DNA of 64,000 bases. It comes from Weissella koreensis KACC 15510 (GTDB taxonomy: Bacteria; Bacillota; Bacilli; Lactobacillales; Lactobacillaceae). Numbering within the stretch: the stretch's first letter is position 1; each line of letters opens with the position of its first letter. The stretch lies in contig NC_015759.1 of the NCBI RefSeq assembly GCF_000219805.1, positions 186,001-250,000 on the forward strand. The letters run 5' to 3'. The translations under genes were made by a program, and so were the position numbers. Of this stretch, positions 1 to 64,000 are shown one piece after another. Below the pieces are notes generated by a model that saw only the letters and a program-made list of their open reading frames with translations, ran no database searches and was not told the origin of the DNA.

Positions 1-91
1 GATGCATCATGCCGTAATCCAAAATATGTAAATAATATAACTGTTAATAAACATAGCCAAAACAAAAAATGTCTCTTGCCTTTATTTAATA
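1..91. other. Edge segment downstream of dnaI, no gene seen
   Basis: This AT-rich segment follows the dnaI stop codon. I see no open frame with a ribosome site and no convincing terminator hairpin. In related bacteria thrS often follows dnaI, but nothing of it is visible here. Confidence 0.4.
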
Positions 92-1075
92 TCATGGATT
101 TAGCCTTCTATTTTGGCCGTTAACTGGGATCTCCTTTGCTAAATATTTAATTCTTTGCATAATTCGAGCAGCTTTAACTGGTTCAGCCCCATTCTTGGTC
201 AATGTGAAGTGTTCTTCCTCTAATTGTTTCATAGAGAAGTTAGATGTAAAAAATGTTGCTAGTCCATTTTGCATTCGATAATCAAGAACAACACTCAAAA
301 CATCATCTCGAATCCAACCACTTCCATCACTTTCAGCTCCAATGTCATCTAAAACTAGAATATCTACCAATTTCATATCTGACCGTACTGTCTTAGTGTC
401 AATACTGTGATCACTTATTGCATCTTTCATATTGGTAGCCAAAGTTGGATAGTGCAACAATAATACATCAATATCATCAAAAGACAGTTGATTAGCCATT
501 GCTCCCATCAAATAAGTTTTACCTACCCCATATGGTCCTTGTAAATAAGCACCTTGATGAAATTCTTGAGGCCGATCAACATAATCTTCAATAAATTCCG
601 AAACTGCTAAGACAGCGGCAGTCATTCCCGAATCCATTGACTTAAAATCATTCATTGTGGCCGATTTTAATTGTTTAGGCATACCAATTGCCATAATTTT
701 ACTAGCTGCTCGTAACTTTTCATGTTGTTTTTGCATTTTTTGACTTGCTCGATATTGAATCACCACACGTTTATCAACAAATAACAACTCTGGATCATAA
801 CCAGGATGAACATCTGGTAAGCCATCTTGTTGTTTTTTATTTTGCAAATAATATTCATAGATGGTTGCTAAATCGCGATTGAAAATTGCTTCGCTTAAAT
901 CCGGCTGATGCTCTTGAATAAAATTTTTAATTTCTGCATCTTCCAACATAATTTGCCTTATTTTTTCATATTCATTTCTCATTTGAGGCCGCTTTTTTAA
1001 AATATCTTGGAATGATTTTCCGATATTTTGAGTTCCTCGATTATTTTGAAAATTAAATGGTTCTACATTTGGCAT
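92..1075 (-). CDS. dnaI: Primosomal helicase loader DnaI
   Basis: DnaI is the AAA+ loader that places the replicative helicase DnaC on DNA together with DnaB and DnaD. The C-terminal half carries Walker A (GPYGVGKT) and Walker B (LVLDDIG). The N-terminal part is charged, as in the helicase-binding region of the family. I chose the ATG at 1075: AGGAG sits just upstream and overlaps the end of dnaB, whereas a GTG at 1081 would lie inside that ribosome site. The gene follows dnaB directly, the usual order, so translation is probably coupled. About 327 aa, normal length. Confidence 0.93.
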   Translation of the reverse strand: MPNVEPFNFQNNRGTQNIGKSFQDILKKRPQMRNEYEKIRQIMLEDAEIKNFIQEHQPDLSEAIFNRDLATIYEYYLQNKKQQDGLPDVHPGYDPELLFVDKRVVIQYRASQKMQKQHEKLRAASKIMAIGMPKQLKSATMNDFKSMDSGMTAAVLAVSEFIEDYVDRPQEFHQGAYLQGPYGVGKTYLMGAMANQLSFDDIDVLLLHYPTLATNMKDAISDHSIDTKTVRSDMKLVDILVLDDIGAESDGSGWIRDDVLSVVLDYRMQNGLATFFTSNFSMKQLEEEHFTLTKNGAEPVKAARIMQRIKYLAKEIPVNGQNRRLNP

Positions 1076-1077
1076 TA

Positions 1078-2370
1078 TCACTCCTTTTTGATGGCACGCT
1101 TAGCTTCCATCTGGGCTAACATTTTATCTAGTTTAGCCTGATCGGCTGAGCTAACCTCCTGAATTGGTTGATTTTCCCAATCGGGTTTTGTTTCATGTTT
1201 CTGCTGTCCAGCTCGACTTGATGTACGATTTTGCTGACCTTGTTTAATTTTTCTCTCTCGTTGCTGAATATACTTAATGGCCTCACTGGGCGTTTTAATG
1301 TTAGCCTGAGCCCAGTCTGAATAAGTTGCCTCTAAGATTGCTTTCGGCAAAGTTTTGCGATCTTGTAAAACACTCAGTGTATATAATTCTATATTTATAA
1401 CCGGGTTAGGTAACCGTCCATATTTTATTAATTGCTCAATTGCATATTGTTCGCTTGCCGTTACGACACCCCCACGTTGTTCGCGAATATTTTTTAAAAA
1501 TTCTAATGGGCTCAACTGGTTAGCTTGATCAATTAGGATATTTCCTGTCTTGGGTTGTACATCAGTTACAGGTTGGATCGTAACTTCTTGTCGCTGCTGA
1601 AATTCTTGACGTAACTCATTTTCGATTCCTTTGATGTCAATTTGATGATCGTCAAGCATATGCCCTTGTATAAGTCGAATTAATTTTAAATCATCAATTG
1701 CATATAATTTTTTGAAAAGCATTAAATTATCTTTATTTTTCAATAAAGTCATCCGAGAAACTCCATACACCTTTAACATTTCAAACATTAAATCAAAATC
1801 AATAGTTGGCTGATCCTTTTGACGAGCTTCATCCCATGCTGTTGACCTTTTATTAATCGGCTTCAACGGTTCAATCTGATCAAAATTATCCTCTCGAATA
1901 ATATCAAATAATCCCTTTGACACATTATTTCCCTCGATTTCTGCTGAATCAGGTAATAAACTTGTTTTTAATATCTCAAATTGATCATCACCTAAATAAG
2001 ATGAAAGAAGTTTCACTAGCAATTTATCACTAAGAAAATTTTCAGCATCAATCGGTTGATTTATTTCATAAACCCATTGTGATTCTAATGTTAATACTTG
2101 TTCGAAAGTCCGAATCAGCCCATAGCCTTCTAGCTTTTCACGTGCTTGAATCAAACGTGGACCAGATAGGTTCAATTGATTCAATAATTCAACGTGCGTG
2201 ATGGTTACATCTTTATTTGATCTTTGAGGTTGATGCATCAAGGCCATATAAACTGTAAAGGCTTCAATCCCAATTAATGGTAAGTATAAATTACTTAAAC
2301 TGGTTAAATTTTTAAGGGTTAAATTTTCAATACCCACGACTTTAAATTTTTGATGAATATTAAAAGACAT
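1078..2370 (-). CDS. dnaB: Replication initiation and membrane attachment protein DnaB
   Basis: This is the Firmicutes primosome protein DnaB, not the helicase of that name in E. coli. It works with DnaD and DnaI to load helicase at oriC and at restart sites. The 430-aa length, the N-terminal winged-helix-like part (about 1-120) and the later DnaD-like region fit the family. The C-terminal tail is Gln- and Lys-rich. It lies between coaE and dnaI in the mutM-coaE-dnaB-dnaI order common in lactobacilli. Its stop overlaps the dnaI ribosome site. Its own ribosome site is a weak G-rich run. Confidence 0.9.
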   Translation of the reverse strand: MSFNIHQKFKVVGIENLTLKNLTSLSNLYLPLIGIEAFTVYMALMHQPQRSNKDVTITHVELLNQLNLSGPRLIQAREKLEGYGLIRTFEQVLTLESQWVYEINQPIDAENFLSDKLLVKLLSSYLGDDQFEILKTSLLPDSAEIEGNNVSKGLFDIIREDNFDQIEPLKPINKRSTAWDEARQKDQPTIDFDLMFEMLKVYGVSRMTLLKNKDNLMLFKKLYAIDDLKLIRLIQGHMLDDHQIDIKGIENELRQEFQQRQEVTIQPVTDVQPKTGNILIDQANQLSPLEFLKNIREQRGGVVTASEQYAIEQLIKYGRLPNPVINIELYTLSVLQDRKTLPKAILEATYSDWAQANIKTPSEAIKYIQQRERKIKQGQQNRTSSRAGQQKHETKPDWENQPIQEVSSADQAKLDKMLAQMEAKRAIKKE

Positions 2371-2392
2371 TAGTCCCCCACTTTCATAATTT

Positions 2393-2983
2393 TTAATTCT
2401 TCAATTCACTGATAATATGATCAACTTTAGCATGCATTCGATCTAACCGATCATTTTCAACAACATAATCAGCCATCTGCACTTTTTGGTCTAATGGCAT
2501 TTGTGCCTTAATACGCTGACGAGCTTCTAGTAAAGTTAGATGATTTCGCTTCATCAACCGTATTTGTTGCTCTTCAGGTTCAACCGTAACCACAATAGTT
2601 TTATCTACTCCTGCTGCATTGTTAGTTTCAAACAATAAAGGAATTTCCAAAAACACAAGTTCATGCCCATCATTAAATAGTTTTTGTGCCTGTTGAATCA
2701 AAATTTGATTGATTTTTGGATGCATAATTGCATTCAATTGATCTATTTTTTGTGTATCACCAAAAACAACACTCCCCAACAATTGTCGATTGAGTGACCC
2801 GTTTTGGTTTATGATTTGAGGACCAAATTGCAACTCCAGCGCATGTAACGTAGATGAACCAGGTTCAACAATTTCACGACTAATAACATCTGCATCTAAG
2901 ACTGGATACCCTTTTTCACGAATATAATTTGCAACACTCGATTTACCGGTTGCAATCCCTCCAGTAATTCCAATTTCAAGCAT
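2393..2983 (-). CDS. coaE: Dephospho-CoA kinase
   Basis: CoaE phosphorylates dephospho-CoA in the last step of coenzyme A synthesis. The P-loop GITGGIATGKS is at the N-terminus, followed by the DADVISRE segment typical of the family. I start it at the ATG at 2983, with AGAGG about 8 bases upstream, giving 196 aa, the normal length. A longer frame to 3040 would overlap mutM. It lies 13 bases after the mutM stop and 22 bases before dnaB, so an operon is likely. Confidence 0.93.
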   Translation of the reverse strand: MLEIGITGGIATGKSSVANYIREKGYPVLDADVISREIVEPGSSTLHALELQFGPQIINQNGSLNRQLLGSVVFGDTQKIDQLNAIMHPKINQILIQQAQKLFNDGHELVFLEIPLLFETNNAAGVDKTIVVTVEPEEQQIRLMKRNHLTLLEARQRIKAQMPLDQKVQMADYVVENDRLDRMHAKVDHIISELKN

Positions 2984-2996
2984 GTTTAAATCCTCT

Positions 2997-3824
2997 TTAA
3001 TCGTGCAACACTTGGCAATGTGGGCAATAAGTAGTTCCACGTTGTGCTACCTTAGTTTTAACAAGAATCGTTCCACATCGATAACAAGGTTCTCCTACTC
3101 GACCATAAACCTTCAATTGATTTTGAAAGGTCCCGGCCTCACCAAAAGCAGTGGTAAATGAATGAACTGTTGTTCCATGATTTTTAGTGGCCAAAGCTAA
3201 TTCATCAATAATAGCTTTGCGTAAATGGGTCAGATGTTCTAAATCAATAGTATTTGCTGGTTGTAATGGGTGAATTTTTGCCATCCATAATGTTTCATCA
3301 ACATAAATATTACCTAACCCAGCGATATGACTTTGATCCAATAGAAATGGTTTAATAGCACCTTTCCTTTGAAACTCTTTTTGCATGTACTCTAAAGTCA
3401 AATCATCTTCAGTTGGCTCAGGTCCAATTTTAGCCAACCCGGCCACCTGCATTGTATTAGGTGTATCGACTAAATTCATCCGTCCAAATTTACGAGTATC
3501 CCGATAAAAAAGATCGATCTCATCATCCAGATGGAAGGTGATCAAATCATGCTTTCCTGGCTCTGTCCCAGCGGGAACTGTATAATACGCCCCTTCCATG
3601 CGTAAATGCGACACTAACGTTTTATTTCCACTCAATCTGAATAACAAATATTTTCCACGACGATCTATTTTTTCTATCTTACGATCAGCCATTTCTGCAT
3701 CAAATTCCGCTTCTGACATACCGACAATTTTTTCCCAACGTACTTCAACTTTTAAAATTGTCCGACCTTGAACAAGATTTGTTAATCCTCGTCGAACTGT
3801 TTCTACTTCTGGTAGCTCTGGCAT
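2997..3824 (-). CDS. mutM: Formamidopyrimidine-DNA glycosylase (Fpg/MutM)
   Basis: MutM removes oxidised purines such as 8-oxoguanine and cuts the abasic strand. The mature N-terminus begins PELPEVE, with the catalytic proline and glutamate. The C-terminus carries the zinc finger (CYRCG ... CPHCQ). The start at 3824 is fixed by the required Pro2 and by AGGAG upstream. 275 aa, normal length. It is the first gene of the mutM-coaE-dnaB-dnaI group. Confidence 0.96.
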   Translation of the reverse strand: MPELPEVETVRRGLTNLVQGRTILKVEVRWEKIVGMSEAEFDAEMADRKIEKIDRRGKYLLFRLSGNKTLVSHLRMEGAYYTVPAGTEPGKHDLITFHLDDEIDLFYRDTRKFGRMNLVDTPNTMQVAGLAKIGPEPTEDDLTLEYMQKEFQRKGAIKPFLLDQSHIAGLGNIYVDETLWMAKIHPLQPANTIDLEHLTHLRKAIIDELALATKNHGTTVHSFTTAFGEAGTFQNQLKVYGRVGEPCYRCGTILVKTKVAQRGTTYCPHCQVLHD

Positions 3825-3949
3825 ATAGTCTCCTAACCGTTGATATAACAACACTTTAACGTACAACCACTAACTGAGGCGCTAATTTTTTATTTTATAT
3901 CTTTTTTCTTTGTGAAATCAAATAATTCCATGTCAATTATTACTTCCCT

Positions 3950-3958
3950 ATTGTACCA
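3950..3958 (-). promoter_or_regulatory. Possible extended -10 promoter for mutM operon
   Basis: On the minus strand this reads TGGTACAAT, an extended -10 element about 125 bases upstream of the mutM start. A TTGACA-like hexamer lies downstream of it rather than upstream, so the assignment is tentative. The rest of the gap from 3825 to 4181 holds only AT-rich sequence and the galM terminator. Confidence 0.3.
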
Positions 3959-4092
3959 AATAATTGAAGAATTTATTAATATCAGTTATGCGTTGTATCA
4001 CACTGAAATTAAATTTAAAGAAAGCTATCATTTAATGTTTCATCATCGCATGCAAAAAACGTCTTACAAATAAATGCATTTATAATTTAGTA

Positions 4093-4128
4093 CAAAAAAA
4101 CGTATTCCTTCCTTACTCTGGAATACGT
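4093..4128 (-). terminator. Rho-independent terminator after galM-like gene
   Basis: A 9-bp stem (ACGTATTCC with GGAATACGT) is followed on the minus strand by a run of seven T. It lies about 55 bases past the stop codon of the epimerase gene. Confidence 0.8.
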
Positions 4129-4181
4129 ATTAAACATAATAACAATTAAAACTCTTATTTTTTATACAAAACATCAATTCA

Positions 4182-5060
4182 TTAAAAAACTTGAATTGAA
4201 TACTCACCAACATATTCATCATTTACATCTAACCGATTAATAGCATATTTATCAACTAATTGCCCAGTTGTTTCCAATGTATCCGCAATTCCCCACCAAG
4301 GCTCGATGCAAATAAATGGTGCTTCAACATTCGATTTGGTCCAAATACCTGCAAATTTAGCATTTTCAATATTAACTTTAATACCATGTTTCTTATCAGT
4401 ATCAATGATTTTGATTTCAACTGGACGTTCATCTAGTTCAAGAATTATTGCATCATTTTTGTAGTCTGAACGATTTAATACCAATTCTTTTTTGGCATCA
4501 AACATAATGTCTTGGTGTAAATCTAAAAACGGTCCATTTAAAACTTTACGTTGATACAACTTAGCTGGCGTAATTTGGATTTGATAGTCTTCAAATTTTT
4601 TGACACCTGACAATGGAATATTGAAACCAGGGTGTCCTCCCAAGCCAAAATAAATCACTTGCTGATCAATATTTTTAACTAAGTATTTAACTCCAATTTC
4701 ACCAATTTCAGATAAGGTAAATATTACATCAAATTGAAATTTAAAAGGATATTGCCGGTGTGTCTCAATAGAATCTTCTAATCGTAATTGAATCATCTTT
4801 GAATCAGCATTAATTATCTTAAAAACTAGATCACGAGCAAATCCATGTTGCGTCATATCATATGTTTGGTCTTCAAATTGATATGTATCGTTTTGTAAGC
4901 GTCCAACAATGGGGAAAAGATGAGGTGCATGTCTTCCCCAAATTTCAGGATTAGCTTGCCAAAGATACTCTGTCTCATTATTTTTCAAATAAATACTATT
5001 TAATTCCGCCCCCTGTTCATTTACAGCTACTCGGACTTTTTCATTTTCTAAATATAGCAT
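4182..5060 (-). CDS. Aldose 1-epimerase family protein (GalM-like)
   Basis: This looks like an aldose-1-epimerase (mutarotase fold) that interconverts sugar anomers. GGHPGFN contains the conserved histidine, and FICIEPWWG near the C-terminus carries the likely catalytic glutamate. 292 aa matches the shorter YeeB/LacX-type branch rather than classical GalM, so the real substrate is uncertain. It stands alone between topA and mutM, with its own promoter, a CcpA site and a terminator. That suggests sugar-responsive expression. Confidence 0.82.
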   Translation of the reverse strand: MLYLENEKVRVAVNEQGAELNSIYLKNNETEYLWQANPEIWGRHAPHLFPIVGRLQNDTYQFEDQTYDMTQHGFARDLVFKIINADSKMIQLRLEDSIETHRQYPFKFQFDVIFTLSEIGEIGVKYLVKNIDQQVIYFGLGGHPGFNIPLSGVKKFEDYQIQITPAKLYQRKVLNGPFLDLHQDIMFDAKKELVLNRSDYKNDAIILELDERPVEIKIIDTDKKHGIKVNIENAKFAGIWTKSNVEAPFICIEPWWGIADTLETTGQLVDKYAINRLDVNDEYVGEYSIQVF

Positions 5061-5079
5061 GCTATCCCCCGTGAATTGT

Positions 5080-5129
5080 ATAAAGCGCTTTCAATAATTT
5101 TATTTTACCAAAGTTTAATCTATTTTCAA
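5080..5129 (-). promoter_or_regulatory. Promoter with overlapping cre (CcpA) site
   Basis: On the minus strand there is TTGAAA (5124-5129), a 16-base spacer and TAAAAT (5102-5107) preceded by TGG. Just downstream, TGAAAGCGCTTTAT (5080-5093) matches the catabolite-responsive element core with 12 of 14 bases of TGAAAGCGCTTTCA. A site at the start of transcription would normally mean repression by CcpA, which is encoded at 36968-37966. Confidence 0.7.
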
Positions 5130-5146
5130 AATATAATTTAGATAAT

Positions 5147-5175
5147 AAAAGGCTGAGATTATAACAATCTCAGCC
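5147..5175 (-). terminator. Terminator after topA
   Basis: A perfect 10-bp stem (GGCTGAGATT with AATCTCAGCC, 5-base loop) is followed on the minus strand by TTTTATT. It lies 43 bases beyond the topA stop. Confidence 0.85.
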
Positions 5176-5217
5176 AAAAATTCAAAATGATCATTCAACT
5201 GCGCTTATCAAGCTTTA

Positions 5218-7359
5218 TTACTTTTTAGCAGCTTTCTTTTTAGTTGCTTTTTTCGTGGCTGGTTTCTTACTTTTAGTGGTCTTAGATTTTTTATTATCTT
5301 CACCATCTTTAGGTGTAGTTCCATCAGCTAATGTCTTTTCAGTTGGCTTATCCCATGAGATAAACTCACAATCAGGATAACGTGAGCAACCATAGAAAGT
5401 CCGACCGCGTTTTGTCTTTCGTTCAATAATTTGACCTTGATGACACTTAGGGCAAACTAAGCCAATTTCTTTTACAATTGTTTTAGTATTCCGACAATCA
5501 GGAAAACGTGAGCAAGCAAAGAATTTACCATATCGTCCAAGGCGTTCCAACATAGGAGCCCCACAAATTTCACAGTTTTCACCGGCTAACTTATCTTTGA
5601 CAACAATTTTTTCCATTTCTGATTCAGCTATATCTAGCTCACCTTTAAATGGTTTATAAAATTCATCAACTACTTTAACCCAATCTTCATTCCCAGTTTC
5701 AACATTATCTAGTTCCCCTTCAATTTGGGCAGTAAATTTTAGATCAGCTACATCAGGGAAATAATCTCGAACGGCGTCTTGAACCATTTTACCAATTTCA
5801 GTTGGAATAAATTTCTTTGCGTCCATTTTGACATATGCTCGTGATTTCAAAGTTTCAATCGTAGCAGCATAAGTTGATGGTCGTCCAACACCAGCTTCTT
5901 CCAAAGCTTTAACCAACGCAGCTTCAGTATAACGTGGCTTGGGCTGAGTAAACTTTTGTTCAGGATTAATTTTATCAAGCTTAACATTACCACCCTCTAC
6001 CATTTCAGGTAGAACATTATCTTTAGCTTTAGCAGCTGGGTAAGCTTTTGTATAACCAGCAAATTTAGTCGTAGCTCCATTAGCTCTGAACATAACTCCA
6101 TTTTGTGTCAAAGTAACTCGGACCCGATCAATAACTTCTGCTGTCATTTGAGAGGCCACAAAACGTGACCAAATCAATTGATAAAGTTTAAATTGGTCAT
6201 TAGTTAACTTGTCCTTAATTGATTTAGGTGTTCGGAAAACCGAAGTAGGTCGAACTGCCTCATGAGCATCCTGTGCCCCTTCTTGCAATTTACCTTGTAC
6301 TGGTTTAGTGGCAGCATATTCATCACCATATTCTTCATGAATAAATTTAGATGCATCATTTTTAGCAATGGATGATATTCGTGTGGAATCGGTACGCATA
6401 TAGGTAATTAACCCAACTGAACCTTCTTTACCACCCAGATTAATTCCTTCATATAATTGTTGCGCTGTAGACATCGTACGCCGAGTTTGAAAACTCAATT
6501 GCGTGTTAGCTGCCTGTTGCAAAGTTGAAGTTGTAAAAGCTGGACTGGGATTGTTTTTTCCTTCGCTCTTAACGACTTCACTTATATCAAATTCTTGATT
6601 TTGATCGATTCGTTTCAAAATTGATTGAACCATTTCATTGTCTGGGATTCGCTTAACCTTTTGACCATCTAACCCATAAAATCCAGCTTTAAATTTCTTA
6701 TTAGATTTTTTGAATTCAGCTGGTAATTCCCAGTATTCTTCAGGCTGAAAGGCTTGAATATCATTCTCACGATCAATAATTAAACCCAATGCTCCAGATT
6801 GAACCCGACCAGCACTCAGTCCTTTTTTAATTTTCTTCCATAGAAGAGGCGAGATTGAGTAGCCAACCAAACGGTCTAAAATTCGGCGTGCCTGTTGAGC
6901 ATTAACCAAATTCATATCCAATTGGCGTGGGCGTTTAAAGGCATCTTTAACTGCATCTTTAGTAATTTCATTAAAGACCACTCGATTTTCTTCAGAACTA
7001 GTATCAAGATCTAAAATATGCGCCAAATGCCAGGCAATTGATTCTCCTTCACGATCCGGGTCAGATGCTAAATAAACATGTTTAGCTGCTTTAGCTTCTT
7101 TTTTCAAGTTTTTTATGACATCCCCCTTTCCACGAATATTTATATATTTAGGGTTATAGTCATTTTCAGTATCAACTCCCATTTGTGACTTTGGTAAATC
7201 ACGAATATGTCCGATACTGGCAACTACTTTATATCCAGATCCTAAGTATTTTTCAATGGTTTTGGCTTTTGATGGTGATTCAACAATTACTAAATTTTTC
7301 TTTCGTTTAGTGGTGGTACGCTTTTTAGCTTTTGGTTTATCTTTTGTCGTTGTTGGCAC
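5218..7359 (-). CDS. topA: DNA topoisomerase I
   Basis: TopA relaxes negative supercoils. The Toprim domain begins at about residue 22 ([18 protein letters not shown]) and includes DPDREGE near residue 100. The active-site tyrosine is Y320 in [12 protein letters not shown]. Two C-terminal four-cysteine zinc modules follow (CEICG ... CSRFPDC and CPKCH ... CSRYPDC), and the protein ends in a Lys/Ala-rich tail. The start is GTG with a G-rich ribosome site. 713 aa is normal for lactobacilli. The usual upstream neighbour dprA is absent here. Confidence 0.96.
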
Positions 7360-7647
7360 GTACTCATCCCCTTTTCTTTAATATTTTTATTCTTTATGTT
7401 TGCTTACTATAATATAAAAAATAAAAAATTACCATACTATTGTAAATAAATCATTTTTTTCAACATTGGCTAATGTTATGCCAATTATGAATTTTTTTAA
7501 AGTAACAGATTATCCCATTAACTTAATTTACCATACTTAAATCATAAATTCAGTTTAAATTTCACCCTTTTAAATCTATACTTTATTAATGAAACTTTTG
7601 AAACAATATATTGCTTATTTTATACAAAAGTATTCATTTAATATCTT
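7360..7647. other. Gene-free AT-rich segment
   Basis: No open frame with a ribosome site is visible. The segment should hold the topA promoter (T/A-rich motifs near 7400-7420), but I could not identify hexamers with confidence. Confidence 0.4.
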
Positions 7648-7686
7648 ATATAAAAAGCTTGAAACATAAAATGCTTCAAGCTTTTT
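7648..7686 (-). terminator. Terminator after trmB
   Basis: A 12-bp perfect stem (AAAAAGCTTGAA with TTCAAGCTTTTT, 11-base loop) lies directly after the trmB stop. T-rich sequence flanks both sides, so it may act in both directions. Confidence 0.85.
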
Positions 7687-7691
7687 TAAGG

Positions 7692-8354
7692 TTATTCAAA
7701 ATGACCTAAAAATTGATAAATTGGGAAACCGGCACTTGAAAACTTCTCTTCATATTCAGTTTCTATATTATCTTCCATCTTTTCAGTGTCTTCATGTAAA
7801 TTCAAAGAAATTCCCTTTGGATCAAATTTAATACCAAAATTAGCAAAACTATATAGTGAATACTCAAAAAGTCCTCGATTGTCAGTTTTAAATGCAAGAT
7901 CTCCACCAGCTGGTAAAATTGACTTATACCCAGCTAAAAATGATTTATACGTTAATCGACGGGTTTCATGTTTATTTTTGGGCCATGGATCTGAAAAGTT
8001 TAAATAAACTTTACTTACTTCACCCTTTGAGAAATAGGTTTCAACTCCTGCACCATCACCATATATAAATTTAAGATTAGGAAGTTCAGCTTCATCTTCA
8101 TCGGCTTTTCGTGCTGCAACAGCAATTGCTGATTCTTGAATTTCCATCCCAATAAAATTAATATCGGGATATTTTTTAGCCATTCCAATAATGAATTGAC
8201 CTTTCCCAGTTCCAACTTCAATATGAATTGGGGCTTCTTGAGCAAAAATATTCATCCAATTTCCTTGAAGTCCGGTTGCTCGATCTTGTGTAATAACTAA
8301 TTCATCATGATTAGTTAACCAAGTATCAGCCCATTTTTTATTTCTTAATCTCAT
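7692..8354 (-). CDS. trmB: tRNA (guanine-N7-)-methyltransferase TrmB
   Basis: TrmB makes m7G46 in tRNA using S-adenosylmethionine. HIEVGTGKGQFI is the SAM-binding loop, and NFSDPWPKNKHETRRL is the TrmB signature. I start it at the ATG at 8354, which has AGGAAG upstream and gives the usual MRLRNKKW beginning and 220 aa. The longer upstream frame has no ribosome site. It appears to be a single-gene unit with its own terminator. Confidence 0.95.
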   Translation of the reverse strand: MRLRNKKWADTWLTNHDELVITQDRATGLQGNWMNIFAQEAPIHIEVGTGKGQFIIGMAKKYPDINFIGMEIQESAIAVAARKADEDEAELPNLKFIYGDGAGVETYFSKGEVSKVYLNFSDPWPKNKHETRRLTYKSFLAGYKSILPAGGDLAFKTDNRGLFEYSLYSFANFGIKFDPKGISLNLHEDTEKMEDNIETEYEEKFSSAGFPIYQFLGHFE

Positions 8355-8662
8355 TTTTCTTCCTTTTCCTGAATTTAAAATTGAATCAACACGTAAATAA
8401 CAATAATTGATTCTAATGAAAAATTCAACGTCCCAGATAAGATAAACTCTTACCAACATTAATTGCCATAGTTAAGCACTAATAAATCTAAATTGGCTAA
8501 CTTTTAAGCTAAAACCAATTAAAACACAACATTGTCAATAATAACAAGATAATTACTAGATTGGTACCTAAATTTATTATTGAACGATCTAGTGCTTTAA
8601 AAACATTCGATAATTTAAGTATAGTAATAAGTCTGAATATTATGCTGATTTAATTAACAACA

Positions 8663-8704
8663 TGGTACAATATTCGTATATTGAATTTTTTATTCTACGG
8701 AGGA
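8663..8704 (+). promoter_or_regulatory. Extended -10 promoter and ribosome site for HIT gene
   Basis: TGGTACAAT (8663-8671) is an extended -10 element. GGAGG (8699-8703) is the ribosome site that fixes the ATG at 8714. The rest of the divergent gap 8355-8662 is AT-rich with no gene visible. Confidence 0.5.
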
Positions 8705-8713
8705 AATCCTATC

Positions 8714-9136
8714 ATGCCTGATATTTTTGATAAAATTATTGCTGGTGATGTTCCATCATTTAAAATTTATGAAGATGATGACGCCCTTGCCTTTTTAGAT
8801 CTCTCTCAAATCACACCTGGACATACCCTTCTAATTCCGAAAAATGACGTTACTGATATCTTTGATTATGATGATGAAACGGCCGCTAAAGTTCTTTCTA
8901 AGTTACCAATCATCGCCCGCGCCATTCGTGCTTCTAATCCTGATATTATCGGAATTAACATCTTTTCAAATAACGGAACTGGAGCCGGTCAAGTTGTTCC
9001 CCATTCTCATTTCCATATTGTACCTCGATATAAAGATGATGACTTTAATATTACTGAATTTAGTAACGCTGACCTTTATGATACTGATAAATATCAGACA
9101 ATTGCAGATTCCATTATTGAAAAATTAGAGGATTAA
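8714..9136 (+). CDS. HIT family protein (Hint-type nucleotide hydrolase)
   Basis: A histidine-triad protein that probably hydrolyses nucleotide-NMP or phosphoramidate compounds. The triad is in PHSHFHIVPR at about residue 100, and the N-terminus DIFDKIIAGDVPS is typical. 140 aa is normal. I chose the ATG at 8714 because the upstream in-frame ATG would place the ribosome site inside the gene. The following small gene starts 4 bases after its stop, so the two are co-transcribed. Confidence 0.93.
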   Translation: MPDIFDKIIAGDVPSFKIYEDDDALAFLDLSQITPGHTLLIPKNDVTDIFDYDDETAAKVLSKLPIIARAIRASNPDIIGINIFSNNGTGAGQVVPHSHFHIVPRYKDDDFNITEFSNADLYDTDKYQTIADSIIEKLED

Positions 9137-9139
9137 TTT

Positions 9140-9388
9140 ATGCCTATTAACAATTTTTCAAGCCGCTTAAAAAAAGAATTTAATAGTTGGAAAGTCCTTT
9201 TTAATCAAGCCAAGGACGCTAATCACCACTTTCAAAAGGCTCAAGCGGATTTGAAACATGAAATTCCAAAAGCAGAAGAAACGATTGTTGACTTACAACA
9301 TAAACTTGATTTATACCAAGAAAAAAATTCTTTTAAAATTAATCGCATAAAAAACACTTCCGAAAAAATAAATCGCAAATTAAAGTAA
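9140..9388 (+). CDS. Small coiled-coil protein downstream of HIT gene
   Basis: An 82-aa charged protein with no membrane segment. The Lys/Glu/Gln pattern from about 20 to 75 suggests a helical, coiled-coil form. I do not recognise a domain. It is tightly coupled to the HIT gene and followed by a strong terminator, so the pair is one transcript. Function unknown. Confidence 0.75.
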   Translation: MPINNFSSRLKKEFNSWKVLFNQAKDANHHFQKAQADLKHEIPKAEETIVDLQHKLDLYQEKNSFKINRIKNTSEKINRKLK

Positions 9389-9395
9389 GAATTGG

Positions 9396-9434
9396 AAACC
9401 TAAGTTACTTTTATAAAGTAACCTAGGTTTTTAT
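9396..9434 (+). terminator. Terminator of the HIT operon
   Basis: A 15-bp stem with one mismatch (9396-9410 with 9416-9430, loop TTATA) is followed by TTTTT. It is the end of the two-gene HIT operon. Confidence 0.9.
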
Positions 9435-9547
9435 TCTTTATCAAAGATAACAATGTTTTTACGTATTCAATTTTATATAATTAATGATATTAATAGTTTC
9501 TATTAATAATATTATTTTAGAAGCAATACATTCAAAAGGAGAAATAC

Positions 9548-9907
9548 ATGATTTTATTCTTGACCACTATTATTGCATTAGAATATCTTATTTTTATGCT
9601 TATTGAAATATTTGCTAAGCCTGAATTACAATCCAAATTGTTTGATTTGCCAACATCATTCTTAGAAAACCCCTACGCTAAAAGTGCTTTGGGAAATCAA
9701 GGAATTTACAATGGAATGTTAGCAGTAACCATTATTCTATCTAATTTTCTAATCCCATACCCTCAACTAAAAACCATCTTAATTTTGTTAATGTTTTATA
9801 TTTCAGTTGTTGGGATCTATGGTTCACTTACCGTGACGAAAAAAATATTCTTTATTCAATCCTTACCAGCGATGATCACAATGCTTCTTATCTTTATTAC
9901 TAAATAA
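9548..9907 (+). CDS. DUF1304 family membrane protein
   Basis: A 119-aa integral membrane protein with about four hydrophobic segments. NQGIYNGMLAV in the middle is the recognisable DUF1304 motif. Its biochemical role is unknown. AAAGGAG lies 7 bases before the ATG. It is a single gene with no obvious operon partner. Confidence 0.8.
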   Translation: MILFLTTIIALEYLIFMLIEIFAKPELQSKLFDLPTSFLENPYAKSALGNQGIYNGMLAVTIILSNFLIPYPQLKTILILLMFYISVVGIYGSLTVTKKIFFIQSLPAMITMLLIFITK

Positions 9908-10085
9908 GTAATAAATTAATCGCAAAATTGATAATTATATAAAAATAATATGGTATAAAACATTTTTATTTAGAATGGGCATAAAAATTAATATATTAGA
10001 TATATTGATTAGTCAAAGTGTAATTGTTAAAATTAAATTAGTTAATTATGTGCTTTATATAATCAAACAAACATGGAGGTTTTTA

Positions 10086-10550
10086 ATGAATCATTCTAAT
10101 ACTCTATCAAAAAGTTTCTTATATTCTATAATAATTATTGTTCTAGGTTCTATCTCATCTTTTCTCGTCCCTATCTTTTCTAATATGTCGATAAAAGATA
10201 TTTACAGTTCATTATCATTGCCTGCAATCTCGCCTCCCAATTGGATTTTTGGACCAGTCTGGATTATTCTCTACATTCTTTTAGGAATTTATCTAGCTAA
10301 TTCAAATAAGCATAATGTCAAGCTTAATTGGCTGATGTACATTCAACTAATCCTAAACTTCATTTGGACCCCTATATTCTTTGGGACAGGTAATTATCTA
10401 TTAGCATCAATCATCATTGTTTTGATGGATGTTTTCACTTTAATAATATTCTACAAAGATAGAAGCAATCATAAGTATCTACTATTGCCCTATATTGTCT
10501 GGATACTATTTGCAACGTATTTAACAATATCAGTATTCATTATGAATTAA
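10086..10550 (+). CDS. TspO/MBR family membrane protein
   Basis: A TspO-like protein (tryptophan-rich sensory protein, translocator protein family), 154 aa with five predicted membrane helices. Family residues are visible in the PNWIFGPVWIILY segment and in NFIWTPIFFG. Such proteins bind porphyrins and affect tetrapyrrole or stress responses, but the role in lactic acid bacteria is not settled. I start it at the ATG at 10086, which has GGAGGT five bases upstream. The longer frame from 9975 has no ribosome site. Confidence 0.85.
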   Translation: MNHSNTLSKSFLYSIIIIVLGSISSFLVPIFSNMSIKDIYSSLSLPAISPPNWIFGPVWIILYILLGIYLANSNKHNVKLNWLMYIQLILNFIWTPIFFGTGNYLLASIIIVLMDVFTLIIFYKDRSNHKYLLLPYIVWILFATYLTISVFIMN

Positions 10551-10555
10551 ATCAA

Positions 10556-10594
10556 AAAAGGCCACTGACAATTAAATCGGTAGGCCTTTTAATT
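10556..10594 (+). terminator. Probable terminator after tspO-like gene
   Basis: AAAAGGCC and GGCCTTTT form an 8-bp stem around a 19-base loop, with T-rich sequence following. Confidence 0.6.
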
Positions 10595-10673
10595 TCAACT
10601 AACATTTAAGTTGTGATATTATCTTAGATAATTAAAATATTGCTTCAATAACTCAAATATGGGAGGTGTTACT

Positions 10674-10901
10674 TTGAAAATAATAATCAATACTAGTTTA
10701 ATAATTATGCTAATTATAACAATTACCTTAAATTTCATGTACGACGCAGACTGGCTCTACCTGGCCATGGCTATTGTATTATTTATATGGCAAGTATCTC
10801 AATTTCAGCAAACTAAAAATCATACTAATAAATATCTAGCAATAACGTTTTTAATTTTAGGCATATTCTTCGTTTTTATGAAATTAATTGGATGGAATTA
10901 A
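10674..10901 (+). CDS. Small membrane protein, unknown function
   Basis: A 75-aa protein with two to three hydrophobic helices separated by a short charged segment (QQTKNHTNKY). GGGAGGTG lies about 6 bases before a TTG codon at 10674, so I take TTG as the start rather than the ATG at 10659, which sits on the ribosome site itself. I do not recognise a family. Confidence 0.6.
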   Translation: MKIIINTSLIIMLIITITLNFMYDADWLYLAMAIVLFIWQVSQFQQTKNHTNKYLAITFLILGIFFVFMKLIGWN

Positions 10902-10965
10902 AATATTCGATGGTAAACTAACCATTTTATAAACATGTTTAAATTTGAATATATTGGGTACTTAC

Positions 10966-11907
10966 TTAAGCTTTGCCTTCCCAACCGCCTTTAGTATTAA
11001 CGTTTGCTTCCAAAGCAGCCGTTTCTAATTGCTTCATCTCAAAATCACTTAATTGAATATTTAATGCCAGTTTTGCATCAGAAACCTGAGGCAATTTAGT
11101 CACACCAAGAATGGGTGTTGTTCCTTTTTTAATAGCCCAAGCAACCGCAATCTGCGCAGGATTGACTTGGTGAACATCTGCAATCTGATTCATTAAATCT
11201 AGCAAATTATCCATCTTAGAGAATATTGGATTATATGTTTTTCCACGAGTGGAATCAGCTGGCATTGGATTATCAATATTGTACTTTCCAGACAAAGCTC
11301 CTTGCTCCAAAACCATGTATGAGAAAAACTCAATGTCATTATTTTTACTATATTCTAATAGACCAGAATCAATTGATGCTGGATATAACAAACTAAAATG
11401 ATTTTGAACTGCATCAAGTTTTATACCGTGTGGTGCTAAAATTTCTTGAACTCTTTTTACTTGTTCCAGATCATGATTAGATACACCAATCCGCTTAACC
11501 TTACCTGACTTTACAACATCTACAATATATGGCGTCCATCGTTCAATATCAGCAGCATTATGAATCCAGTACATATCAATGTAATCAGTACCCAAACGTT
11601 CAAGACTACCATTTAACATGTCCATAATTGGGTTTTCGGCATTATCATTCTGCATTCCTGGGGTAAATTTATCAGAAATAGTTAAATCTTTACGAATATA
11701 ATTTTTAGCTAATAACCCTAAAATTTTTTCAGATTGACCATTCGCATAAGCATAAGCTGTATCAAATAATTTAAGATCATTATCTATTGCTGCATCAAAG
11801 ACTGGTTTTAATTCATTAACGCCTAAATTATTACCAAATACAACGTTACCGCCAGCTGCTCCGCCGACCCCCCATGACCATGTTCCAATTGCAATTTTAT
11901 TTTTCAT
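10966..11907 (-). CDS. Aldo/keto reductase
   Basis: An NAD(P)H-dependent oxidoreductase of the aldo/keto reductase family. The catalytic tetrad is visible as Asp and Tyr in FDTAYAYANG, Lys in ISDKF and His in YWIHN. The C-terminal region GVTKLPQV is the usual cofactor-binding segment. 313 aa. It is the last gene of a three-gene minus-strand operon (SDR, acyltransferase, reductase) divergent from a LysR regulator. The substrate cannot be read from the sequence. Confidence 0.88.
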   Translation of the reverse strand: MKNKIAIGTWSWGVGGAAGGNVVFGNNLGVNELKPVFDAAIDNDLKLFDTAYAYANGQSEKILGLLAKNYIRKDLTISDKFTPGMQNDNAENPIMDMLNGSLERLGTDYIDMYWIHNAADIERWTPYIVDVVKSGKVKRIGVSNHDLEQVKRVQEILAPHGIKLDAVQNHFSLLYPASIDSGLLEYSKNNDIEFFSYMVLEQGALSGKYNIDNPMPADSTRGKTYNPIFSKMDNLLDLMNQIADVHQVNPAQIAVAWAIKKGTTPILGVTKLPQVSDAKLALNIQLSDFEMKQLETAALEANVNTKGGWEGKA

Positions 11908-11949
11908 TTTAAAGCCTCTTACTTCTTTCTTCTAATTTATAATTACTAA

Positions 11950-12483
11950 CTATGATAAAAGACTTGCTGGAACACCAACGACAGTACTATCATCCGCGAC
12001 ATCATGAGTAACTACTGAACCAGCACCCACAATTGCATTTTTACCGATTGTTACTCCTGGTGTAATCGTACTATTTGCGCCAATCCAAGCATTTTCTTTA
12101 ATATGAACTGGTTTTAATTCTAAATCGCGCCGTCTATTCGGATCTTTAGCATGATTCACAGACACAATGGTTACATTTGGTGCAATGAGAACATTATCGT
12201 CGATTACAATACCGCCAACATCAACAAACATCGCATTTTTATTAACAAAAACATTTTTACCAAATCTAATATTCGCTCCATAATCCGTTTGAAACGGTAA
12301 ATTAATTTCTACAGTTTCATCAATATTTGAGTTAGTTATTATCGAAATTTTTTCCCTAACTGATTTAGGACTTTGCACATTAGTATTTAATTGTTGTATT
12401 AATATCTCATTATCTGTTTTAATTTCATTTATATTATTAAATTCCGAACTATTAGCAGAAATAATCTTGTTTGTAAATTCCAT
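11950..12483 (-). CDS. Left-handed beta-helix acyltransferase (maltose/galactoside acetyltransferase-like)
   Basis: The C-terminal two thirds consists of hexapeptide repeats (FGKNVFVNKNAMFVDVGG, IDDNVLIAPNVTI, IKENAWIGANSTI, IGKNAIVGAGSVV). VNHAKDP carries the likely catalytic histidine. This fits the sugar O-acetyltransferase group. I favour the ATG at 12483; a longer frame to 12519 would overlap the SDR gene. About 177 aa. Co-transcribed with the neighbouring reductases. Confidence 0.82.
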   Translation of the reverse strand: MEFTNKIISANSSEFNNINEIKTDNEILIQQLNTNVQSPKSVREKISIITNSNIDETVEINLPFQTDYGANIRFGKNVFVNKNAMFVDVGGIVIDDNVLIAPNVTIVSVNHAKDPNRRRDLELKPVHIKENAWIGANSTITPGVTIGKNAIVGAGSVVTHDVADDSTVVGVPASLLS

Positions 12484-12490
12484 CTGTCCA

Positions 12491-13246
12491 TTAAACCTCT
12501 TGAGCCGTTGGTCGTACAATCATATCTGAAATCGTGACATGTTTTGGTTGATCAATAATGTATGCAACTGCATTAGCAATATCCTCAGGGTCGAGAACAT
12601 TCATTCTTAAGTCTTCAGGGTTAGACCCCGCAAACATTTTAGTCATTTCTTTTTCTAGTGCTGGGTTATCTAATGTTGAGTTTAGTTCAGAATTAACTGC
12701 ACCAGGCGATACTATTGATGATCTAATTCCATGCAAACGTTCTTCTTGACGAAGACCTTCCATAATAGCTCGAACGGCAAATTTTGTTCCATTATATACA
12801 GCTGATTCAGGATAGACGACATGTCCAGCGACAGAATCTGTCGTAATAATGAGACCATCATTTTGTTTTTTCATAATTGGCAAAACTGCCCCAATCCCAT
12901 GTAAAACTCCCATAATATTTATTTGAATTTCATTTTCCCAATTTTCATATTTTGCATCTGAAAGATTTTCTCGGGGCATAATACCAGCGTTGTTATATAA
13001 AACATCTACTCGACCATATTTGGTCATTGCAAAATCAATTAGCTTTTTTACGTCTTCTTTACTTGCTACGTCGGTAACCTTATAATCAATCTCGCCATCA
13101 ATTTCAGTCACGAGTTGCTGTAAGCGTTCTTCACGCCTAGCACCTAGAATTAATTTTGCTCCTTTGCTAGCAAGTAATTTTGCCGTCGCTGCTCCAATCC
13201 CTGATGAAGCCCCTACTATAACTACTACTTTATTTTCGATTGCCAT
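12491..13246 (-). CDS. Short-chain dehydrogenase/reductase (SDR)
   Basis: A classical SDR of 251 aa. The nucleotide-binding GASSGIG is at the N-terminus, followed by GARREERL, whose arginines suggest NADP preference. NNAGIM and the catalytic YNGTK are present. It is the first gene of the operon divergent from the LysR gene, so it is the likely regulatory target. Substrate unknown. Confidence 0.9.
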   Translation of the reverse strand: MAIENKVVVIVGASSGIGAATAKLLASKGAKLILGARREERLQQLVTEIDGEIDYKVTDVASKEDVKKLIDFAMTKYGRVDVLYNNAGIMPRENLSDAKYENWENEIQINIMGVLHGIGAVLPIMKKQNDGLIITTDSVAGHVVYPESAVYNGTKFAVRAIMEGLRQEERLHGIRSSIVSPGAVNSELNSTLDNPALEKEMTKMFAGSNPEDLRMNVLDPEDIANAVAYIIDQPKHVTISDMIVRPTAQEV

Positions 13247-13290
13247 TATTTTTTCCTCTTTTTAGATTAAGTTTTATCAATAAATATATC

Positions 13291-13345
13291 TTACTACCAT
13301 TCATTAATGATGTATAATATCAATATTGCATGTCTAATTATGCAA
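13291..13345 (+). promoter_or_regulatory. Divergent control region with LysR-type dyad
   Basis: TTGCAT (13326-13331) and ATGCAA (13340-13345) form a perfect inverted repeat with an 8-base spacer. It contains the T-N11-A pattern expected of LysR binding sites. TTACTA (13291-13296), a 16-base spacer and TATAAT (13313-13318) form a promoter for the LysR gene just upstream of the dyad. The dyad lies between the divergent SDR and LysR starts. Confidence 0.55.
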
Positions 13346-13374
13346 AAAAACGCATACATAGATAAGGATATTTT

Positions 13375-14244
13375 ATGGAAATTCAAACTTTGAAAAATTT
13401 CATCTCAGTTATTAACGAAGGGAATATATCTGCTGCTGCCAAAATAAATAACATTTCACAGTCAACTTTATCAAGACAAATGACTGAACTAGAAAGAGAA
13501 ATAAATATTAAATTATTCGATCGAGGTAGTCGGAAAATTTCATTAACCGAGGCGGGAACAATATATTATCAACGAATTAGAGAACTTCTATTATTACTAA
13601 ATAGAGCCGAAAAAGAAGTTCATCAAACTAAAATATTGTCAGGTGAATTATATATAGGTGCCCCAGAGACTGAAGGTATGGAGATAATTGCAAGTGCAAT
13701 CAGCAATCTTACGAAAAAGAGCCCTGATATTCGTGTCCATTTATATAGTGGAAATGCAGAAGATTTGAATTTCAAAATGAATAATGGAATCCTTGATTTT
13801 GTAATATCACTTAATAACGATACCCAAAATGCCAACTTTATCCGTCTCCCAAAGGCAGATTCTTGGGGAATAATAATGAAGTCCAATGATTCTCTAGCCA
13901 ATAAACATGAAATAACCCCTGAAATGTTAGAAAATAGAAAATTAATTATCTCTAATCAAAGTAGTGCAAGAAGTGAACTAGAATCATGGCTAGGATACTC
14001 GCTGCTAGATTCACAGATTACTGGTACTTATAATCTGATTTTTAATGCGGCCCTTTTAGTCCAAAAAGAAATCGGGATTGCCATCGGTATAGACAAATTA
14101 ATCGAATCAACGGCAATGAATGGCTTAATATTTAAACCATTCGCTAACTATCTAACTTCTCATCTAGATATTACTTGGAGTAAAGGGAAAGAATTATCAG
14201 AAATTTCATCGGCATTTTTAGAAGAATTAAGAAAGTTACTTTAA
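13375..14244 (+). CDS. LysR family transcriptional regulator
   Basis: The N-terminal helix-turn-helix is clear (LKNFISVINEGNISAAAK ... SQSTLSRQMTELE). It is followed by an effector-binding domain to residue 289. It is transcribed away from the SDR-acyltransferase-reductase operon with only about 130 bases between, the standard arrangement for a LysR regulator and its target. The inducer is unknown. Confidence 0.9.
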   Translation: MEIQTLKNFISVINEGNISAAAKINNISQSTLSRQMTELEREINIKLFDRGSRKISLTEAGTIYYQRIRELLLLLNRAEKEVHQTKILSGELYIGAPETEGMEIIASAISNLTKKSPDIRVHLYSGNAEDLNFKMNNGILDFVISLNNDTQNANFIRLPKADSWGIIMKSNDSLANKHEITPEMLENRKLIISNQSSARSELESWLGYSLLDSQITGTYNLIFNAALLVQKEIGIAIGIDKLIESTAMNGLIFKPFANYLTSHLDITWSKGKELSEISSAFLEELRKLL

Positions 14245-14259
14245 GGTAAATAAAAATAA

Positions 14260-14292
14260 GAGAGGTGTCATTATGACCACCCCTCTTTTTTA
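14260..14292 (+). terminator. Bidirectional terminator between convergent genes
   Basis: AGAGG/CCTCT arms with an inner GTCA/TGAC stem are followed by TTTTTT on the plus strand and T-rich sequence on the minus strand. It separates the LysR gene from the GlsB gene. Confidence 0.75.
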
Positions 14293-14327
14293 ATTTATAG
14301 TAACAATTTATTAAATATATTGTAACT

Positions 14328-14570
14328 TTAATTTTTACTGCGTCCATATAGCCATGAAACAATTGCTACAATGATAACGGCTCCAATAATAGATGGCACC
14401 AATGCCATTCCAGCTACTTGTGGTCCCCAAGAACCAAATAACATCTCGCCTATCCAAGAACCTGCTAACCCAGCAATAATATTAGCAATCCATCCCATCG
14501 ATGTCTTTGTAATAGCCCCACCGATAGCTCCAATAATTGCACCAATAATAAGTGTCCAAATTAATCCCAT
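14328..14570 (-). CDS. GlsB/YeaQ/YmgE family stress membrane protein (copy 1)
   Basis: An 80-aa protein with glycine-rich membrane helices (GAIIGAIGGAITKTSMGWIANIIAGLAGSWIGE, of the transglycosylase-associated protein family). Related proteins are induced by general stress in lactic acid bacteria. It lies 32 bases downstream of a CsbD gene. A close paralogue is at 20270-20512, again next to a CsbD gene, so the pair has been duplicated. AGGAGG precedes the ATG. Confidence 0.85.
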   Translation of the reverse strand: MGLIWTLIIGAIIGAIGGAITKTSMGWIANIIAGLAGSWIGEMLFGSWGPQVAGMALVPSIIGAVIIVAIVSWLYGRSKN

Positions 14571-14602
14571 AATAGAACTCCTCCTAACATATTTTTTAGC
14601 GC

Positions 14603-14809
14603 TTACTTTTTGATCTTTTCTTTTAATTTATCATCCATGTCTGATGCTGCATCCTTAACGTCACCTACAACTTCTTTAACCTTACCCATAAATCCTTCAG
14701 CTTTTCCTTCGGCTTCAGTCTTAGTGTCACCAGTCACCTTACCTGATACTTCCTTAACTTTACCTGTTGTCTGATCCTTCATTCCAGCTAACTTGTCGTC
14801 TAAAGCCAT
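14603..14809 (-). CDS. CsbD family stress protein (copy 1)
   Basis: A 68-aa hydrophilic, Lys/Glu/Gly-rich protein. The beginning MALDDKLAGMKDQTTGKVKE and the central KVTGDTKTEAEGKAEG mark the CsbD family. The start at 14809 has AGGAGG upstream; the longer frame does not. It is the first gene of a CsbD-GlsB pair. It is nearly identical in layout to copies at 20535-20741 and 18894-19148. CsbD genes are general stress genes in other Firmicutes; what controls these is not visible. Confidence 0.85.
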   Translation of the reverse strand: MALDDKLAGMKDQTTGKVKEVSGKVTGDTKTEAEGKAEGFMGKVKEVVGDVKDAASDMDDKLKEKIKK

Positions 14810-14921
14810 AATAGATTCCTCCTGTAGTTGTGTAAACGAATATTTCATTTAGGGCGTCATTTGTTTGTACTTAAATTATAACACAATTAACAAAACGTTA
14901 CCATTGCCATCGTTTTATAAT

Positions 14922-14950
14922 AAAAAAGCAATAACATAAGTCATTGCTTT
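14922..14950 (-). terminator. Terminator after deoxyribosyltransferase gene
   Basis: AAAGCAATGAC and GTTATTGCTTT (minus strand) form an 11-bp stem followed by TTTTTT. The same stem sequence ends the four RNA units between 18.6 and 21.5 kb and the GlsB gene at 20270. Confidence 0.85.
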
Positions 14951-14965
14951 AAATATAATTTAAAA

Positions 14966-15508
14966 TTAAATGATTTTTGCCTCATATGCTCTTGAAGCGA
15001 TATCCAAGAAATTAAATGATTCAAACTCATCTGGATTATATACATAATTATCAGCACTAAAGCTAACCATCAAATTAACTGGATTTTCATTAATATCGCC
15101 ATAATAACCTATCACAACTGGTTTATTAGTTCCAACAGCATATCCAATTTCTATGGCTCCACCCATATCAGGAGCATCAGCAGGATACGTTGCAACCACT
15201 AAATCAGCATTATTAATTGCTCGAATATCTGCCTTATACGTCATAGTTGCCCATTCGAAATCTGGCTCAAACTCGCCACCTTCGACAAAGACTAACCCTT
15301 TATATTGATGTAACAATGGAACATGGATATGTGCGATTGTTGGGTTTTGCAATAATGCTTCATAAGTAGCTAAAGTTGCATCAATTTGTGTTTCAGTCCA
15401 CCATGAATGAGCTAAATAAACTGAACGAGCTCCTGGAAGCTTTTCAAGATCTTGGTACTTTTCTTCTAACGCAAGTAGTTCTTTCATAACTTCATTTTCA
15501 GATAACAT
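14966..15508 (-). CDS. Nucleoside 2-deoxyribosyltransferase family protein
   Basis: Members transfer deoxyribose between bases in nucleoside salvage, which is common in lactobacilli. Visible family features are the N-terminal SVYLAHSWW loop, DLVVATYP, and GGAIEIGYAVGTNKPV, whose glutamate is the likely nucleophile. 180 aa is close to the usual 155-170. It is a single gene with an AGGAG ribosome site and its own terminator. Base specificity cannot be told. Confidence 0.82.
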   Translation of the reverse strand: MLSENEVMKELLALEEKYQDLEKLPGARSVYLAHSWWTETQIDATLATYEALLQNPTIAHIHVPLLHQYKGLVFVEGGEFEPDFEWATMTYKADIRAINNADLVVATYPADAPDMGGAIEIGYAVGTNKPVVIGYYGDINENPVNLMVSFSADNYVYNPDEFESFNFLDIASRAYEAKII

Positions 15509-15982
15509 TGTCTAATCTCCTAAAGTATTTGATCTAATAAGTTTACGATTTATTTTCTTATTTTTCAAGAAATGAATAATCATGTTACTAATTTATAAGT
15601 ACTTAAGATACATGAATAATCTAACATGATTTTATACGATTAAATGAGCCTATAAATTATTATCATAGATGAATTCTTGAACTTTAACCGTAACTTCAAT
15701 TAGTAAAACATTCAATTTATTCTTAATAATATTAAAAAAATATATATTGATTATTTTTTTATTTATTACTTAACATTTTTTTGATATTATTAAATTGTTT
15801 TGGCTTATTACTGCCCTAAACTTACGTAATAAATCATATACCATTACTATAAGCTATAATTACGAATTAACTTGTTTAGTAGATCTGGATAAAGATCTAC
15901 AATAAAAATTTAGATCTAAAAATCATTCATGTCTAAACATAAATATTCAATAAAATGTCTTATATACATTTACTTAATAAAT
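15509..15982. other. Gene-free AT-rich segment
   Basis: Nearly 480 bases without a plausible gene. The only clear structure is GTAGATC/GATCTAC (about 15880-15901), a 7-bp stem with an 8-base loop, followed by a further AGATCT. It may be a remnant or a regulatory hairpin upstream of the next gene. Confidence 0.4.
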
Positions 15983-16008
15983 ACGTGCTGAATATCCACG
16001 TTAAACTG
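15983..16008 (+). promoter_or_regulatory. Repeated leader motif (ACGTG-N9-CACGT, TTAAACTG), copy 1
   Basis: ACGTG (15983-15987) and CACGT (15997-16001) can pair and are followed by TTAAACTG. An AAGGAG ribosome site follows about 10 bases later. The same arrangement precedes genes at 24555, 33184, 33792 and 34508. It is shared non-coding sequence in front of small membrane or accessory genes. Confidence 0.55.
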
Positions 16009-16035
16009 TTCCCTTTAAGGAGTAGATAATTCGTC

Positions 16036-16740
16036 ATGAATAAGATCAAAGAATTATGGACCACTACATTGTGGTTTAAAGTCGTTATCATACTAATTGC
16101 AATTTTTATCGCGTATAGTTTACCAAGCTTTGCCGTCTTTATTGGTTTTATAGGTTTAATTTATTCTTTTATTTCGTATATACGAAAATTATTATTAAAA
16201 AAGAAAACAAAATTTAATCCAAACTATCTTTTATTAGCTGGTTTAATTTTTATAATCATTGGCTCAAGTAATCCTGCTTTTCATAAAGGCACTACGAACC
16301 AAAATGAGCCAATCTCGTCTTCATCATCTATTAAAAAGTCTAAAGCAGAGTCTGAAAGCAAAGTTAATTCTGAGAGCAAAGCTAAGGCCAGCTCAGAAAG
16401 CAAAGCTAGGTCTGAGAGCAAAGCCAAAGCCACCTCAGAAAGCAAAGCTAAGTCTGAAAGTCAATTAGAGTCTGAATCCATTGCTTCTAGTGAGTCTGCT
16501 GAAGAATCACAAAGAATAGTTAATTCGGAATCAGCCGCAAGTTCCAGCGTTGCTGCAGCTGCATCTCAAGTACAGCAAGCCCAAGTTCAATCCACACCAA
16601 GTAGCTCTGGTGGTTCTAGAACTGGTAGCCATTGGGCAATTCAAGACGGTTATGATTGGTCTACTAGAAAAGGGCATTCTCATATTATTCCGGCTGGTGG
16701 CGCTCTTCCTGCTGGATATCATTGGGAAGTCGCCCAATAG
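16036..16740 (+). CDS. Membrane-anchored Ser/Lys/Glu-repeat protein
   Basis: 234 aa. Residues about 12-50 and 65-80 are hydrophobic and probably span the membrane. Then comes a low-complexity stretch of tandem SESKA(K/R) repeats (about 100-150), and a conserved-looking C-terminal tail with GYDWSTRKGHSHIIPAGG and GYHW. The layout suggests a membrane protein whose tail reaches outside through a flexible linker. I do not know its function. It shares the leader motif and AAGGAGTAG ribosome site with genes in the 33-35 kb region. Confidence 0.7.
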   Translation: MNKIKELWTTTLWFKVVIILIAIFIAYSLPSFAVFIGFIGLIYSFISYIRKLLLKKKTKFNPNYLLLAGLIFIIIGSSNPAFHKGTTNQNEPISSSSSIKKSKAESESKVNSESKAKASSESKARSESKAKATSESKAKSESQLESESIASSESAEESQRIVNSESAASSSVAAAASQVQQAQVQSTPSSSGGSRTGSHWAIQDGYDWSTRKGHSHIIPAGGALPAGYHWEVAQ

Positions 16741-16864
16741 ACATTTTTATCGATTAAATATAAACCAACGTATTAATGATTTATGATATTATAGAATAGG
16801 CTCAATACCCAGTAAATTTTAGTATTTAGTTTAATAAACATTATATTTTTAAGGAGTAGTTGAC

Positions 16865-18373
16865 TTGCGTATTAATAAATTGTCGATATTTAGCCTTATT
16901 GAAAAGATAATAAATACATTATTTTTTATCTGGATTTTTATCATTTTAATCGGGGCTTTATATTCAGACCATCTTTTTTCTTTAGATAATCCTTATCGAT
17001 TATCCACAATAACTGGTTTGGTCGCATTAATATTAATTGTATTAGGTGCTTTTAAATTCTCAAAATTCAAATCCTTATCATTGCCCATTTTTAATTCATC
17101 TAAAAAACATAAAATATATTTACTATTATGTATATCTGTAATTGTTTTTTCATGGCAAATATATTTTATAAATAAAGCGAATACCGGAATTGGTTTTGAT
17201 GCTGGAATCGTTGCTTCTGAAGTAATAAATCATAGTAATATTAATGACTGGTTTAGATACAATTATTTTAGCTTTTATCCAAATAATTTGTTACTTTTAT
17301 ATACAGAATATTTTTGGAGTAGCCTTTTCGGTTCATCATGGTTATCTTTTAGTTATCTATCTTTACTTTGCGTTGATTTATTCATGGTTACTTCTTTAAT
17401 ATCAATATATTTAATTGATAAAACTAAGACATTTAAAACTTGGTCAATTTTCCTTATATGGTTAAGTGTATTTCCTTATATCATTGTCCCTTATACTGAT
17501 ACTACAGTATTACCACTAATTAGCACTTATATTTTAGGCTACACGCTACTTAAAAAAGCTACAAGCCGTAGTCAACAAATAATCGGTGCTTTCTTACTTG
17601 GTATTTTTGCAATGTTGGGATATTTGATGAAGCCTACAGCAGTCATACCTTTAATAGCCATTATCGTAGTTGAATTATTATACCTATTTTTTAATCGATC
17701 AAAAAAAGAAGATAATCTAAAATTAATAATAAAATGCATACTAGTTATCATAGCTGCACTTTGTGTTCAATTTGGTTACCAAATAAAAACAAATAATCAA
17801 AAATTTGTACATATTGATCAAAAATTAAAGGTACCTGCTATTCACTTTATCTCTATGGGTATGCATGACGAAGGCGGATTTTCTCAGATTGACGCAGGGC
17901 CTATGTACTCGGCTCATAGTTCAGATGAAATGAAAAAAATATCAAAAAAAGATATTCAAACTCGAATTAGTGAATATACACCTTATACATATGGTTTATT
18001 TTTAATTTATAAAAATTACAATAATACCGCTGATGGTTCGTTTGGATGGCTACAAGAAGGTAACTTTATAGATCAACAACCAAGTAATTTTGTGCAAAAT
18101 TGGGTTTATCCCAATGGTAAGTATTTAAATAGCTTTTACGTTATCGTACAAATATTGTGGATTTTGGCGTTATTAATGTTGATACTAACCAAGGCATCTT
18201 CCGAAAATTCACGGTTATATTTACTATTATTTAAAGTAGCTTTGCTTGGTGGTTTTGCTTATCTTTTGATTTTTGAAGGTGGTAGAAGTAGATACTTAAT
18301 TCAATTTATTCCAGTTATAATATTACTATTAGGATTATCAAATTTTAGCCATTCAACAAATAACTTAAACTAA
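16865..18373 (+). CDS. Polytopic membrane protein, possible GT-C type glycosyltransferase
   Basis: 502 aa with ten or more hydrophobic segments and a long loop around residues 310-400. The FDAGIVASEV region after the second or third helix and the overall shape resemble GT-C glycosyltransferases and the integral membrane proteins found with XrtG-type systems in lactobacilli. This is a resemblance only; no partner genes are here. The start is TTG with AAGGAG eight bases upstream. A strong terminator follows. Confidence 0.65.
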   Translation: MRINKLSIFSLIEKIINTLFFIWIFIILIGALYSDHLFSLDNPYRLSTITGLVALILIVLGAFKFSKFKSLSLPIFNSSKKHKIYLLLCISVIVFSWQIYFINKANTGIGFDAGIVASEVINHSNINDWFRYNYFSFYPNNLLLLYTEYFWSSLFGSSWLSFSYLSLLCVDLFMVTSLISIYLIDKTKTFKTWSIFLIWLSVFPYIIVPYTDTTVLPLISTYILGYTLLKKATSRSQQIIGAFLLGIFAMLGYLMKPTAVIPLIAIIVVELLYLFFNRSKKEDNLKLIIKCILVIIAALCVQFGYQIKTNNQKFVHIDQKLKVPAIHFISMGMHDEGGFSQIDAGPMYSAHSSDEMKKISKKDIQTRISEYTPYTYGLFLIYKNYNNTADGSFGWLQEGNFIDQQPSNFVQNWVYPNGKYLNSFYVIVQILWILALLMLILTKASSENSRLYLLLFKVALLGGFAYLLIFEGGRSRYLIQFIPVIILLLGLSNFSHSTNNLN

Positions 18374-18471
18374 AATATTATTTATAAAAAGATTATTGAA
18401 CAAGATATATGTTTTTGTAGCATATACCGTTAATAATTCCTAATGTTAGAAAAAATAAATTTATTTATATC

Positions 18472-18511
18472 AAAAAGGACTTTGTTAAATATAACAAAGT
18501 CCTTTTTAGTA
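18472..18511 (+). terminator. Terminator after polytopic membrane gene
   Basis: A perfect 15-bp stem (18472-18486 with 18493-18507, loop AAATAT) ends in TTTTT. This is one of the strongest terminators in the window. Confidence 0.92.
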
Positions 18512-18571
18512 TATTTTATCAATATGGCAGGTTCTAAAATTAATCTAACACTTTAATTTGGAGGAATAAGA

Positions 18572-18631
18572 ATGAAACACGAGGAACGTCACAATTTAAC
18601 AACACCTGCTTCACTTCCATTGATAAAATAA
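18572..18631 (+). pseudogene. Very short frame with strong ribosome site, likely gene remnant
   Basis: GGAGG lies 7 bases before an ATG opening a 19-codon frame that begins MKHEERHN. The ribosome site is better than expected by chance, but the product is too short to recognise. It may be the start of a gene whose remainder was lost, or a leader peptide. No gene follows on this strand. Confidence 0.3.
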
Positions 18632-18667
18632 ATCATTTTATGCACTGATAAGTTGATAGTGACACAA

Positions 18668-18814
18668 ACAAAAAAGCAATAACCTGAGTCACTGCTTTAA
18701 TGTGTAAAAATAATTAAACTAGTAACGCTGGAATAGCTTATTTATAGATTAATAACTAATTCAATCTTATAAACAGGGGAAGGCTACCCAGCGTCACCGC
18801 AAGCATAACACTTT
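18668..18814 (-). ncRNA. Small RNA-like unit, copy A
   Basis: On the minus strand TTTAAA (18844-18849), a 17-base spacer and TATATA (18821-18826) predict a start near 18814. The RNA would begin a few bases before GTGTTATGCTT (18801-18811), form a stem from CCAGCGT (18788-18794) and ACGCTGG (18725-18731), and end at a terminator (18673-18698) with TTTTTT. The apical region contains CTTCCCCTG, complementary to G-rich ribosome sites. Three relatives are at 19.3, 20.9 and 21.4 kb. It sits downstream of the CsbD gene at 18894 and could also be its 3' UTR. Confidence 0.55.
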
Positions 18815-18893
18815 AATCTATATATACCTATTTCATTAATCAATTTAAAAAACGCCTGAACCTGATCAGACGTTAATATATAATACTTATAAT

Positions 18894-19148
18894 TTAATTC
18901 TTTTTATGATGTACCAAAACAGCGGTTGTAACCGCCGCAACTGCTGCGGCGACAATGATTGAAGTCATTATTGGCATTTGAGAAGCGTTATCTTTAACCA
19001 CTTCCCACTTCTCCTCAGTCTTACCCATCAATTCTTCAGCCATACCTTCAGCTTCAGTTTTATGATCACCAGTGACCTTACCTGCTACATCTTTAACTTT
19101 ACCTGTTACTTGATCCTTCATTCCATCTAACTTGTCATCTAAAGCCAT
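18894..19148 (-). CDS. CsbD family protein with C-terminal membrane anchor
   Basis: 84 aa. The first 55 residues are CsbD-like (MALDDKLDGMKDQVTGKVKD ... GDHKTEAEGMAEELMG). They are followed by a single alanine/valine-rich hydrophobic helix (IIVAAAVAAVTTAVLV) and a basic end. The other two CsbD copies in the window lack this anchor, so this one is probably held at the membrane. AGGAGG is upstream of the ATG at 19148. Confidence 0.8.
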   Translation of the reverse strand: MALDDKLDGMKDQVTGKVKDVAGKVTGDHKTEAEGMAEELMGKTEEKWEVVKDNASQMPIMTSIIVAAAVAAVTTAVLVHHKKN

Positions 19149-19255
19149 AATAGATTCCTCCTCTAGTTGAATAAATGAATTTTCATCCATAGTTAATACT
19201 GCTAATATTTATATTATAACACGATAAAGAAACCGCTGTTATTGTTATCTTAAAA

Positions 19256-19389
19256 CAAAAAAACAATAACCGAGGCCATTGTTTTTCATTATGGACTATG
19301 TCCATTGACGCCGGATAAGCTTTTTAAAGAGAGTGCTTCTTACATAAAAAAGAGGAATAATATCCGACGTCTGAGCAAGCATAACACGT
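19256..19389 (-). ncRNA. Small RNA-like unit, copy B
   Basis: On the minus strand TTTAAA (19419-19424), a 17-base spacer and TATAAT (19396-19401) form a good promoter. GTGTTATGCTT (19376-19386) lies at the predicted 5' end. The long stem pairs 19360-19370 (TATCCGACGTC) with 19306-19316 (GACGCCGGATA). The loop carries TTCCTCTTTTTT, an anti-Shine-Dalgarno-like run. The terminator (19258-19285) ends in TTTTTTT. Located between the genes at 18894 and 19469. Confidence 0.6.
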
Positions 19390-19468
19390 TTATCTAATTA
19401 TACCTATTTTATTGGTAAATTTAAAAAACGTATGTTACGACTATCAGACGTCCATAAAATATTTTTAT

Positions 19469-19723
19469 TTAATCTTCTAACATATAATCAGTGACATAAA
19501 GATGATCCAAAAAATCCTGTGCATTATCTTTATCCGTAGTTTCATTATCAATTTCAGACTGTACAGACTTTTCAATTTCTTTGCGCACTTCTTCTGAGCG
19601 TCCATATTCAACACTAATGTGAACACGGTGGACTTTTTCATTCCAATCAATAGTAGTTGGGCCCCATGTGCTTAAGTGTAAATCTTCTATCCAGTTTGAT
19701 ACCTCTTCTTTTGAATATGCCAT
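19469..19723 (-). CDS. Small conserved-looking protein, unknown function
   Basis: 84 aa, acidic, without membrane segments (MAYSKEEVSNWIEDLHLSTW ... DHLYVTDYMLED). I do not recognise a family. AAAGGAGTG precedes the ATG, and the gene starts 14 bases after the stop of the HesB-like gene, so the two form an operon. The RNA-like copy B follows. Confidence 0.65.
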   Translation of the reverse strand: MAYSKEEVSNWIEDLHLSTWGPTTIDWNEKVHRVHISVEYGRSEEVRKEIEKSVQSEIDNETTDKDNAQDFLDHLYVTDYMLED

Positions 19724-19737
19724 TCTTCACTCCTTTA

Positions 19738-20100
19738 TTATGCCATCATGGGCCCATCACGGACAATAACACTATCATCCAAAATACCTTGTTCACTAGT
19801 AATAACTAGTCCACCAAACGTTGACACTTCAACCTTCATATTTTCTGCTAAGTACTCTTTAGCATAGCCTTTAACTGGAATCTTTCCATAATTAGAATCG
19901 ACTTCCATATCAAACCATGGTAATAGTGGTTGATCATTTCGCAAAATTAATATGACTAATGAAATTTGCATTGCTCCTTCTGCTGTTATTGAATAGGGTG
20001 AAACACCATCTTCATACATAAGTACAATACGTCGATCATTCTTTTGATTTAAAATGGGACTGATTTTTTTCATTGCTTCATCAGTGAAAGTAATATACAT
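19738..20100 (-). CDS. HesB/IscA-like (Fe-S biogenesis fold) protein lacking cysteines
   Basis: 120 aa resembling the iron-sulfur biosynthesis (HesB/YadR/YfhF) family, with the MYITFTDEAMKKI opening and YGKIPVKGYAKEYL in the second half. There is no cysteine anywhere, so it cannot bind a cluster as IscA does. Such cysteine-free members are seen in lactobacilli, with unknown roles. I start it at the ATG at 20100, which has AGGAGGT upstream; the upstream codons in the longer frame are not supported. Confidence 0.65.
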   Translation of the reverse strand: MYITFTDEAMKKISPILNQKNDRRIVLMYEDGVSPYSITAEGAMQISLVILILRNDQPLLPWFDMEVDSNYGKIPVKGYAKEYLAENMKVEVSTFGGLVITSEQGILDDSVIVRDGPMMA

Positions 20101-20157
20101 TTGCTTACCTCCTAATTTTATAAATAAATTATACAACTTTTTCAAAAATATAGATTA

Positions 20158-20187
20158 AAAAAAGCAACAACCTAAGTCATTGCTTTT
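20158..20187 (-). terminator. Terminator after GlsB copy 2
   Basis: AAAAGCAATGAC and GTTGTTGCTTTT (minus strand) form the stem, followed by TTTTT. It belongs to the same hairpin family as the RNA-unit terminators, but here without the 5' stem. Confidence 0.8.
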
Positions 20188-20269
20188 CGTATGTGACATT
20201 AAAAAATCTCGGTGTATTAATACTATTAAGAAATATATAATACTAATTCAATGTCTTTTTAAAATTTAA

Positions 20270-20512
20270 CTAGTTTTTACTACGTCCCATTAACCATGAA
20301 ACTAAAATTACAACAATTACTGCACCTATAATAGATGGGAAAAGTGCCATTCCTGCTAAATGTGGTCCCCATGATCCCAGTAATGTTTCACCTAACCATG
20401 AACCAATCAATCCAGCGACAATATTACTTATCCATCCCATCGATGTTTTGGTAATAGCACCACCAATTGCTCCAATAATCGCTCCAATAATTAACGTCCA
20501 AATTAATCCCAT
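20270..20512 (-). CDS. GlsB/YeaQ/YmgE family stress membrane protein (copy 2)
   Basis: 80 aa, very similar to the copy at 14328-14570 (both share GLIWTLIIGAIIGAIGGAIT at the N-terminus). It lies 22 bases downstream of CsbD copy 2. The ribosome site is an unusual GGGGGG run, a possible match to the C-rich loops of the nearby RNA units. Probably a stress-induced membrane protein. Confidence 0.85.
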   Translation of the reverse strand: MGLIWTLIIGAIIGAIGGAITKTSMGWISNIVAGLIGSWLGETLLGSWGPHLAGMALFPSIIGAVIVVILVSWLMGRSKN

Positions 20513-20534
20513 ATTGCCCCCCTAAATTAATTCT

Positions 20535-20741
20535 TTAGTTTTTAAATTTTTCCTTAACATCTTCAGCCATTTCAGAAGCGGAATCTTTAACCTCACCTAA
20601 CTTCTCTTTAGCTTTACCCATTAAGCCTTCAGCTTTACCTTCAGCTTCTTTTTGTGAATCACCGGTAACCTTACCAGAGACTTCCTTAACCTTACCTGTT
20701 GCTTGATCCTTCATTCCATCTAACTTGTCATCTAAAGCCAT
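20535..20741 (-). CDS. CsbD family stress protein (copy 2)
   Basis: 68 aa, Lys/Glu-rich, without cysteine or membrane segment. It matches copy 1 through most of its length (MALDDKLDGMKDQATGKVKE, then EAEGKAEGLMGKAKEKLGE). It is the first gene of the second CsbD-GlsB pair, with GAGGAGG upstream. The paralogy with 14603-14809 points to a local duplication of the whole pair. Confidence 0.85.
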   Translation of the reverse strand: MALDDKLDGMKDQATGKVKEVSGKVTGDSQKEAEGKAEGLMGKAKEKLGEVKDSASEMAEDVKEKFKN

Positions 20742-20849
20742 ATAGAATCCTCCTCTAATAAAAAAATGAATTTACATTCATAGTTACGTTATTTACATTA
20801 ATATTATATCATAGCCAAGAAAGCGCTGTCATCATACTTTTTAAATATT

Positions 20850-20972
20850 TAAAAAAGCAATAACCGAAGTCATTGCTTTTCATTATGGACGGCTGTCCCT
20901 GACGTCGAATATTTTTTTAATAGAGTTAAAAGAAATAATATTCGTCCGACGTCTGGGCAAGCATAACACGTT
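20850..20972 (-). ncRNA. Small RNA-like unit, copy C
   Basis: On the minus strand TTTAAA (21001-21006), a 16-base spacer and TATAAA (20979-20984) predict a start near 20972. GTGTTATGCTT is at 20959-20969. The stem pairs GACGTC plus GAATATT on each side (20901-20913 with 20937-20953, a 3-base bulge). The terminator is at 20853-20880. The loop is pyrimidine-rich (TTTCTTTTAAC). It follows the gene at 21047 and precedes CsbD copy 2. Confidence 0.58.
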
Positions 20973-21046
20973 TATTCATTTATACCTATTTTATTTAAAA
21001 TTTAAACATTATTAGCCGCTGTAGGATTAACTCTTTAGAATAAATA

Positions 21047-21301
21047 TTAACCTTTTAGTCCCTTTGCTTGGCGTTCCATATTTTCTATCACTACATCAAA
21101 TACAGTCCCAATAGTAATTAGATAATCTATAACACGTCCTGGATTATCAGTATGATAATGTACCTTCATTAGTTCATCATCCCCACCAACGATTAAACTA
21201 TTACCTGGAAATTTAGTTTCTATTTGTTCAGTTAAATCATCTTCATTTAAAGTTGATCCTTCAATCAGTGCTTGAGTATCAAAAATATATTCATCATTCA
21301 T
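21047..21301 (-). CDS. Mini-protein resembling the C-terminal domain of FakA (DAK2/YloV family)
   Basis: 84 aa. GNSLIVGGDDELMKVHYHTD followed by NPGRVIDYLITIGTVFDVVIENM strongly resembles the C-terminal part of the fatty-acid kinase subunit FakA, but the kinase domain is absent. It has its own GGAGG ribosome site and start codon, so it seems to be a free-standing gene and not a broken one. Its role is unknown; a ligand-binding or regulatory function is only a guess. Confidence 0.65.
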   Translation of the reverse strand: MNDEYIFDTQALIEGSTLNEDDLTEQIETKFPGNSLIVGGDDELMKVHYHTDNPGRVIDYLITIGTVFDVVIENMERQAKGLKG

Positions 21302-21369
21302 TTTGTAGGCCTCCGTAAATTTTAAGATAATTATACTGCTTTAATATTCTTAATACCATTTATATATAC

Positions 21370-21503
21370 AAAAAAAGCAACGACCTAAGTCATTACTTTT
21401 ATGTAGAACAATAATTCCACGCAACGTCAAATTATACTTTTAGATATGTGTCTCTTGAGGGGTAACACAAATCCATTCGACGTTATTATAAGCATAACAC
21501 TTT
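21370..21503 (-). ncRNA. Small RNA-like unit, copy D (most divergent)
   Basis: On the minus strand TTCAAT (21530-21535), a 17-base spacer and CATAGA (21507-21512) form a weak promoter. GTGTTATGCTT is at 21490-21500 in the same relative place as in the other copies. AACGTC (21423-21428) and GACGTT (21479-21484) pair. An internal hairpin exposes ACCCCTC, complementary to GAGGGGT. The terminator is at 21373-21400. It follows the tautomerase gene. Confidence 0.5.
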
Positions 21504-21597
21504 TGTTCTATGAAACTTAAACATATCATATTGAACCAGTATGTTAAAATCGATTACTCAATTTTTAAATTCACATGGGTCTGAATGAATTATTTAA

Positions 21598-21987
21598 TTA
21601 TAATTTATCGTTTAAAAATTGTGCTTCTCCATTTCCAAAGCTCCAGTCATCATCATTATTAGGAATAAGGCTAAACATAATGTCCTCTTCACGTATACCT
21701 AATTCATTATGTAGTCTTTCAACCACCTTGCTATAAAATTGTTGTTTAGCCTTCGTCGAACGTGGTCGTGTTACTAGATTGAATAAAACAAAATCATCAG
21801 TACGTTCCATCCCCAAACCTGTATCCAAAATTTGCATCTCAAACTTTTCATGTTGCGTCAAAATTTGGTATCGGTCTGCTACTGGTGTTTTAAAAGTTTC
21901 CACTTGAACCTCATAAGCAATTTGAAGTAATGTTTTTAAATATTTTTCATCATGACCTTTGATCACGTCAATCCTCATTAATGGCAT
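21598..21987 (-). CDS. Tautomerase family protein
   Basis: 129 aa. The mature N-terminus would begin with proline (MPLMRIDV), the catalytic base of 4-oxalocrotonate-type tautomerases. The C-terminal DDWSFGNGEAQF is typical of the larger Firmicutes members. The substrate is unknown. A GGGAG ribosome site lies upstream. It sits between the GNAT gene and RNA-like copy D. Confidence 0.8.
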   Translation of the reverse strand: MPLMRIDVIKGHDEKYLKTLLQIAYEVQVETFKTPVADRYQILTQHEKFEMQILDTGLGMERTDDFVLFNLVTRPRSTKAKQQFYSKVVERLHNELGIREEDIMFSLIPNNDDDWSFGNGEAQFLNDKL

Positions 21988-22125
21988 ATTATTATCTCCC
22001 GTTTATGGATCATTATATTCCTTGCAAGTCATACATTCAAATTAACCATTAACAATATATTTAATTGAACAATAAGCCAATAAATTTAGTCTGACCTGAT
22101 TTAAGTCATCCCATAAAAACATGTT

Positions 22126-22593
22126 CTATAATTTTTTATACATTTTATAGTTATATAATTCTACATGGTCCCTTATAACCGATTGCTTAAGCAAAATTTT
22201 AAATCCTTGATTTTGGAACATACTTTTTGCAATGGCACTAGCATGTACCGTCATTTCTTTTAGCTCTAATTCATAAGCATGGATTTCAAGTTCTTTTAAA
22301 ATTTTTGTAGCTATTTTTTGATGTTGGTATTCAGGAAGTACATACATTAAATCGATGTATCCATCATTTTTGATATTCGAAAAACCAACTATTTTATCAT
22401 CTTTAATCGCAACTAATGTATATGTTTTTTGTAACTCATATTGCCATATAAGCATTAATTCGTCTCTTTTATCTATATTTCCCCATGCTTTCAATTGCTC
22501 CACAGAGTAAGATGTATCTATGGAAAGAATTGCCGTAAAAAATATATCTATTATAGACTTGAGATCATTATCGGAGTATTGTCGTATAATCAT
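22126..22593 (-). CDS. GNAT family N-acetyltransferase
   Basis: 155 aa. The acetyl-CoA-binding pattern is present as VLPEYQHQKIATKILKELE (the Q/R-x-x-G/A loop), preceded by IDLMY. It resembles YafP-like acetyltransferases. The substrate is unknown. It is a single gene, with no clear terminator after it. Confidence 0.8.
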   Translation of the reverse strand: MIIRQYSDNDLKSIIDIFFTAILSIDTSYSVEQLKAWGNIDKRDELMLIWQYELQKTYTLVAIKDDKIVGFSNIKNDGYIDLMYVLPEYQHQKIATKILKELEIHAYELELKEMTVHASAIAKSMFQNQGFKILLKQSVIRDHVELYNYKMYKKL

Positions 22594-22844
22594 TAAATTA
22601 ATTCCTTTTTATTAAAAATTATTTGCTAAACTAAGTCGGAAAGCTCATAACGCCTTTAATTAAATGTTTTAAATATCTGTATTATACTCAAATACAGTAA
22701 GCAAGGATAGCTAGTTGAAAATGTTAAAAAGACCTTTAAAGACAATTATTGGATATGAATTATTTTGATCACATATTTACATAGATTAAAAAAATTATTA
22801 TTATGGATGAAATTAATTTATATTTATATCTTACTATTAAGTTA
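22594..22844. other. Divergent intergenic segment
   Basis: No gene with a ribosome site is visible in this AT-rich stretch between the GNAT gene and arsC. It should hold the GNAT promoter, which I could not pin down. Confidence 0.4.
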
Positions 22845-22873
22845 TTGATAAATTGTTATATTTAAGCTAAAGT
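22845..22873 (+). promoter_or_regulatory. Probable promoter of the arsC-like gene
   Basis: TTGATA (22845-22850), a 17-base spacer and TAAAGT (22868-22873) lie about 45 bases before the start codon. Confidence 0.45.
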
Positions 22874-22917
22874 ATAGTATCATTAACTTAATAATATAAA
22901 TAAGTAAGGATTAAAAT

Positions 22918-23328
22918 ATGCAAATATATTTCTTGTGTACTGGTAACTCATGCAGAAGCCAAATGGCTGAAGGATTCGCTAAGCAATATGCCCCTTCAGA
23001 TTGGATTATTAAAAGTGCTGGTGTCGAACAACATGGTTTAAATAATATTGCTGTTAAGGTAATGGCTGAACGTGGCATTGATATTTCCGCCAACACATCT
23101 GATTTAATTAATAATGATTATTTACAATCAAGCGATTATGTCATTACATTATGCGGAGATGCAAAAGATAAGTGTCCTATGACGCCAGCCAGCGTTAAAA
23201 AAGAACATTGGCCATTAAATGACCCCGCACAAGCTACTGGGTCAAATGATCAAATATTAAATGTTTTTCGAACTACCCGTGATGACATTGATAATTTAGT
23301 ATATGACTTAATAAATAAAATAAAATAG
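22918..23328 (+). CDS. arsC: Arsenate reductase, thioredoxin-coupled (ArsC)
   Basis: 136 aa with the low-molecular-weight phosphatase loop CTGNSCRS near the N-terminus and QMAEGF after it. The redox cysteines expected for the thioredoxin-linked ArsC are all present: C7, C79 and C86 ([11 protein letters not shown]). The enzyme reduces arsenate to arsenite. No arsR, arsB or acr3 lies nearby, so export would have to be encoded elsewhere. A strong terminator follows. Confidence 0.88.
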
Positions 23329-23343
23329 CTAACATCACTTCTA

Positions 23344-23372
23344 AAACGTCGTCTTGGACGTTTATTTTTTTA
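23344..23372 (+). terminator. Terminator after arsC
   Basis: AAACGTC and GACGTTT form a 7-bp stem, followed by a T-rich run ending in TTTTTTT. Confidence 0.8.
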
Positions 23373-23430
23373 CAATAATTTATTGCAATTTCCTTTTGCT
23401 TGAAGAACATTTAAAAAGATAATCCTCCAT

Positions 23431-23464
23431 AAAAAACGTCCGATAATAATTATCGGACGTTTCA
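23431..23464 (-). terminator. Terminator after methyltransferase gene
   Basis: A perfect 12-bp stem (AAACGTCCGATA with TATCGGACGTTT) lies just past the stop of the minus-strand methyltransferase gene, with T-rich sequence beyond it on that strand. Confidence 0.8.
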
Positions 23465-23473
23465 ATTTATAAA

Positions 23474-24202
23474 TTATAATTTTCTTGCTGATAAAATCAT
23501 CATCATTGGACGACGGAACTCATCCTTCATACCAGGAATATCCAGCATTGAATCTGGTGGTGTTGGCTCAACTAGATGTTGAATTGTAAATCCATTTTTA
23601 ATCAAAGTTTCAATATACGTTTCCAACGTACGGTGATACTTGATAACTGGTGTCTCCCAAAAGTTTGTTTCCCTAACTGACTCATCAAAATAACGATCAA
23701 CTGGAAAATTTTTAATTGACCCATCTTCATTTAACGTCCATTGTTCCGTTCCTTCAGACGTAAATATTGGATGTTCCACTGAAAAAATAAATTCTCCATT
23801 TGGATTCAATAATGTTTGAACATTAGCGACGACTTTTTCAAAATCTTCTACATAATGTAAAGCTAAAGAACTAAATACTAAATCGAATTTAGCATTCATA
23901 GAATTCAAATTATTAATATCAATTTTCTTAAACTCTACATTATTAAATTTATTTTTTTGCTTTGCAATAGCCAACATTTTATCTGAACTATCTATTCCTA
24001 AAACGCTATTAGCTCCATTTTCCGCAGCATAAAAACTATGCCAACCATAACCACTGCCCAAATCTAACATAGTTTTATTTTTTAAATTAGGTAATATTTT
24101 TTTTAGCTGCTCCCATTCACCAGCGCCATTTAATCCATATTTACTTCTATTCATTTTTGAATATTCATCAAAAAACTTTTCATTATCATATATATTGCTC
24201 AT
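23474..24202 (-). CDS. SAM-dependent methyltransferase
   Basis: 242 aa, class I Rossmann methyltransferase. MLDLGSGYGWHSFYAAENGA is motif I, LGIDSSDKML is the acidic loop, and FDLVFSSLALHYVEDF is motif IV. It resembles the UbiE/COQ5-like group. No neighbour indicates the substrate. GTGGG precedes the ATG. Confidence 0.82.
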   Translation of the reverse strand: MSNIYDNEKFFDEYSKMNRSKYGLNGAGEWEQLKKILPNLKNKTMLDLGSGYGWHSFYAAENGANSVLGIDSSDKMLAIAKQKNKFNNVEFKKIDINNLNSMNAKFDLVFSSLALHYVEDFEKVVANVQTLLNPNGEFIFSVEHPIFTSEGTEQWTLNEDGSIKNFPVDRYFDESVRETNFWETPVIKYHRTLETYIETLIKNGFTIQHLVEPTPPDSMLDIPGMKDEFRRPMMMILSARKL

Positions 24203-24554
24203 AATCCCACCTCTAATGAAAAATTATAGCAAAAAAATCTTTATTCCTGTTTATTTTTATTCTAATTTTGTTATCTATACCGATTAAAATAAAATCTAAA
24301 ATCAATCGTTTCAATCAATGTATCCGTAAATTTCAAATAGATCGTATTATATTTCAACCACTATCCCTTGGATTTTTTAATCATCATACATACAAACATA
24401 TCTTTGATATACTTTTATTTATGAATATTGAAAATGACTTATCATTTATTTATCAAGGTAAAGTTTTCGGAATTAATATATTTATTGCTCGCTTTTAAAG
24501 CAGGTAGAAACACGTGCTAAGTAACCACGTTAAAAGACAAAAGGAGAATGAAAC
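24203..24554 (+). promoter_or_regulatory. Gene-free gap ending in repeated leader motif, copy 2
   Basis: The gap contains no convincing gene. ACGTG (24512-24516) and CACGT (24526-24530), followed by TAAAAG and AAAGGAG, form the second copy of the leader seen at 15983. An AT-rich frame at 24268-24498 has no ribosome site and I left it out. Confidence 0.5.
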
Positions 24555-24935
24555 ATGGACTTAATCAATGGTTTGATGGGTAATGCTTCGGAAGTATCGA
24601 TTAAAAGTGTTCGATCAGAAATAGCACCATTACTAATTCCAAATGAGGGAATTGAACATGCATTCAAGTTAGTTAGGGATATGCTTATATTTACTAACAA
24701 ACGATTAATTGTTGTTAATAAGCAAGGAATTACTGCTTCAAAAGTTGAATATAAATCAATTATCTACCGCTCTATTTCAAAATTTTCTACTGAAACTTCT
24801 GGACATTTTGACTTGGATGGAGAAGTTAAAATTTGGATTTCAGGTCAAGCTGAGCCATCTGAAATTTTAACTTTCAAAAAAGGCGGAGATTTGAAAGATG
24901 TTCAAAGATTACTTGCAGTAAATGTTTTGTTATAA
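24555..24935 (+). CDS. Bacterial PH domain protein
   Basis: 126 aa resembling the bacterial pleckstrin-homology domain family (YvbH-like): LIPNEGIEHAFKLVRDMLIF, then TNKRLIVVNKQGITASKVEY and a C-terminal helix. The family forms rings; its function in lactic acid bacteria is not established. It carries the repeated leader and is followed at once by a degenerate tRNA copy. Confidence 0.78.
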   Translation: MDLINGLMGNASEVSIKSVRSEIAPLLIPNEGIEHAFKLVRDMLIFTNKRLIVVNKQGITASKVEYKSIIYRSISKFSTETSGHFDLDGEVKIWISGQAEPSEILTFKKGGDLKDVQRLLAVNVLL

Positions 24936-24980
24936 AAAATCAATGAATATTAATTGACCTGTAAGTCATTAAACTGCCAC

Positions 24981-25054
24981 GGACTCTTAGCTCAGTTAGT
25001 TAGTTCGAATGGTTCAATAATCGTTCGATCGTTGGTTCGAGTCCGACAGGGTCC
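24981..25054 (+). pseudogene. Degenerate CAU-tRNA copy
   Basis: Acceptor, D-loop and T-arm closely match the tRNA at 25727-25800 (GGTTCGAGTCCGACAGGGTCC is shared), but the anticodon arm is rearranged and no longer forms a proper loop with CAU. It is preceded by the same GACCTGTAAGTCATTAAACT leader as the other copies. Almost certainly not a working tRNA. Confidence 0.75.
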
Positions 25055-25399
25055 TTTCATCTAAGCTCTTAGTTAAAATAGTGATATCAAACTCATTATT
25101 TTCAGTTAATAATTAATAATAATGACTTAAAATATCATTGATGCTGCTCATTTTTATGTACCAATTTTGTGACCGATCAAAAATGATTATATTGATCCCT
25201 TCAACAAAGGTTTTACAACATTGAGTGATAAAGATTTGGTATTCTAAATAAAGATATATTTGATCATGAAAAGAAAAAAATGTAAAATAATGCATAACTA
25301 ATACAATCAACTCTTTTCAATATTAATTGTATTGGTTATAAAGTTTCCTAAGCATTTCTCGAAACTGCTTAAATAATAAAAAGTAGAGGTTTCAATATA
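25055..25399. other. Gene-free gap with a dispersed hairpin motif
   Basis: AATACAAT/ATTGTATT arms occur near 25300-25335. A block ending in AAACTGCTTA (about 25347-25373) resembles part of the 35.5-kb repeat. I see no gene. A minus-strand frame at 25113-25310 has no ribosome site. Confidence 0.4.
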
Positions 25400-25678
25400 T
25401 TGAATAATAACCAGAATAAAACACTACATATGATCGCTGTAATTGCTTCTATCATGTCTGTGCTTATGTATGTTTCTTACATTCCTCAAATCATGTCTAA
25501 CTTGAGTGGTGAGCAAGGTAATCCTATCCAACCATTAGTTGCTACTATTAACTGTGTTTTTTGGACAATTCATGGTATCTTTGGTGAAGATGGTCATACT
25601 CGCGATGCGTCTATTATTTTCGCAAATGTCCCTGGAATCATTTTTGGACTATTAGCATTTATCACTGCTATAATTTAA
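25400..25678 (+). CDS. SemiSWEET-type sugar transporter
   Basis: 92 aa with three membrane helices and the PQ-loop motif (YVSYIPQIMSNL). NPIQPLVATINCVFW and ANVPGIIFGL match the SemiSWEET family, which works as dimers to move sugars down a gradient. The start appears to be TTG with a weak AGAGG upstream. It sits between two copies of the CAU-tRNA module. Confidence 0.85.
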   Translation: MNNNQNKTLHMIAVIASIMSVLMYVSYIPQIMSNLSGEQGNPIQPLVATINCVFWTIHGIFGEDGHTRDASIIFANVPGIIFGLLAFITAII

Positions 25679-25726
25679 TAAAATAATTAAAATTAAAACT
25701 TGACCTACAAGTCGTTAAACTGTTTT

Positions 25727-25800
25727 GGACCTTTAGCTCAGTTGGTTAGAGCACACGGCTCATAACCGTTCGGTCGTCGGTTCGAGTCCGACAGGGTCCA
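25727..25800 (+). tRNA. tRNA with CAU anticodon (probably tRNA-Ile2, lysidine type)
   Basis: The cloverleaf folds with acceptor GGACCTT/AGGGTCC, D-loop AGCTCAGTTGGTTAGAGC, anticodon loop CTCATAA and T-arm GTCGGTTCGAGTCCGAC. Discriminator A; CCA is not encoded. Base pair 27-43 is C-T and cannot pair, unlike the copy at 34387. From memory the sequence resembles Firmicutes tRNA-Ile(CAU), which reads AUA after lysidine modification, more than elongator tRNA-Met. Not an initiator, because position 1 pairs with 72. Confidence 0.85.
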
Positions 25801-25842
25801 TAAATAAAGATATTTATCTATAAATAATTGAGGATTATGAAC

Positions 25843-26208
25843 ATGAGACTCTGGCATGAAAATTTAATCTCTAAATTACCAAGGCAGCAGCTTTTAGGCC
25901 AACATAGGGAATGCTGCGCTTTAAGAGGTGGAGGATGGGGAAAGAAGCACTCTACCGTTGATTATGTGTTTAATTACTCTCCTTATAAATTATTTCAGTA
26001 CCATCAAAAGGTTATGTCCGAGATGGCAAGACGTGGTTACAAACCTAATGAATTATGGCTAGATCAAAATTATAGAGGATCGAAACTTTCACGTCACACA
26101 AATTTACAAAAAACATCTCTTGATTCACCAATCTATCCTGAGCATAATGATAATTACTATTTAGATTGTATTTTGAATTTAGAATCAAAAGGTATATATA
26201 TAAAATAA
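25843..26208 (+). CDS. Pyrimidine dimer DNA glycosylase family protein (TIGR02328-like)
   Basis: 121 aa. MRLWHENLISKLPRQQLLGQ, then HRECCALRGGGWGKKH and the SPYKLFQYH segment match the family related to phage T4 endonuclease V. Activity in lactic acid bacteria is unproven. I chose the ATG at 25843, the conserved start, at the right distance from GAGG. It follows a tRNA by about 40 bases. Confidence 0.8.
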   Translation: MRLWHENLISKLPRQQLLGQHRECCALRGGGWGKKHSTVDYVFNYSPYKLFQYHQKVMSEMARRGYKPNELWLDQNYRGSKLSRHTNLQKTSLDSPIYPEHNDNYYLDCILNLESKGIYIK

Positions 26209-26237
26209 CAAACACCCTAAAATATAAGGATAAATAT

Positions 26238-26735
26238 ATGAAAATAAGACCGTTAGAAAAGAAAGACTTGAGTTATATTTATACGCAAGAAAATTCACGT
26301 AAGATTATGGCACTTTGGTTTGAAGAACCATATACGTCTTTTGATGAACTACAAACTCTCTATGATAAGCATGTACTCGATCAAACTGAGAGACGTTTTG
26401 TTGTAGAAGAAGATTCTCAATTTATAGGCGTAGTTGAATTGATGGAAATTGACTCGCTCCATCGTAATACTGAAATTCAAATTATTATTCATTCAAAATA
26501 CCAAGGTCATGGCTATGCACAAATGGCAATGAGTGCTGGTATTGATTATGCATTTAATGTTTTAAACATGCATAAAGTTTATTTATATGTTGATGCAGAT
26601 AATTCCACAGCTATTCACATATACAAAAAATTAGGTTTCGTTGAAGAAGGTAAATTAAGAAAACACTTCTTTGCAGAAGGTGATTATCATGATAGTTTGA
26701 TCATGGGAATTTTTAAAGAAGAAATTTCAAATTAG
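26238..26735 (+). CDS. SpeG-like N-acetyltransferase
   Basis: 165 aa GNAT enzyme. The N-terminal RPLEKKDLSYIY and MALWFEEPYTSFDEL resemble spermidine N-acetyltransferase SpeG. SKYQGHGYAQMAM is the acetyl-CoA loop. VYLYVDADNSTAIHIYKKLG is the conserved C-terminal part. It starts at 26238; the long upstream overlap with the glycosylase gene is not needed. Polyamine or antibiotic acetylation is possible; the substrate is unproven. Confidence 0.78.
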   Translation: MKIRPLEKKDLSYIYTQENSRKIMALWFEEPYTSFDELQTLYDKHVLDQTERRFVVEEDSQFIGVVELMEIDSLHRNTEIQIIIHSKYQGHGYAQMAMSAGIDYAFNVLNMHKVYLYVDADNSTAIHIYKKLGFVEEGKLRKHFFAEGDYHDSLIMGIFKEEISN

Positions 26736-26850
26736 CTTCTATCAATGGATTCGCCACAAAAGCTACTACTCTTTGGCCTCAAATAATTTATTAGATTTAA
26801 ATAAAGTCAGCTACCTCAAGCCGGATACTAATATTTTTTATATAGTCTTC

Positions 26851-26950
26851 GACCTGTAAGTCGTTAAACTACTACGTACCTTTATCTGATATCTGACGGT
26901 TAAAACACGTGAATAATGAATATTCAAATCGCCAATCATAGTCTGACATA
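26851..26950 (+). pseudogene. Relic of leader-plus-tRNA module
   Basis: GACCTGTAAGTCGTTAAACT (26851-26870) is the leader found before the other CAU-tRNA copies. The sequence that follows (GTACCTTTATCTGATATCTG onward) matches the tRNA 5' part poorly and then diverges. It is best read as an old, mutated copy. Confidence 0.5.
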
Positions 26951-27007
26951 TTCATTGTACTATTAAATTAATATTAAAGTGTACTAAATATTATATAGGA
27001 GTTTTAT

Positions 27008-27148
27008 ATGCACAAAAAGAAAATAAATAACATTAACGAAGCCTATGGTAATGAAATATTTGATAGCCCAGAGCTTAATTTTTCAGATGAATTTAAAGAG
27101 ATCATTTTAGATGATTTAAATAATTTTGAAGGACTTAACAAAGCATAA
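27008..27148 (+). CDS. Small acidic protein, unknown function
   Basis: 46 codons opening with MHKKKINN and ending in NFEGLNKA, with TAGGAG eight bases before the ATG. The composition (Asn/Glu/Asp/Lys-rich, no membrane helix) is protein-like. A strong terminator lies 120 bases later. No family recognised. Confidence 0.5.
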   Translation: MHKKKINNINEAYGNEIFDSPELNFSDEFKEIILDDLNNFEGLNKA

Positions 27149-27268
27149 AAATTAGATTAAATAGATGTTTTTCAAGATAAATATAAAAAGTAGCTGCTAA
27201 ACCCAATTTGAGACTTAAAAGTTAATAGCTAGCTAAACATCAACCATATTTTTTTATAAAAAAGCATA

Positions 27269-27308
27269 AAATAAACTCCTTATTTAAAAGATAAGGGGTT
27301 TATTTTTT
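27269..27308 (+). terminator. Terminator in 27149-27507 gap
   Basis: A 15-bp stem with one G-T pair (27269-27283 with 27291-27305) ends in TTTTTT. The rest of this 359-base gap shows no gene. Confidence 0.85.
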
Positions 27309-27507
27309 CTAATAGTTCCTTACGTCTTATACTTGATCTAATATAGGTACAGGATGAATATTTCTTCAAGTTGTTCACTTGCATATTAATTGTTAACTTG
27401 CCTGATAATTTTCTGTTTTGGAAAACATATTCTTAATTATTCTCTCCCTACTTATATTTTAACAAACAAAAAAAGAGCCATAACATTAAAAGCTCTATCA
27501 ACAAACA

Positions 27508-27777
27508 TTATTTATTTTTTCGAACATAAGTATCACCGATTTTAAAAATATTTCCATCTTCTAAGTGGTCCCTAGCAAAACAATAATAATCAAATTCTTC
27601 TTCATTATTTTCCAATACCAATTCTGATAAACCACCAATATTATCAACTAACTCTTTACCCAAATCATTTAAATTATGAGATGCAAAAACATCGAATTTT
27701 TTAACTTCATCTAAAATTGTATTAGATAAATCTAGTAAATCGTTATCAATTAAAAATTTAACCTTATCCCCATCCAT
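27508..27777 (-). CDS. Possible ArdA-like antirestriction protein fragment
   Basis: 89 aa, acidic. The segment LGKELVDNIGGLSELVLENN followed by FDYYCFARDHLEDGNIF resembles the C-terminal part of ArdA DNA-mimic antirestriction proteins carried by conjugative elements. It is about half the usual ArdA length, so it is either a short relative or a truncated gene with a new start. Its place next to an FtsK-like gene supports a mobile-element origin. Confidence 0.45.
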   Translation of the reverse strand: MDGDKVKFLIDNDLLDLSNTILDEVKKFDVFASHNLNDLGKELVDNIGGLSELVLENNEEEFDYYCFARDHLEDGNIFKIGDTYVRKNK

Positions 27778-27883
27778 AATCTAATACCCTCACTTCCACT
27801 TTTATTATGGATTATAGCCTGCTTATTATTTTTTGATGTATCAAATGTAACTGAATTTTTAATGATTTCATTTTTTTACTTCC

Positions 27884-28699
27884 TTAGATTCCAATATATT
27901 TGATGAATTCATGCAAATTATTATTTTTTGGAATTTCCGGTGAGTAGAATGTATGCATCGACCCATCATGCTTCTTTACAGCACCCCAACCTTTTAATTC
28001 AGAATACAAAGCAGGAACAGTTCCATTATCATCTAACATACCCATGAAAATATTTAAATTTATCTGGCTACGTATTATTGAGGGTAATACACTTAATAAA
28101 CTGTCCTGTATAGAAATAATTACATAAATTCCTAAAGCACGACCTCTAATCAAAATTTCAAAAAAATCTGATAACGCTAATTTATAAGCTTGACGTTCAT
28201 CAGAATTATCAGAATATTTTTGGCCATCTAAAATCCACAGACTAATTTCATCAAATACAATAAATTGAGGCTTCACATCATCTTCAGTATAAGAATTTAA
28301 TTTGTCTTCAATATTCATTTTCATATTTATTTTAGATCGACGAATCATTCCTTCATAAATATTATGAATTTGCTTACTAATTTCATAATTATCATTAAAT
28401 ATTTTATCTTTTAAACTGTCTATATCATTAAAATTAGATATATATGAATAAGTCGGATCAAATATATTCACAAATTTAGTCTTAGTTAATATTTGTACTA
28501 ACATAGATAAAATCAAGCATGTCTTACCACTGCCACTTTTACCTTGAATCAATAAGTTTGGCGAATTAATATAATCCCAATCAATATCTTTATCGATTTT
28601 AATTTTTTCATTTTCGATTTTTAAATTAAAAATACTGTATCTATTTTCTATCATATTAATAAGTTCATTAATTGATCCTTTATTTTTTAAATTAAACAT
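27884..28699 (-). CDS. FtsK/SpoIIIE-like ATPase of mobile element (TcpA-type)
   Basis: 271 aa. LLIQGKSGSGKTCLILSMLV is the P-loop, and QFIVFDEISLWI fits Walker B. IRGRALGIYVIISIQ matches the FtsK-domain sensor region of conjugative coupling ATPases. It is shorter than chromosomal FtsK and has no N-terminal membrane helices, so it probably came with an integrative element that moves DNA. No relaxase gene is visible beside it. Confidence 0.72.
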   Translation of the reverse strand: MFNLKNKGSINELINMIENRYSIFNLKIENEKIKIDKDIDWDYINSPNLLIQGKSGSGKTCLILSMLVQILTKTKFVNIFDPTYSYISNFNDIDSLKDKIFNDNYEISKQIHNIYEGMIRRSKINMKMNIEDKLNSYTEDDVKPQFIVFDEISLWILDGQKYSDNSDERQAYKLALSDFFEILIRGRALGIYVIISIQDSLLSVLPSIIRSQINLNIFMGMLDDNGTVPALYSELKGWGAVKKHDGSMHTFYSPEIPKNNNLHEFIKYIGI

Positions 28700-29037
28700 A
28701 AGTGTCTATCTATTCAACCTCTCTTAAACTCCCCATATGCCCCATAAATTATTAATGTCGATTCAAATGATTTAGAATTGAATTGCTTGTTAAAAAATGC
28801 ACGTACAATATATCAAAAGAATTCGTTAAAAACTACACAATATCCATAATAACTAAATATCAAAAAATATACGTAACAATTGATACATCCATCATTTGAA
28901 GTTAAATTCAATTAATAATATAAAAGCACTAACAATTAAATTATAAAAAACATCCTCGCTAGTACCTAATTCTGATATTTAATTTTCTTAAACCATTTCC
29001 TGCTTTAATTCTAAGACGTACCCAATGGTATCAAAAG
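28700..29037. other. Gene-free AT-rich segment
   Basis: No plausible frame, tRNA or strong terminator seen. It should contain the promoter of the FtsK-like gene. Confidence 0.4.
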
Positions 29038-29259
29038 CTATTTTGAACTTTCCCTATCTTTTTCCAATTTTCTATTCTTATAAAATTTGCGTACAGTCCA
29101 CGCATTTACCAACACAATTGGCCAGAAATATGAACCCTCTAATTTAAAACCACCATTGCTCATCTCAATCAAAATAGGTTCATTATTAAAGTAAACAGCT
29201 ATCAACGCCATTATGGTTAAAATAATTGAAATTATGAACCAAAATAATACTTTTTTCAT
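29038..29259 (-). CDS. Small membrane protein of mobile element
   Basis: 73 aa with one clear N-terminal helix (VLFWFIISIILTIMALIAVY), a second possible segment (SYFWPIVLVNAW), and a basic, charged C-terminus. AAGGAGG precedes the ATG. No family recognised. Confidence 0.6.
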   Translation of the reverse strand: MKKVLFWFIISIILTIMALIAVYFNNEPILIEMSNGGFKLEGSYFWPIVLVNAWTVRKFYKNRKLEKDRESSK

Positions 29260-29384
29260 GTGCTATTCCTCCTTACACCAAGGTTAATTCAACAGAGAAT
29301 CAATTACAAATATATAACTAACAATGAGCATAAATTAATAATTACTTCTGTTTCGTTTATGATTAACTTTAAATAAGCAAAACA

Positions 29385-29515
29385 AAACAAAAAACACATA
29401 GCCCCTACTTCGCAAAAAGTTAGGATATGTGTAAAACTGAAAATAACTATTACTAGCTCTTTCCGGTATTAATTATAACAGAACTAAATATGATCTAAAA
29501 CTGTTTCGCTTTTAG
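29385..29515 (+). repeat. 130-bp imperfect direct repeat, copy 1
   Basis: It begins with a hairpin (ACACATA ... TATGTGT around 29394-29432), then TAGCTCTTTCCGGTATTAAT and a tail with TCTAAAACTGTTT. The whole block aligns with 35450-35580, clearly related although mutated. Copy 2 lies just upstream of the integrase, so these may be element-end or control sequences. Confidence 0.6.
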
Positions 29516-29685
29516 ACAAAGGAATTACAGAATAACATAAGATAAGTATTCAAAGATTCAAAAGTGTAAATAATTTTGTTCCAATTGGCTATACAGTTTA
29601 AACTTGATAACACATCATTATTTAATAAATATCTGAAATACCTTATTTCAGACAATAAACGTGACATGATGTATCTATTTTACTT

Positions 29686-30050
29686 TTACATCAATAAAAT
29701 CAAAACTACAGACAAATCTTTTTCCAGTTCGGTATCGTGAGATATAATGTCCATCTCATCAAAAGAATCTTGAATTCTTTCCTGGTGATGCTGTATGGAT
29801 AAATGGGTTTCCTGTAACAAATCCCAACAGCCATGTCAGTAACATACTTAGAGTGATTTATTACTACCTTATTATCTTTACTATTATTACTTAACTTACG
29901 AGTCAACACATCGTGTTTGCCGTTATAATAACGATCTAACTTATCGAATCGTTTCTTGCTATGAGCTTGTTTTCGCAATATAAAGTCTAATAATTCAAGA
30001 CTAGGATTATTAACGTCCCCTGCCAATTCTCTATCAATTGGAAATCCCAA
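29686..30050 (-). pseudogene. Phage portal protein remnant (SPP1 gp6-like), frameshifted
   Basis: The N-terminal part (RYYNGKHDVLTRKLSNNSKD, then VVINHSKYVTDMAVG) is that of a portal protein. After MAVG the frame must shift to read FVTGNPFIHTASPGKN, then shift again to read IQDSFDEMDIISHDTELEKD, and it stops soon after. So there are two frameshifts and loss of about three quarters of the gene. The start is probably TTG at 30050 with AGGAG upstream. Confidence 0.8.
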
Positions 30051-30060
30051 AATGTTACTC

Positions 30061-30207
30061 CTAACCAAAAAGGCCAGACGGTTTGTCTGACACTTTTACT
30101 GTTCTATTCTTATAAAGAACCATGAATACAAAGTAACGTATTGCGTCCATACTATGATCATGTTCTTTAACTGGCTTATCTTCACCACGTTTTCTGCGGT
30201 TACGTCC
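30061..30207 (-). pseudogene. C-terminal remnant of phage terminase large subunit
   Basis: This reads GRNRRKRGEDKPVKEHDHSM then DAIRYFVFMVLYKNRTVKVS and ends SGLFG with a stop. DHSMDAIRY is the typical end of terminase large subunits. The stop is 11 bases from the portal start, the normal phage order. The upstream part of the gene is missing and the fragment abuts hicB directly. Confidence 0.8.
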
Positions 30208-30211
30208 CAAA

Positions 30212-30613
30212 TTATTCGTTAAAAAATAATTCTTCAAGGGCTTCAGTTGTCACCTTAGAAACATTAATATTTTGCTTCTTAGCAATGTTATTTAAATATT
30301 CTGGAATAGATATATTACGTCTAACTGTCTTTGAACGACCTTTTCTATACTCTTTCATATCATACGCAACAATAATAACTTTGGTATTTTCTTCTGATTC
30401 CCATTCTTCTAAATCAATATCAAATAAGTTACTTGGTTCTGGATAGTCGGTTTTTTCTTCCAACATTAATCCGACTGCATCTTGAGCCATTCTTACAGCA
30501 TCTTGATAATCCGATCCAAAGGTAGAAGCTCCTACGTCCGGAATGCGTACATTTACAGCTCCATCTTCCTCGGAAAAAACAGTGGGATAAAATAATAACG
30601 TATTTTTTGTCAT
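30212..30613 (-). CDS. hicB: HicB family antitoxin
   Basis: 133 aa. The N-terminal HicB fold (LLFYPTVFSEEDGAVNVRIP, DVGASTFGSDYQDAVRMAQD, LMLEE) is followed by a C-terminal ribbon-helix-helix-like DNA-binding part (RRNISIPEYLNNIAKKQNIN). It should neutralise HicA and repress the operon. I use the ATG at 30613; the extra upstream residues are not supported. Its toxin partner next to it is broken, so it may be an orphan. Confidence 0.85.
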   Translation of the reverse strand: MTKNTLLFYPTVFSEEDGAVNVRIPDVGASTFGSDYQDAVRMAQDAVGLMLEEKTDYPEPSNLFDIDLEEWESEENTKVIIVAYDMKEYRKGRSKTVRRNISIPEYLNNIAKKQNINVSKVTTEALEELFFNE

Positions 30614-30639
30614 AATTATATACAGCAAAACAAACAAGG

Positions 30640-30822
30640 TTATTTCAACCCCGCTTGCTTTAAGATGCTACTTTCAGTTCCTTTTGGTATTTCTCTTCAG
30701 CTGGTGTGATATGGTACAACAGCAATCTTTCCAGTAGCCTTATTTTCAAATTTTTTATGACTTACCTCTTTGAAACCATTATCTTCCAGCTTTTTAATCA
30801 TCTTACGAACTGACAACGGCAC
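30640..30822 (-). pseudogene. HicA toxin, inactivated
   Basis: The start is GTG with AAAGGAG (MPLSVRKMIKKLEDNGFKEV, then SHKKFENKATGKIAVVPYHT). An in-frame TGA at 30697-30699 is followed in the same frame by REIPKGTESSILKQAGLK, the normal HicA C-terminus. Residues usually present before the catalytic histidine also seem to be missing. It is a mRNA-cutting toxin in intact form and probably non-functional here. Confidence 0.75.
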
Positions 30823-31026
30823 CTTGCTAACTCCTTTCCATAATTTATAATTATAGCATACACAACTATACACACAGATTCGATCTTTTTTTAAATATAT
30901 TCCCAAACTAAATAGCCGATATTTCCATTTACCCTGGATAAATACCGACTATACATTTATAAAGTTAACAATTAAACTATTATTGTTTATAGAATTCATC
31001 AATATTATTAAAAATAAGAATATTGT

Positions 31027-31446
31027 TTACAATGTTCGTATTAAAAAATATACTAAAATTCCAATCCATAGTCCACTAATCAAATATTCCATATTAATTC
31101 CAATATGATATATTTCATAAGTCGGATATTTTATACCACTAATTTGAATCGCTATAGTAACAACCAGAACTATTAAAGAGCTGGTTATTGCCATCATCAT
31201 CACATCATTTAATTCCCTTCTGCTTTTTTTGTCATTTAGAATACGCTTCATAATGTTTGTACTTGTTATAGATATTAATACTCCAAACATGCCAACATAG
31301 AATCCAAAAACGATAGATACAAAAGTTACTATAGAATTCATTTCATCTTTAATTCCACTCATAGAAAAGATATTAAATTTAAAATTATAAATAAATATTC
31401 CAATAAATATAGATATAACTATTGGCATTACTTTAAATTTATTCAT
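31027..31446 (-). CDS. Four-helix membrane protein, unknown function
   Basis: 139 aa with four hydrophobic segments (about 8-25, 40-62, 85-105, 118-137) and a short basic cytoplasmic loop in the middle. AAGAGGTG precedes the ATG. No family recognised. It lies between hicAB and the divergent repressor region, so it is probably cargo of the element. Confidence 0.65.
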   Translation of the reverse strand: MNKFKVMPIVISIFIGIFIYNFKFNIFSMSGIKDEMNSIVTFVSIVFGFYVGMFGVLISITSTNIMKRILNDKKSRRELNDVMMMAITSSLIVLVVTIAIQISGIKYPTYEIYHIGINMEYLISGLWIGILVYFLIRTL

Positions 31447-31525
31447 AGTATCACCTCTTTTCTCTAATCCCTTATATCCTCTTTTATTGTATTAGGTGTA
31501 AAAACGGTTTGCATCTTTATTCTTA

Positions 31526-31636
31526 TCATATGTAGGCTTTACGTAAATCATCTATAAACTTCCATCTTCGCTTACCACTCATAAAATAATATTCTTGAAA
31601 GTAAAGTCCATCTGTATTTTTATATGCGTATTTCAT
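31526..31636 (-). CDS. Possible small phage-type protein
   Basis: 36 codons (MKYAYKNTDGLYFQEYYFMS, ending LRKAYI). Basic and aromatic-rich like small phage proteins, but with no clear ribosome site. It may be the end of a longer gene. Confidence 0.3.
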   Translation of the reverse strand: MKYAYKNTDGLYFQEYYFMSGKRRWKFIDDLRKAYI

Positions 31637-31652
31637 CGCCCTAACATCTTTT

Positions 31653-31813
31653 CTAATCTGCAAAATTTAAAATATTCTTCATTTCTTCAATGTATTTCTT
31701 TTCATATTTTGTAAATTCTGAATCGTTTTGCATTTTTTGAATTAATGAACTCAAATAAAAACCTTTTAATGTTGTTCCCTTGCTGTTATAAATTTATCCA
31801 GCCAACCACTCAT
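31653..31813 (-). pseudogene. Frameshifted small gene remnant
   Basis: AAGGAG lies before an ATG that reads MSGWLDKFITAREQH and stops. A one-base shift inside this stretch continues as SKGTTLKGFYLSSLIQKMQN and ends at NILNFAD. It reads as a short gene broken by one frameshift. No family recognised. The remaining bases of the 31447-32101 gap hold the operator region. Confidence 0.35.
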
Positions 31814-31872
31814 ATGATCCATCTCCTTTTCTGTTTAATTTGTTAATTGAATTAATAAATTCATTTACGAAA

Positions 31873-32072
31873 AGTACAATATATTGTACTATAAATACAT
31901 ACGAAATAAACCTATATATAACGCGCTTGCACTTTTTATAGTATGACAGCTAAAGCTTTCTTGTTATATTTCTAGGTTTTATTTGTTATTCAAAATAATT
32001 AATTGTCTTAACAAACGTTATAGTACAACCTTTTGTGATTATTATAAAGGGTTAATTTCAATCAATTGTACT
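31873..32072. promoter_or_regulatory. Operator region of the element repressor (AGTACAA/TTGTACT sites)
   Basis: 31873-31890 is a perfect 18-bp palindrome with arms AGTACAA and TTGTACT. A third AGTACAA is at 32022-32028 and a fourth arm TTGTACT at 32066-32072, just before the repressor gene. TACAAT inside the palindrome could be a -10 element on either strand. The layout is that of a divergent repressor-controlled switch. Confidence 0.55.
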
Positions 32073-32101
32073 TTTATTAGAAATACCGGAGTGAATTAAA
32101 A

Positions 32102-32440
32102 ATGTCTCTTTTAGATATAACTAAAAAAACAGCTAAAGAACGTGGCTTATCCCTTACAGATGTAGCAACAAAAGCAGGAATTGCACAAAAATCAATTTAT
32201 CAATGGAAGACGGTTACACCGAAAGTTGATACTTTGAAAGCTGTTGCAGATGTATTAGGAGTAACTACCGATTATCTTTTAGGGACCACAGATGAAAAAA
32301 ATCCCCATCGAGCTGATGAGGATGGCATGGAAGAATTTTACAGAATAGATCTCTCTCGTGTCCCAAAGTCAGAAAGAGACACGATTAAAAAAGCGTTAGA
32401 TAAATATACACGTTTCCTCTTAGATGATATGTGGAAATAA
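32102..32440 (+). CDS. XRE/cI-like repressor
   Basis: 112 aa. A helix-turn-helix of the lambda Cro/cI type lies at about residues 5-62 (SLTDVATKAGIAQKSIYQW ... VADVLGVTTDYLLG). It is followed by a short C-terminal part, as in ImmR-type repressors of integrative elements. An ImmA-like protease gene follows, the usual pair. It probably binds the AGTACAA/TTGTACT sites upstream of its own start. Confidence 0.85.
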   Translation: MSLLDITKKTAKERGLSLTDVATKAGIAQKSIYQWKTVTPKVDTLKAVADVLGVTTDYLLGTTDEKNPHRADEDGMEEFYRIDLSRVPKSERDTIKKALDKYTRFLLDDMWK

Positions 32441-32551
32441 TATATATGCTAGATACTCAATTTAAATCATTATTCAATAAATCAGCATCCTTAGCATTAA
32501 AAGTGGCAATTTTTACTGATACAAAAGTTGACTTAATAACATGGGAAAACT

Positions 32552-33136
32552 ATGTCCAACTTAAACTTAGAAATAAAAATAGGTGAAGAGTATTTCCCAT
32601 ATGAAATTAAAGACTTTTTATCTGGTAAGACTGTCTATAAAAATGGTCAACCAAGAATTGGAATAAACCCATACCTGCCTATAACTCGTCAGCCTTTCAC
32701 TCTATCTCACGAATTGAGCCACTATATTTTACATATAAATAATAATTTATTTCAATCTCAAAACTTTAATAGTTTGATTAACGATGAATTTAATGGACGA
32801 AATTTAGAAGAACAAGAAGCTGATACGTTAGTAAGCTATATAATGGTTAATCCGTATGCTTTTATGCGTGCATTCGCTCTCAAAAACAATTAGGATGACA
32901 TAACAGAATATTTTGAAATGTCCTCCACTGCTCTTTATCATCGAGTAATGTATTATCATGTTTCTCAAAAAGAGTGCGATTTTTATGAATCACAACGCAT
33001 TATTAAAAACTATGAAAATGGTAATTATGATGAGTTGTCTTCTATGCTATATATGGATATAAATAATTTAATCGATTATGCTGGTAGTTCTGAATTCGAT
33101 TTGATTTCTGAATCTACATTTGAAATTATAAGTTAA
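32552..33136 (+). pseudogene. ImmA/IrrE-type metallopeptidase, interrupted by TAG
   Basis: The zinc motif HELSH and the downstream EEQEADTLVSY are present. A TAG at 32891-32893 stops the frame, but the same frame continues as DDITEYFEMSSTALYHRVMY to 33136. That makes about 194 codons interrupted by one nonsense codon. An overlapping frame from 32446 (MLDTQFKSLFNKSASLALKV) may be the original N-terminus in another frame. ImmA cleaves ImmR-type repressors to induce the element. Confidence 0.7.
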
Positions 33137-33183
33137 TATCATGTGCTAAGCATCCACAATAAAAGGCTCAAGGAGTAGGTATT

Positions 33184-33717
33184 ATGAGTAAGAAGATCAC
33201 TGACGAGAACGGAAACACATACGTTCAAAAGAAGCCTTTTTATAAGCGCGTCTAGTTCTGGATATTAGCAATCATTGTTGTAGCAATTATTGCTTCAAGT
33301 ATGGGTGGAGATTCAGATGATAATAGTTCAAATGGATCATCACAAGCTGCTGATTCAAGTATTAGTAATGATTCTGAATCTAGTTCAGAATCAGAAAGTG
33401 ACTCATCAGTTCCAACTGAATATAAATCAGCATTAAACAAAGCTAAGTCGTATTCATCTATGATGAACATGTCTAAGGCAGGTATTTACGACCAATTAAC
33501 CGCTGATGCTGGTGAACAATTTAGTGCTGTAGCTGCACAATATGCAATTGATAATTTAGATGCTGATTATAATAAAAATGCTCTGAAGAAAGCAAAGTCA
33601 TACCAAGATGATATGTCAATGTCTCCAGATGCAATCCAAGAACAATTAACTTCTGACGCTGGAGAAAAATTCACTCCAGAAGAAGCAGCTTATGCTATTC
33701 AACATTTGAACGATTAA
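33184..33717 (+). pseudogene. Ltp-family superinfection-exclusion protein, interrupted by TAG
   Basis: It begins MSKKITDENGNTYVQKKPFY, then KRV and TAG (33253-33255). The frame continues as FWILAIIVVAIIA (a membrane anchor), a Ser/Asp/Glu-rich linker, and two Ltp helix-turn-helix repeats (each YKSALNKAKSY-like with a QLTADAGEQF-like part). The TAG probably replaced a tryptophan TGG. Ltp proteins of phages and temperate elements block entry of other phage DNA. The repeated leader (copy 3) precedes it. Confidence 0.78.
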
Positions 33718-33791
33718 TCCACTTCCCGCCTCTGGCGGGATACATATACGTGTTTAAAATTCACGATAAACTTTTTAAGGAGTAGTTAGTT

Positions 33792-34130
33792 ATGAATGAA
33801 GAAAATAGTAAAGTAACGCCGCAAGAAGTTAAAGGATGGAGTTGGGGAGCCTTTATGTTTAGTTGGATCTGGGGATTTGGAAACAAGTCTTATCTAACAT
33901 TTTTTACATTAATTCCTATCTTTGGTTTCATTTGGCGTTTCGTTTGCGGATTCAAAGGAAACGATTGGGCTTGGAAAAAAGGTAATTATTCATCTGTTGA
34001 TGAATTTAAAAAAGTTCAGTCTACTTGGAATCGTGCTGGATTGTTCTTATTTATTTTCGCCATAGCTTTATCCGTTATTATTAACATAGCCATCCGCTTT
34101 ATTTTGATTCCCGATCTTTTAAACATGTAA
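33792..34130 (+). CDS. DUF2628-like membrane protein
   Basis: 112 aa with about three hydrophobic segments. WSWGAFMFSWIWGFGNKSYL and WRFVCGFKGNDWAWK are characteristic of a widespread lactobacillus membrane protein family of unknown function. It is preceded by leader copy 4 and an AAGGAGTAG site. Short hairpins CCCGCC/GGCGGG (near 33724) and CCCG/CGGG (near 34146) lie on each side. Confidence 0.75.
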   Translation: MNEENSKVTPQEVKGWSWGAFMFSWIWGFGNKSYLTFFTLIPIFGFIWRFVCGFKGNDWAWKKGNYSSVDEFKKVQSTWNRAGLFLFIFAIALSVIINIAIRFILIPDLLNM

Positions 34131-34201
34131 TACTAGTAACCTCATCCCGTCTCTGCGGGATACATAAATATTTACATTGAAAGGCATAACAAGGATTTAA
34201 T

Positions 34202-34327
34202 ATGACACACTTTTCAAACACTATAGCTCCACCCTATATAATGTTAATTACAGCTTTACTAACATTTTTATGCGTAATAATTTTCATTATATTGCTTAAT
34301 TTTTATGAAAAACATTTAAAAAAATAA
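34202..34327 (+). CDS. Single-span small membrane peptide
   Basis: 41 codons: a short hydrophilic start (MTHFSNTIAPP), one long hydrophobic helix (MLITALLTFLCVIIFIILL) and a basic tail (FYEKHLKK). AAGGA lies 7 bases before the ATG. The shape resembles small membrane peptides, including toxin-like ones, but no antisense RNA is evident. Confidence 0.5.
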   Translation: MTHFSNTIAPPYIMLITALLTFLCVIIFIILLNFYEKHLKK

Positions 34328-34386
34328 TAAATAAAAATTTCTACCAAAGTAAGGAATTATTGACCTGCAAGTCATTAAACTGCCAC

Positions 34387-34460
34387 GGACCTTTAGCTCA
34401 GTTGGTTAGAGCAAACGGCTCATAACCGTTCGGTCGTCGGTTCGAGTCCGACAGGGTCCA
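34387..34460 (+). tRNA. tRNA with CAU anticodon, intact copy
   Basis: It has the same body as the 25727 tRNA, but with a perfect five-pair anticodon stem (AACGG/CCGTT). Acceptor and T-arm are fully paired, discriminator A, no encoded CCA. Preceded by GACCTGCAAGTCATTAAACT. Probably a lysidine-type tRNA-Ile2. It lies inside the mobile region, 48 bases before the next gene. Confidence 0.88.
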
Positions 34461-34507
34461 TACGTGCTTAATATCCACGGTAAACTGTTTATTTTAAGGA
34501 GCAGGAA

Positions 34508-35443
34508 ATGGATTTAGATAAAATATTATCTATATTTAAGAAGAAAAGTTTTTTGATAACATTGCTTTGTGTATTGTTAAGCATTGTCATGCTAATTGTG
34601 AGTGATAAAGCTAGTAAACAAAATACAGAACATAAACATGATCAAAAAACTTATTTATATATATCTGATAAATTGCTCTCTTATGATGATCTTTCATATC
34701 ATAATACTGATAAAAATGGATTATTTAAATTCAAACCGAAAACCCATAAAAATACTCATTTGACAATTTATAATGGTGAAGTTAAAAATAAAGAAATTAT
34801 CTTTGAATCTAAAAAATATGATAATTCTGAAATAACTTTAGATCTATCTAAAACAGAAGATTTTGAACAAAGCGGTGGCTTTCACATCATCGTAGTTGCA
34901 AAGCAAAAAGGACTTCCTAAAAATAAGAAATCATTTGATTTATCAAATAAATCTCCACTATATGAATCTTACGTTAGTTCACTAAATAGCGTTGAAGATG
35001 AAAAAGCAAGAAAAGAATATAGTGAGAGTGTTGAAAATGCAAAAACATCTAGTTCGAGTTCCGAACAAAGTTCCACAGAAATATCTACTTCGTCAGACTC
35101 TTCTACTGATATGAATAGCACAATTAAAGATTTAGTTGGTACTAGTTCTGATTTTAAGAAGGTAAAGGTCAATGGTAGTTACGTTGCTGATCCATATAAT
35201 GCAGTAATAACCGTAACTTCTGATAAAGATGTTCGTGTAGTCATGGCGGCCATTCTTGGAAATATGCAAAAAAATGCTGGTGATAAGTTAAATAATTTTG
35301 ATTCTATTTCAATCAGCATAAAAGATTCTAATGGAAATTATGCACTTAAAACTGATTACAATGTATCTACTATTATGAATAATTCAAAAGTGTACGAACC
35401 ATTTAAGGTCAAGTCATTGGCTAATAGCTGGTCTGAAAATTAA
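34508..35443 (+). CDS. Membrane-anchored protein with Ser-rich linker, mobile-region cargo
   Basis: 311 aa. One N-terminal membrane helix (LITLLCVLLSIVMLIV) is followed by a beta-rich region to about residue 155, a Ser/Thr/Glu-rich linker (about 178-205), and a C-terminal domain (VKVNGSYVADPYNAVITVTS onward). No lipobox. It seems to be exported and held at the membrane. Leader copy 5 and AAGGAGC precede it. Domain family not recognised. Confidence 0.65.
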   Translation: MDLDKILSIFKKKSFLITLLCVLLSIVMLIVSDKASKQNTEHKHDQKTYLYISDKLLSYDDLSYHNTDKNGLFKFKPKTHKNTHLTIYNGEVKNKEIIFESKKYDNSEITLDLSKTEDFEQSGGFHIIVVAKQKGLPKNKKSFDLSNKSPLYESYVSSLNSVEDEKARKEYSESVENAKTSSSSSEQSSTEISTSSDSSTDMNSTIKDLVGTSSDFKKVKVNGSYVADPYNAVITVTSDKDVRVVMAAILGNMQKNAGDKLNNFDSISISIKDSNGNYALKTDYNVSTIMNNSKVYEPFKVKSLANSWSEN

Positions 35444-35449
35444 CACAAC

Positions 35450-35580
35450 AAATAAAAAAACGCATATCCCCCACTCCGCTAAAAGTAAGGATATGCGTAA
35501 AAAAAGAAACTAAATAATTAGCTCTTCCTGGTATTTATTATACCAGACCTAAGCATGTCTTTAAACTGCTTACTCATTAT
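35450..35580 (+). repeat. 130-bp imperfect direct repeat, copy 2
   Basis: It opens with a terminator-like hairpin (ACGCATATCC ... GGATATGCGT). Then come TAGCTCTTCC, the hairpin CTGGTAT/ATACCAG, and CTAAGCATGTCTTTAAACTG. It aligns with 29385-29515. It may terminate the preceding gene and carry the integrase promoter. Confidence 0.6.
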
Positions 35581-35618
35581 TCGATTTTTTAGGCTGGGGG
35601 CCTTAAAGGAGAAATAAA

Positions 35619-36631
35619 ATGAGTATTAAAAAACAATCTGACGGAACTTATAATGTTAGAGTTACTTTCTCGGATAATTTAGGTAAGCGCCGTGAGAAAA
35701 ATAAAAAAGTATCAATTCCCTAACTTTGGCCAAGAAATGGGAACGTGATATCTTAAATAAAGTTGATGATGGTGAATTTGATAAGTTCAATTCAAACATG
35801 ACACTAAATGACGCTTTTAAATCTTGGTTAGATATTTATTCTAAAAAAGTTTTGCCATCAACTTATCGTAAAGCTGAAAATTTTATCCATTTAAACAAGG
35901 TCATGAGTACATTGGTTTCACTTGAAGTAATTCAGAAGAACCCATTTGATAAAGTTACTTTTCCAAAAGCAAAGCCTGCTCCAGTATTCATGGACCGAGT
36001 TGATTATTATAAAAAGGATCAGCTAAAATCATTTTTAGATACAGCTGAAATTTTATATGCTGATAAAAAGTACCATGTGTATGCTCTCTTCCGTCTCTTA
36101 GCGTTTTCTGGAATGCGTAAAGGTGAAGCTTTAGCTTTGGAATGGAAAGACATTAATTTTGACGGATGTACCATTGCTATTAATAAAGCCTTATCAGTAG
36201 ACAAGAATGGCAATACGATTTTGAGTACGCCTAAGACAAAAGCTGGTAATCGTATTGTCAAAATTGATAAAATTACCATTAACATATTAAAACATTATCA
36301 AGCTATTCAAGCCACATCTATTCTTAAAAGTGGTCTAAAGGCTAAAGGATTTGTCTTTACGAATAATGACCTACAATCTTATATGAAAATTCAAAAGCCA
36401 CGTAAATGGTGTGAAACAATTACTAAGAAAGCAGATTTACCTCGTATTAAAATTCATGGATTTAGACATACCTATGCTGCTCTTTCAGCTCAAGCTGGAA
36501 TGAATATCAAGCAACTTCAATATCAATTGGGGCATGATGATGTTCAAACAACCTTGGCAAATTATACTGCTGTAACTGAAGAAATGAAGGAAACTACTGC
36601 TGATATCTTTACCAGTTTAGTTAATTTCTAA
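35619..36631 (+). pseudogene. Tyrosine integrase of mobile element, frameshifted
   Basis: The N-terminal arm-binding part (MSIKKQSDGTYNVRVTFSDN) runs into TAA after KVSIP. A one-base shift restores the frame as LTLAKKWERDILNKV and on to residue 300 of the rest. The catalytic set is intact: Arg in LAFSGMRKGEAL, Lys in TPKTKAGN, HGFRHTY, LGHDDVQTT and the Tyr in LANYTAV. A frame starting at 35726 (TTG) could give an N-terminally shortened protein. Next to tRNA-Ser, the likely insertion site. Confidence 0.82.
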
Positions 36632-36662
36632 AAAGTACCCACTCAGGTACCCTTTTATTCGA

Positions 36663-36695
36663 ACTTCGGCGAACATTTGGGGACTTCAACGAACA
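36663..36695 (+). repeat. Two 13-base direct repeats after integrase
   Basis: ACTTCGGCGAACA (36663-36675) and ACTTCAACGAACA (36683-36695) are spaced 20 bases apart, between int and tRNA-Ser. Direct repeats in this position often bind the integrase arm domain. Confidence 0.45.
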
Positions 36696-36715
36696 CATGT
36701 ATAAAAAACAAACCC

Positions 36716-36759
36716 CGTCATATCAACGATTATCGCGATACAACGGGATTTGTTTTTTT
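36716..36759 (+). terminator. Terminator between integrase and tRNA-Ser
   Basis: AAACAAACCCCGT (36716-36728) pairs with ACGGGATTTGTTT (36743-36755) with one G-T pair, and TTTT follows. The second arm overlaps a 13-base copy of tRNA-Ser sequence. Confidence 0.75.
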
Positions 36760-36766
36760 ATATTAA

Positions 36767-36854
36767 GGAGACAACGGGATTTGAACCCGTGCGCCGGCTC
36801 TACACCGGTTCGGCGGATTTCGAGTCCGCTGCATTACCACTCTGCCATATCTCC
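36767..36854 (-). tRNA. tRNA-Ser (CGA)
   Basis: On the minus strand there is an acceptor GGAGATA/TGTCTCC, anticodon loop CTCGAAA (CGA), a long variable arm (GAACCGGTGTAGAGCCGGC) and T-arm CGGGTTCAAATCCCG. The base after the acceptor reads T instead of the usual G discriminator, so the 3' end may have been altered by integration events. Its 3' end faces the integrase. Confidence 0.88.
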
Positions 36855-36902
36855 AACAAATACTATAGTTAATTATAACCATAATATTTAAGCGAATCAA
36901 CT

Positions 36903-36933
36903 AAAAAAACCACATCAAATTAAATTTGACATG
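36903..36933 (-). terminator. Terminator after ccpA
   Basis: CATGTCAAAT/ATTTGATGTG form a 10-bp stem with two G-T pairs, followed by TTTTTTT on the minus strand. Confidence 0.75.
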
Positions 36934-36967
36934 GATTACAAATGTGATTTAAGTAAAAAAAGAACCC

Positions 36968-37966
36968 TTAATTCTTTGTTGATTCACGTTTAGCATAGCC
37001 GTGTGCCAACAAGACTTCAGACGTTTCTAATTCTTCATTATTCATTAATTTTGTTAACATCCGCATCGAAACAGCCCCAATATCATAAATTGGTTGGATA
37101 ACTGAACTCAATTGTGGTCGAGTCATAAGAGTAATATGTGAATTATTCACAGTAACTACTTCAAAATTATCAGGAATCTTAACATTATTATCAGTCATAT
37201 AGTTAAGTACTCCAGCAGCCATTTCATCATCTACTACTACAGATGCTGTAGCACCAGAATCACGAATTTCATCACCTAATTGGTAACCACTCTCATACTC
37301 ATATTCACCAGCAAAAATCAAATCTTCATCATATTCAATTCCAGCATCTTCCAATGCATTTTGATAACCCTTTAATTTAAAATCACTATTAATTGTTTGA
37401 TTAAGTGGTCCTGAAATGAAACTAATTTTTTTATGTCCGCTTGCAATTAATTTTTCTGTAATTTCTTGCACAGCAGAAATATAATCAATGTTGACTGACG
37501 GCTTTTGATTTTTTAAATCTACCGATCCTGATAAGACAACTGGCACATTAGACTTATCCAATTCTTCTCGTAAACGATCATCAATGATATTTCCCATGTA
37601 TAAAATACCATCAACTTGTTTACTTAATAATGATTCCACTACTTCAGATGCATTCTTTTCTTCCGAATTAGCTAAAATAATTTGATAGTTGTACATTCGT
37701 GCAACGTCATCAATTCCACGTGATAATTCTGAAAAATAGATATTTGTTACATCAGGAATCACGATTCCAACAGTTGTACTTTTCCGTGATGCCAATCCAC
37801 GCGCAACTGCATTAGGTCGATAATTTAAATTAGCAATAACTGCTTCAACTTTATCTTTAGTTTCGCTACGCACATTTGTATTTCCGTTGACAACCCGTGA
37901 AACGGTAGCCATTGATACTCCTGCTTCGCGTGCAACATCATAAATTGTAACCGCTTGTTTTTCCAT
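36968..37966 (-). CDS. ccpA: Catabolite control protein A
   Basis: LacI-family master regulator of carbon catabolite control in Firmicutes; it binds cre sites when bound to phosphorylated HPr. The N-terminal helix-turn-helix (VTIYDVAREAGVSMATVSRV, VNG) and the RPNAVARGLA hinge are typical. 332 aa. Divergent from pepQ, a conserved arrangement in lactobacilli. AAGGAGG precedes the ATG. The promoter overlaps a cre-like site. The epimerase gene at 4182 carries a likely target site. Confidence 0.95.
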   Translation of the reverse strand: MEKQAVTIYDVAREAGVSMATVSRVVNGNTNVRSETKDKVEAVIANLNYRPNAVARGLASRKSTTVGIVIPDVTNIYFSELSRGIDDVARMYNYQIILANSEEKNASEVVESLLSKQVDGILYMGNIIDDRLREELDKSNVPVVLSGSVDLKNQKPSVNIDYISAVQEITEKLIASGHKKISFISGPLNQTINSDFKLKGYQNALEDAGIEYDEDLIFAGEYEYESGYQLGDEIRDSGATASVVVDDEMAAGVLNYMTDNNVKIPDNFEVVTVNNSHITLMTRPQLSSVIQPIYDIGAVSMRMLTKLMNNEELETSEVLLAHGYAKRESTKN

Positions 37967-38007
37967 ATTAAGTACCTCCTTTTGATAAATTAATTGATAT
38001 AAAGGCT

Positions 38008-38045
38008 ATTATATCAATTTATGAAAATAAATACAACCGTTTTCA
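38008..38045 (-). promoter_or_regulatory. ccpA promoter with overlapping cre-like site
   Basis: Minus strand TTGTAT (38031-38036), 17-base spacer, TATAAT (38008-38013). TGAAAACGGTTGTA (38032-38045) matches the cre pattern at 12 of 14 positions and covers the -35. It also lies in the pepQ upstream region, so both genes may respond. Confidence 0.6.
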
Positions 38046-38180
38046 TTCCTAATTTACCAGGGGCTAAGCAACATTTTCACAATGTCTTTATTAAAAAAAC
38101 TACTAAATTATGTAAATCAAATGAAAATTTTATCATAAAAGTGTAAAATATACATTAATATATTGATAAGGAGTAATATT

Positions 38181-39281
38181 ATGTCTTCAAAAATTAATCA
38201 AGTTCAACAATGGCTAAACACCAACCAATTAGATGTTGCATATTTTTCGGATTTCCATTCTATCTCATACTTAACTGGTTTCGAGTCGGACCCTATTGAG
38301 CGCATTTTAGCATTAGTTGTTTTTGCTCAAGATGATCCAATTATCTTCGCTCCGGCGCTAGAAGTTGAGGCGGTTAAATCAACAGGTTGGCAATTCCCAG
38401 TTTATGGATACCAAGACCATGAAAATGGTTGGCAAATCCTTGCTAATCACATTAAAGAAAATACCAATCACTTAACTCATTGGGCGATTGAAAGTGAACA
38501 ATTAACATTAGCTCGCGCCAAATTGATTAAATCTGCATTGCCCGAAATTAAATTTGAAGGTGATCTGACAGAAATAATTCAAAATATGCGCTTGCATAAG
38601 TCAGACGATGAAATTAAGAAAATGCATTTAGCTGGTGATGATGCCGACTTGGCATTCGAAGCAGGCTTTGCTGCTCTTCAAACTGGAACGACTGAATTAT
38701 CAGTCGCAGCCAGTCTAGAATTTGAGACTAAGAAACGTGGAATTCCTGGAATGTCATTTGAGACATTAGTCCAATTTGGTGCCCATGCTGCCGAACCTCA
38801 TGGTGCCACGGGGTTAACTGAATTAAAGAAGGGTGATATGGCGCTCTTTGACCTAGGTACAATTCATGATGGTTATGTCTCTGATGCAACTCGAACAGTC
38901 GCTTTTGGTAATGTTTCGGACCATCAACGCGATGTTTATCAAGTCGTCTTAGAAGCTCAACTTGCTGCTCAATCACAAGTTAAGCCCGGTATGACTGCCA
39001 GTGAATTAGATGGTATTGCTCGTGATGTCATTACCAAAGCAGGTTATGGAGAATACTTTGTCCATCGTCTAGGCCATGGACTTGGTTCTTCTGTCCATGA
39101 ATTCCCACAAATCATGGGTGGAAATGATTTAGTACTTGAACCTGGAATGGCCTTCTCAATTGAACCTGGAATTTATATTCCTGGTGACATGGGAGTTCGG
39201 ATTGAAGATTCAATCGTATTAACAGAATCAGGTGCTGATTCATTTACTCATCTATCAAAAGATCTTAGAATTATTGATTAA
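38181..39281 (+). CDS. pepQ: Xaa-Pro dipeptidase PepQ
   Basis: 366-aa M24 metallopeptidase that cleaves X-Pro dipeptides from casein-type peptides. The metal ligands are visible: Asp in DLGTIHDGYVSDATRT (two), His in HRLGHGLG, Glu in SIEPGIYI and Glu in VRIEDS. The ATG at 38181 has AAGGAG upstream. Divergent from ccpA. A strong shared terminator follows. Confidence 0.94.
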   Translation: MSSKINQVQQWLNTNQLDVAYFSDFHSISYLTGFESDPIERILALVVFAQDDPIIFAPALEVEAVKSTGWQFPVYGYQDHENGWQILANHIKENTNHLTHWAIESEQLTLARAKLIKSALPEIKFEGDLTEIIQNMRLHKSDDEIKKMHLAGDDADLAFEAGFAALQTGTTELSVAASLEFETKKRGIPGMSFETLVQFGAHAAEPHGATGLTELKKGDMALFDLGTIHDGYVSDATRTVAFGNVSDHQRDVYQVVLEAQLAAQSQVKPGMTASELDGIARDVITKAGYGEYFVHRLGHGLGSSVHEFPQIMGGNDLVLEPGMAFSIEPGIYIPGDMGVRIEDSIVLTESGADSFTHLSKDLRIID

Positions 39282-39370
39282 TTTAAAATATAATAATATC
39301 TCTTGTAAACTCTGAAAATTGAGCTTAATTTTCAGGAATTTATGCTGTTTAATATGTTAACTCCAAATTA

Positions 39371-39408
39371 AAAGACTAGTTAGAACCAATCTCTAACTAG
39401 TCTTTTTT
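39371..39408 (+). terminator. Bidirectional terminator between pepQ and nrdF
   Basis: A 14-bp perfect stem (39371-39384 with 39392-39405, loop ACCAATC-like) is followed by seven T on the plus strand and T-rich sequence on the minus strand. It serves the two convergent genes. Confidence 0.92.
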
Positions 39409-39414
39409 TACTTA

Positions 39415-40377
39415 TTAATTTAACCCATAATTGTAATCACTATCATCCATAACTTCAACTTGACCAAGTCTATAACCGTTTCCAACCTGTGAGAAGAAGT
39501 CATGATTAGATGTAGTCGTTGAAATCCCATTCATAACAATGGGATTAACATCATCAGCACTATCTGGGAAAATAGGATCTTGCCCCAAATTCATCAAAGC
39601 CTTGTTGGCGTTATAACGAATGAAAGTTAAGACTGATTCTGACCATCCCATTGGGTCATATAATTCATGTGTAAATTGCTCTTCATTATTATATAAATCT
39701 AGTAAGAATTCATACATCCAATTCTTAAATTCAGCTTGCTCACCTTCACCCAACTCATTAAAGCCAAGTTGGAATTTATATCCAATGTATGTTCCATGCA
39801 CAGATTCATCACGTAAAATTAATTTAATAATTTCAGCAACATTGTTCAACTTATTATGTCCTAAATAGTAAAGCGGGGTGTAAAATCCTGAATAAAATAA
39901 GAATGTCTCCAAAAAGACAGATGCTACCTTCTTTTGAAGGGCTGTTCCATTTTGATAGACAGCATTAATTTTATTTGCCTTATATTGTAAATATTCATTT
40001 TGATTAGTCCATGAAAAAATCTCATCAATTTCTTCTGAACTATTTAATGTTTCAAAAATTGATGAATATGACTTAGCATGCACTGATTCCATAAACTCGA
40101 TATTATTTAAAACCGCTTCTTCATGTTGTGTTCGAATATTTTCCTTTAATGAAGTCATCCCATCTTGAGATTGTAGCGTGTCTAATAGGGTTAAACCACC
40201 AAACACATGCCCTACCAAATAATGTTCCTCTTCAGTCATTTTTCGCCAATCATCCAAGTCATTTGACAAAGGAATTCTGGTATCGAGCCAAAACTGTTCA
40301 GTTAATTTCTCCCATGTTGCCTTATCAATCTGATCCTCAATAACATTCCAATTGATTGCTTGATAATTCTCCGCCAT
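39415..40377 (-). CDS. nrdF: Class Ib ribonucleotide reductase, small subunit NrdF
   Basis: 320 aa. Holds the metal cofactor and the radical of the aerobic class Ib reductase. Metal-ligand segments are AVLNNIEFMESVHAKSYSSI and LRDESVHGTYIG. The last gene of nrdH-nrdE-nrdF, 26 bases after nrdE. In class Ib enzymes the NrdI flavoprotein (43204) is needed for manganese activation. Confidence 0.95.
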   Translation of the reverse strand: MAENYQAINWNVIEDQIDKATWEKLTEQFWLDTRIPLSNDLDDWRKMTEEEHYLVGHVFGGLTLLDTLQSQDGMTSLKENIRTQHEEAVLNNIEFMESVHAKSYSSIFETLNSSEEIDEIFSWTNQNEYLQYKANKINAVYQNGTALQKKVASVFLETFLFYSGFYTPLYYLGHNKLNNVAEIIKLILRDESVHGTYIGYKFQLGFNELGEGEQAEFKNWMYEFLLDLYNNEEQFTHELYDPMGWSESVLTFIRYNANKALMNLGQDPIFPDSADDVNPIVMNGISTTTSNHDFFSQVGNGYRLGQVEVMDDSDYNYGLN

Positions 40378-40403
40378 AACTAATAATTCTCCCTATCATT
40401 TAC

Positions 40404-42575
40404 TTAAATTGAACATGATTCACACTCATTGACACCCAATTCACCGTCATCATCAGTATAAGTTCGAATATAATAAACTGATTTAATATTCTTATGATAA
40501 GCATACATTCTTAAGATATTCAAATCACGAGTGGTCATCTTATTGGTACGCCCATTTTTCCACTCATAAAGTCCTTCTGGTAAAGTAGAACGCATAAACA
40601 AAGTCAAAGCCATCCCCTGATCAATATGTTGTTGAGCAGTCGAATAAACATCAATTACTTTTCTCATATCAAGATCATACGCTGATTCATAATATGGAAG
40701 TGTATCATTTTGTAAATAGGGCGCTGGATAATAAATTTTACCAATCTTTTTCTCTTGTCGTTCCTCAATTTTATTAATAATCGGATGTAGCGAAGCCGTT
40801 GAATCATTTACATATGAAATTGATCCAGTCGGTGCAATGGCTAACCGGTAAGCATTATAAAGTCCAAATTCTTGTATTTGCTCTTTTAAATACTGCCAAT
40901 CAGATTGATTTGGAATATGGTGTTGTTTGAATAATTCCTGAACCTTTTCTGTCTTAGGTTGGTAATTATTTTGTAGATACTTATCAAAATATTTTCCATT
41001 AGCATATTCAGATTCTTCAAATCCATCAAAAGTAATTTTACGTTCTTTAGCAATCTTATTTGAGGCCAATAATGAGTAATAGTTTAACATCATGAAATAC
41101 ATGTTGGTAAAGTCCAAAGATTCTTCATCACCATAATACATCTTGTTTTTAGCAAAATACGCTGCTAAGCCCATAGCACCAAGGCCGACAGCATGTAGGG
41201 CTTGATTCCCCTTTTGAACTGATGGTACAACGTCTAATTTTGAATTATCTGAGACGAATGAAAGGGCCCGAATCATAGTTTCAACTGATGAAGAAAAATC
41301 ATCAGTCTCCATCATATTAACAATATTAGTTGATCCCAAATTACATGAGATATCAGTTCCCATTTCTTCATACTCTTGTTTATTATTAATAATGCTTGGC
41401 GTTTGAACCTGCAAAATTTCTGAACAAAGATTGGAAGAAACTACCTTACCTGCAATTGGATTAGCGCGATTCACTACATCCAAATTAATAATATATGGAT
41501 AACCCGACTCTTGCTGTAACTTTGAAATTTCATTTTCTAAATCGCGGGCCTTAATCATAGTTTTCTTAATACGCGGATTAGCAACCAAATTATCATACTC
41601 AGCAGTTATGTCGATATAGTTGAAAGGTTTCCCATACTCTCTTTCCACGTCATAAGGTGAAAACAGATGCATCATAGCGTCTTTTTTGATTAATTCATAA
41701 AACTTATCTGGAACAGTAAGCCCCAAAGAAAGGGTCTTAACCCGTATTTTCTCATCAGCATTTTCTTTTTTAGTCGATAAAAATTGAATAATATCTGGAT
41801 GGAAAACTGATAGATATACTACCCCTGCTCCTTGACGTTGACCCATTTGATTGGAATAACTAAATGAATCTTCTAATAACTTCATCACTGGTACAACCCC
41901 AGATGCGGCATTAGCAATTCCTTTAATCGTTGAACCTGCTTCTCGTAAATTAGACAAATTAATTCCAACACCACCACCCATTTTAGACAACTGTAATGCT
42001 GAATTAATAACGCGTCCAATTGAATTCATATCATCAGTCGTCTGCAAGACGAAACATGAAACTAATTCTCCTCGACGTGCCTTTCCAGCATTCAAGAATG
42101 ATGGAGTAGCCGGTTGGTAACGTTGATGAATCATTTCATTAGCTAAATTCATGGCTAATATCTCATCCCCATTAGCATAAAACAAAGAGTTCATGGCCAC
42201 ACGATCAATATAATTTTCAACATAGAAACGTTGGTCGTTTGTTTTTAATGCATATTGTGCATAAAATTTGTATGCTGCCATAAATGATTTAAATTTAAAT
42301 TGTTCTGACTTGAGGAAAGCATATAGTTGTTCAATAAAAGCAAAGTCATATTGATTCAACATATCTTTATCAATAAACTCGTTCTCTAGTAAATAATCAA
42401 ATTTAGCTTTTAAAGAATCAAATTTAAGTGTATTTGGAATAACATTTTCTTTTAAAAATGCTTCTAATGCTTCACGATCTTTGTCAATTTGAATCATCCC
42501 ATTTTTTGGAATATTTAATTCATTATTCAAATCAAAATAAGTTACTTCATCTTGATTCAACGTGTCTAATGCCAT
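40404..42575 (-). CDS. nrdE: Class Ib ribonucleotide reductase, large subunit NrdE
   Basis: 723 aa catalytic subunit that reduces ribonucleoside diphosphates. The active-site cysteines are in ELVSCFVLQTT and NLCSEILQVQ. The C-terminal thiol shuttle is CESCSI. ISCNLGSTNI is also typical. It lies between nrdH and nrdF. A weak hairpin with T-run lies between nrdH and this gene (about 42600-42640) and may tune expression. Confidence 0.95.
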   Translation of the reverse strand: MALDTLNQDEVTYFDLNNELNIPKNGMIQIDKDREALEAFLKENVIPNTLKFDSLKAKFDYLLENEFIDKDMLNQYDFAFIEQLYAFLKSEQFKFKSFMAAYKFYAQYALKTNDQRFYVENYIDRVAMNSLFYANGDEILAMNLANEMIHQRYQPATPSFLNAGKARRGELVSCFVLQTTDDMNSIGRVINSALQLSKMGGGVGINLSNLREAGSTIKGIANAASGVVPVMKLLEDSFSYSNQMGQRQGAGVVYLSVFHPDIIQFLSTKKENADEKIRVKTLSLGLTVPDKFYELIKKDAMMHLFSPYDVEREYGKPFNYIDITAEYDNLVANPRIKKTMIKARDLENEISKLQQESGYPYIINLDVVNRANPIAGKVVSSNLCSEILQVQTPSIINNKQEYEEMGTDISCNLGSTNIVNMMETDDFSSSVETMIRALSFVSDNSKLDVVPSVQKGNQALHAVGLGAMGLAAYFAKNKMYYGDEESLDFTNMYFMMLNYYSLLASNKIAKERKITFDGFEESEYANGKYFDKYLQNNYQPKTEKVQELFKQHHIPNQSDWQYLKEQIQEFGLYNAYRLAIAPTGSISYVNDSTASLHPIINKIEERQEKKIGKIYYPAPYLQNDTLPYYESAYDLDMRKVIDVYSTAQQHIDQGMALTLFMRSTLPEGLYEWKNGRTNKMTTRDLNILRMYAYHKNIKSVYYIRTYTDDDGELGVNECESCSI

Positions 42576-42689
42576 TTCATATACTCCCTTATTATCAGAT
42601 CAAATAAAAAAGACCAATGGTTAAAATAACTTTGGCCCTCTTTATAAACCAACCACTCAATTAATATTTTGTATTAATTGCATCTTAAT

Positions 42690-42923
42690 TTAGATTGCCA
42701 TACGTAATTTCTTTAATAAATCTGGTCGGAATCCCTTAATGGGCTCTTGTTGATCTGCAAAAACAACTGGGACAGCTTGATAACCTGCACTTTTCAAAAA
42801 GTTCATTGCTTCAGCATCATCCTCAACATTTTTTTCAGTAAATTCAATCCCGTACTGTATTAATGTTTTCTTAGTCATCATACATTGCACACAATTATTC
42901 TTTGTATAAACTGTGACTGACAT
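42690..42923 (-). CDS. nrdH: Glutaredoxin-like protein NrdH
   Basis: 77 aa thioredoxin-fold electron donor for NrdEF with the CVQC redox motif and the C-terminal GFRPDLL segment that defines NrdH. The start at 42923 has GGAGG upstream; the longer frame lacks one. First gene of the nrdHEF operon. Confidence 0.93.
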   Translation of the reverse strand: MSVTVYTKNNCVQCMMTKKTLIQYGIEFTEKNVEDDAEAMNFLKSAGYQAVPVVFADQQEPIKGFRPDLLKKLRMAI

Positions 42924-42970
42924 GGTTAAAATCCTCCAATTTATTTCTTTTATTTGCACCTTTTTCGGAA

Positions 42971-43014
42971 TGCTTTATGTGCTTTAGTATACCTACGAAA
43001 ATAACATAAAGCAA
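42971..43014 (-). promoter_or_regulatory. nrdHEF promoter flanked by a perfect inverted repeat
   Basis: Minus strand TTGCTT (43009-43014), 17-base spacer, TATACT (42986-42991). TGCTTTATGT (42971-42980) and ACATAAAGCA (43004-43013) form a perfect 10-bp inverted repeat: one arm covers the -35 and the other the start of transcription. This looks like an operator. It does not match the NrdR box. Confidence 0.6.
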
Positions 43015-43203
43015 TATTGAAATTAAATCATTTTCGTGTTAAGGATAAAATAAACCGCTTTAATTAGCTATTTAAAGCCATTTAACAACAAACGTTATTG
43101 AGAAACTAAATCTAACGCAATGTTATATTTATTATGCAAAAGAGTTGTTTAACTTTTAAAAATGGAGTATCTTTATACTATTATATTTAACAAGGAGCCT
43201 CAA

Positions 43204-43893
43204 ATGATTATCAACTTAATCTATACCTCAATTGCTGGAAATACTAAAAAATTCATTGATAATTTAATTGAATTCTCACAACATAACGAAATTAATTATC
43301 AATTTAAAGCTATTGAAATTTCTGAAAACACACAACTAAACACTTTAAATCACCCAAGTTTTGTTTTTGTCCCAACCTATTTAGATGGTGGTAATGGCAT
43401 TCATAGCGGTGTGAAAGAGATCCTCACTACTCCACTCTTTGAATTTCTTGAAGATCTACCTGATACCAAAAATCTTTTAGGCGTCATTGGATCAGGCAAC
43501 AAAAATTTTAATGCGCAATATGTTTTAACTGCTCGACGTTATGCTATTAAATTTGGTGTTCCTTTAATTGACAACTTCGAATTACGTGGTGTTCCAACAG
43601 ATGTTGAACGTATCTTTAATAATATTATGACCAGGCTAGATCAAAAGATATCAAATCGACCACTTCAATTTAAACCAACAAAGGCCTATCAATGCATTTC
43701 TAACGCTGTGACTGAACTTATAATGATTGATGAAAACCAACAGTTGGTTTCCCCTATCTTTGCTGGAAGCAATTTTAACTTGTCTTCGCAGGCATTAGAC
43801 CCTATAGAATTAGAAAGACCCGAGGAACTGTATTCTATTCAAGTTAAAGCCTTAACCATTCAACACTATTGGTTGGTACCTCGAACAATCTAA
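43204..43893 (+). CDS. nrdI: NrdI flavoprotein with C-terminal extension
   Basis: NrdI activates the manganese cofactor of NrdF. The flavodoxin phosphate loop is YTSIAGNTKKFI, then PTYLDGGNG and GSGNKNFN. The usual protein is about 130-150 aa; this one is 229 aa, with an added C-terminal part from about residue 145 (RPLQFKPTKAYQCISNAVTE onward). The ATG at 43204 has AAGGAG upstream. It is divergent from nrdHEF, not within that operon. Confidence 0.85.
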   Translation: MIINLIYTSIAGNTKKFIDNLIEFSQHNEINYQFKAIEISENTQLNTLNHPSFVFVPTYLDGGNGIHSGVKEILTTPLFEFLEDLPDTKNLLGVIGSGNKNFNAQYVLTARRYAIKFGVPLIDNFELRGVPTDVERIFNNIMTRLDQKISNRPLQFKPTKAYQCISNAVTELIMIDENQQLVSPIFAGSNFNLSSQALDPIELERPEELYSIQVKALTIQHYWLVPRTI

Positions 43894-43921
43894 GAACAAT
43901 CTAATTTTTTATATAATTAAT

Positions 43922-43971
43922 AAAAATACCCTTACCATTGAAAGTTAAACTCCAACGGTAAGGGTATTTTT
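43922..43971 (+). terminator. Bidirectional terminator between nrdI and marR
   Basis: A 15-bp perfect stem (AAAAATACCCTTACC with GGTAAGGGTATTTTT) around a 20-base loop separates these convergent genes. Confidence 0.9.
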
Positions 43972-43981
43972 ATATTTTTAA

Positions 43982-44431
43982 CTAATCAACTAAATTTTTC
44001 AAATAGTCTTGCAATCTAAAAATAGCATTTTGTACTGTATTTGATTCTTCACTATCAAGGTCACTAAACATCGTATGTGTAAGTCCCCGGTGAAAAGCAT
44101 CATGGGGACGACAAACTGCTTGTCCTTTGGCAGTTAAAACGATTAGAACAAGACGTCGATCAACATCATCACGCTGACGTTCAACATAACCCTTGCGGAA
44201 TAATTTATCAATCGAACTAGTCATTGTACTTGGTGTTACATGTACAATATGAGCTAGTTTTGATGCGGCCACTTCACCTTGTCCACCAATCGCCGCAATA
44301 ATGTGCATATCCTTTAGTGTAATATCACTAAACTCAGAGTCACGCAGTGAGGCCTCTTCTATCCACATTGCATTATTAAAAACATCAACAAGTGAAGTAT
44401 TCACATCTTCAAAAGAAATTTTATCCGCCAT
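43982..44431 (-). CDS. MarR family regulator (FabT-like)
   Basis: 149 aa. The N-terminal VDVFNNAMWIEEASLRDSEF and the winged helix (AASKLAHIVHVTPSTMTSSI, then RRLVLIVLTAKG) match MarR proteins, closest in style to FabT, the fatty-acid regulator of lactic acid bacteria. No fab genes are in the window, so the target is uncertain. The ATG at 44431 has AAGGATGG upstream. Confidence 0.8.
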   Translation of the reverse strand: MADKISFEDVNTSLVDVFNNAMWIEEASLRDSEFSDITLKDMHIIAAIGGQGEVAASKLAHIVHVTPSTMTSSIDKLFRKGYVERQRDDVDRRLVLIVLTAKGQAVCRPHDAFHRGLTHTMFSDLDSEESNTVQNAIFRLQDYLKNLVD

Positions 44432-44549
44432 TTTCACCATCCTTATTTCTATCAAATTATCTAGAAACATCCGATAATTTGAACTTCTAAATATTCGACA
44501 CTTCATCTTAACGTGATATTTATTTTTTGTCAAATATCATCGTAAAGAT

Positions 44550-44582
44550 AAAAGCGACCGGGTAAAAAAATTCCGATCGCTT
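44550..44582 (-). terminator. Terminator after ileS
   Basis: AAGCGATCGG and CCGGTCGCTT (minus strand) form a stem with one G-T pair around a T-rich loop, and TTTTA follows. Confidence 0.75.
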
Positions 44583-44627
44583 CTCTTCTATTCAGTAATT
44601 TATCAAATGATAGAATTATTTATTAAA

Positions 44628-47423
44628 TTATTCTAAACCTTCATCCAATGCCTCTGGGAAATTATCACGAACAATCTGTGCTTCGTGTTTAGACAGCATT
44701 GGGAAGTCTGAATCTTGACCAAGATCCAAGTGATACATTCGATCACGTGGTGACATTTCACCAGCAGCATGTTCCACCTCAACAAAGTAATCATCAAATT
44801 GATCAACGGTGTCTGGCTTATCTGCAATTGACTTCAATTCCAACTGTGATACCAACAAAAGAACTCGAATGTCTTGACCCAAACTATCGATTAATTCTTT
44901 TTGTTCTGGTTGTAGATACAAAGTTACAGCGGCTTCAGCTGGCTTACCAATCAAGTCATTATTACGAGCTACTTCTAAGGCTTTATTGACCGCTGATCGG
45001 ATATCCATAAACTTAGTCCAACGCGTTAACAATTCGCTATCATGATCCAAATCTTCCACTTCAGGCATATCTGTCAAATAAGCAAATTCACCTGTCTCAT
45101 TAGGCAAATATTCAAAAATTTCTTCTGCTGTATGAGGCAAAATTGGTAGCATCAGTTTATTTAAGCTCACTAAGATTTTATACAAAACTGTTTGCACTGA
45201 GCGACGTAAAATACCATTTGGTGCTTCAACATACAAAACATCCTTGTTGAAGTCCAAGTAAAATGCTGACAAATCAACATTAATAAAGTTCATTAATGAT
45301 TTATTAACGGCTTGGAAATCATAACGATCATATGCAGACTTCAATTCAGCAACTAGATCATTAAAACGCGCATAGAAATATTGATCAACAGGTGTCATAT
45401 CAGCAAAAGCGACTTGATCTTTCTGAGAATCAAAGTCACTAGTATTAGCTAGCAAGAATCGCATTGTATTTCTAATCTTACGATAACTGTCTGAAGTTTG
45501 CTTAAACCCATCCATGGTAACACGGACATCCTGAGATGTATCAACCGTTGATACCCAAAGACGAATAATATCAGCTCCCATACTATCAGTAATCTCATTT
45601 GGTTCAATCGTATTTCCAATGGATTTAGACATTTTTTCACCATTAGCATCTAAAGTGAATCCTTGTGAAAGAACGCTCTTGTATGGTGCATGACCAGTTG
45701 CTGCAACCGAAGTAATAATTGATGAGTTAAACCATCCACGGTATTGATCAGAACCTTCCAAGACAAGATCAGCTGGGAACTCCAAATTATCTCGCGTTGC
45801 CAAAACACCTTGATGAGAAGTCCCTGAATCAAACCAAACATCCATAATGTCATTTTCTTTAGTAAATTGGCCATTTGGTGAATGTTCATTTGTATAACCT
45901 TCTGGCAAAAGTTCCTTAGGCTCTTTTTCAAACCAATAAGTTGAACCATTCTCTTCCACTAATTTGGCTACATGTTCAATAACATCTGGGTCTAGGATTG
46001 CTGTTCCATCTTCTGCATAGAAAATTGGAAGAGGCACGCCCCAAACACGTTGTCGTGAAATTACCCAATCACCACGATCTTTCAACATATTGTAAAGGCG
46101 TTTTTTACCCCAAGCTGGTGAGAAAGTAACATTATCCAATTCAGATAGTAAATCATCTCTAAAATCAGCTACTGAAGCAAACCATTGTGGCACAGCTCGA
46201 TATATAACTGGTTTCTTAGTTCGCCAATCAAACGGATATGAATGCGTAATATCTTCTTGCTTTAAGAGAACCCCTTGATCAGATAACTTCTTTAATGAGA
46301 TTGCATTTGCATCCTCATAGAAGACACCTGCAAAGTCAACTCCAGCTTCTTCAGTCATTTTACCTTGATAGTCTACCGGTACTGCTATTTCTAGGTTGTA
46401 CTTTTGCCCAACATAAAAATCATCTTCCCCAAATCCAGGCGCAGTATGAACTAATCCGGTCCCTGCATCAAGAGTAACAAAGTCTGCCAACATTACTAAT
46501 AACTCAACATCATCATAGAATGGATGTTGTGCAGTAATATATTCCAAATCTTTTCCAGTAAATTCAGCCAAAACTTCATAGTCTGACCAACCAAATATTT
46601 CAGCATCATGAGCTAACAATTCAGTAGCAATGATATACTTCTTATCTGATCCAGATGGCTTTACTTGTGAATACTTAAATTCAGCATTCAATGAAATTCC
46701 ACGAGAACCAGGAATGGTCCAAGGAGTTGTCGTCCAAACCACAAAGTAAGTATCATTATCTAGAAGTCCCTTACCGTCCTTCACTTGCTCTGCATAATAT
46801 GCAGTTGGTGAAGTTACATCATGATACTCAATTTCTGAAAGAGCCAAAGCAGATTCAGAAGACCATGACCAAAAGACTGGCTTTTTACCTTTATAGATAT
46901 AACCTTTTTTAGCCATGTCACCAAAGACTCGCAATTGAGCTGCTTCAAATTCAGGCATTAAGGTAAGATATGGTTGGTCCCAATCGGCAGCAATTCCCAA
47001 GCGCTTAAAGTCATTCATTTGCTTTTTAACTTGCTTGTGAGCAAATTCATCGGCCATTTTACGCCAAATTACTGGTCCAACTGCTTTACGATCTTTTCCC
47101 ATCTTGGTCAATTGTTGTTCAATTGGCAAACCGTGTGTATCCCAACCAGGAATAAATGGTGAACGGAATCCGTTCATTGACTTGTAACGAACAATAATAT
47201 CCTTAGAAATTTTGTTCATCGCATGTCCAATATGAATATTTCCATTGGCGTATGGAGGTCCATCATGCAAAATAAACGTAGGTTTTCCTTCGTTTAGTTT
47301 CTGACGAGCTTCATAGACTTTATTCTCTGCCCAAATCTTTTCACGTCGTACTTCATTGACGGGTAAATTACCACGCATCGGAAATTTAGTTTTACCGATA
47401 TTCAATGTATTTTTAATTTTCAT
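44628..47423 (-). CDS. ileS: Isoleucyl-tRNA synthetase
   Basis: 931 aa class I synthetase with [12 protein letters not shown] (HIGH motif) and KMSKS. Both editing and anticodon-binding regions are full length. The usual C-terminal zinc site is missing: where relatives have four cysteines, this protein reads [20 protein letters not shown] and [10 protein letters not shown]. The start at 47423 has AGGAG upstream. Controlled by a T-box leader. It sits at the end of the division cluster. Confidence 0.95.
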
Positions 47424-47454
47424 TAATTTAGCACTCCTATTTTGTATTTTTAAA

Positions 47455-47657
47455 TAAAAAGTCCGCATTGATTAACTTAATAATCAATGCGGGACGTTAG
47501 TTTATTAACGTGGTACCACCCGAGTTCGCCAAAAGGCCTCAAAATATTATCATCTTTAATTTGGTCTTTTAGTGATAAGTATTAAGTTTAACTTTTTCGG
47601 CTCACACCATCCCGAAATCGCTTAAAAGTACTCTTAATACCGTTTGGTTAAAAAACT
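47455..47657 (-). promoter_or_regulatory. T-box riboswitch leader of ileS
   Basis: The conserved T-box GGGTGGTACCACG (minus strand, about 47509-47521) is followed by a 12-bp terminator stem (47463-47474 with 47481-47492) and TTTTTATTT. Stem I spans roughly 47560-47655 with a CTTAATACTTATCAC segment holding a likely AUC specifier for isoleucine. Uncharged tRNA-Ile would open the terminator and allow ileS expression. Confidence 0.92.
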
Positions 47658-47663
47658 CTATTT

Positions 47664-47692
47664 ATAATAAACTAAAATTAATCTTTATTCAA
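47664..47692 (-). promoter_or_regulatory. ileS promoter overlapping the divIVA 3' end
   Basis: TTGAAT (47687-47692), a 17-base spacer and TATTAT (47664-47669) on the minus strand. The -35 lies within the last codons of divIVA. Confidence 0.65.
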
Positions 47693-48478
47693 GAATTGAT
47701 CCCGATTTTGATCTTTTTCAGGTAGAACAACTACAGTATCAACGTCATCAGATTTAGACGTTGCTTTAGCTTCATCAGAAAATTCTGCTAACTTTGCTTG
47801 TACAGCAGACTCAAAATCTAAATCAGCTGTTGAAGATATTGGCATAGTAGCTGCTGAAGACATTGGATTAACCGCAGCTGAAGATGTTGGCATAGTAGCT
47901 GCTGAAGATGCGGCTACTAATTTTTCATTCGCTGCTGAACCAACTGTTAAGCCTTCAATTTCAGACCAACCATTATCATTATTCACTAAATCAATTTGAT
48001 TTTTAAGAATTCCTGTCAACTTACTTTTAAATGATAACATTTCTTGAGTTAAAGCATCTTTCTCGGCTTTCAAACGATCAATTTCAACTTGTGAATCATT
48101 CTTAATTTTATCTGCATCTCCATTGGCCTTAGTAATAATTTCATTGGCCTTTGAAGTAGCATCCAAAACAGTCTTTTGAGCTTGAGATTCGGCTTGTGAA
48201 CGAGTTGCTTCCACCTCTGACTCAGTTTGCTTCTTCAAACGTTCGGCAGCTTCTTGCGCAATCAAGATTGAGGAATTAACTGATTGTTTCATTTCCTCTA
48301 CTTGTTGGGCGTTGGCTTCTGCATCAGCCACCTTAGTCTTCAAAGTTTGATTCTCATTAATCAAATTTTCAAAATCAATTACAATTTGATCCAAAAAGTC
48401 ATTAACCTCAACTTTATCGAATCCGCGACCGCGACTAGTAAAATCTTTTGAATGAATTTCTTGTGGTGTTAATGCCAT
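47678..48478 (-). CDS. divIVA: Cell division protein DivIVA
   Basis: 266 aa. The N-terminal membrane-curvature-binding domain (LTPQEIHSKDFTSRGRGFDK, VEVNDFLDQI) is followed by a long coiled coil to about residue 170. The C-terminal tail holds near-repeats around SSAATMP. DivIVA marks poles and septa and recruits partners. Typical place after ylmH. Confidence 0.93.
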   Translation of the reverse strand: MALTPQEIHSKDFTSRGRGFDKVEVNDFLDQIVIDFENLINENQTLKTKVADAEANAQQVEEMKQSVNSSILIAQEAAERLKKQTESEVEATRSQAESQAQKTVLDATSKANEIITKANGDADKIKNDSQVEIDRLKAEKDALTQEMLSFKSKLTGILKNQIDLVNNDNGWSEIEGLTVGSAANEKLVAASSAATMPTSSAAVNPMSSAATMPISSTADLDFESAVQAKLAEFSDEAKATSKSDDVDTVVVLPEKDQNRDQFLNKD

Positions 48479-48493
48479 ATCTCTAACCTCTTC

Positions 48494-49285
48494 CTATTTT
48501 TTGATAACATTTAAGCTAATTCGCCATTTATCTTTTTTTGTTTGTCCATTTATTTCAGTTATTTTTAATCGGCCATAGCGCCGGACCGAAATCAAATCGT
48601 TAATTGCTACGACCTCATCCGGGCGATCCATTACGGTCCAATTGATTTTAACTGAACCATGTTCAATCAACTCTTTTGCTTTGGACCTAGATATATTATA
48701 CCCATTTGCGACAATAATATCCAACCTTAACGAAGCTGCCAACGTTTCTTCTAGTAAGTAATCCTGTAAGGGGTGTAATACGTCCCTGATATCTACTTCT
48801 AAATATCGAACTTTAACCCGTCCAATCCGCTCTAAATCAGGTGATTGTTGAACAAATTGTGCAATTGGATTAGTGACAATAATTTGCCAATTTTTCTGTT
48901 CGTCGGTAATAATATCGCCAATTCTATTTCGCTGTAAACCAGAATTAATTAATGCCCCTAAAATATCACTGTGATGTAATTCAGCAAATTTGATTGGATA
49001 ATTAATTTGTATAACTTTCAAATCAAAATCATTAATATTCCAATCATAATAACTAGGAACTAATAAACCACGTTGGCTTTCAGCGTCTTCATAACCGCCC
49101 CAAAAATTAACTTTAATTTCATCATCACCATTAATCAACGTTTCCAAAATATAACGTTGACGAGGGTTCAAAAAATTGGTCAGGATAGGTCGATATTCAT
49201 CATGCGCTTGTCGTAAAAGTCCTTCAGCAAAATCAATAAATTCTGATTCATAAGGTCGAAAATGTTGTTTAATTTTATCAACCAT
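48494..49285 (-). CDS. ylmH: S4-domain RNA-binding protein YlmH
   Basis: 263 aa. The C-terminal S4 domain reads GYNISRSKAKELIEHGSVKI. The N-terminal half contains PRQRYILE and NFWGGYEDAE, typical of YlmH. In Bacillus it acts in rescue of stalled ribosomes and lies in the division cluster. Neighbours are ylmG and divIVA, the standard order. Confidence 0.92.
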   Translation of the reverse strand: MVDKIKQHFRPYESEFIDFAEGLLRQAHDEYRPILTNFLNPRQRYILETLINGDDEIKVNFWGGYEDAESQRGLLVPSYYDWNINDFDLKVIQINYPIKFAELHHSDILGALINSGLQRNRIGDIITDEQKNWQIIVTNPIAQFVQQSPDLERIGRVKVRYLEVDIRDVLHPLQDYLLEETLAASLRLDIIVANGYNISRSKAKELIEHGSVKINWTVMDRPDEVVAINDLISVRRYGRLKITEINGQTKKDKWRISLNVIKK

Positions 49286-49309
49286 TTTCTCATCTCATTT
49301 CATTTTTAA

Positions 49310-49573
49310 TTAATAAAACATTTGGCTAAGCATTCTTAATCCGAATTCAGCTGCTTCTAAAATTAAAATTGCAATCAGTGGTGAAAAATCTAACATACCA
49401 GTTCTAGGTAAAAGTTTTCGAACTGGTTCAACAATTAAATCACTCATCCATGTAGCCCATTGACCAAATTTACTTTGTAAGGCACCTGGAAACCATGACA
49501 TCAAAGCAGTAATTACAATTAATAATTCTAATCCAGAAATTGCAAAGTGTAATAAAGCAAAGATTAAATTCAT
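49310..49573 (-). CDS. ylmG: YggT family membrane protein (YlmG)
   Basis: 87 aa with two hydrophobic helices around ALMSWFPGALQSKFGQWA, the YggT motif region, and VEPVRKLLP. Linked to division-site organisation through its genome position. Spacing to sepF is 12 bases. Confidence 0.9.
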   Translation of the reverse strand: MNLIFALLHFAISGLELLIVITALMSWFPGALQSKFGQWATWMSDLIVEPVRKLLPRTGMLDFSPLIAILILEAAEFGLRMLSQMFY

Positions 49574-49585
49574 AAATACCCCTAT

Positions 49586-50074
49586 TTAATTTTCAAAAGA
49601 GTTTCCTAGATTTTGTGAAATCGTTCCTGAAATTTCAAAATTATGTGGTGTCGCTAGGAAAATAGATTCTCCAATTCTTTGGACACTACCTTCAACAGAT
49701 TGTGCAGCTCCAGCTAAATAATCTACTATCCTCATTGATTGAGAATTATCAATTGAACTAAAATTGATCAATGCTGCATTACCATTTAAAATCTCATTTA
49801 CAATTTCTTTAACATCAGAATAAATTCGCGGCTCAAAAACCACTATTTTAGCTGTGTCTCCTAATTGTGCATCCATAGCTAACACATTTGGCCGTTGAAC
49901 TTTAGGCTTTGGTCGTGAATCCGCATTATTAGCTGTATTAGCATTTCCAGTATTAGTGGATGGCTCTTCTTCATTATTATTTGATTCATCATAATACTCT
50001 TGTGATGATGAATTATATTCATAGTCTTCTTCATTAGAATTAAAAAAATTAGAAACTTTTTGCATAAAGCTCAT
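49586..50074 (-). CDS. sepF: Cell division protein SepF
   Basis: 162 aa. The N-terminal amphipathic membrane anchor (MSFMQKVSNFF) is followed by an acidic, Asn-rich linker and the C-terminal SepF core (VVFEPRIYSDVKEIVNEIL, ALINFS, RIVDYLAGAAQSVEGSVQRI). It bundles FtsZ filaments and tethers them to the membrane. 13 bases after ftsZ. Confidence 0.93.
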   Translation of the reverse strand: MSFMQKVSNFFNSNEEDYEYNSSSQEYYDESNNNEEEPSTNTGNANTANNADSRPKPKVQRPNVLAMDAQLGDTAKIVVFEPRIYSDVKEIVNEILNGNAALINFSSIDNSQSMRIVDYLAGAAQSVEGSVQRIGESIFLATPHNFEISGTISQNLGNSFEN

Positions 50075-50087
50075 ATCCTATTCTCCG

Positions 50088-51335
50088 TTAGTTGTTACCC
50101 CGGTTTTTCCAGTTAAAGAATGGTGGACGTTCTACTTCTTCGTCATCTACTGTGTCATTTGATGAAAAAGTATCAAATGATTGAGTCCCAGCATTAGGGT
50201 CAGTCATTTTTGTTGCATCCGCTGGATTTGAATTCATATTTTGATTCGTATCGTAAGCATTCCATCCATCAAAAGGATCATTAGTTTTGACATTATTATT
50301 GATAGAAGAATTACCATCTGTCGCTGCTGCAGTATTATTAGTATTTGCTTGATTTAAATTTAATTCTGGCTTAGTTTGTGCTTCTCGATCGATTCCAGTT
50401 GCAACAACCGTCACAACAATTTCTTCACCCAAAGCTTCATCCAAAGTGGTACCAAAGATAACATTGACATCATCCCCAGCAGCCTCTTTAATTGCATCAG
50501 CTGCTTGCTGAGCCGCAAACAATGGCATACTGTAGCTTCCCTTAACAGAGAGCAAGACGTCTGTTGCTCCATCGATCTTAGACTCTAATAAGGGTGACTT
50601 AATGGCAGCCTTAGTGGCATCGGTTGCTGCACTTTCTCCACTAGCTGAAGCAATTCCCATGACAGCAGTTCCCTTATTCTCCATTACCGTTTTAACGTCA
50701 GCAAAGTCGACGTTGATTAGTCCTGGATTCGTGATCAATTGTGAAATTCCACTAACTCCATTTACGAGGACAGAATCGGCCATTTTAAAGGCGTCAACCA
50801 TTGTAGTATTTCGATCCAAAACTTGAAGAAGGTTGTTATTTGAAACAACGATTAATGAATCAACATTTTTCTTTAGATTGGCAAGTCCTTCTGCTGCTGC
50901 TGTTCCACGCTTAGGGCCTTCAAAACTAAATGGTCGGGTTACAACCCCAACAGTCAAAGCACCTGCTTCTTTAGCAATACGGGCAATAATAGGGGCAGCC
51001 CCAGTTCCTGTACCACCTCCCATTCCAGCAGTAACGAAGACCATATCAGCACCGTTTAAAGCTTCTGCAATTTCAGCTTCAGATTCAGATGCCGCATCGG
51101 CTCCAACTTCTGGTCGAGCACCAGCACCTAATCCTTTAGTCTCTTTTGATCCAATTTGGATTTTAATTTCCGCTGGTGAACTAGCGAGGGCTTGAGCGTC
51201 GGTATTGGCAACAATAAATTGCACACCACTAACACCACTGGCGACCATCTGAGCGATTGCGTTTCCACCACCACCACCAACACCAATTACTTTAATTGCT
51301 GCTCCTACCGGTTGATTTTCGATTTGCATTTCCAT
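50088..51335 (-). CDS. ftsZ: Cell division GTPase FtsZ
   Basis: 415 aa tubulin-like protein that forms the division ring. The N-terminal [14 protein letters not shown] and the tubulin signature [10 protein letters not shown] are clear. The C-terminal linker is Asn-rich and the last conserved residues (PPFFNWKNR) bind FtsA and SepF. Follows ftsA by 30 bases. Confidence 0.97.
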
Positions 51336-51365
51336 TCGGATAATCCTCTTTCATAAATTAATTCT

Positions 51366-52715
51366 TTAATTAAACAACTCACTAAACCAATTTTTTATTC
51401 TATCCATAATACCAGGTTTACTATCATTGTTTATTGAGTTATTTGGAATACTTGGTTGAATCAGTTGTTCTTCTTCAATAATCTGTTCATTTGGAACTCG
51501 AACAACATTTTTTTCATATTTCTTAGATTCATCATTTGTAGGCTCAACTGTAAATGGTAACCCTAGCATCGCCTGTTTTACAATTAAAGCAACTTTATTT
51601 TGTTGTGCTGCATAATTCACTAAAGCCCAAGCCCCAACGTATGCCGGATTCTGCAAACCAATTTCATGAGGCATAAATAATTTTGCATTAATCCCATATG
51701 CTGCTTGTAAAATATCTTGGGTGTATCGCAAGGAAGAACTCCCTCCTGACACGATCATACCACCAGGTAATTGAAAGGCCGAAATAGTATCTAAACGTTC
51801 ACCTAACTTAGTTACAATTTGTTGCATCCGAGCACCGATAATTTCACTTAATTCTAATTCAGAAATTCGAATCGGCTTTTTACCAACTGGTTCAACAGTT
51901 AGTAAATGTGCCTCATTAGCATATTGTGGTGCCGACACTCCAGCATCTAGTTTAAGTTGTTCCGCATCTTGATTACTGATATTCAAGACCTGACTGATAT
52001 CATTAGTAATATTAAATCCACCAGCCCCATAGGTTGAAATGAATTTAATTTGATGATTTTGCACGATTGTGGCAGTCGTTTGACCTGCACCCAGATCCAG
52101 CAAAATTGTGCCAAATTCTTGTTCGGCATCTGTTGCAATGGTCTGGCTTGCAGCCAAGGGGGCCAAAACCAAATCTCGAAGATTTAGACCAGCCTTTTGA
52201 ATTGCCGAGCGTAAGTTAGAAACCAATAGACGTGGACCAATATAGGCCGTGGCACTCAATGTTAAATGCGTTCCAACCATATCATTTGGATCAAGAACCC
52301 CACCTAAATCATCAACAGTGAATTCTTGAGCCGTTAAATCTAATACAGTTTGATCATGTTCCAATGGGATATTAACGGCAGCTTTTGTTGCAGCTACTAC
52401 ATCTTGGTAAGAAATATGTTGTGAATCTTGTGTTGTTACTGTTCCACGCACCAACCTCATTTGAATTGAATTGGCGGGGATACTTGCAATAACTTCAGTA
52501 AATTCTTGATTTGTCTGTTTTTTAACTTGCGATAAAGCTGCTTTGATATCCTGCGCCGTAGCGTCTATATCAACAACAACTCCTCGTTTTACGCCGTGGG
52601 AAATTGACCTCCCGACCGCAATCACATTCACTTGTTGATCTCTAACATCAGAAACTAAAACCTTAACTGTACTAGTTCCTACATCAAGACCAACAATAAC
52701 GCCGTGATTAGCCAT
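51366..52715 (-). CDS. ftsA: Cell division protein FtsA
   Basis: 449 aa actin-like protein that anchors FtsZ filaments to the membrane. VGLDVGTSTVKVLV is the first phosphate-binding loop and TILLDLGAGQTTATI the second. The C-terminal amphipathic helix (IKNWFSELFN) is the membrane anchor. Good GGAGG ribosome site. Confidence 0.95.
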   Translation of the reverse strand: MANHGVIVGLDVGTSTVKVLVSDVRDQQVNVIAVGRSISHGVKRGVVVDIDATAQDIKAALSQVKKQTNQEFTEVIASIPANSIQMRLVRGTVTTQDSQHISYQDVVAATKAAVNIPLEHDQTVLDLTAQEFTVDDLGGVLDPNDMVGTHLTLSATAYIGPRLLVSNLRSAIQKAGLNLRDLVLAPLAASQTIATDAEQEFGTILLDLGAGQTTATIVQNHQIKFISTYGAGGFNITNDISQVLNISNQDAEQLKLDAGVSAPQYANEAHLLTVEPVGKKPIRISELELSEIIGARMQQIVTKLGERLDTISAFQLPGGMIVSGGSSSLRYTQDILQAAYGINAKLFMPHEIGLQNPAYVGAWALVNYAAQQNKVALIVKQAMLGLPFTVEPTNDESKKYEKNVVRVPNEQIIEEEQLIQPSIPNNSINNDSKPGIMDRIKNWFSELFN

Positions 52716-52812
52716 TGCCGATCCTCCTCTACCGTCTATTTTTTTATTATATTATTTTCAGTTTTATACTTAAAATAATACCATACATAACTGGATAAAT
52801 CCTATTAATTAT

Positions 52813-52849
52813 ACGCATCATTCATGTTTTTTCAAAACAAATGATGCGT
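52813..52849 (-). terminator. Hairpin after divIB, possible attenuating terminator
   Basis: A 10-bp stem ACGCATCATT/AATGATGCGT around a 17-base loop lies just past the divIB stop. The minus-strand T-run is weak (TATAATTA), so it may only reduce read-through into ftsA or mark a new transcript start. Confidence 0.45.
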
Positions 52850-52855
52850 TTTCAT

Positions 52856-53713
52856 TTAATATTGCTGAAAATAAGTTCCCACTTGGAAATTAAATGTTCC
52901 ATTTTTATCGATCTGTGCAACCATACCTGGATAGTATTTTAATTTATTTTTAATATCAGACGCTTTAATTAAAACCTTATTACCATCATCCATGATCAAA
53001 ATAACTTTCTCATCATCTTCATGATCTGGGCTCCAGATTACTTCTGAAACACTATTTTGCAATGCCTTAGAGATACCATTAAATTGCATCGCAACTCTTT
53101 TTATTGTTTTGTCATTTGGAAATTTCTCATAATTAGGGAGCCGTTGTGGTTTTTCGCCTACGGATTGAGCAGGGATAAATTTACCATCAGCTAAAATATA
53201 ATAATTCTTATCTTTTTTGGTGACTAACCCCACCTTGGAATTCTCTTCAATTTTAATTTGAGCTACTTGCATGTTCAAATAACTAATTTTAACTTTTTTA
53301 ATTTGTGAATTTTTTTCTGCACGCTGTATAAAATAATGCTGTTCACTGAGAAGTTGCCAGGCTGGTATTTTTTTATTAATACCACTTGCTGCTAAAACTT
53401 CTGCCTTAGTTAAGTCATGATTACCCGTGATTTCCACCTTTTGAAAACGCATCAAAGGTGATAATAACAAGATTAAAAGCAACGAAATAATTGATAGTAT
53501 CACGATCATATGTATGCTATTTCGTTCCATCGCATTAAATCGATTTAATATTCGAAATGATTGTGATTTTGAAATAGCCTTAGGTTTCGGAGCACGTTTA
53601 GCTGATTGTCCTATACTTCTCGAAAAAAACTTATTGATCCTATTCCACATTTTTTGATCTTGTAATTTATCTTCTTGATGCTTCGATTCATCATTTTTAT
53701 TTTTTTCATTCAT
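52856..53713 (-). CDS. divIB: Cell division protein DivIB/FtsQ
   Basis: 285 aa. A basic cytoplasmic N-terminus, one membrane helix (about 70-90) and then the POTRA domain (FQKVEITGNHDLTKAEVLAA) and beta domain outside. Stabilises FtsL and PBP2B at the septum. Lies between murG and ftsA, as in other lactobacilli. Confidence 0.92.
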   Translation of the reverse strand: MNEKNKNDESKHQEDKLQDQKMWNRINKFFSRSIGQSAKRAPKPKAISKSQSFRILNRFNAMERNSIHMIVILSIISLLLILLLSPLMRFQKVEITGNHDLTKAEVLAASGINKKIPAWQLLSEQHYFIQRAEKNSQIKKVKISYLNMQVAQIKIEENSKVGLVTKKDKNYYILADGKFIPAQSVGEKPQRLPNYEKFPNDKTIKRVAMQFNGISKALQNSVSEVIWSPDHEDDEKVILIMDDGNKVLIKASDIKNKLKYYPGMVAQIDKNGTFNFQVGTYFQQY

Positions 53714-53740
53714 AAGTGCTCCTCCCCTCCTTTTTGATAT

Positions 53741-54835
53741 TTAGATAGCTGACTTAATTAGAGTAATAAATTGATCAGCAGAATCTGTTACACCCAATTC
53801 TTTAGCATGCTGAGCCATTATTTTTCGTTGATCCTTATTTAACATTAATTGATTAACTTTATTAACTAACGTCCCGCCTGTCAATTCATTTTCAAGAATC
53901 ATCAACGCTGCACCAGCATCAACCATACTTTGCGCATTTTTCGTTTGATGATCATTTGTAACATACGGACTAGGAATTAGAATCATTGGTTTACCTAATG
54001 CTGTTTGTTCCGCCAAGCTTGTTGCTCCTGATCGCCCGATAACCAAATCAACACGAGGCATAAGATCTTGCATGTTTGCAATATACGGAACAATTTTAAT
54101 ATTATGCTTTACTGTTAGTTTTTCAGACATGATTTGATCTTGAACTTGTTGAAATCTATTCTTACCCGTAGCAAAAATAATTTGGTAATCTTGCTCATTA
54201 AATGCTGGTAATGCTTCGACCATAGCTTGATTTATTTTTGGTGCTCCTTGTGAACCACCGAAAACTAAAACAGTTGGTAAATCATTTGATAAATTAAGTT
54301 CATCAAAATTAAATTTAGAATTCAAACTACCAGTCACCACCTGCTGCGCTCGTGGATTACCAACTAATGTAGCTGTATCAAAGAATTGTTCTGCCGCTGG
54401 AAATGCGATTCCAACTTTGCTCACCTTGCGTTTTAAAAATTTATTTGTAACTCCAATAACTGAATTTTGTTCATGAATCACTGTCGGAATTTTTAATAAC
54501 TGAGCTGCGTAAAGGACTGGTCCGGCTACATATCCACCTGTCCCCACAACAACATCCGGTTGAAAGGCTTTTAGCAATTTTTTTGCTTTGGTTACAGCTT
54601 TTAAAAACAAGTAAACGGTTTTGAAATTATCCAATGAAAGACTACGCACAAATCCTTGAATTTTAACTGATTCAAAATAGATACCTGCTGCTGGAACAAT
54701 TTCTTTTTCCAACCCCCGTTCACCACCAATATAAAGAAATTCGACGGATGAATCCTGTTTCGACCATTCATCAATGGTCGCCAATGCTGGATAAATATGT
54801 CCGCCTGTTCCACCGCCTGAAAATACAACTTTCAT
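53741..54835 (-). CDS. murG: Lipid II synthase MurG
   Basis: 364 aa glycosyltransferase that adds GlcNAc to lipid I on the inner membrane face. FSGGGTGGHIYPALA is the N-terminal lipid/sugar loop, VFGGSQGAPKIN and GRSGATSLAEQ are the UDP-GlcNAc motifs. The start codon overlaps the murD stop by one base (TAATG), so translation is coupled. Confidence 0.96.
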   Translation of the reverse strand: MKVVFSGGGTGGHIYPALATIDEWSKQDSSVEFLYIGGERGLEKEIVPAAGIYFESVKIQGFVRSLSLDNFKTVYLFLKAVTKAKKLLKAFQPDVVVGTGGYVAGPVLYAAQLLKIPTVIHEQNSVIGVTNKFLKRKVSKVGIAFPAAEQFFDTATLVGNPRAQQVVTGSLNSKFNFDELNLSNDLPTVLVFGGSQGAPKINQAMVEALPAFNEQDYQIIFATGKNRFQQVQDQIMSEKLTVKHNIKIVPYIANMQDLMPRVDLVIGRSGATSLAEQTALGKPMILIPSPYVTNDHQTKNAQSMVDAGAALMILENELTGGTLVNKVNQLMLNKDQRKIMAQHAKELGVTDSADQFITLIKSAI

Positions 54836-56187
54836 TAATTTTGCTCCTTTTGCGCAATGAATTCCTGCATCGATTCTACGAAAATATCACCGCGAATTTC
54901 AAAGTTGTCAAATTGATCCCACGAAGCTGCTGCTGGTGAAAATAAAATAATATCGTCTTCATCACTAAACTCAAAAGCAGGTACAAAAGCATCTTTGACG
55001 CTCTCAGTTTCAACCACCGGAATGTCTAATTCAGACGCCAACTTTGTTAGTTTCGAACCTGTTTGACCAAATGTCACCATTGCTTTAACGTGCTCTTTTA
55101 TATCTGGCAATAGCCGTGATAGATCGTCTCCTCGATCTAATCCACCAGCTAATAATATAACCGGTTGAGTAAATCCAGAGAGGGCTTTTTGTGTGGCTTC
55201 AATATCAGTAGCCTTGGAATCATTATAAATTTTACGATTCTTATATTCACTAACAAATTGCAAACGATGCTTAACTCCACTAAACTCATGTAACACTTTA
55301 GCAATAATCGAGGCTGGAACTTGATTTAAACGACCTATCGCTATCGCGGCCAGTGCGTTTTCTATATTATGATCACCTGGAACGCCTATCTGATCAGCAG
55401 CCATAATTTGTTCATCTTTAAAATAAAGCCAACCATCTTTCAAATACGAACCTGTTTGCGTTAGATTGTTCCGAGAAAATGGAATAATTTGAGCATGACT
55501 AGTCCGTGCAAGCGTCTGCCATTCATCATTATCCCAATTAATAATCAAATAATCATCATTTGTTTGGTTGCTTGTAATCTTTCTTTTCGCTGATACATAT
55601 GATTCACGTGTTTTATGCCAGTCCAAATGAGACGAAAATATATTGGTAATAACGGCAAAATGCGGATGTATATTTGGGGTATCAGTCAGTTGAAAACTCG
55701 ACAATTCAGTAACAATGACATCGTCTTTTGATGAATCTGGTGTCACTTCACTCACAGGGGTCCCAATATTTCCTGCAACCAAGGTGTGACCCTTAGCATT
55801 TGGCATTGCTCGCATCACGGCGGCAATCATCTCTGTCGTAGTCGTTTTACCATTTGAGCCTGTGATAGCTATCCAATTACCTTTGATATATTTTTGAGCT
55901 TCTGCTACTTCAACTTCAGTCTTAATACCACGTTCTTGGGCTGCTTGTAAAATCGGAATCGTATGAGGAATTCCTGGATTTTTAATAATTAAATCAATTT
56001 TATCCAACAATTCCACTCCTTGTTGCTGAGTGAATTTTATTCCCTGAGTTCTTAATTGTTGAATATGCGAATCTTCCAAATCCAAATTTGGATCTGAAAC
56101 AAGTACATTTGCCCCTTCACGGTTTAATAATTTCGCTGCTGCAGCACCTGAACGTGCAAATCCAATTATTAATACTTGCTTAGTCAT
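54835..56187 (-). CDS. murD: UDP-N-acetylmuramoyl-alanine--D-glutamate ligase
   Basis: 450 aa Mur ligase that adds D-glutamate. IAITGSNGKTTTTEMIAAVM is the ATP loop, followed by HLDWHKTRESYVSAK. C-terminal LLAGGLDRGDD and FSPAAASWDQFDNFE are typical. I take ATG at 56187 over TTG at 56190. Coupled to murG. Confidence 0.96.
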   Translation of the reverse strand: MTKQVLIIGFARSGAAAAKLLNREGANVLVSDPNLDLEDSHIQQLRTQGIKFTQQQGVELLDKIDLIIKNPGIPHTIPILQAAQERGIKTEVEVAEAQKYIKGNWIAITGSNGKTTTTEMIAAVMRAMPNAKGHTLVAGNIGTPVSEVTPDSSKDDVIVTELSSFQLTDTPNIHPHFAVITNIFSSHLDWHKTRESYVSAKRKITSNQTNDDYLIINWDNDEWQTLARTSHAQIIPFSRNNLTQTGSYLKDGWLYFKDEQIMAADQIGVPGDHNIENALAAIAIGRLNQVPASIIAKVLHEFSGVKHRLQFVSEYKNRKIYNDSKATDIEATQKALSGFTQPVILLAGGLDRGDDLSRLLPDIKEHVKAMVTFGQTGSKLTKLASELDIPVVETESVKDAFVPAFEFSDEDDIILFSPAAASWDQFDNFEIRGDIFVESMQEFIAQKEQN

Positions 56188-56232
56188 CAATCAACGCCCC
56201 TTTTCTTACTATTAAAATTACATTTTTATTCT

Positions 56233-57222
56233 TTATAACCAAATCACAAGATATAAAATTGCTGCTAGAAGACCAACTGCCCAAAATAATGTGTCAACTT
56301 GCCATTCATTCCAAGGATGCTTAGGATCCATTCGCCAACCACCTTTTTCAAAGGCGTGATGAATCGGTGCCATCAAAAAGACCCGCTTTTTGAAGAAATG
56401 ATAAGTTCCAACTTGGATCATAACAGATAAAGTTTCTAGCATAAATACTAATCCAATAATCAGCAATGACCATTCAATATTTAAAACTAAAGAATTCATT
56501 GCTAAACCAGCCCCCAAGGCCAAAGATCCAGTATCCCCCATGAAAATTTTAGCAGGATTTTGATTCCAAACGAAGAAGCCTAACAAAGCTCCAATTACTA
56601 AGGCATTTAATGCCACAACGTCATAATTTCCTTGCTTTAAAGCCACAATTAAGTAAGCACCATAAGCAATCACTGTTAATCCAGTTGCCAAACCATCTAA
56701 TCCATCAGAAAAATTAACTGAATTAGACCATCCGACCAACCAAATAATCGTAAACAATCCAAAAATAACCACATTTTGAATATTAACAAAACCTAGGTGT
56801 AGGACAAAATCAAAGTTACCCAATAACAAAAGTGAAAAAGCAACTAACGCTGCTAAGATCTCAGCAAACAATTTTGGCAAAAATCGAAAACCTTCATCCC
56901 GTTTTTCAAATATTTTTACACTATCATCAAAACCACCAACTAAGGCATACAATAAAATTGCTAACAAAATTGCCCAACTAGTAGGGTTCATTGATCCAAA
57001 GAAAATTTGCTTAATGACAAATAAAATTGTAATCGTCAAAATAAAACCTGCTCCACCCATTGTGGGTGTTCCTGCCTTAGCTTGATGATCAGGACCTTTT
57101 TCAGAATTTCGAATCACTAATTGTTGAAACTTTATTTTATTAAACCAATTCTTTAATAGATAAGTTCCTCCTAGGGAAACTAAAAAGGCAATTAAAAGCT
57201 CAGGTAACCACTTTTCGATCAT
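56233..57222 (-). CDS. mraY: Phospho-N-acetylmuramoyl-pentapeptide transferase MraY
   Basis: 329 aa, about ten membrane helices. Makes lipid I from UDP-MurNAc-pentapeptide and undecaprenyl phosphate. The catalytic Asp pair lies in FDDSVKIF and NFSDGLDGLA; MGDTGSLALG and APIHHAFEKGGW are also typical. AGGAG ribosome site. Confidence 0.96.
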   Translation of the reverse strand: MIEKWLPELLIAFLVSLGGTYLLKNWFNKIKFQQLVIRNSEKGPDHQAKAGTPTMGGAGFILTITILFVIKQIFFGSMNPTSWAILLAILLYALVGGFDDSVKIFEKRDEGFRFLPKLFAEILAALVAFSLLLLGNFDFVLHLGFVNIQNVVIFGLFTIIWLVGWSNSVNFSDGLDGLATGLTVIAYGAYLIVALKQGNYDVVALNALVIGALLGFFVWNQNPAKIFMGDTGSLALGAGLAMNSLVLNIEWSLLIIGLVFMLETLSVMIQVGTYHFFKKRVFLMAPIHHAFEKGGWRMDPKHPWNEWQVDTLFWAVGLLAAILYLVIWL

Positions 57223-57270
57223 TATTCATACTCCTCCAAAATTATTATTATTAATTTTAACATTATTTAA

Positions 57271-59427
57271 TCACGGGGTTTTAAATTTAACAGTAATTTC
57301 ATGGATTCCGTCAGCAATTCTAGTATCGGGCAAAACCGACTGTTCTACTAAGAAGCCTTCACCACTTGAATTGATTTTAATATCCACTAATCGTCCCCAA
57401 TTTTTAACATCTTTTTTAGACCAACCTTGCATATTAGGGACTTTAACGTTTCCTCCAGATACAATAAATACCCGTTGATTCAACAAGGTTTTCCCTCCAC
57501 CTAATGGGTACTGATTTTTAACAACTTTACCATCACCAATCACTTCAGGTTTTAAATGGTTAGCTTCAATTTCAGATTTAGCTTTTTTCATTGACTCATT
57601 TTTAACAGCTGGTATTTTCGTCTGCTGCTTATCACTGATCACTGCTTTTTTATCTGAAGTGTTCATCTGCAAAGCTTGTTCCATCGTTGAAACGAATACA
57701 TTCGACATATCCTTGGCAATATTATCGGTATTAGATTGTGGTTCTTTAACAACAATATACATCATGTAGCGCGGATTATCAGACGGAGCCATTCCCATCC
57801 AAGAATGTATTTCGTTAGTATTATCACCAGGTTGAGTATATCCAGCTGATGTTGAAATTTGAGCCGTTCCAGACTTACCAGTCGTTTTAACATTCGGAAT
57901 TGCGTACATTGCACCTAATCCCTTAGGGTTATAAATAACATTTTCTAATTCTTTTCGAGTTGCTTTAGCCGTTGACTCTTTAATTGGCTTAGCCACTTTT
58001 GTTCGTTTTGCGCTATAGATAACTTTTTGTGTGTTAGGATCAACAATCTTAGAAATAATATTGGGCTTAATTTCCTCACCATTTCCAGCAATTGCTGAAT
58101 AGGCTTGAATCATCTGAGCCGGCGTTACTTTAATTCCTTGACCAAATGCAGTATTCGCCTGTTCAATTGGATAGCGAAAATTCATTGATCCTGATGTTTC
58201 GGAGCTAAACCCCATGTCAGTAGGTTTTAAGAATTGGAAACGATCCAAGTACTTACCCCAAGTTTTAGAACCCATTTTTTGCTCAGTTAAAACCATTGCC
58301 ACATTCGATGAAAGTGCAATTCCGTCAGTATATGAAATTCTTCCCCAACCATCACCGTTGTTCCAATCCTTAACAACCTTGTCATCAACTTGAATTTTCC
58401 CAGAAGAATAAGTATTATCCCCATTCCAATTGTTTGTATCAATCGCTGAAGCTAAAGTAATTCCCTTTAAGACAGATCCTGGTTCATAAGGTTCCTGTAC
58501 TAACAAATTTGACCAAAAATTACCAAAGCCAGATTTAGTCGTCGCGTTATAGGTCGGTCGTTGCGTCTCAGCAACAATATCACCCGTTTTAGTATCAACT
58601 ATCGCTGCAAACGCCTGTTTTGGTTGCATATCAGCTTGCAATGCATTCATTTTATCTTCAAGAGTCGACTGAAGTTTAGTATTCAGAGTTGTGTAGATGT
58701 CATAACCATTTTTAGCTTCCACATTTTTAGTTTTTTGACTAAGATTACCATTTTTAATATTATTAGCACTAACCCCAGACTGTTCTGTTAATTGTTTGTT
58801 CCACGAACCTTCTATTCCCGAAACCCCTTTAATCTTATTTGAACCAGACGAACTGGCTTCACCAATTAAATCTGAAGCAAATTGTCCATTTGGATAAAGA
58901 CGTGCCGGATGGGCTTCAAAAATCAATCCAGGAATATTTTTTTTCTTAATAGTACGATATTTTTCTTGAGAAATATTAACCCCATTACTTCCAAACTGAA
59001 CTTGAAAATAATGATGTTTAATTCCATTTTTAATTATTTTTTTATAATATGAAGCATCGCCGCCTAACTCTTGCGCAAGCTCTTTTGAAACAGTGTTAAC
59101 TTGGCTATTTTTTAAATATTTAGGCTGATCTTTTTGTAAGACAATAATAGCCGTGTAAACTGAAGAATTTTCGGCTAACACATTTCCAATTGAATCATAA
59201 ATTTGTCCTCGTTTAACCGATTCTTGATCTTGATTTTCATAAAGATTTTGGGCTCGTTGCTCCAAATTAACGTGATCAACTGAGTGAGTTACGGCAACAC
59301 TAAAAAAACGGGAGCCAATATAGAAAATCACTCCTGTCAGAATACACAGCATAAAAATAATTGCGCCATGTGATCGCTTCATGTTTCCTTTATTTAACAT
59401 CCGTTTTCCTCTGTTGTTATTTAACAT
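57271..59427 (-). CDS. pbp2B: Penicillin-binding protein 2B (class B, septal)
   Basis: 718 aa transpeptidase of the division complex. One N-terminal membrane helix (about 20-42), dimerisation domain, then the catalytic domain with SVLK (Ser about 317), SSN and KSGTAQ (about 515). Two PASTA repeats form the C-terminus (from about 605). Its start overlaps ftsL by about 10 bases. Confidence 0.95.
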   Translation of the reverse strand: MLNNNRGKRMLNKGNMKRSHGAIIFMLCILTGVIFYIGSRFFSVAVTHSVDHVNLEQRAQNLYENQDQESVKRGQIYDSIGNVLAENSSVYTAIIVLQKDQPKYLKNSQVNTVSKELAQELGGDASYYKKIIKNGIKHHYFQVQFGSNGVNISQEKYRTIKKKNIPGLIFEAHPARLYPNGQFASDLIGEASSSGSNKIKGVSGIEGSWNKQLTEQSGVSANNIKNGNLSQKTKNVEAKNGYDIYTTLNTKLQSTLEDKMNALQADMQPKQAFAAIVDTKTGDIVAETQRPTYNATTKSGFGNFWSNLLVQEPYEPGSVLKGITLASAIDTNNWNGDNTYSSGKIQVDDKVVKDWNNGDGWGRISYTDGIALSSNVAMVLTEQKMGSKTWGKYLDRFQFLKPTDMGFSSETSGSMNFRYPIEQANTAFGQGIKVTPAQMIQAYSAIAGNGEEIKPNIISKIVDPNTQKVIYSAKRTKVAKPIKESTAKATRKELENVIYNPKGLGAMYAIPNVKTTGKSGTAQISTSAGYTQPGDNTNEIHSWMGMAPSDNPRYMMYIVVKEPQSNTDNIAKDMSNVFVSTMEQALQMNTSDKKAVISDKQQTKIPAVKNESMKKAKSEIEANHLKPEVIGDGKVVKNQYPLGGGKTLLNQRVFIVSGGNVKVPNMQGWSKKDVKNWGRLVDIKINSSGEGFLVEQSVLPDTRIADGIHEITVKFKTP

Positions 59428-59776
59428 TCTTAATATTACTATTCTCTAACGACATTCCCGCCTTCTGTGCGACTTCATTGAGTCGTTGTTGTGTCGTTAA
59501 ATTACTAATTTGTTCCTTAGTATCATTATTTTTATTTCTAACATTGTCTAGTTTCGTAGAGTTAGCTTGAGCAACCTCATTTAGAATCGTAGCTCGGTTA
59601 GAAATCCAGACGCTGGCTACTCCAAAACACATCGTAATGAGAATCGCACAAATAATATGTTTTATTTCATTACGCCAAGGCGTTTTAGCATATCGAACCC
59701 GTTGTGCTGGCATTTTCTTTGGCCGTTGCTTTGGATTTGGTTGTTGCGGTTGCCATTGTTGCGCATTTTGGGCCAT
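59417..59776 (-). CDS. ftsL: Cell division protein FtsL
   Basis: 119 aa. Short basic cytoplasmic part, one membrane helix (HIICAILITMCFGVASVWI) and a coiled coil outside (LDNVRNKNNDTKEQISNLTT). Recruits DivIB and PBP2B to the septum. Order mraZ-rsmH-ftsL-pbp2B is standard. Confidence 0.92.
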   Translation of the reverse strand: MAQNAQQWQPQQPNPKQRPKKMPAQRVRYAKTPWRNEIKHIICAILITMCFGVASVWISNRATILNEVAQANSTKLDNVRNKNNDTKEQISNLTTQQRLNEVAQKAGMSLENSNIKNVK

Positions 59777-59800
59777 AGTCTCATTCCTTTCATACCCGAT

Positions 59801-60745
59801 TTAGCGAATTCTTTCAATTATTCTTAATTTAGCCGAATGTGCTCGACGGTTTTCTTCTAATTCATGTTCATTAGCATAAATTGGCTTGCGATTGACTAAT
59901 TTAAAATCGGGCTGCATCTCATCTGGTATTACTGGTAGTCCCGATGGTAAATCTGGCAACTGTGTTTTTTCTTTAAACATCGTTTTAACCAAACGATCTT
60001 CTAAACTATGAAAAGTAATCACTGCAATCCGGCCATTAACGTTTAACATATCTAATGCTTGTTGGAGTGATTCTTCAACTGCCCCTAATTCATCGTTTAC
60101 GGCAATTCGAATTGCTTGAAATGATTTTTTGGCAGGATGACCACCTGTTCGCCGAGCTCCCATAGGAATTGCTGACTTAATAATATCAACCAATTCAAAC
60201 GTGGTTTCTATTGGTTGTTCCATACGAGCCCGTTCAATAGCACGGGCAATTCTTTTAGCAAATTTTTCTTCACCATAACGTGATAGAATTCGCATCAAAT
60301 CATTGAAAGACCATTCATTAACTACTGTTCGAGCATTCAAAGTTTGCTTCTGATTCATTCGCATATCTAACGGTGCATCATAATTGTACGAAAACCCGCG
60401 TTGACCATCATCAAATTGAGGCGATGAGACACCCAAATCATAAACAATTCCATCAATGCTTTGTACACCGACCTCATTTAAAGCTGTCGTTAGATTTCTA
60501 AAATTATTTTGAATTAAAGAAACTTTATTTGTTTCAATTTCATTTTTTAAATGTTCTTGATTATAATCAATTGCCGTTTGATCTTGATCAAATGACCATA
60601 ATTTTCCAGTCGTTAACTCACTGGCTAAAAGCTTAGAATGTCCGCCTCCGCCTAAAGTTGCATCAACATAGGTACCTGTTGGCTGAACTGCCAGATTTTC
60701 AATTGCCTCGTCTAAAAGGACCGTGATATGTTTAAATTCCGTCAT
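59801..60745 (-). CDS. rsmH: 16S rRNA (cytosine-N4-)-methyltransferase RsmH
   Basis: 314 aa (formerly MraW), methylates C1402 of 16S r[15 protein letters not shown] is the SAM loop, [20 protein letters not shown] and [11 protein letters not shown] are signatures. The ATG at 60745 has AAGGGA upstream; the ATG at 60760 would overlap that site. Confidence 0.95.
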
Positions 60746-60768
60746 ACTATTTCCCTTCATCCATTCAG

Positions 60769-61209
60769 TTAAATATCAAAGCCTAATTCAGCTAGCTCAT
60801 TTGAAATGTCATCAAAGTTATCCGTAACATCAGCATTGTATTGCTCAAAACGTTCAGTATCCCAAATTTCAAATTCATCATCTCCATAACCAATAATGGT
60901 GATGCTTTTTTGTAACAAGGCGTGTTCTTTTAAATTATTAGGTAAAACAATTCGGCCTTGCTTATCAAATTCAACCTCTGTTGCCCCAGCTAAAATAATT
61001 CGCTTAAATTGACGCACTTTTGCGTTATTTGATGGTAATTGATTCAACTTACTCTGGTAGGTCTCCCATCCAGCCTGACTATATGCATGTAAAGAATGTT
61101 CATTCCCTTTGGTAATAACAAAACCGCTTCCTAATTGATTTCGGAATTTAGCCGGAATAATTAAACGATTTTTAGAATCCAACATATGTTGGTATGTTCC
61201 CATAAACAT
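60769..61209 (-). CDS. mraZ: Transcriptional regulator MraZ
   Basis: 146 aa with two SpoVT/AbrB-like MraZ domains ([17 protein letters not shown] and [16 protein letters not shown]). First gene of the dcw cluster. MraZ binds direct repeats upstream of its own gene and represses the cluster; such repeats are visible at 61286-61320. Confidence 0.95.
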
Positions 61210-61274
61210 TTAACTATCCCTTCTTTACACTTGAATTAGAGCATATTTTTAAATTTATTAATTGCTTTTCAATA

Positions 61275-61320
61275 TGTATAATTTACCACTTTACACCACT
61301 TAATACCACTCTAAACCACC
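61275..61320 (-). promoter_or_regulatory. MraZ operator: four GTGG repeats at 10-bp spacing, with promoter
   Basis: On the minus strand GGTGG, AGTGG, AGTGG and AGTGG (61316-61320, 61306-61310, 61296-61300, 61286-61290) repeat exactly every 10 bases, followed by TATACA (61275-61280), a likely -10. A poor -35 (TTAAGT) lies within the repeats. This matches the MraZ-box pattern known from other bacteria. Confidence 0.8.
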
Positions 61321-61456
61321 GCCATTCACCATTCAGTGGAATAGTTTTTGCAATTTTTTTTTTAAAGCCTATTCCTATGCGTATAATTCGGTTAAGCTCA
61401 AATGTTAAAAAACGTTTAAGAATATTTATATTCAATTAATTTTTATACGTTTTATC

Positions 61457-61493
61457 AAAAAAAAGACCTAATTCTTTCTTAGAATCAGATCTT
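61457..61493 (-). terminator. Terminator after the 61512 membrane gene
   Basis: A 13-bp stem with two G-T pairs (61463-61475 with 61481-61493) is followed by eight T on the minus strand. The gap 61321-61456 holds GGAATAG/CTATTCC arms and AT-rich sequence but no gene. Confidence 0.85.
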
Positions 61494-61511
61494 GTTATAA
61501 TTAATTTTAAT

Positions 61512-61898
61512 CTATTTAACTTCTTTAATTCCCCCATCAATTGGGATTTGGTCATCAATATCAACTTCAGATTCTTGTCCCATCGTGTATGCATAAAGTT
61601 CAATAATAAAATATACAATTCCAAAATAGTATCCATATGCATCTGGAAATAGATTTAAAACAACGCCTAGGCAAAAAATAAGTGGCCAAACAATTAATAA
61701 ATACCAAAATGATCCATGACGACGTAGATAAATACCCACAAAGACACTAAAAATAATATTAATAATAAATAAGCTAATAATTACTCCCAAAATTTTTAAA
61801 TTACCTGTTAATTCTTTAATAGCAAATGGGATTAACAATCCAAAAACTGGCATTAAAATCCAAAATTTCCAGTCAGCAATCTTTTTAAATTCGCGCAT
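61512..61898 (-). CDS. Four-helix membrane protein, unknown function
   Basis: 128 aa with hydrophobic segments at about 12-28, 33-55, 65-83 and 90-107 and an acidic C-terminus (VDIDDQIPIDGGIKEVK). GGAGGGG-type ribosome site. It starts 12 bases after rsmE, so it is probably the last gene of the prmA-rsmE operon. Family not recognised. Confidence 0.7.
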   Translation of the reverse strand: MREFKKIADWKFWILMPVFGLLIPFAIKELTGNLKILGVIISLFIINIIFSVFVGIYLRRHGSFWYLLIVWPLIFCLGVVLNLFPDAYGYYFGIVYFIIELYAYTMGQESEVDIDDQIPIDGGIKEVK

Positions 61899-61910
61899 AA
61901 TAGCCCCTCC

Positions 61911-62672
61911 TTATTTAATTTTAATTTGCGAATGATCTAATTCTAATGCAAAGCTCAATACACTCATGGCATACAAAGGTGCTGTTTCTGCTCGTAAAAT
62001 ACGCGCACCTAAACTAGCTTTTTTGAACCCTAAGTCCTCTATCCTACCTAATTCTTGCACTGAAAGGCCACCTTCAGGTCCTATCATAAAGCCAATTGAT
62101 TTGGCTACCTCTGCATCTTCAATCGATTGAACTAATTGACTTTTTTCACCGGATTTGGCACTTTCTTCCCAAGCTACCACTTTAACCATTTGATCTGGTA
62201 AATCAAGCTGTTCGATTTTTTCACAATACTGAACCGTTGGTATTCTTAAACGATGACTCTGTTCAGCTGCCCCTTGAGCAATTTTATTTAAACGTTCGAT
62301 TTTACGCGGAGCTTTGCTTCCCCAATGTGCTACCGACCAGTCCGTTTCTACTAAAATAAAATGATGTGCTCCTAATTCCGTCGCTTTTTTTATGACATCA
62401 TCAGGTTTATCACCCTTTGTTAATCCTAGAATCAACGTTACTTCCACAGGCAATTCTACAGTTTGCTCTAGAAGTGGTCCCAACTTAACAATTGTTTCCA
62501 TATCATCAATTGAAATCACCTCACCCACCCGAATGGTTTGCTGATCATTAAAAACAAACTCAGCCTTTGTACCAATTTTACCACGCAAGACTTTCATCAA
62601 ATGATGTTTTATGTCATCTGGTAATTTAACTAAATCATTTTCAGGTATTTCATCTAAAAAATAACGTTGCAT
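61911..62672 (-). CDS. rsmE: 16S rRNA (uracil-N3-)-methyltransferase RsmE
   Basis: 253 aa SPOUT-class enzyme for m3U1498. The knot region is GFMIGPEGGLSVQELGRIED with LGARILRAETA. I use the ATG at 62672 with AGGAG upstream, overlapping the end of prmA. The prmA-rsmE pairing is standard in Firmicutes. Confidence 0.93.
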   Translation of the reverse strand: MQRYFLDEIPENDLVKLPDDIKHHLMKVLRGKIGTKAEFVFNDQQTIRVGEVISIDDMETIVKLGPLLEQTVELPVEVTLILGLTKGDKPDDVIKKATELGAHHFILVETDWSVAHWGSKAPRKIERLNKIAQGAAEQSHRLRIPTVQYCEKIEQLDLPDQMVKVVAWEESAKSGEKSQLVQSIEDAEVAKSIGFMIGPEGGLSVQELGRIEDLGFKKASLGARILRAETAPLYAMSVLSFALELDHSQIKIK

Positions 62673-62673
62673 A

Positions 62674-63630
62674 TTATTCTCCTGCAATTTTCAAATGTGC
62701 AATTACTCCGTACCAATCACCAATCTGCATAACCTCATCAATAGCATAATTTGCATTAACCAAATTAGTTTTTATAACCTCAATCTTATCAAAATAGATA
62801 CCTGATAATAAGAAATCACCACCTGGTTGCAAATATCCCTCCACTTCTGGAATTAACGGTAGCAAAACCTCTGTTAACATATTTGCTACTACCAAATTAT
62901 ATTTTTCCGTTTTTGGAACACTTTTTAATAAATCACTAGCTATAACAGATACATCTTTTGCGATCGGATTTAAATCTAAATTAGTCTGAGCTGATCGAAC
63001 CGCCACTTCATCAATATCAGTGGCTAAAATATCTCCCACGCCCAATTGTTTAGCCGCAATACTCAAAACCCCAGATCCCGTCCCGACATCCAAAACGCGT
63101 TCGTTTCCCCGAACTACCATTTCTAAAGCTTGCAGCATCAATTTAGTAGTTGGATGTGTCCCCGTTCCAAAAGCCAAACCAGGATCTAAAACAATTAATT
63201 TCTCCATTTGATCTTGGGGTGTATATTCTTCCCATTTAGGAACGATTGTTAATTGCCGAGTTACACGAACTGGATGATAATACTTTTGCCATTCTGTTTC
63301 CCAATCCTGATCCAACACTACATTTGACGTAACAGTTCCTGGTGCAGCATCTAATCCAAATTCATTTAGTTGTTGCACTTTGTTAGTAATTTCAAGTGTT
63401 ATTTCAGGCAGATGAAGTCCAAATGCAAAGAAGCCAATGACTAATGCTCCATTTTCACGATGTTTTACATCATCCCAATCTATAAAAACAGTTGCATCAT
63501 TTGGTTCAAAGTGATCAACGTCAGCAGAATCTTCAATTTGAACACCTTCAGCCCCTGCTTCCATTAAAATATTACTAACTGCATCAACTGCTTCAGTTTG
63601 AGTCTCCACTTCAATTGTGTGCCAGCTCAT
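62674..63630 (-). CDS. prmA: Ribosomal protein L11 methyltransferase PrmA
   Basis: 318 aa. Trimethylates ribosomal protein L11. LDVGTGSGVLSIAAKQLG is the SAM loop, LAFGTGTHPTTKLMLQALE a PrmA signature, and LVVANMLTEVL the catalytic loop. GAGGAAAA precedes the ATG. First gene of prmA-rsmE-61512 operon. Confidence 0.95.
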   Translation of the reverse strand: MSWHTIEVETQTEAVDAVSNILMEAGAEGVQIEDSADVDHFEPNDATVFIDWDDVKHRENGALVIGFFAFGLHLPEITLEITNKVQQLNEFGLDAAPGTVTSNVVLDQDWETEWQKYYHPVRVTRQLTIVPKWEEYTPQDQMEKLIVLDPGLAFGTGTHPTTKLMLQALEMVVRGNERVLDVGTGSGVLSIAAKQLGVGDILATDIDEVAVRSAQTNLDLNPIAKDVSVIASDLLKSVPKTEKYNLVVANMLTEVLLPLIPEVEGYLQPGGDFLLSGIYFDKIEVIKTNLVNANYAIDEVMQIGDWYGVIAHLKIAGE

Positions 63631-63784
63631 CTTATTTTCCTCACTTAATTTAATTTAATAATATTAAGAATATCATATCATTCTATTTAATACATTCTGA
63701 ATTTTAAAGATAAAATTATCCTTTAATATTTTACTTAACTTTTAAACCATTTTATTTTCTATCAATTTAAAATAATATTTTATT

Positions 63785-63830
63785 TAAAAATAAAAGCCCG
63801 AATGTCAAATTGACATTCAAGGCCCATCTA
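63785..63830 (-). terminator. Terminator after amino-acid permease gene
   Basis: GAATGTCAA/TTGACATTC (63800-63808 with 63810-63818) within outer GCC/GGC arms, followed on the minus strand by TTTTATTTTT. The rest of 63631-63879 shows no gene. Confidence 0.8.
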
Positions 63831-63879
63831 AGGAAAATAATTCCTTATTTTATTTATAATAATATTTCAAACATTAAGC

Positions 63880-64000
63880 CTATTTTTTAGCCTCACCAAC
63901 AGCTCCTAAATCAATTTCTTCTAATTTTCTTAGTTTAGATTTATTTTTAATCTTATATCCAAAATATAAAAGCAAAAATAAAGGAATTGCCATATAGGTA
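63880..64000 (-). CDS. Amino-acid permease, C-terminal end only
   Basis: The last 40 codons of a gene running off the window. They read MAIPLFLLLYFGYKIKNKSK then LRKLEEIDLGAVGEAKK and stop. A final membrane helix and a charged tail of this form are typical of APC-family amino-acid permeases in lactobacilli. The identity of the substrate cannot be judged. Confidence 0.6.
   Translation of the reverse strand, partial: TYMAIPLFLLLYFGYKIKNKSKLRKLEEIDLGAVGEAKK

Follow-up and report, generated by a model that had tools for sequence, protein, structure and literature searches.

The kimchi bacterium Weissella koreensis, a harmless food organism, carries four minus-strand units (u1–u4; Table 1) in the window analysed here (the whole stretch of DNA, 64,000 nucleotides), which very probably belong to a real structured RNA family and which we read, as a prediction from sequence, as a new, narrowly distributed, multicopy family of small RNAs. 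The units were found where an earlier note on this DNA had placed them, and its proposal of a small-RNA family that is multicopy, structured and separately terminated and has covarying stems is supported at the level of prediction. Little literature on small RNAs in the genus Weissella was found.

The four units are built alike: the GUGUUAUGCUU tail comes first, followed by the main hairpin (S1), a second, small one (S2) and the terminator (S3). The pattern AAGCATAACAC occurs exactly four times in the 1,441,470-base genome, always inside u1–u4, and a reversed control pattern does not occur. Folding z-scores for u1 to u4 are -6.3, -4.0, -5.3 and -4.6, respectively, and none of 200 dinucleotide shuffles of each unit folds as well. 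Despite a pairwise identity of only 45–69% among the window copies, 38 of 40 paired cells are retained in S1, 15 of 16 in S2 and 47 of 48 in S3, with changes on both sides in four of ten, two of four and one of 12 base pairs, respectively, which bears out the observation that the arms differ between copies and still pair. A similar promoter at the same distance had also been claimed; this holds for u1, u2 and u3, which carry TAGGTATA at equal distance, but u4 has TTAAGTTT at this place. The related terminators are likewise present, but are poor markers of kinship, since near-identical ones stand elsewhere in the window (14924–14954 and 20158–20187) and similar ones make up the best weak matches in other genomes of the genus. 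The case for a family is made by tail, stems and promoter element.

Table 1. Positions of the units, their parts and neighbouring or candidate target genes (window coordinates, except for the last line).
Feature	Position	Strand	Remarks
u1, predicted sRNA, tail to T-run, 142 nt	18670..18811	-	88.5 bits with model R1
u2, predicted sRNA, 131 nt	19257..19387	-	119.9 bits with model R1
u3, predicted sRNA, 119 nt	20851..20969	-	114.6 bits with model R1
u4, predicted sRNA, 130 nt	21371..21500	-	104.5 bits with model R1
u1 5' tail, GTGTTATGCTT	18801..18811	-	
u2 5' tail	19377..19387	-	
u3 5' tail	20959..20969	-	
u4 5' tail	21490..21500	-	
u1 promoter element TAGGTATA	18823..18830	-	
u2 promoter element TAGGTATA	19399..19406	-	TTTAAA-17-TATAAT reading at 19425-19397
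u3 promoter element TAGGTATA	20981..20988	-	
u4, place of promoter element, diverged to TTAAGTTT	21512..21519	-	
u1 terminator hairpin (S3)	18673..18698	-	
u4 terminator hairpin (S3)	21373..21400	-	
u2 main hairpin S1 with variable loop	19307..19371	-	arms at about 19361-19371 and 19307-19317
csbD1 coding region	18894..19148	-	downstream of u2, duplicated jointly with it
csbD2	20535..20741	-	downstream of u3, duplicated jointly with it
glsB, target proposed earlier	20270..20512	-	ribosome site not exceptional
Amino-acid ABC-transporter binding-protein gene, candidate u1 target	C2:437161-437994		

A covariance-model search over Lactobacillaceae, which had been suggested as a check, detected the family in two of 397 genomes and found the pairing retained in a second species, a same-genus genome (G004) with nine further copies. 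When the 13 copies are aligned, both partners are changed in ten of the 26 base pairs and 93.8% of cells are paired, and both values lie beyond those of 500 out of 500 shuffles; the refuting outcome named in the earlier note, a mere DNA repeat lacking conserved pairing, was not found. The promoter element is present in 12 of the 13 copies, directly ahead of the invariant tail, and identity across the copies amounts to 99% in the tail and 40% in the loop region, which is among the least conserved parts.

The family was not recognised in the other 26 genomes of the genus that were searched, and none of 26 fetched loci with weak model matches in the genus combines the tail (at up to two mismatches) with the start of the stem. 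Among eight such loci that were aligned, the six best are terminator matches, one of which (L035) has GUGUUAUG without S1; tail-pattern matches in ten other genomes of the genus were, on reading, not units. No Rfam 15 family reached its gathering score at the units, three tRNAs alone doing so in the window and the other matches being weak and below the cut-off. The exact tail–stem pattern was met at four places in GTDB r220 contigs, in unrelated bacteria, and a shorter one at 21 places in IMG/VR; the covariance model gives these places 19.9 bits at most. The G004-type pattern is absent from IMG/VR and the G004 cluster had no blastn match among plasmids and phages, although GTDB r220, IMG/VR and the plasmid and phage collections may leave out the genome of the window and its close relatives.

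The explanation we prefer for the family is that the variable loops pair with ribosome sites in a copy-specific manner. According to the whole mechanism, for which we estimate a probability of about 45%, the units would be lineage-specific, separately transcribed and intrinsically terminated small RNAs of approximately 120–145 nt, multiplying by duplication, with copy-specific loops that repress targets of their own. Each unit would be transcribed from its own promoter and would act in trans without Hfq, a search for which (PF17209) found none in the genome. The tail, stems and terminator would provide a shared frame, serving stability, a common partner or loop–tail control, and the variable loop would let each copy block the translation of its own target mRNAs by pairing at their ribosome site.

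The best lead, an unproven candidate, is the predicted pairing of the u1 loop with the mRNA of an amino-acid-binding protein, in which 13 contiguous pairs (two of them G-U) cover the ribosome site and the start of the SBP_bac_3 gene; it is matched by three of 200 shuffles against 422 ribosome sites, a value uncorrected for the four copies. The pairing of u4 with a femAB gene was rejected, 56 of 200 shuffles being as good. G004 has orthologues of the candidate targets of both u1 and u4 (84 and 80% identity, respectively), which tell nothing about pairing, since that genome lacks counterparts of the two loops. Three neighbouring or nearby candidates were also discarded after ranking the whole loops of u1 to u4 over 74 genes: csbD1 (ranks 23, 30, 42 and 38), csbD2 (17, 15, 3 and 49) and an 84-aa gene (45, 1, 4 and 51). 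The energies behind the first place of the 84-aa gene with u2 and the third place of csbD2 with u3 are not outliers, and with the short u2 segment the 84-aa gene ranks 159th of 422, in a gene set whose 80-codon cut-off excludes csbD2.

A possible, if doubtful, extension would make the units a cassette family, in which a fixed frame (promoter element, tail, stem ends and terminator) carries a loop that is rewritten after duplication to give repressors with new targets, while the tail is a control element through which copies silence themselves or each other by loop–tail pairing. Predicted loop–tail pairing in some copies is our second lead. Loops antisense to the tail carry AAGCAUAAC in g4g and g4i and AAGUAUGGCAU in g4b and g4d, and all five differences between the two versions keep or improve the pairing with the tail. 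When the tail is treated as a seed, 7-mers complementary to it are not clearly in excess at 422 gene starts; exact 9-mer complements occur four times outside the units, once in the leader of a gene for a TetR-type regulator, and were taken as chance.

It is unlikely that the copies are redundant anti-Shine–Dalgarno small RNAs of the csRNA or LhrC kind, sharing ribosome sites that include that of glsB and with copy number acting as dose. The C-rich loop words described previously do occur in u1, u2 and u4, three of the four window copies, and in seven of the 13 loops (UCCC in u1, g4c and g4f), but u3 has none, as is the case for six of the 13 copies. When pairing was averaged over 422 real ribosome sites, the u3 loop taken whole outdid 40 of 40 shuffles and a segment of the u2 loop 39 of 40, results that speak for the earlier note, whereas the whole loops of u1 and u4 did no better than shuffles. 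None of the 13 loops exceeds shuffles at 0.05 against the Shine–Dalgarno consensus (range 0.07–0.78), and it is the loops that vary most. The anti-Shine–Dalgarno mechanism is therefore only partly supported, and such loops are not supported as a defining trait of the family. The ribosome site of glsB, which had been put forward as a candidate target, is unexceptional: it ranks seventh of 422 with the short u4 segment, but 35th, 114th and 272nd with those of u1, u2 and u3, and ranks 9, 47, 55 and 7 of 74 window genes with the whole loops of u1 to u4.

A cis-acting leader or attenuator, in which the tail would act as an antiterminator by pairing with the terminator's 5' arm and would so control read-through into downstream genes, is distinctly unlikely. 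A nine-pair duplex with one bulge is indeed predicted between the tail and S3 in nine of the 13 copies, but in only three of these nine does it reach 0.05 when compared with shuffles, and u2 and g4d have lost it. Same-strand genes follow u2, u3 and u4, and u2–csbD1 and u3–csbD2 were duplicated together; on the other hand, past the terminators csbD1 and csbD2 each have their own promoter-like sites, u1 has no close same-strand gene behind it, and no unit was detected immediately ahead of csbD in G004.

A dispersed DNA repeat or mobile element devoid of RNA function is highly unlikely, although the nine G004 copies are spread over four places that have transposase genes nearby or prophage-type genes around them, and the duplications take in flanking sequence. 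The earlier description of the units as lying among stress genes fits csbD and glsB, but five of the nine G004 copies, one of them among prophage-type genes, lie outside the csbD–glsB region. Some G004 copy pairs reach 93–97% identity. Where u2 and u3 match G004 copies over the whole unit, the match begins some 19–26 bases before the tail, or in one pair at the tail itself, and ends near the terminator; by blastn u4 had no match there and u1 only matches of 41–43 bases. Against a mobile element stand the two-sided pair changes in excess of shuffles, the run of conservation from promoter element to terminator, and the different flanks carried along by different duplications, which suit ordinary segmental duplication. 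Short coding genes deserve very little credence: AUG CUU is present in the tail of every copy, three G004 copies lie within a frame served by a good ribosome site and a 75-codon ORF spans g4a, but by eye the frames stop at differing places and the differences among g4a, g4g and g4i mostly change the amino acid, and the window copies have no preceding ribosome site. Least probable of all are extra copies of a non-canonical Weissella 6S RNA: the canonical rod is unconfirmed for the Weissella candidates in the part of the 6S report drawn on here (PMC8414754) and RF00013 finds no 6S RNA in this genome, but the transcribed candidate is placed there downstream of rarA, which is not among the ten proteins scanned around the units, and the units fold as separate hairpins.

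A young, multiplying family, with four copies here and nine in another species, would show how small-RNA paralogues switch targets, and its natural series of fixed frames and variable loops would allow the roles of the loop and of the 5' tail to be tested separately.

Among known systems, the 6S RNA of lactic acid bacteria resembles the units as a structured RNA of unusual form reported for Weissella, but it differs in architecture and probably in locus (PMC8414754, in part), and RF00013 matched neither the window nor the whole genome (0/1), while control searches gave matches in five of 14 genomes. The five LhrC RNAs of Listeria (LhrC1–5) are also similar, being clustered homologous copies with hairpins and a terminator, a C-rich loop in some and a proposed blocking of ribosome sites; in the section of the report considered, however, the copies are all but identical, with a CU-rich UCCC motif present at three sites (PMC4132741), namely a loop, a single-stranded stretch and the terminator loop, whereas identity in the Weissella window is 45–69% and UCCC is found in three of 13 loops and in no terminator loop. 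LhrC is under the control of the two-component system LisRK. Streptococcal csRNAs, on the portion of the source used, are likewise multicopy and, in some copies, complementary to ribosome sites, and their range of 87–151 nt in pneumococcus includes the predicted 119–142 nt, tail to T-run, of the window copies (PMC8186281). Their expression is driven by a TTTAAG-N5-TTTAAG repeat (PMC8186281), the CiaR repeat, of which only three-mismatch matches lie near the four promoters, with a window total at chance (248 found, 245 expected), and the kinship with csRNAs that had been suggested is not upheld. While csRNAs show their greatest similarity in the stretches that match ribosome sites, according to the same part of that source (PMC8186281), it is precisely this part that varies in the Weissella units, with 40% identity in the loop against 99% in the tail.

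The four minus-strand units claimed by the earlier note were found as described in the window, which covers C2:186001-250000 of the W. koreensis genome (G000), two contigs totalling 1,441,470 bases (C2, 1,422,478). Each unit consists, from 5' to 3', of a promoter element (TAGGTATA in u1–u3 and TTAAGTTT at u4), a tail (GUGUUAUGCUU in all four), a main hairpin S1 whose variable loop is long, a small hairpin S2, which is weak in u1, and a terminator hairpin S3. For every unit, none of 200 dinucleotide shuffles folded as well. The complement of the tail occurs four times genome-wide, always within these units. Their neighbours encode CsbD1, CsbD2, GlsB, an Fe-S_biosyn-domain protein, a tautomerase, an 84-aa protein that matches nothing in Pfam or NCBIfam and a lone FakA-type middle domain. 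These features are collected in the table, together with further observations on the region and on other genomes.

Coordinates of the units, their surroundings and related features
Feature	Location	Strand	Remarks
u1	window 18811-18670	-	
u2	window 19387-19257	-	
u3	window 20969-20851	-	
u4	window 21500-21371	-	
u2+csbD1 module	window 18894-19387		
u3+csbD2 module	window 20535-20969		
FakA-type middle domain	window 21047-21301	-	84 aa; rest of fatty-acid kinase absent
csbD1/csbD2 promoter-like sites	window 20803-20832 and 19213-19242	-	overlap AGCGGTTTC / AGCGCTTTC, which we take to resemble catabolite-control (cre) sites
S3-type terminators	window 14924-14954, 20158-20187		behind ordinary genes
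Stretch behind glsB	window 20158-20255	-	folds as S1-like hairpin and S3, 38 bits with covariance model; no tail or promoter element; may be the remnant of a unit or else a 3'-end RNA
19-codon frame	window 18572-18631	+	runs towards u1 and has a GGAGGA site (by eye); possible small peptide
42-base tandem repeat	window 16354-16457	+	within Ser/Lys/Glu-rich coding frame
Stretch like a methyltransferase gene	window 23474-24202		resembled by gene flanking L029 cluster
Inverted repeat of tail 11-mer	L018 (G015, another member of the genus), about 1501-1526		AAGCATAACAC / GTGTTATGCTT, then T's; resembles a terminator, probably a coincidence
TetR-type regulator gene	L118 3624-4181	-	leader with exact 9-base tail complement AAGCATAAC directly after TATAAT

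The tail pattern is present in 12 of 28 genus genomes, and reading of the surroundings placed units only in W. koreensis and in a second genome of the genus, G004. The latter carries nine copies (g4a–g4i), spread over four loci: L029 is a cluster of four and L030 a cluster of two, L028 has a tandem pair, and a single copy stands amid prophage-type genes (L027). The L029 cluster has csbD-glsB on one side and, on the other, a methyltransferase gene resembling window 23474-24202, so that it probably marks the region orthologous to that of the window units. In four G004 units (g4a, g4d, g4g and g4i; L027, L029, L030) a terminator followed by a strong ribosome site and an ATG leads in, and a frame crosses the unit in three of them, spanning 75 codons over g4a.

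A covariance model built from the 13 copies scored them at 88–137 bits and everything else in the 28 genus genomes at 38 bits or less; 25 of these genomes nevertheless gave a match with E no higher than 1, the aligned weak ones being mainly terminator matches. The family-wide search proposed by the earlier note, run on 397 genomes drawn from a larger group, left only G000 and G004 at E 1e-7, with eight matches for the nine copies of G004 because eight candidates were scored per genome. The exact tail-stem pattern, sought in 395 genomes of the order, was found only in G000 (three of four copies), G004 not being among those listed. Terminators of the type AAGCAAUGACUUAGGUUGUUGCUU also follow ordinary genes, and further species of the genus have them too (L033–L038); S3 by itself is therefore no diagnostic mark of the family.

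The stems proposed to covary do so: in the 13-copy alignment 93.8% of cells are paired and 10 of 26 pairs show two-sided changes, although the independent events are fewer than the cells counted because the copies come from two species. None of 500 shuffles matched the paired fraction, the two-sided changes or the covariation score, and 14 reached the number of further pair types; with partners shifted by 1–3 columns, 33–56% remained paired. Two-sided pairs in S1, S2 and S3 numbered 5, 2 and 3 in nine copies (near-duplicates collapsed), and 4, 2 and 1 in the window copies alone. Taken singly, the G004 copies fold less convincingly (z -2.3 to -5.9; matched by 0 to 6 of 200 shuffles).

Mean identity over the copies is highest in the tail (99%), followed by the S1 arms (85% and 79%), S3 (79%), S2 (64%), the tail–S1 linker (50%), the loop region (40%) and the S1–S2 linker (33%). 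Whole-unit blastn matches of u2 and u3 to G004 copies start about 19–26 bases before the tail, or at the tail for g4c–u2, and stop close to the terminator; for u1 the matches to G004 span just 41–43 bases, and u4 has none. Blocks larger than the unit have been copied within each species: u2+csbD1 and u3+csbD2 form one duplicated module (about -38 to +400; 77% identity over 459 aligned bases), and the block copied with g4g and g4h reaches to about +725 and takes in a methyltransferase gene. The units thus multiply by segmental duplication, at times with a passenger gene.

We rank first a model in which the variable loop of each copy would pair in trans with its own targets, the tail being the element shared by all copies. 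Any such pairing would be Hfq-free, as a PF17209 search found no Hfq in the G000 genome. The anti-Shine–Dalgarno (SD) loops claimed earlier held in part. A CCC, CCUC or CUCC word occurs in seven of 13 loops, and at the SD consensus no loop paired beyond shuffles at 0.05, whereas at 422 ribosome sites (on 455,400 bases or roughly one third of the chromosome, called with a simple purpose-made gene caller and scored without accessibility) the mean pairing of the whole u3 loop beat 40 of 40 shuffles and that of a u2 loop segment 39 of 40. The whole loops of u1, u2 and u4 did not stand out at these sites (matched by 39, 10 and 25 of 40 shuffles), nor was the tail, as a seed, clearly enriched there. 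The strongest single predicted pairing is that of u1 with an SBP_bac_3 gene, where 13 contiguous pairs fall on the start and its ribosome site (reached by 3 of 200 shuffles; about 0.06 after correction for four copies). The suggested target glsB ranked 9, 47, 55 and 7 of 74 window genes for the u1–u4 loops and is not exceptional; a femAB gene, tried as a target of u4, was rejected (56 of 200 shuffles match).

A bolder reading would have the putative sRNAs controlled by loop–tail pairing. The loops of g4b, g4d, g4g and g4i contain tail antisense (0 to 0.015 of 400 shuffles as good), those of u2 and g4a a weaker form (0.035 and 0.048), and the remaining seven copies nothing notable; in the predicted fold of g4i, S1 is disrupted and tail–loop pairing takes its place. 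Attenuation in cis is a rival, consistent with the predicted, bulged pairing of the tail with the S3 5' arm in nine of 13 copies.

Rfam 15 yielded no family at cut-off in the units, and searches of the openly licensed literature found no such family under Weissella small, non-coding or regulatory RNA or under multicopy sRNAs of lactic acid bacteria; Weissella 6S RNA is the subject of PMC8414754, to go by its excerpted text. LhrC (PMC4132741) and the csRNAs (PMC8186281) are the known kinds that come closest; the defining features tested, as excerpts of these papers give them, were not found in the units, which are therefore classed as neither. The family may nevertheless work as LhrC and the csRNAs do.
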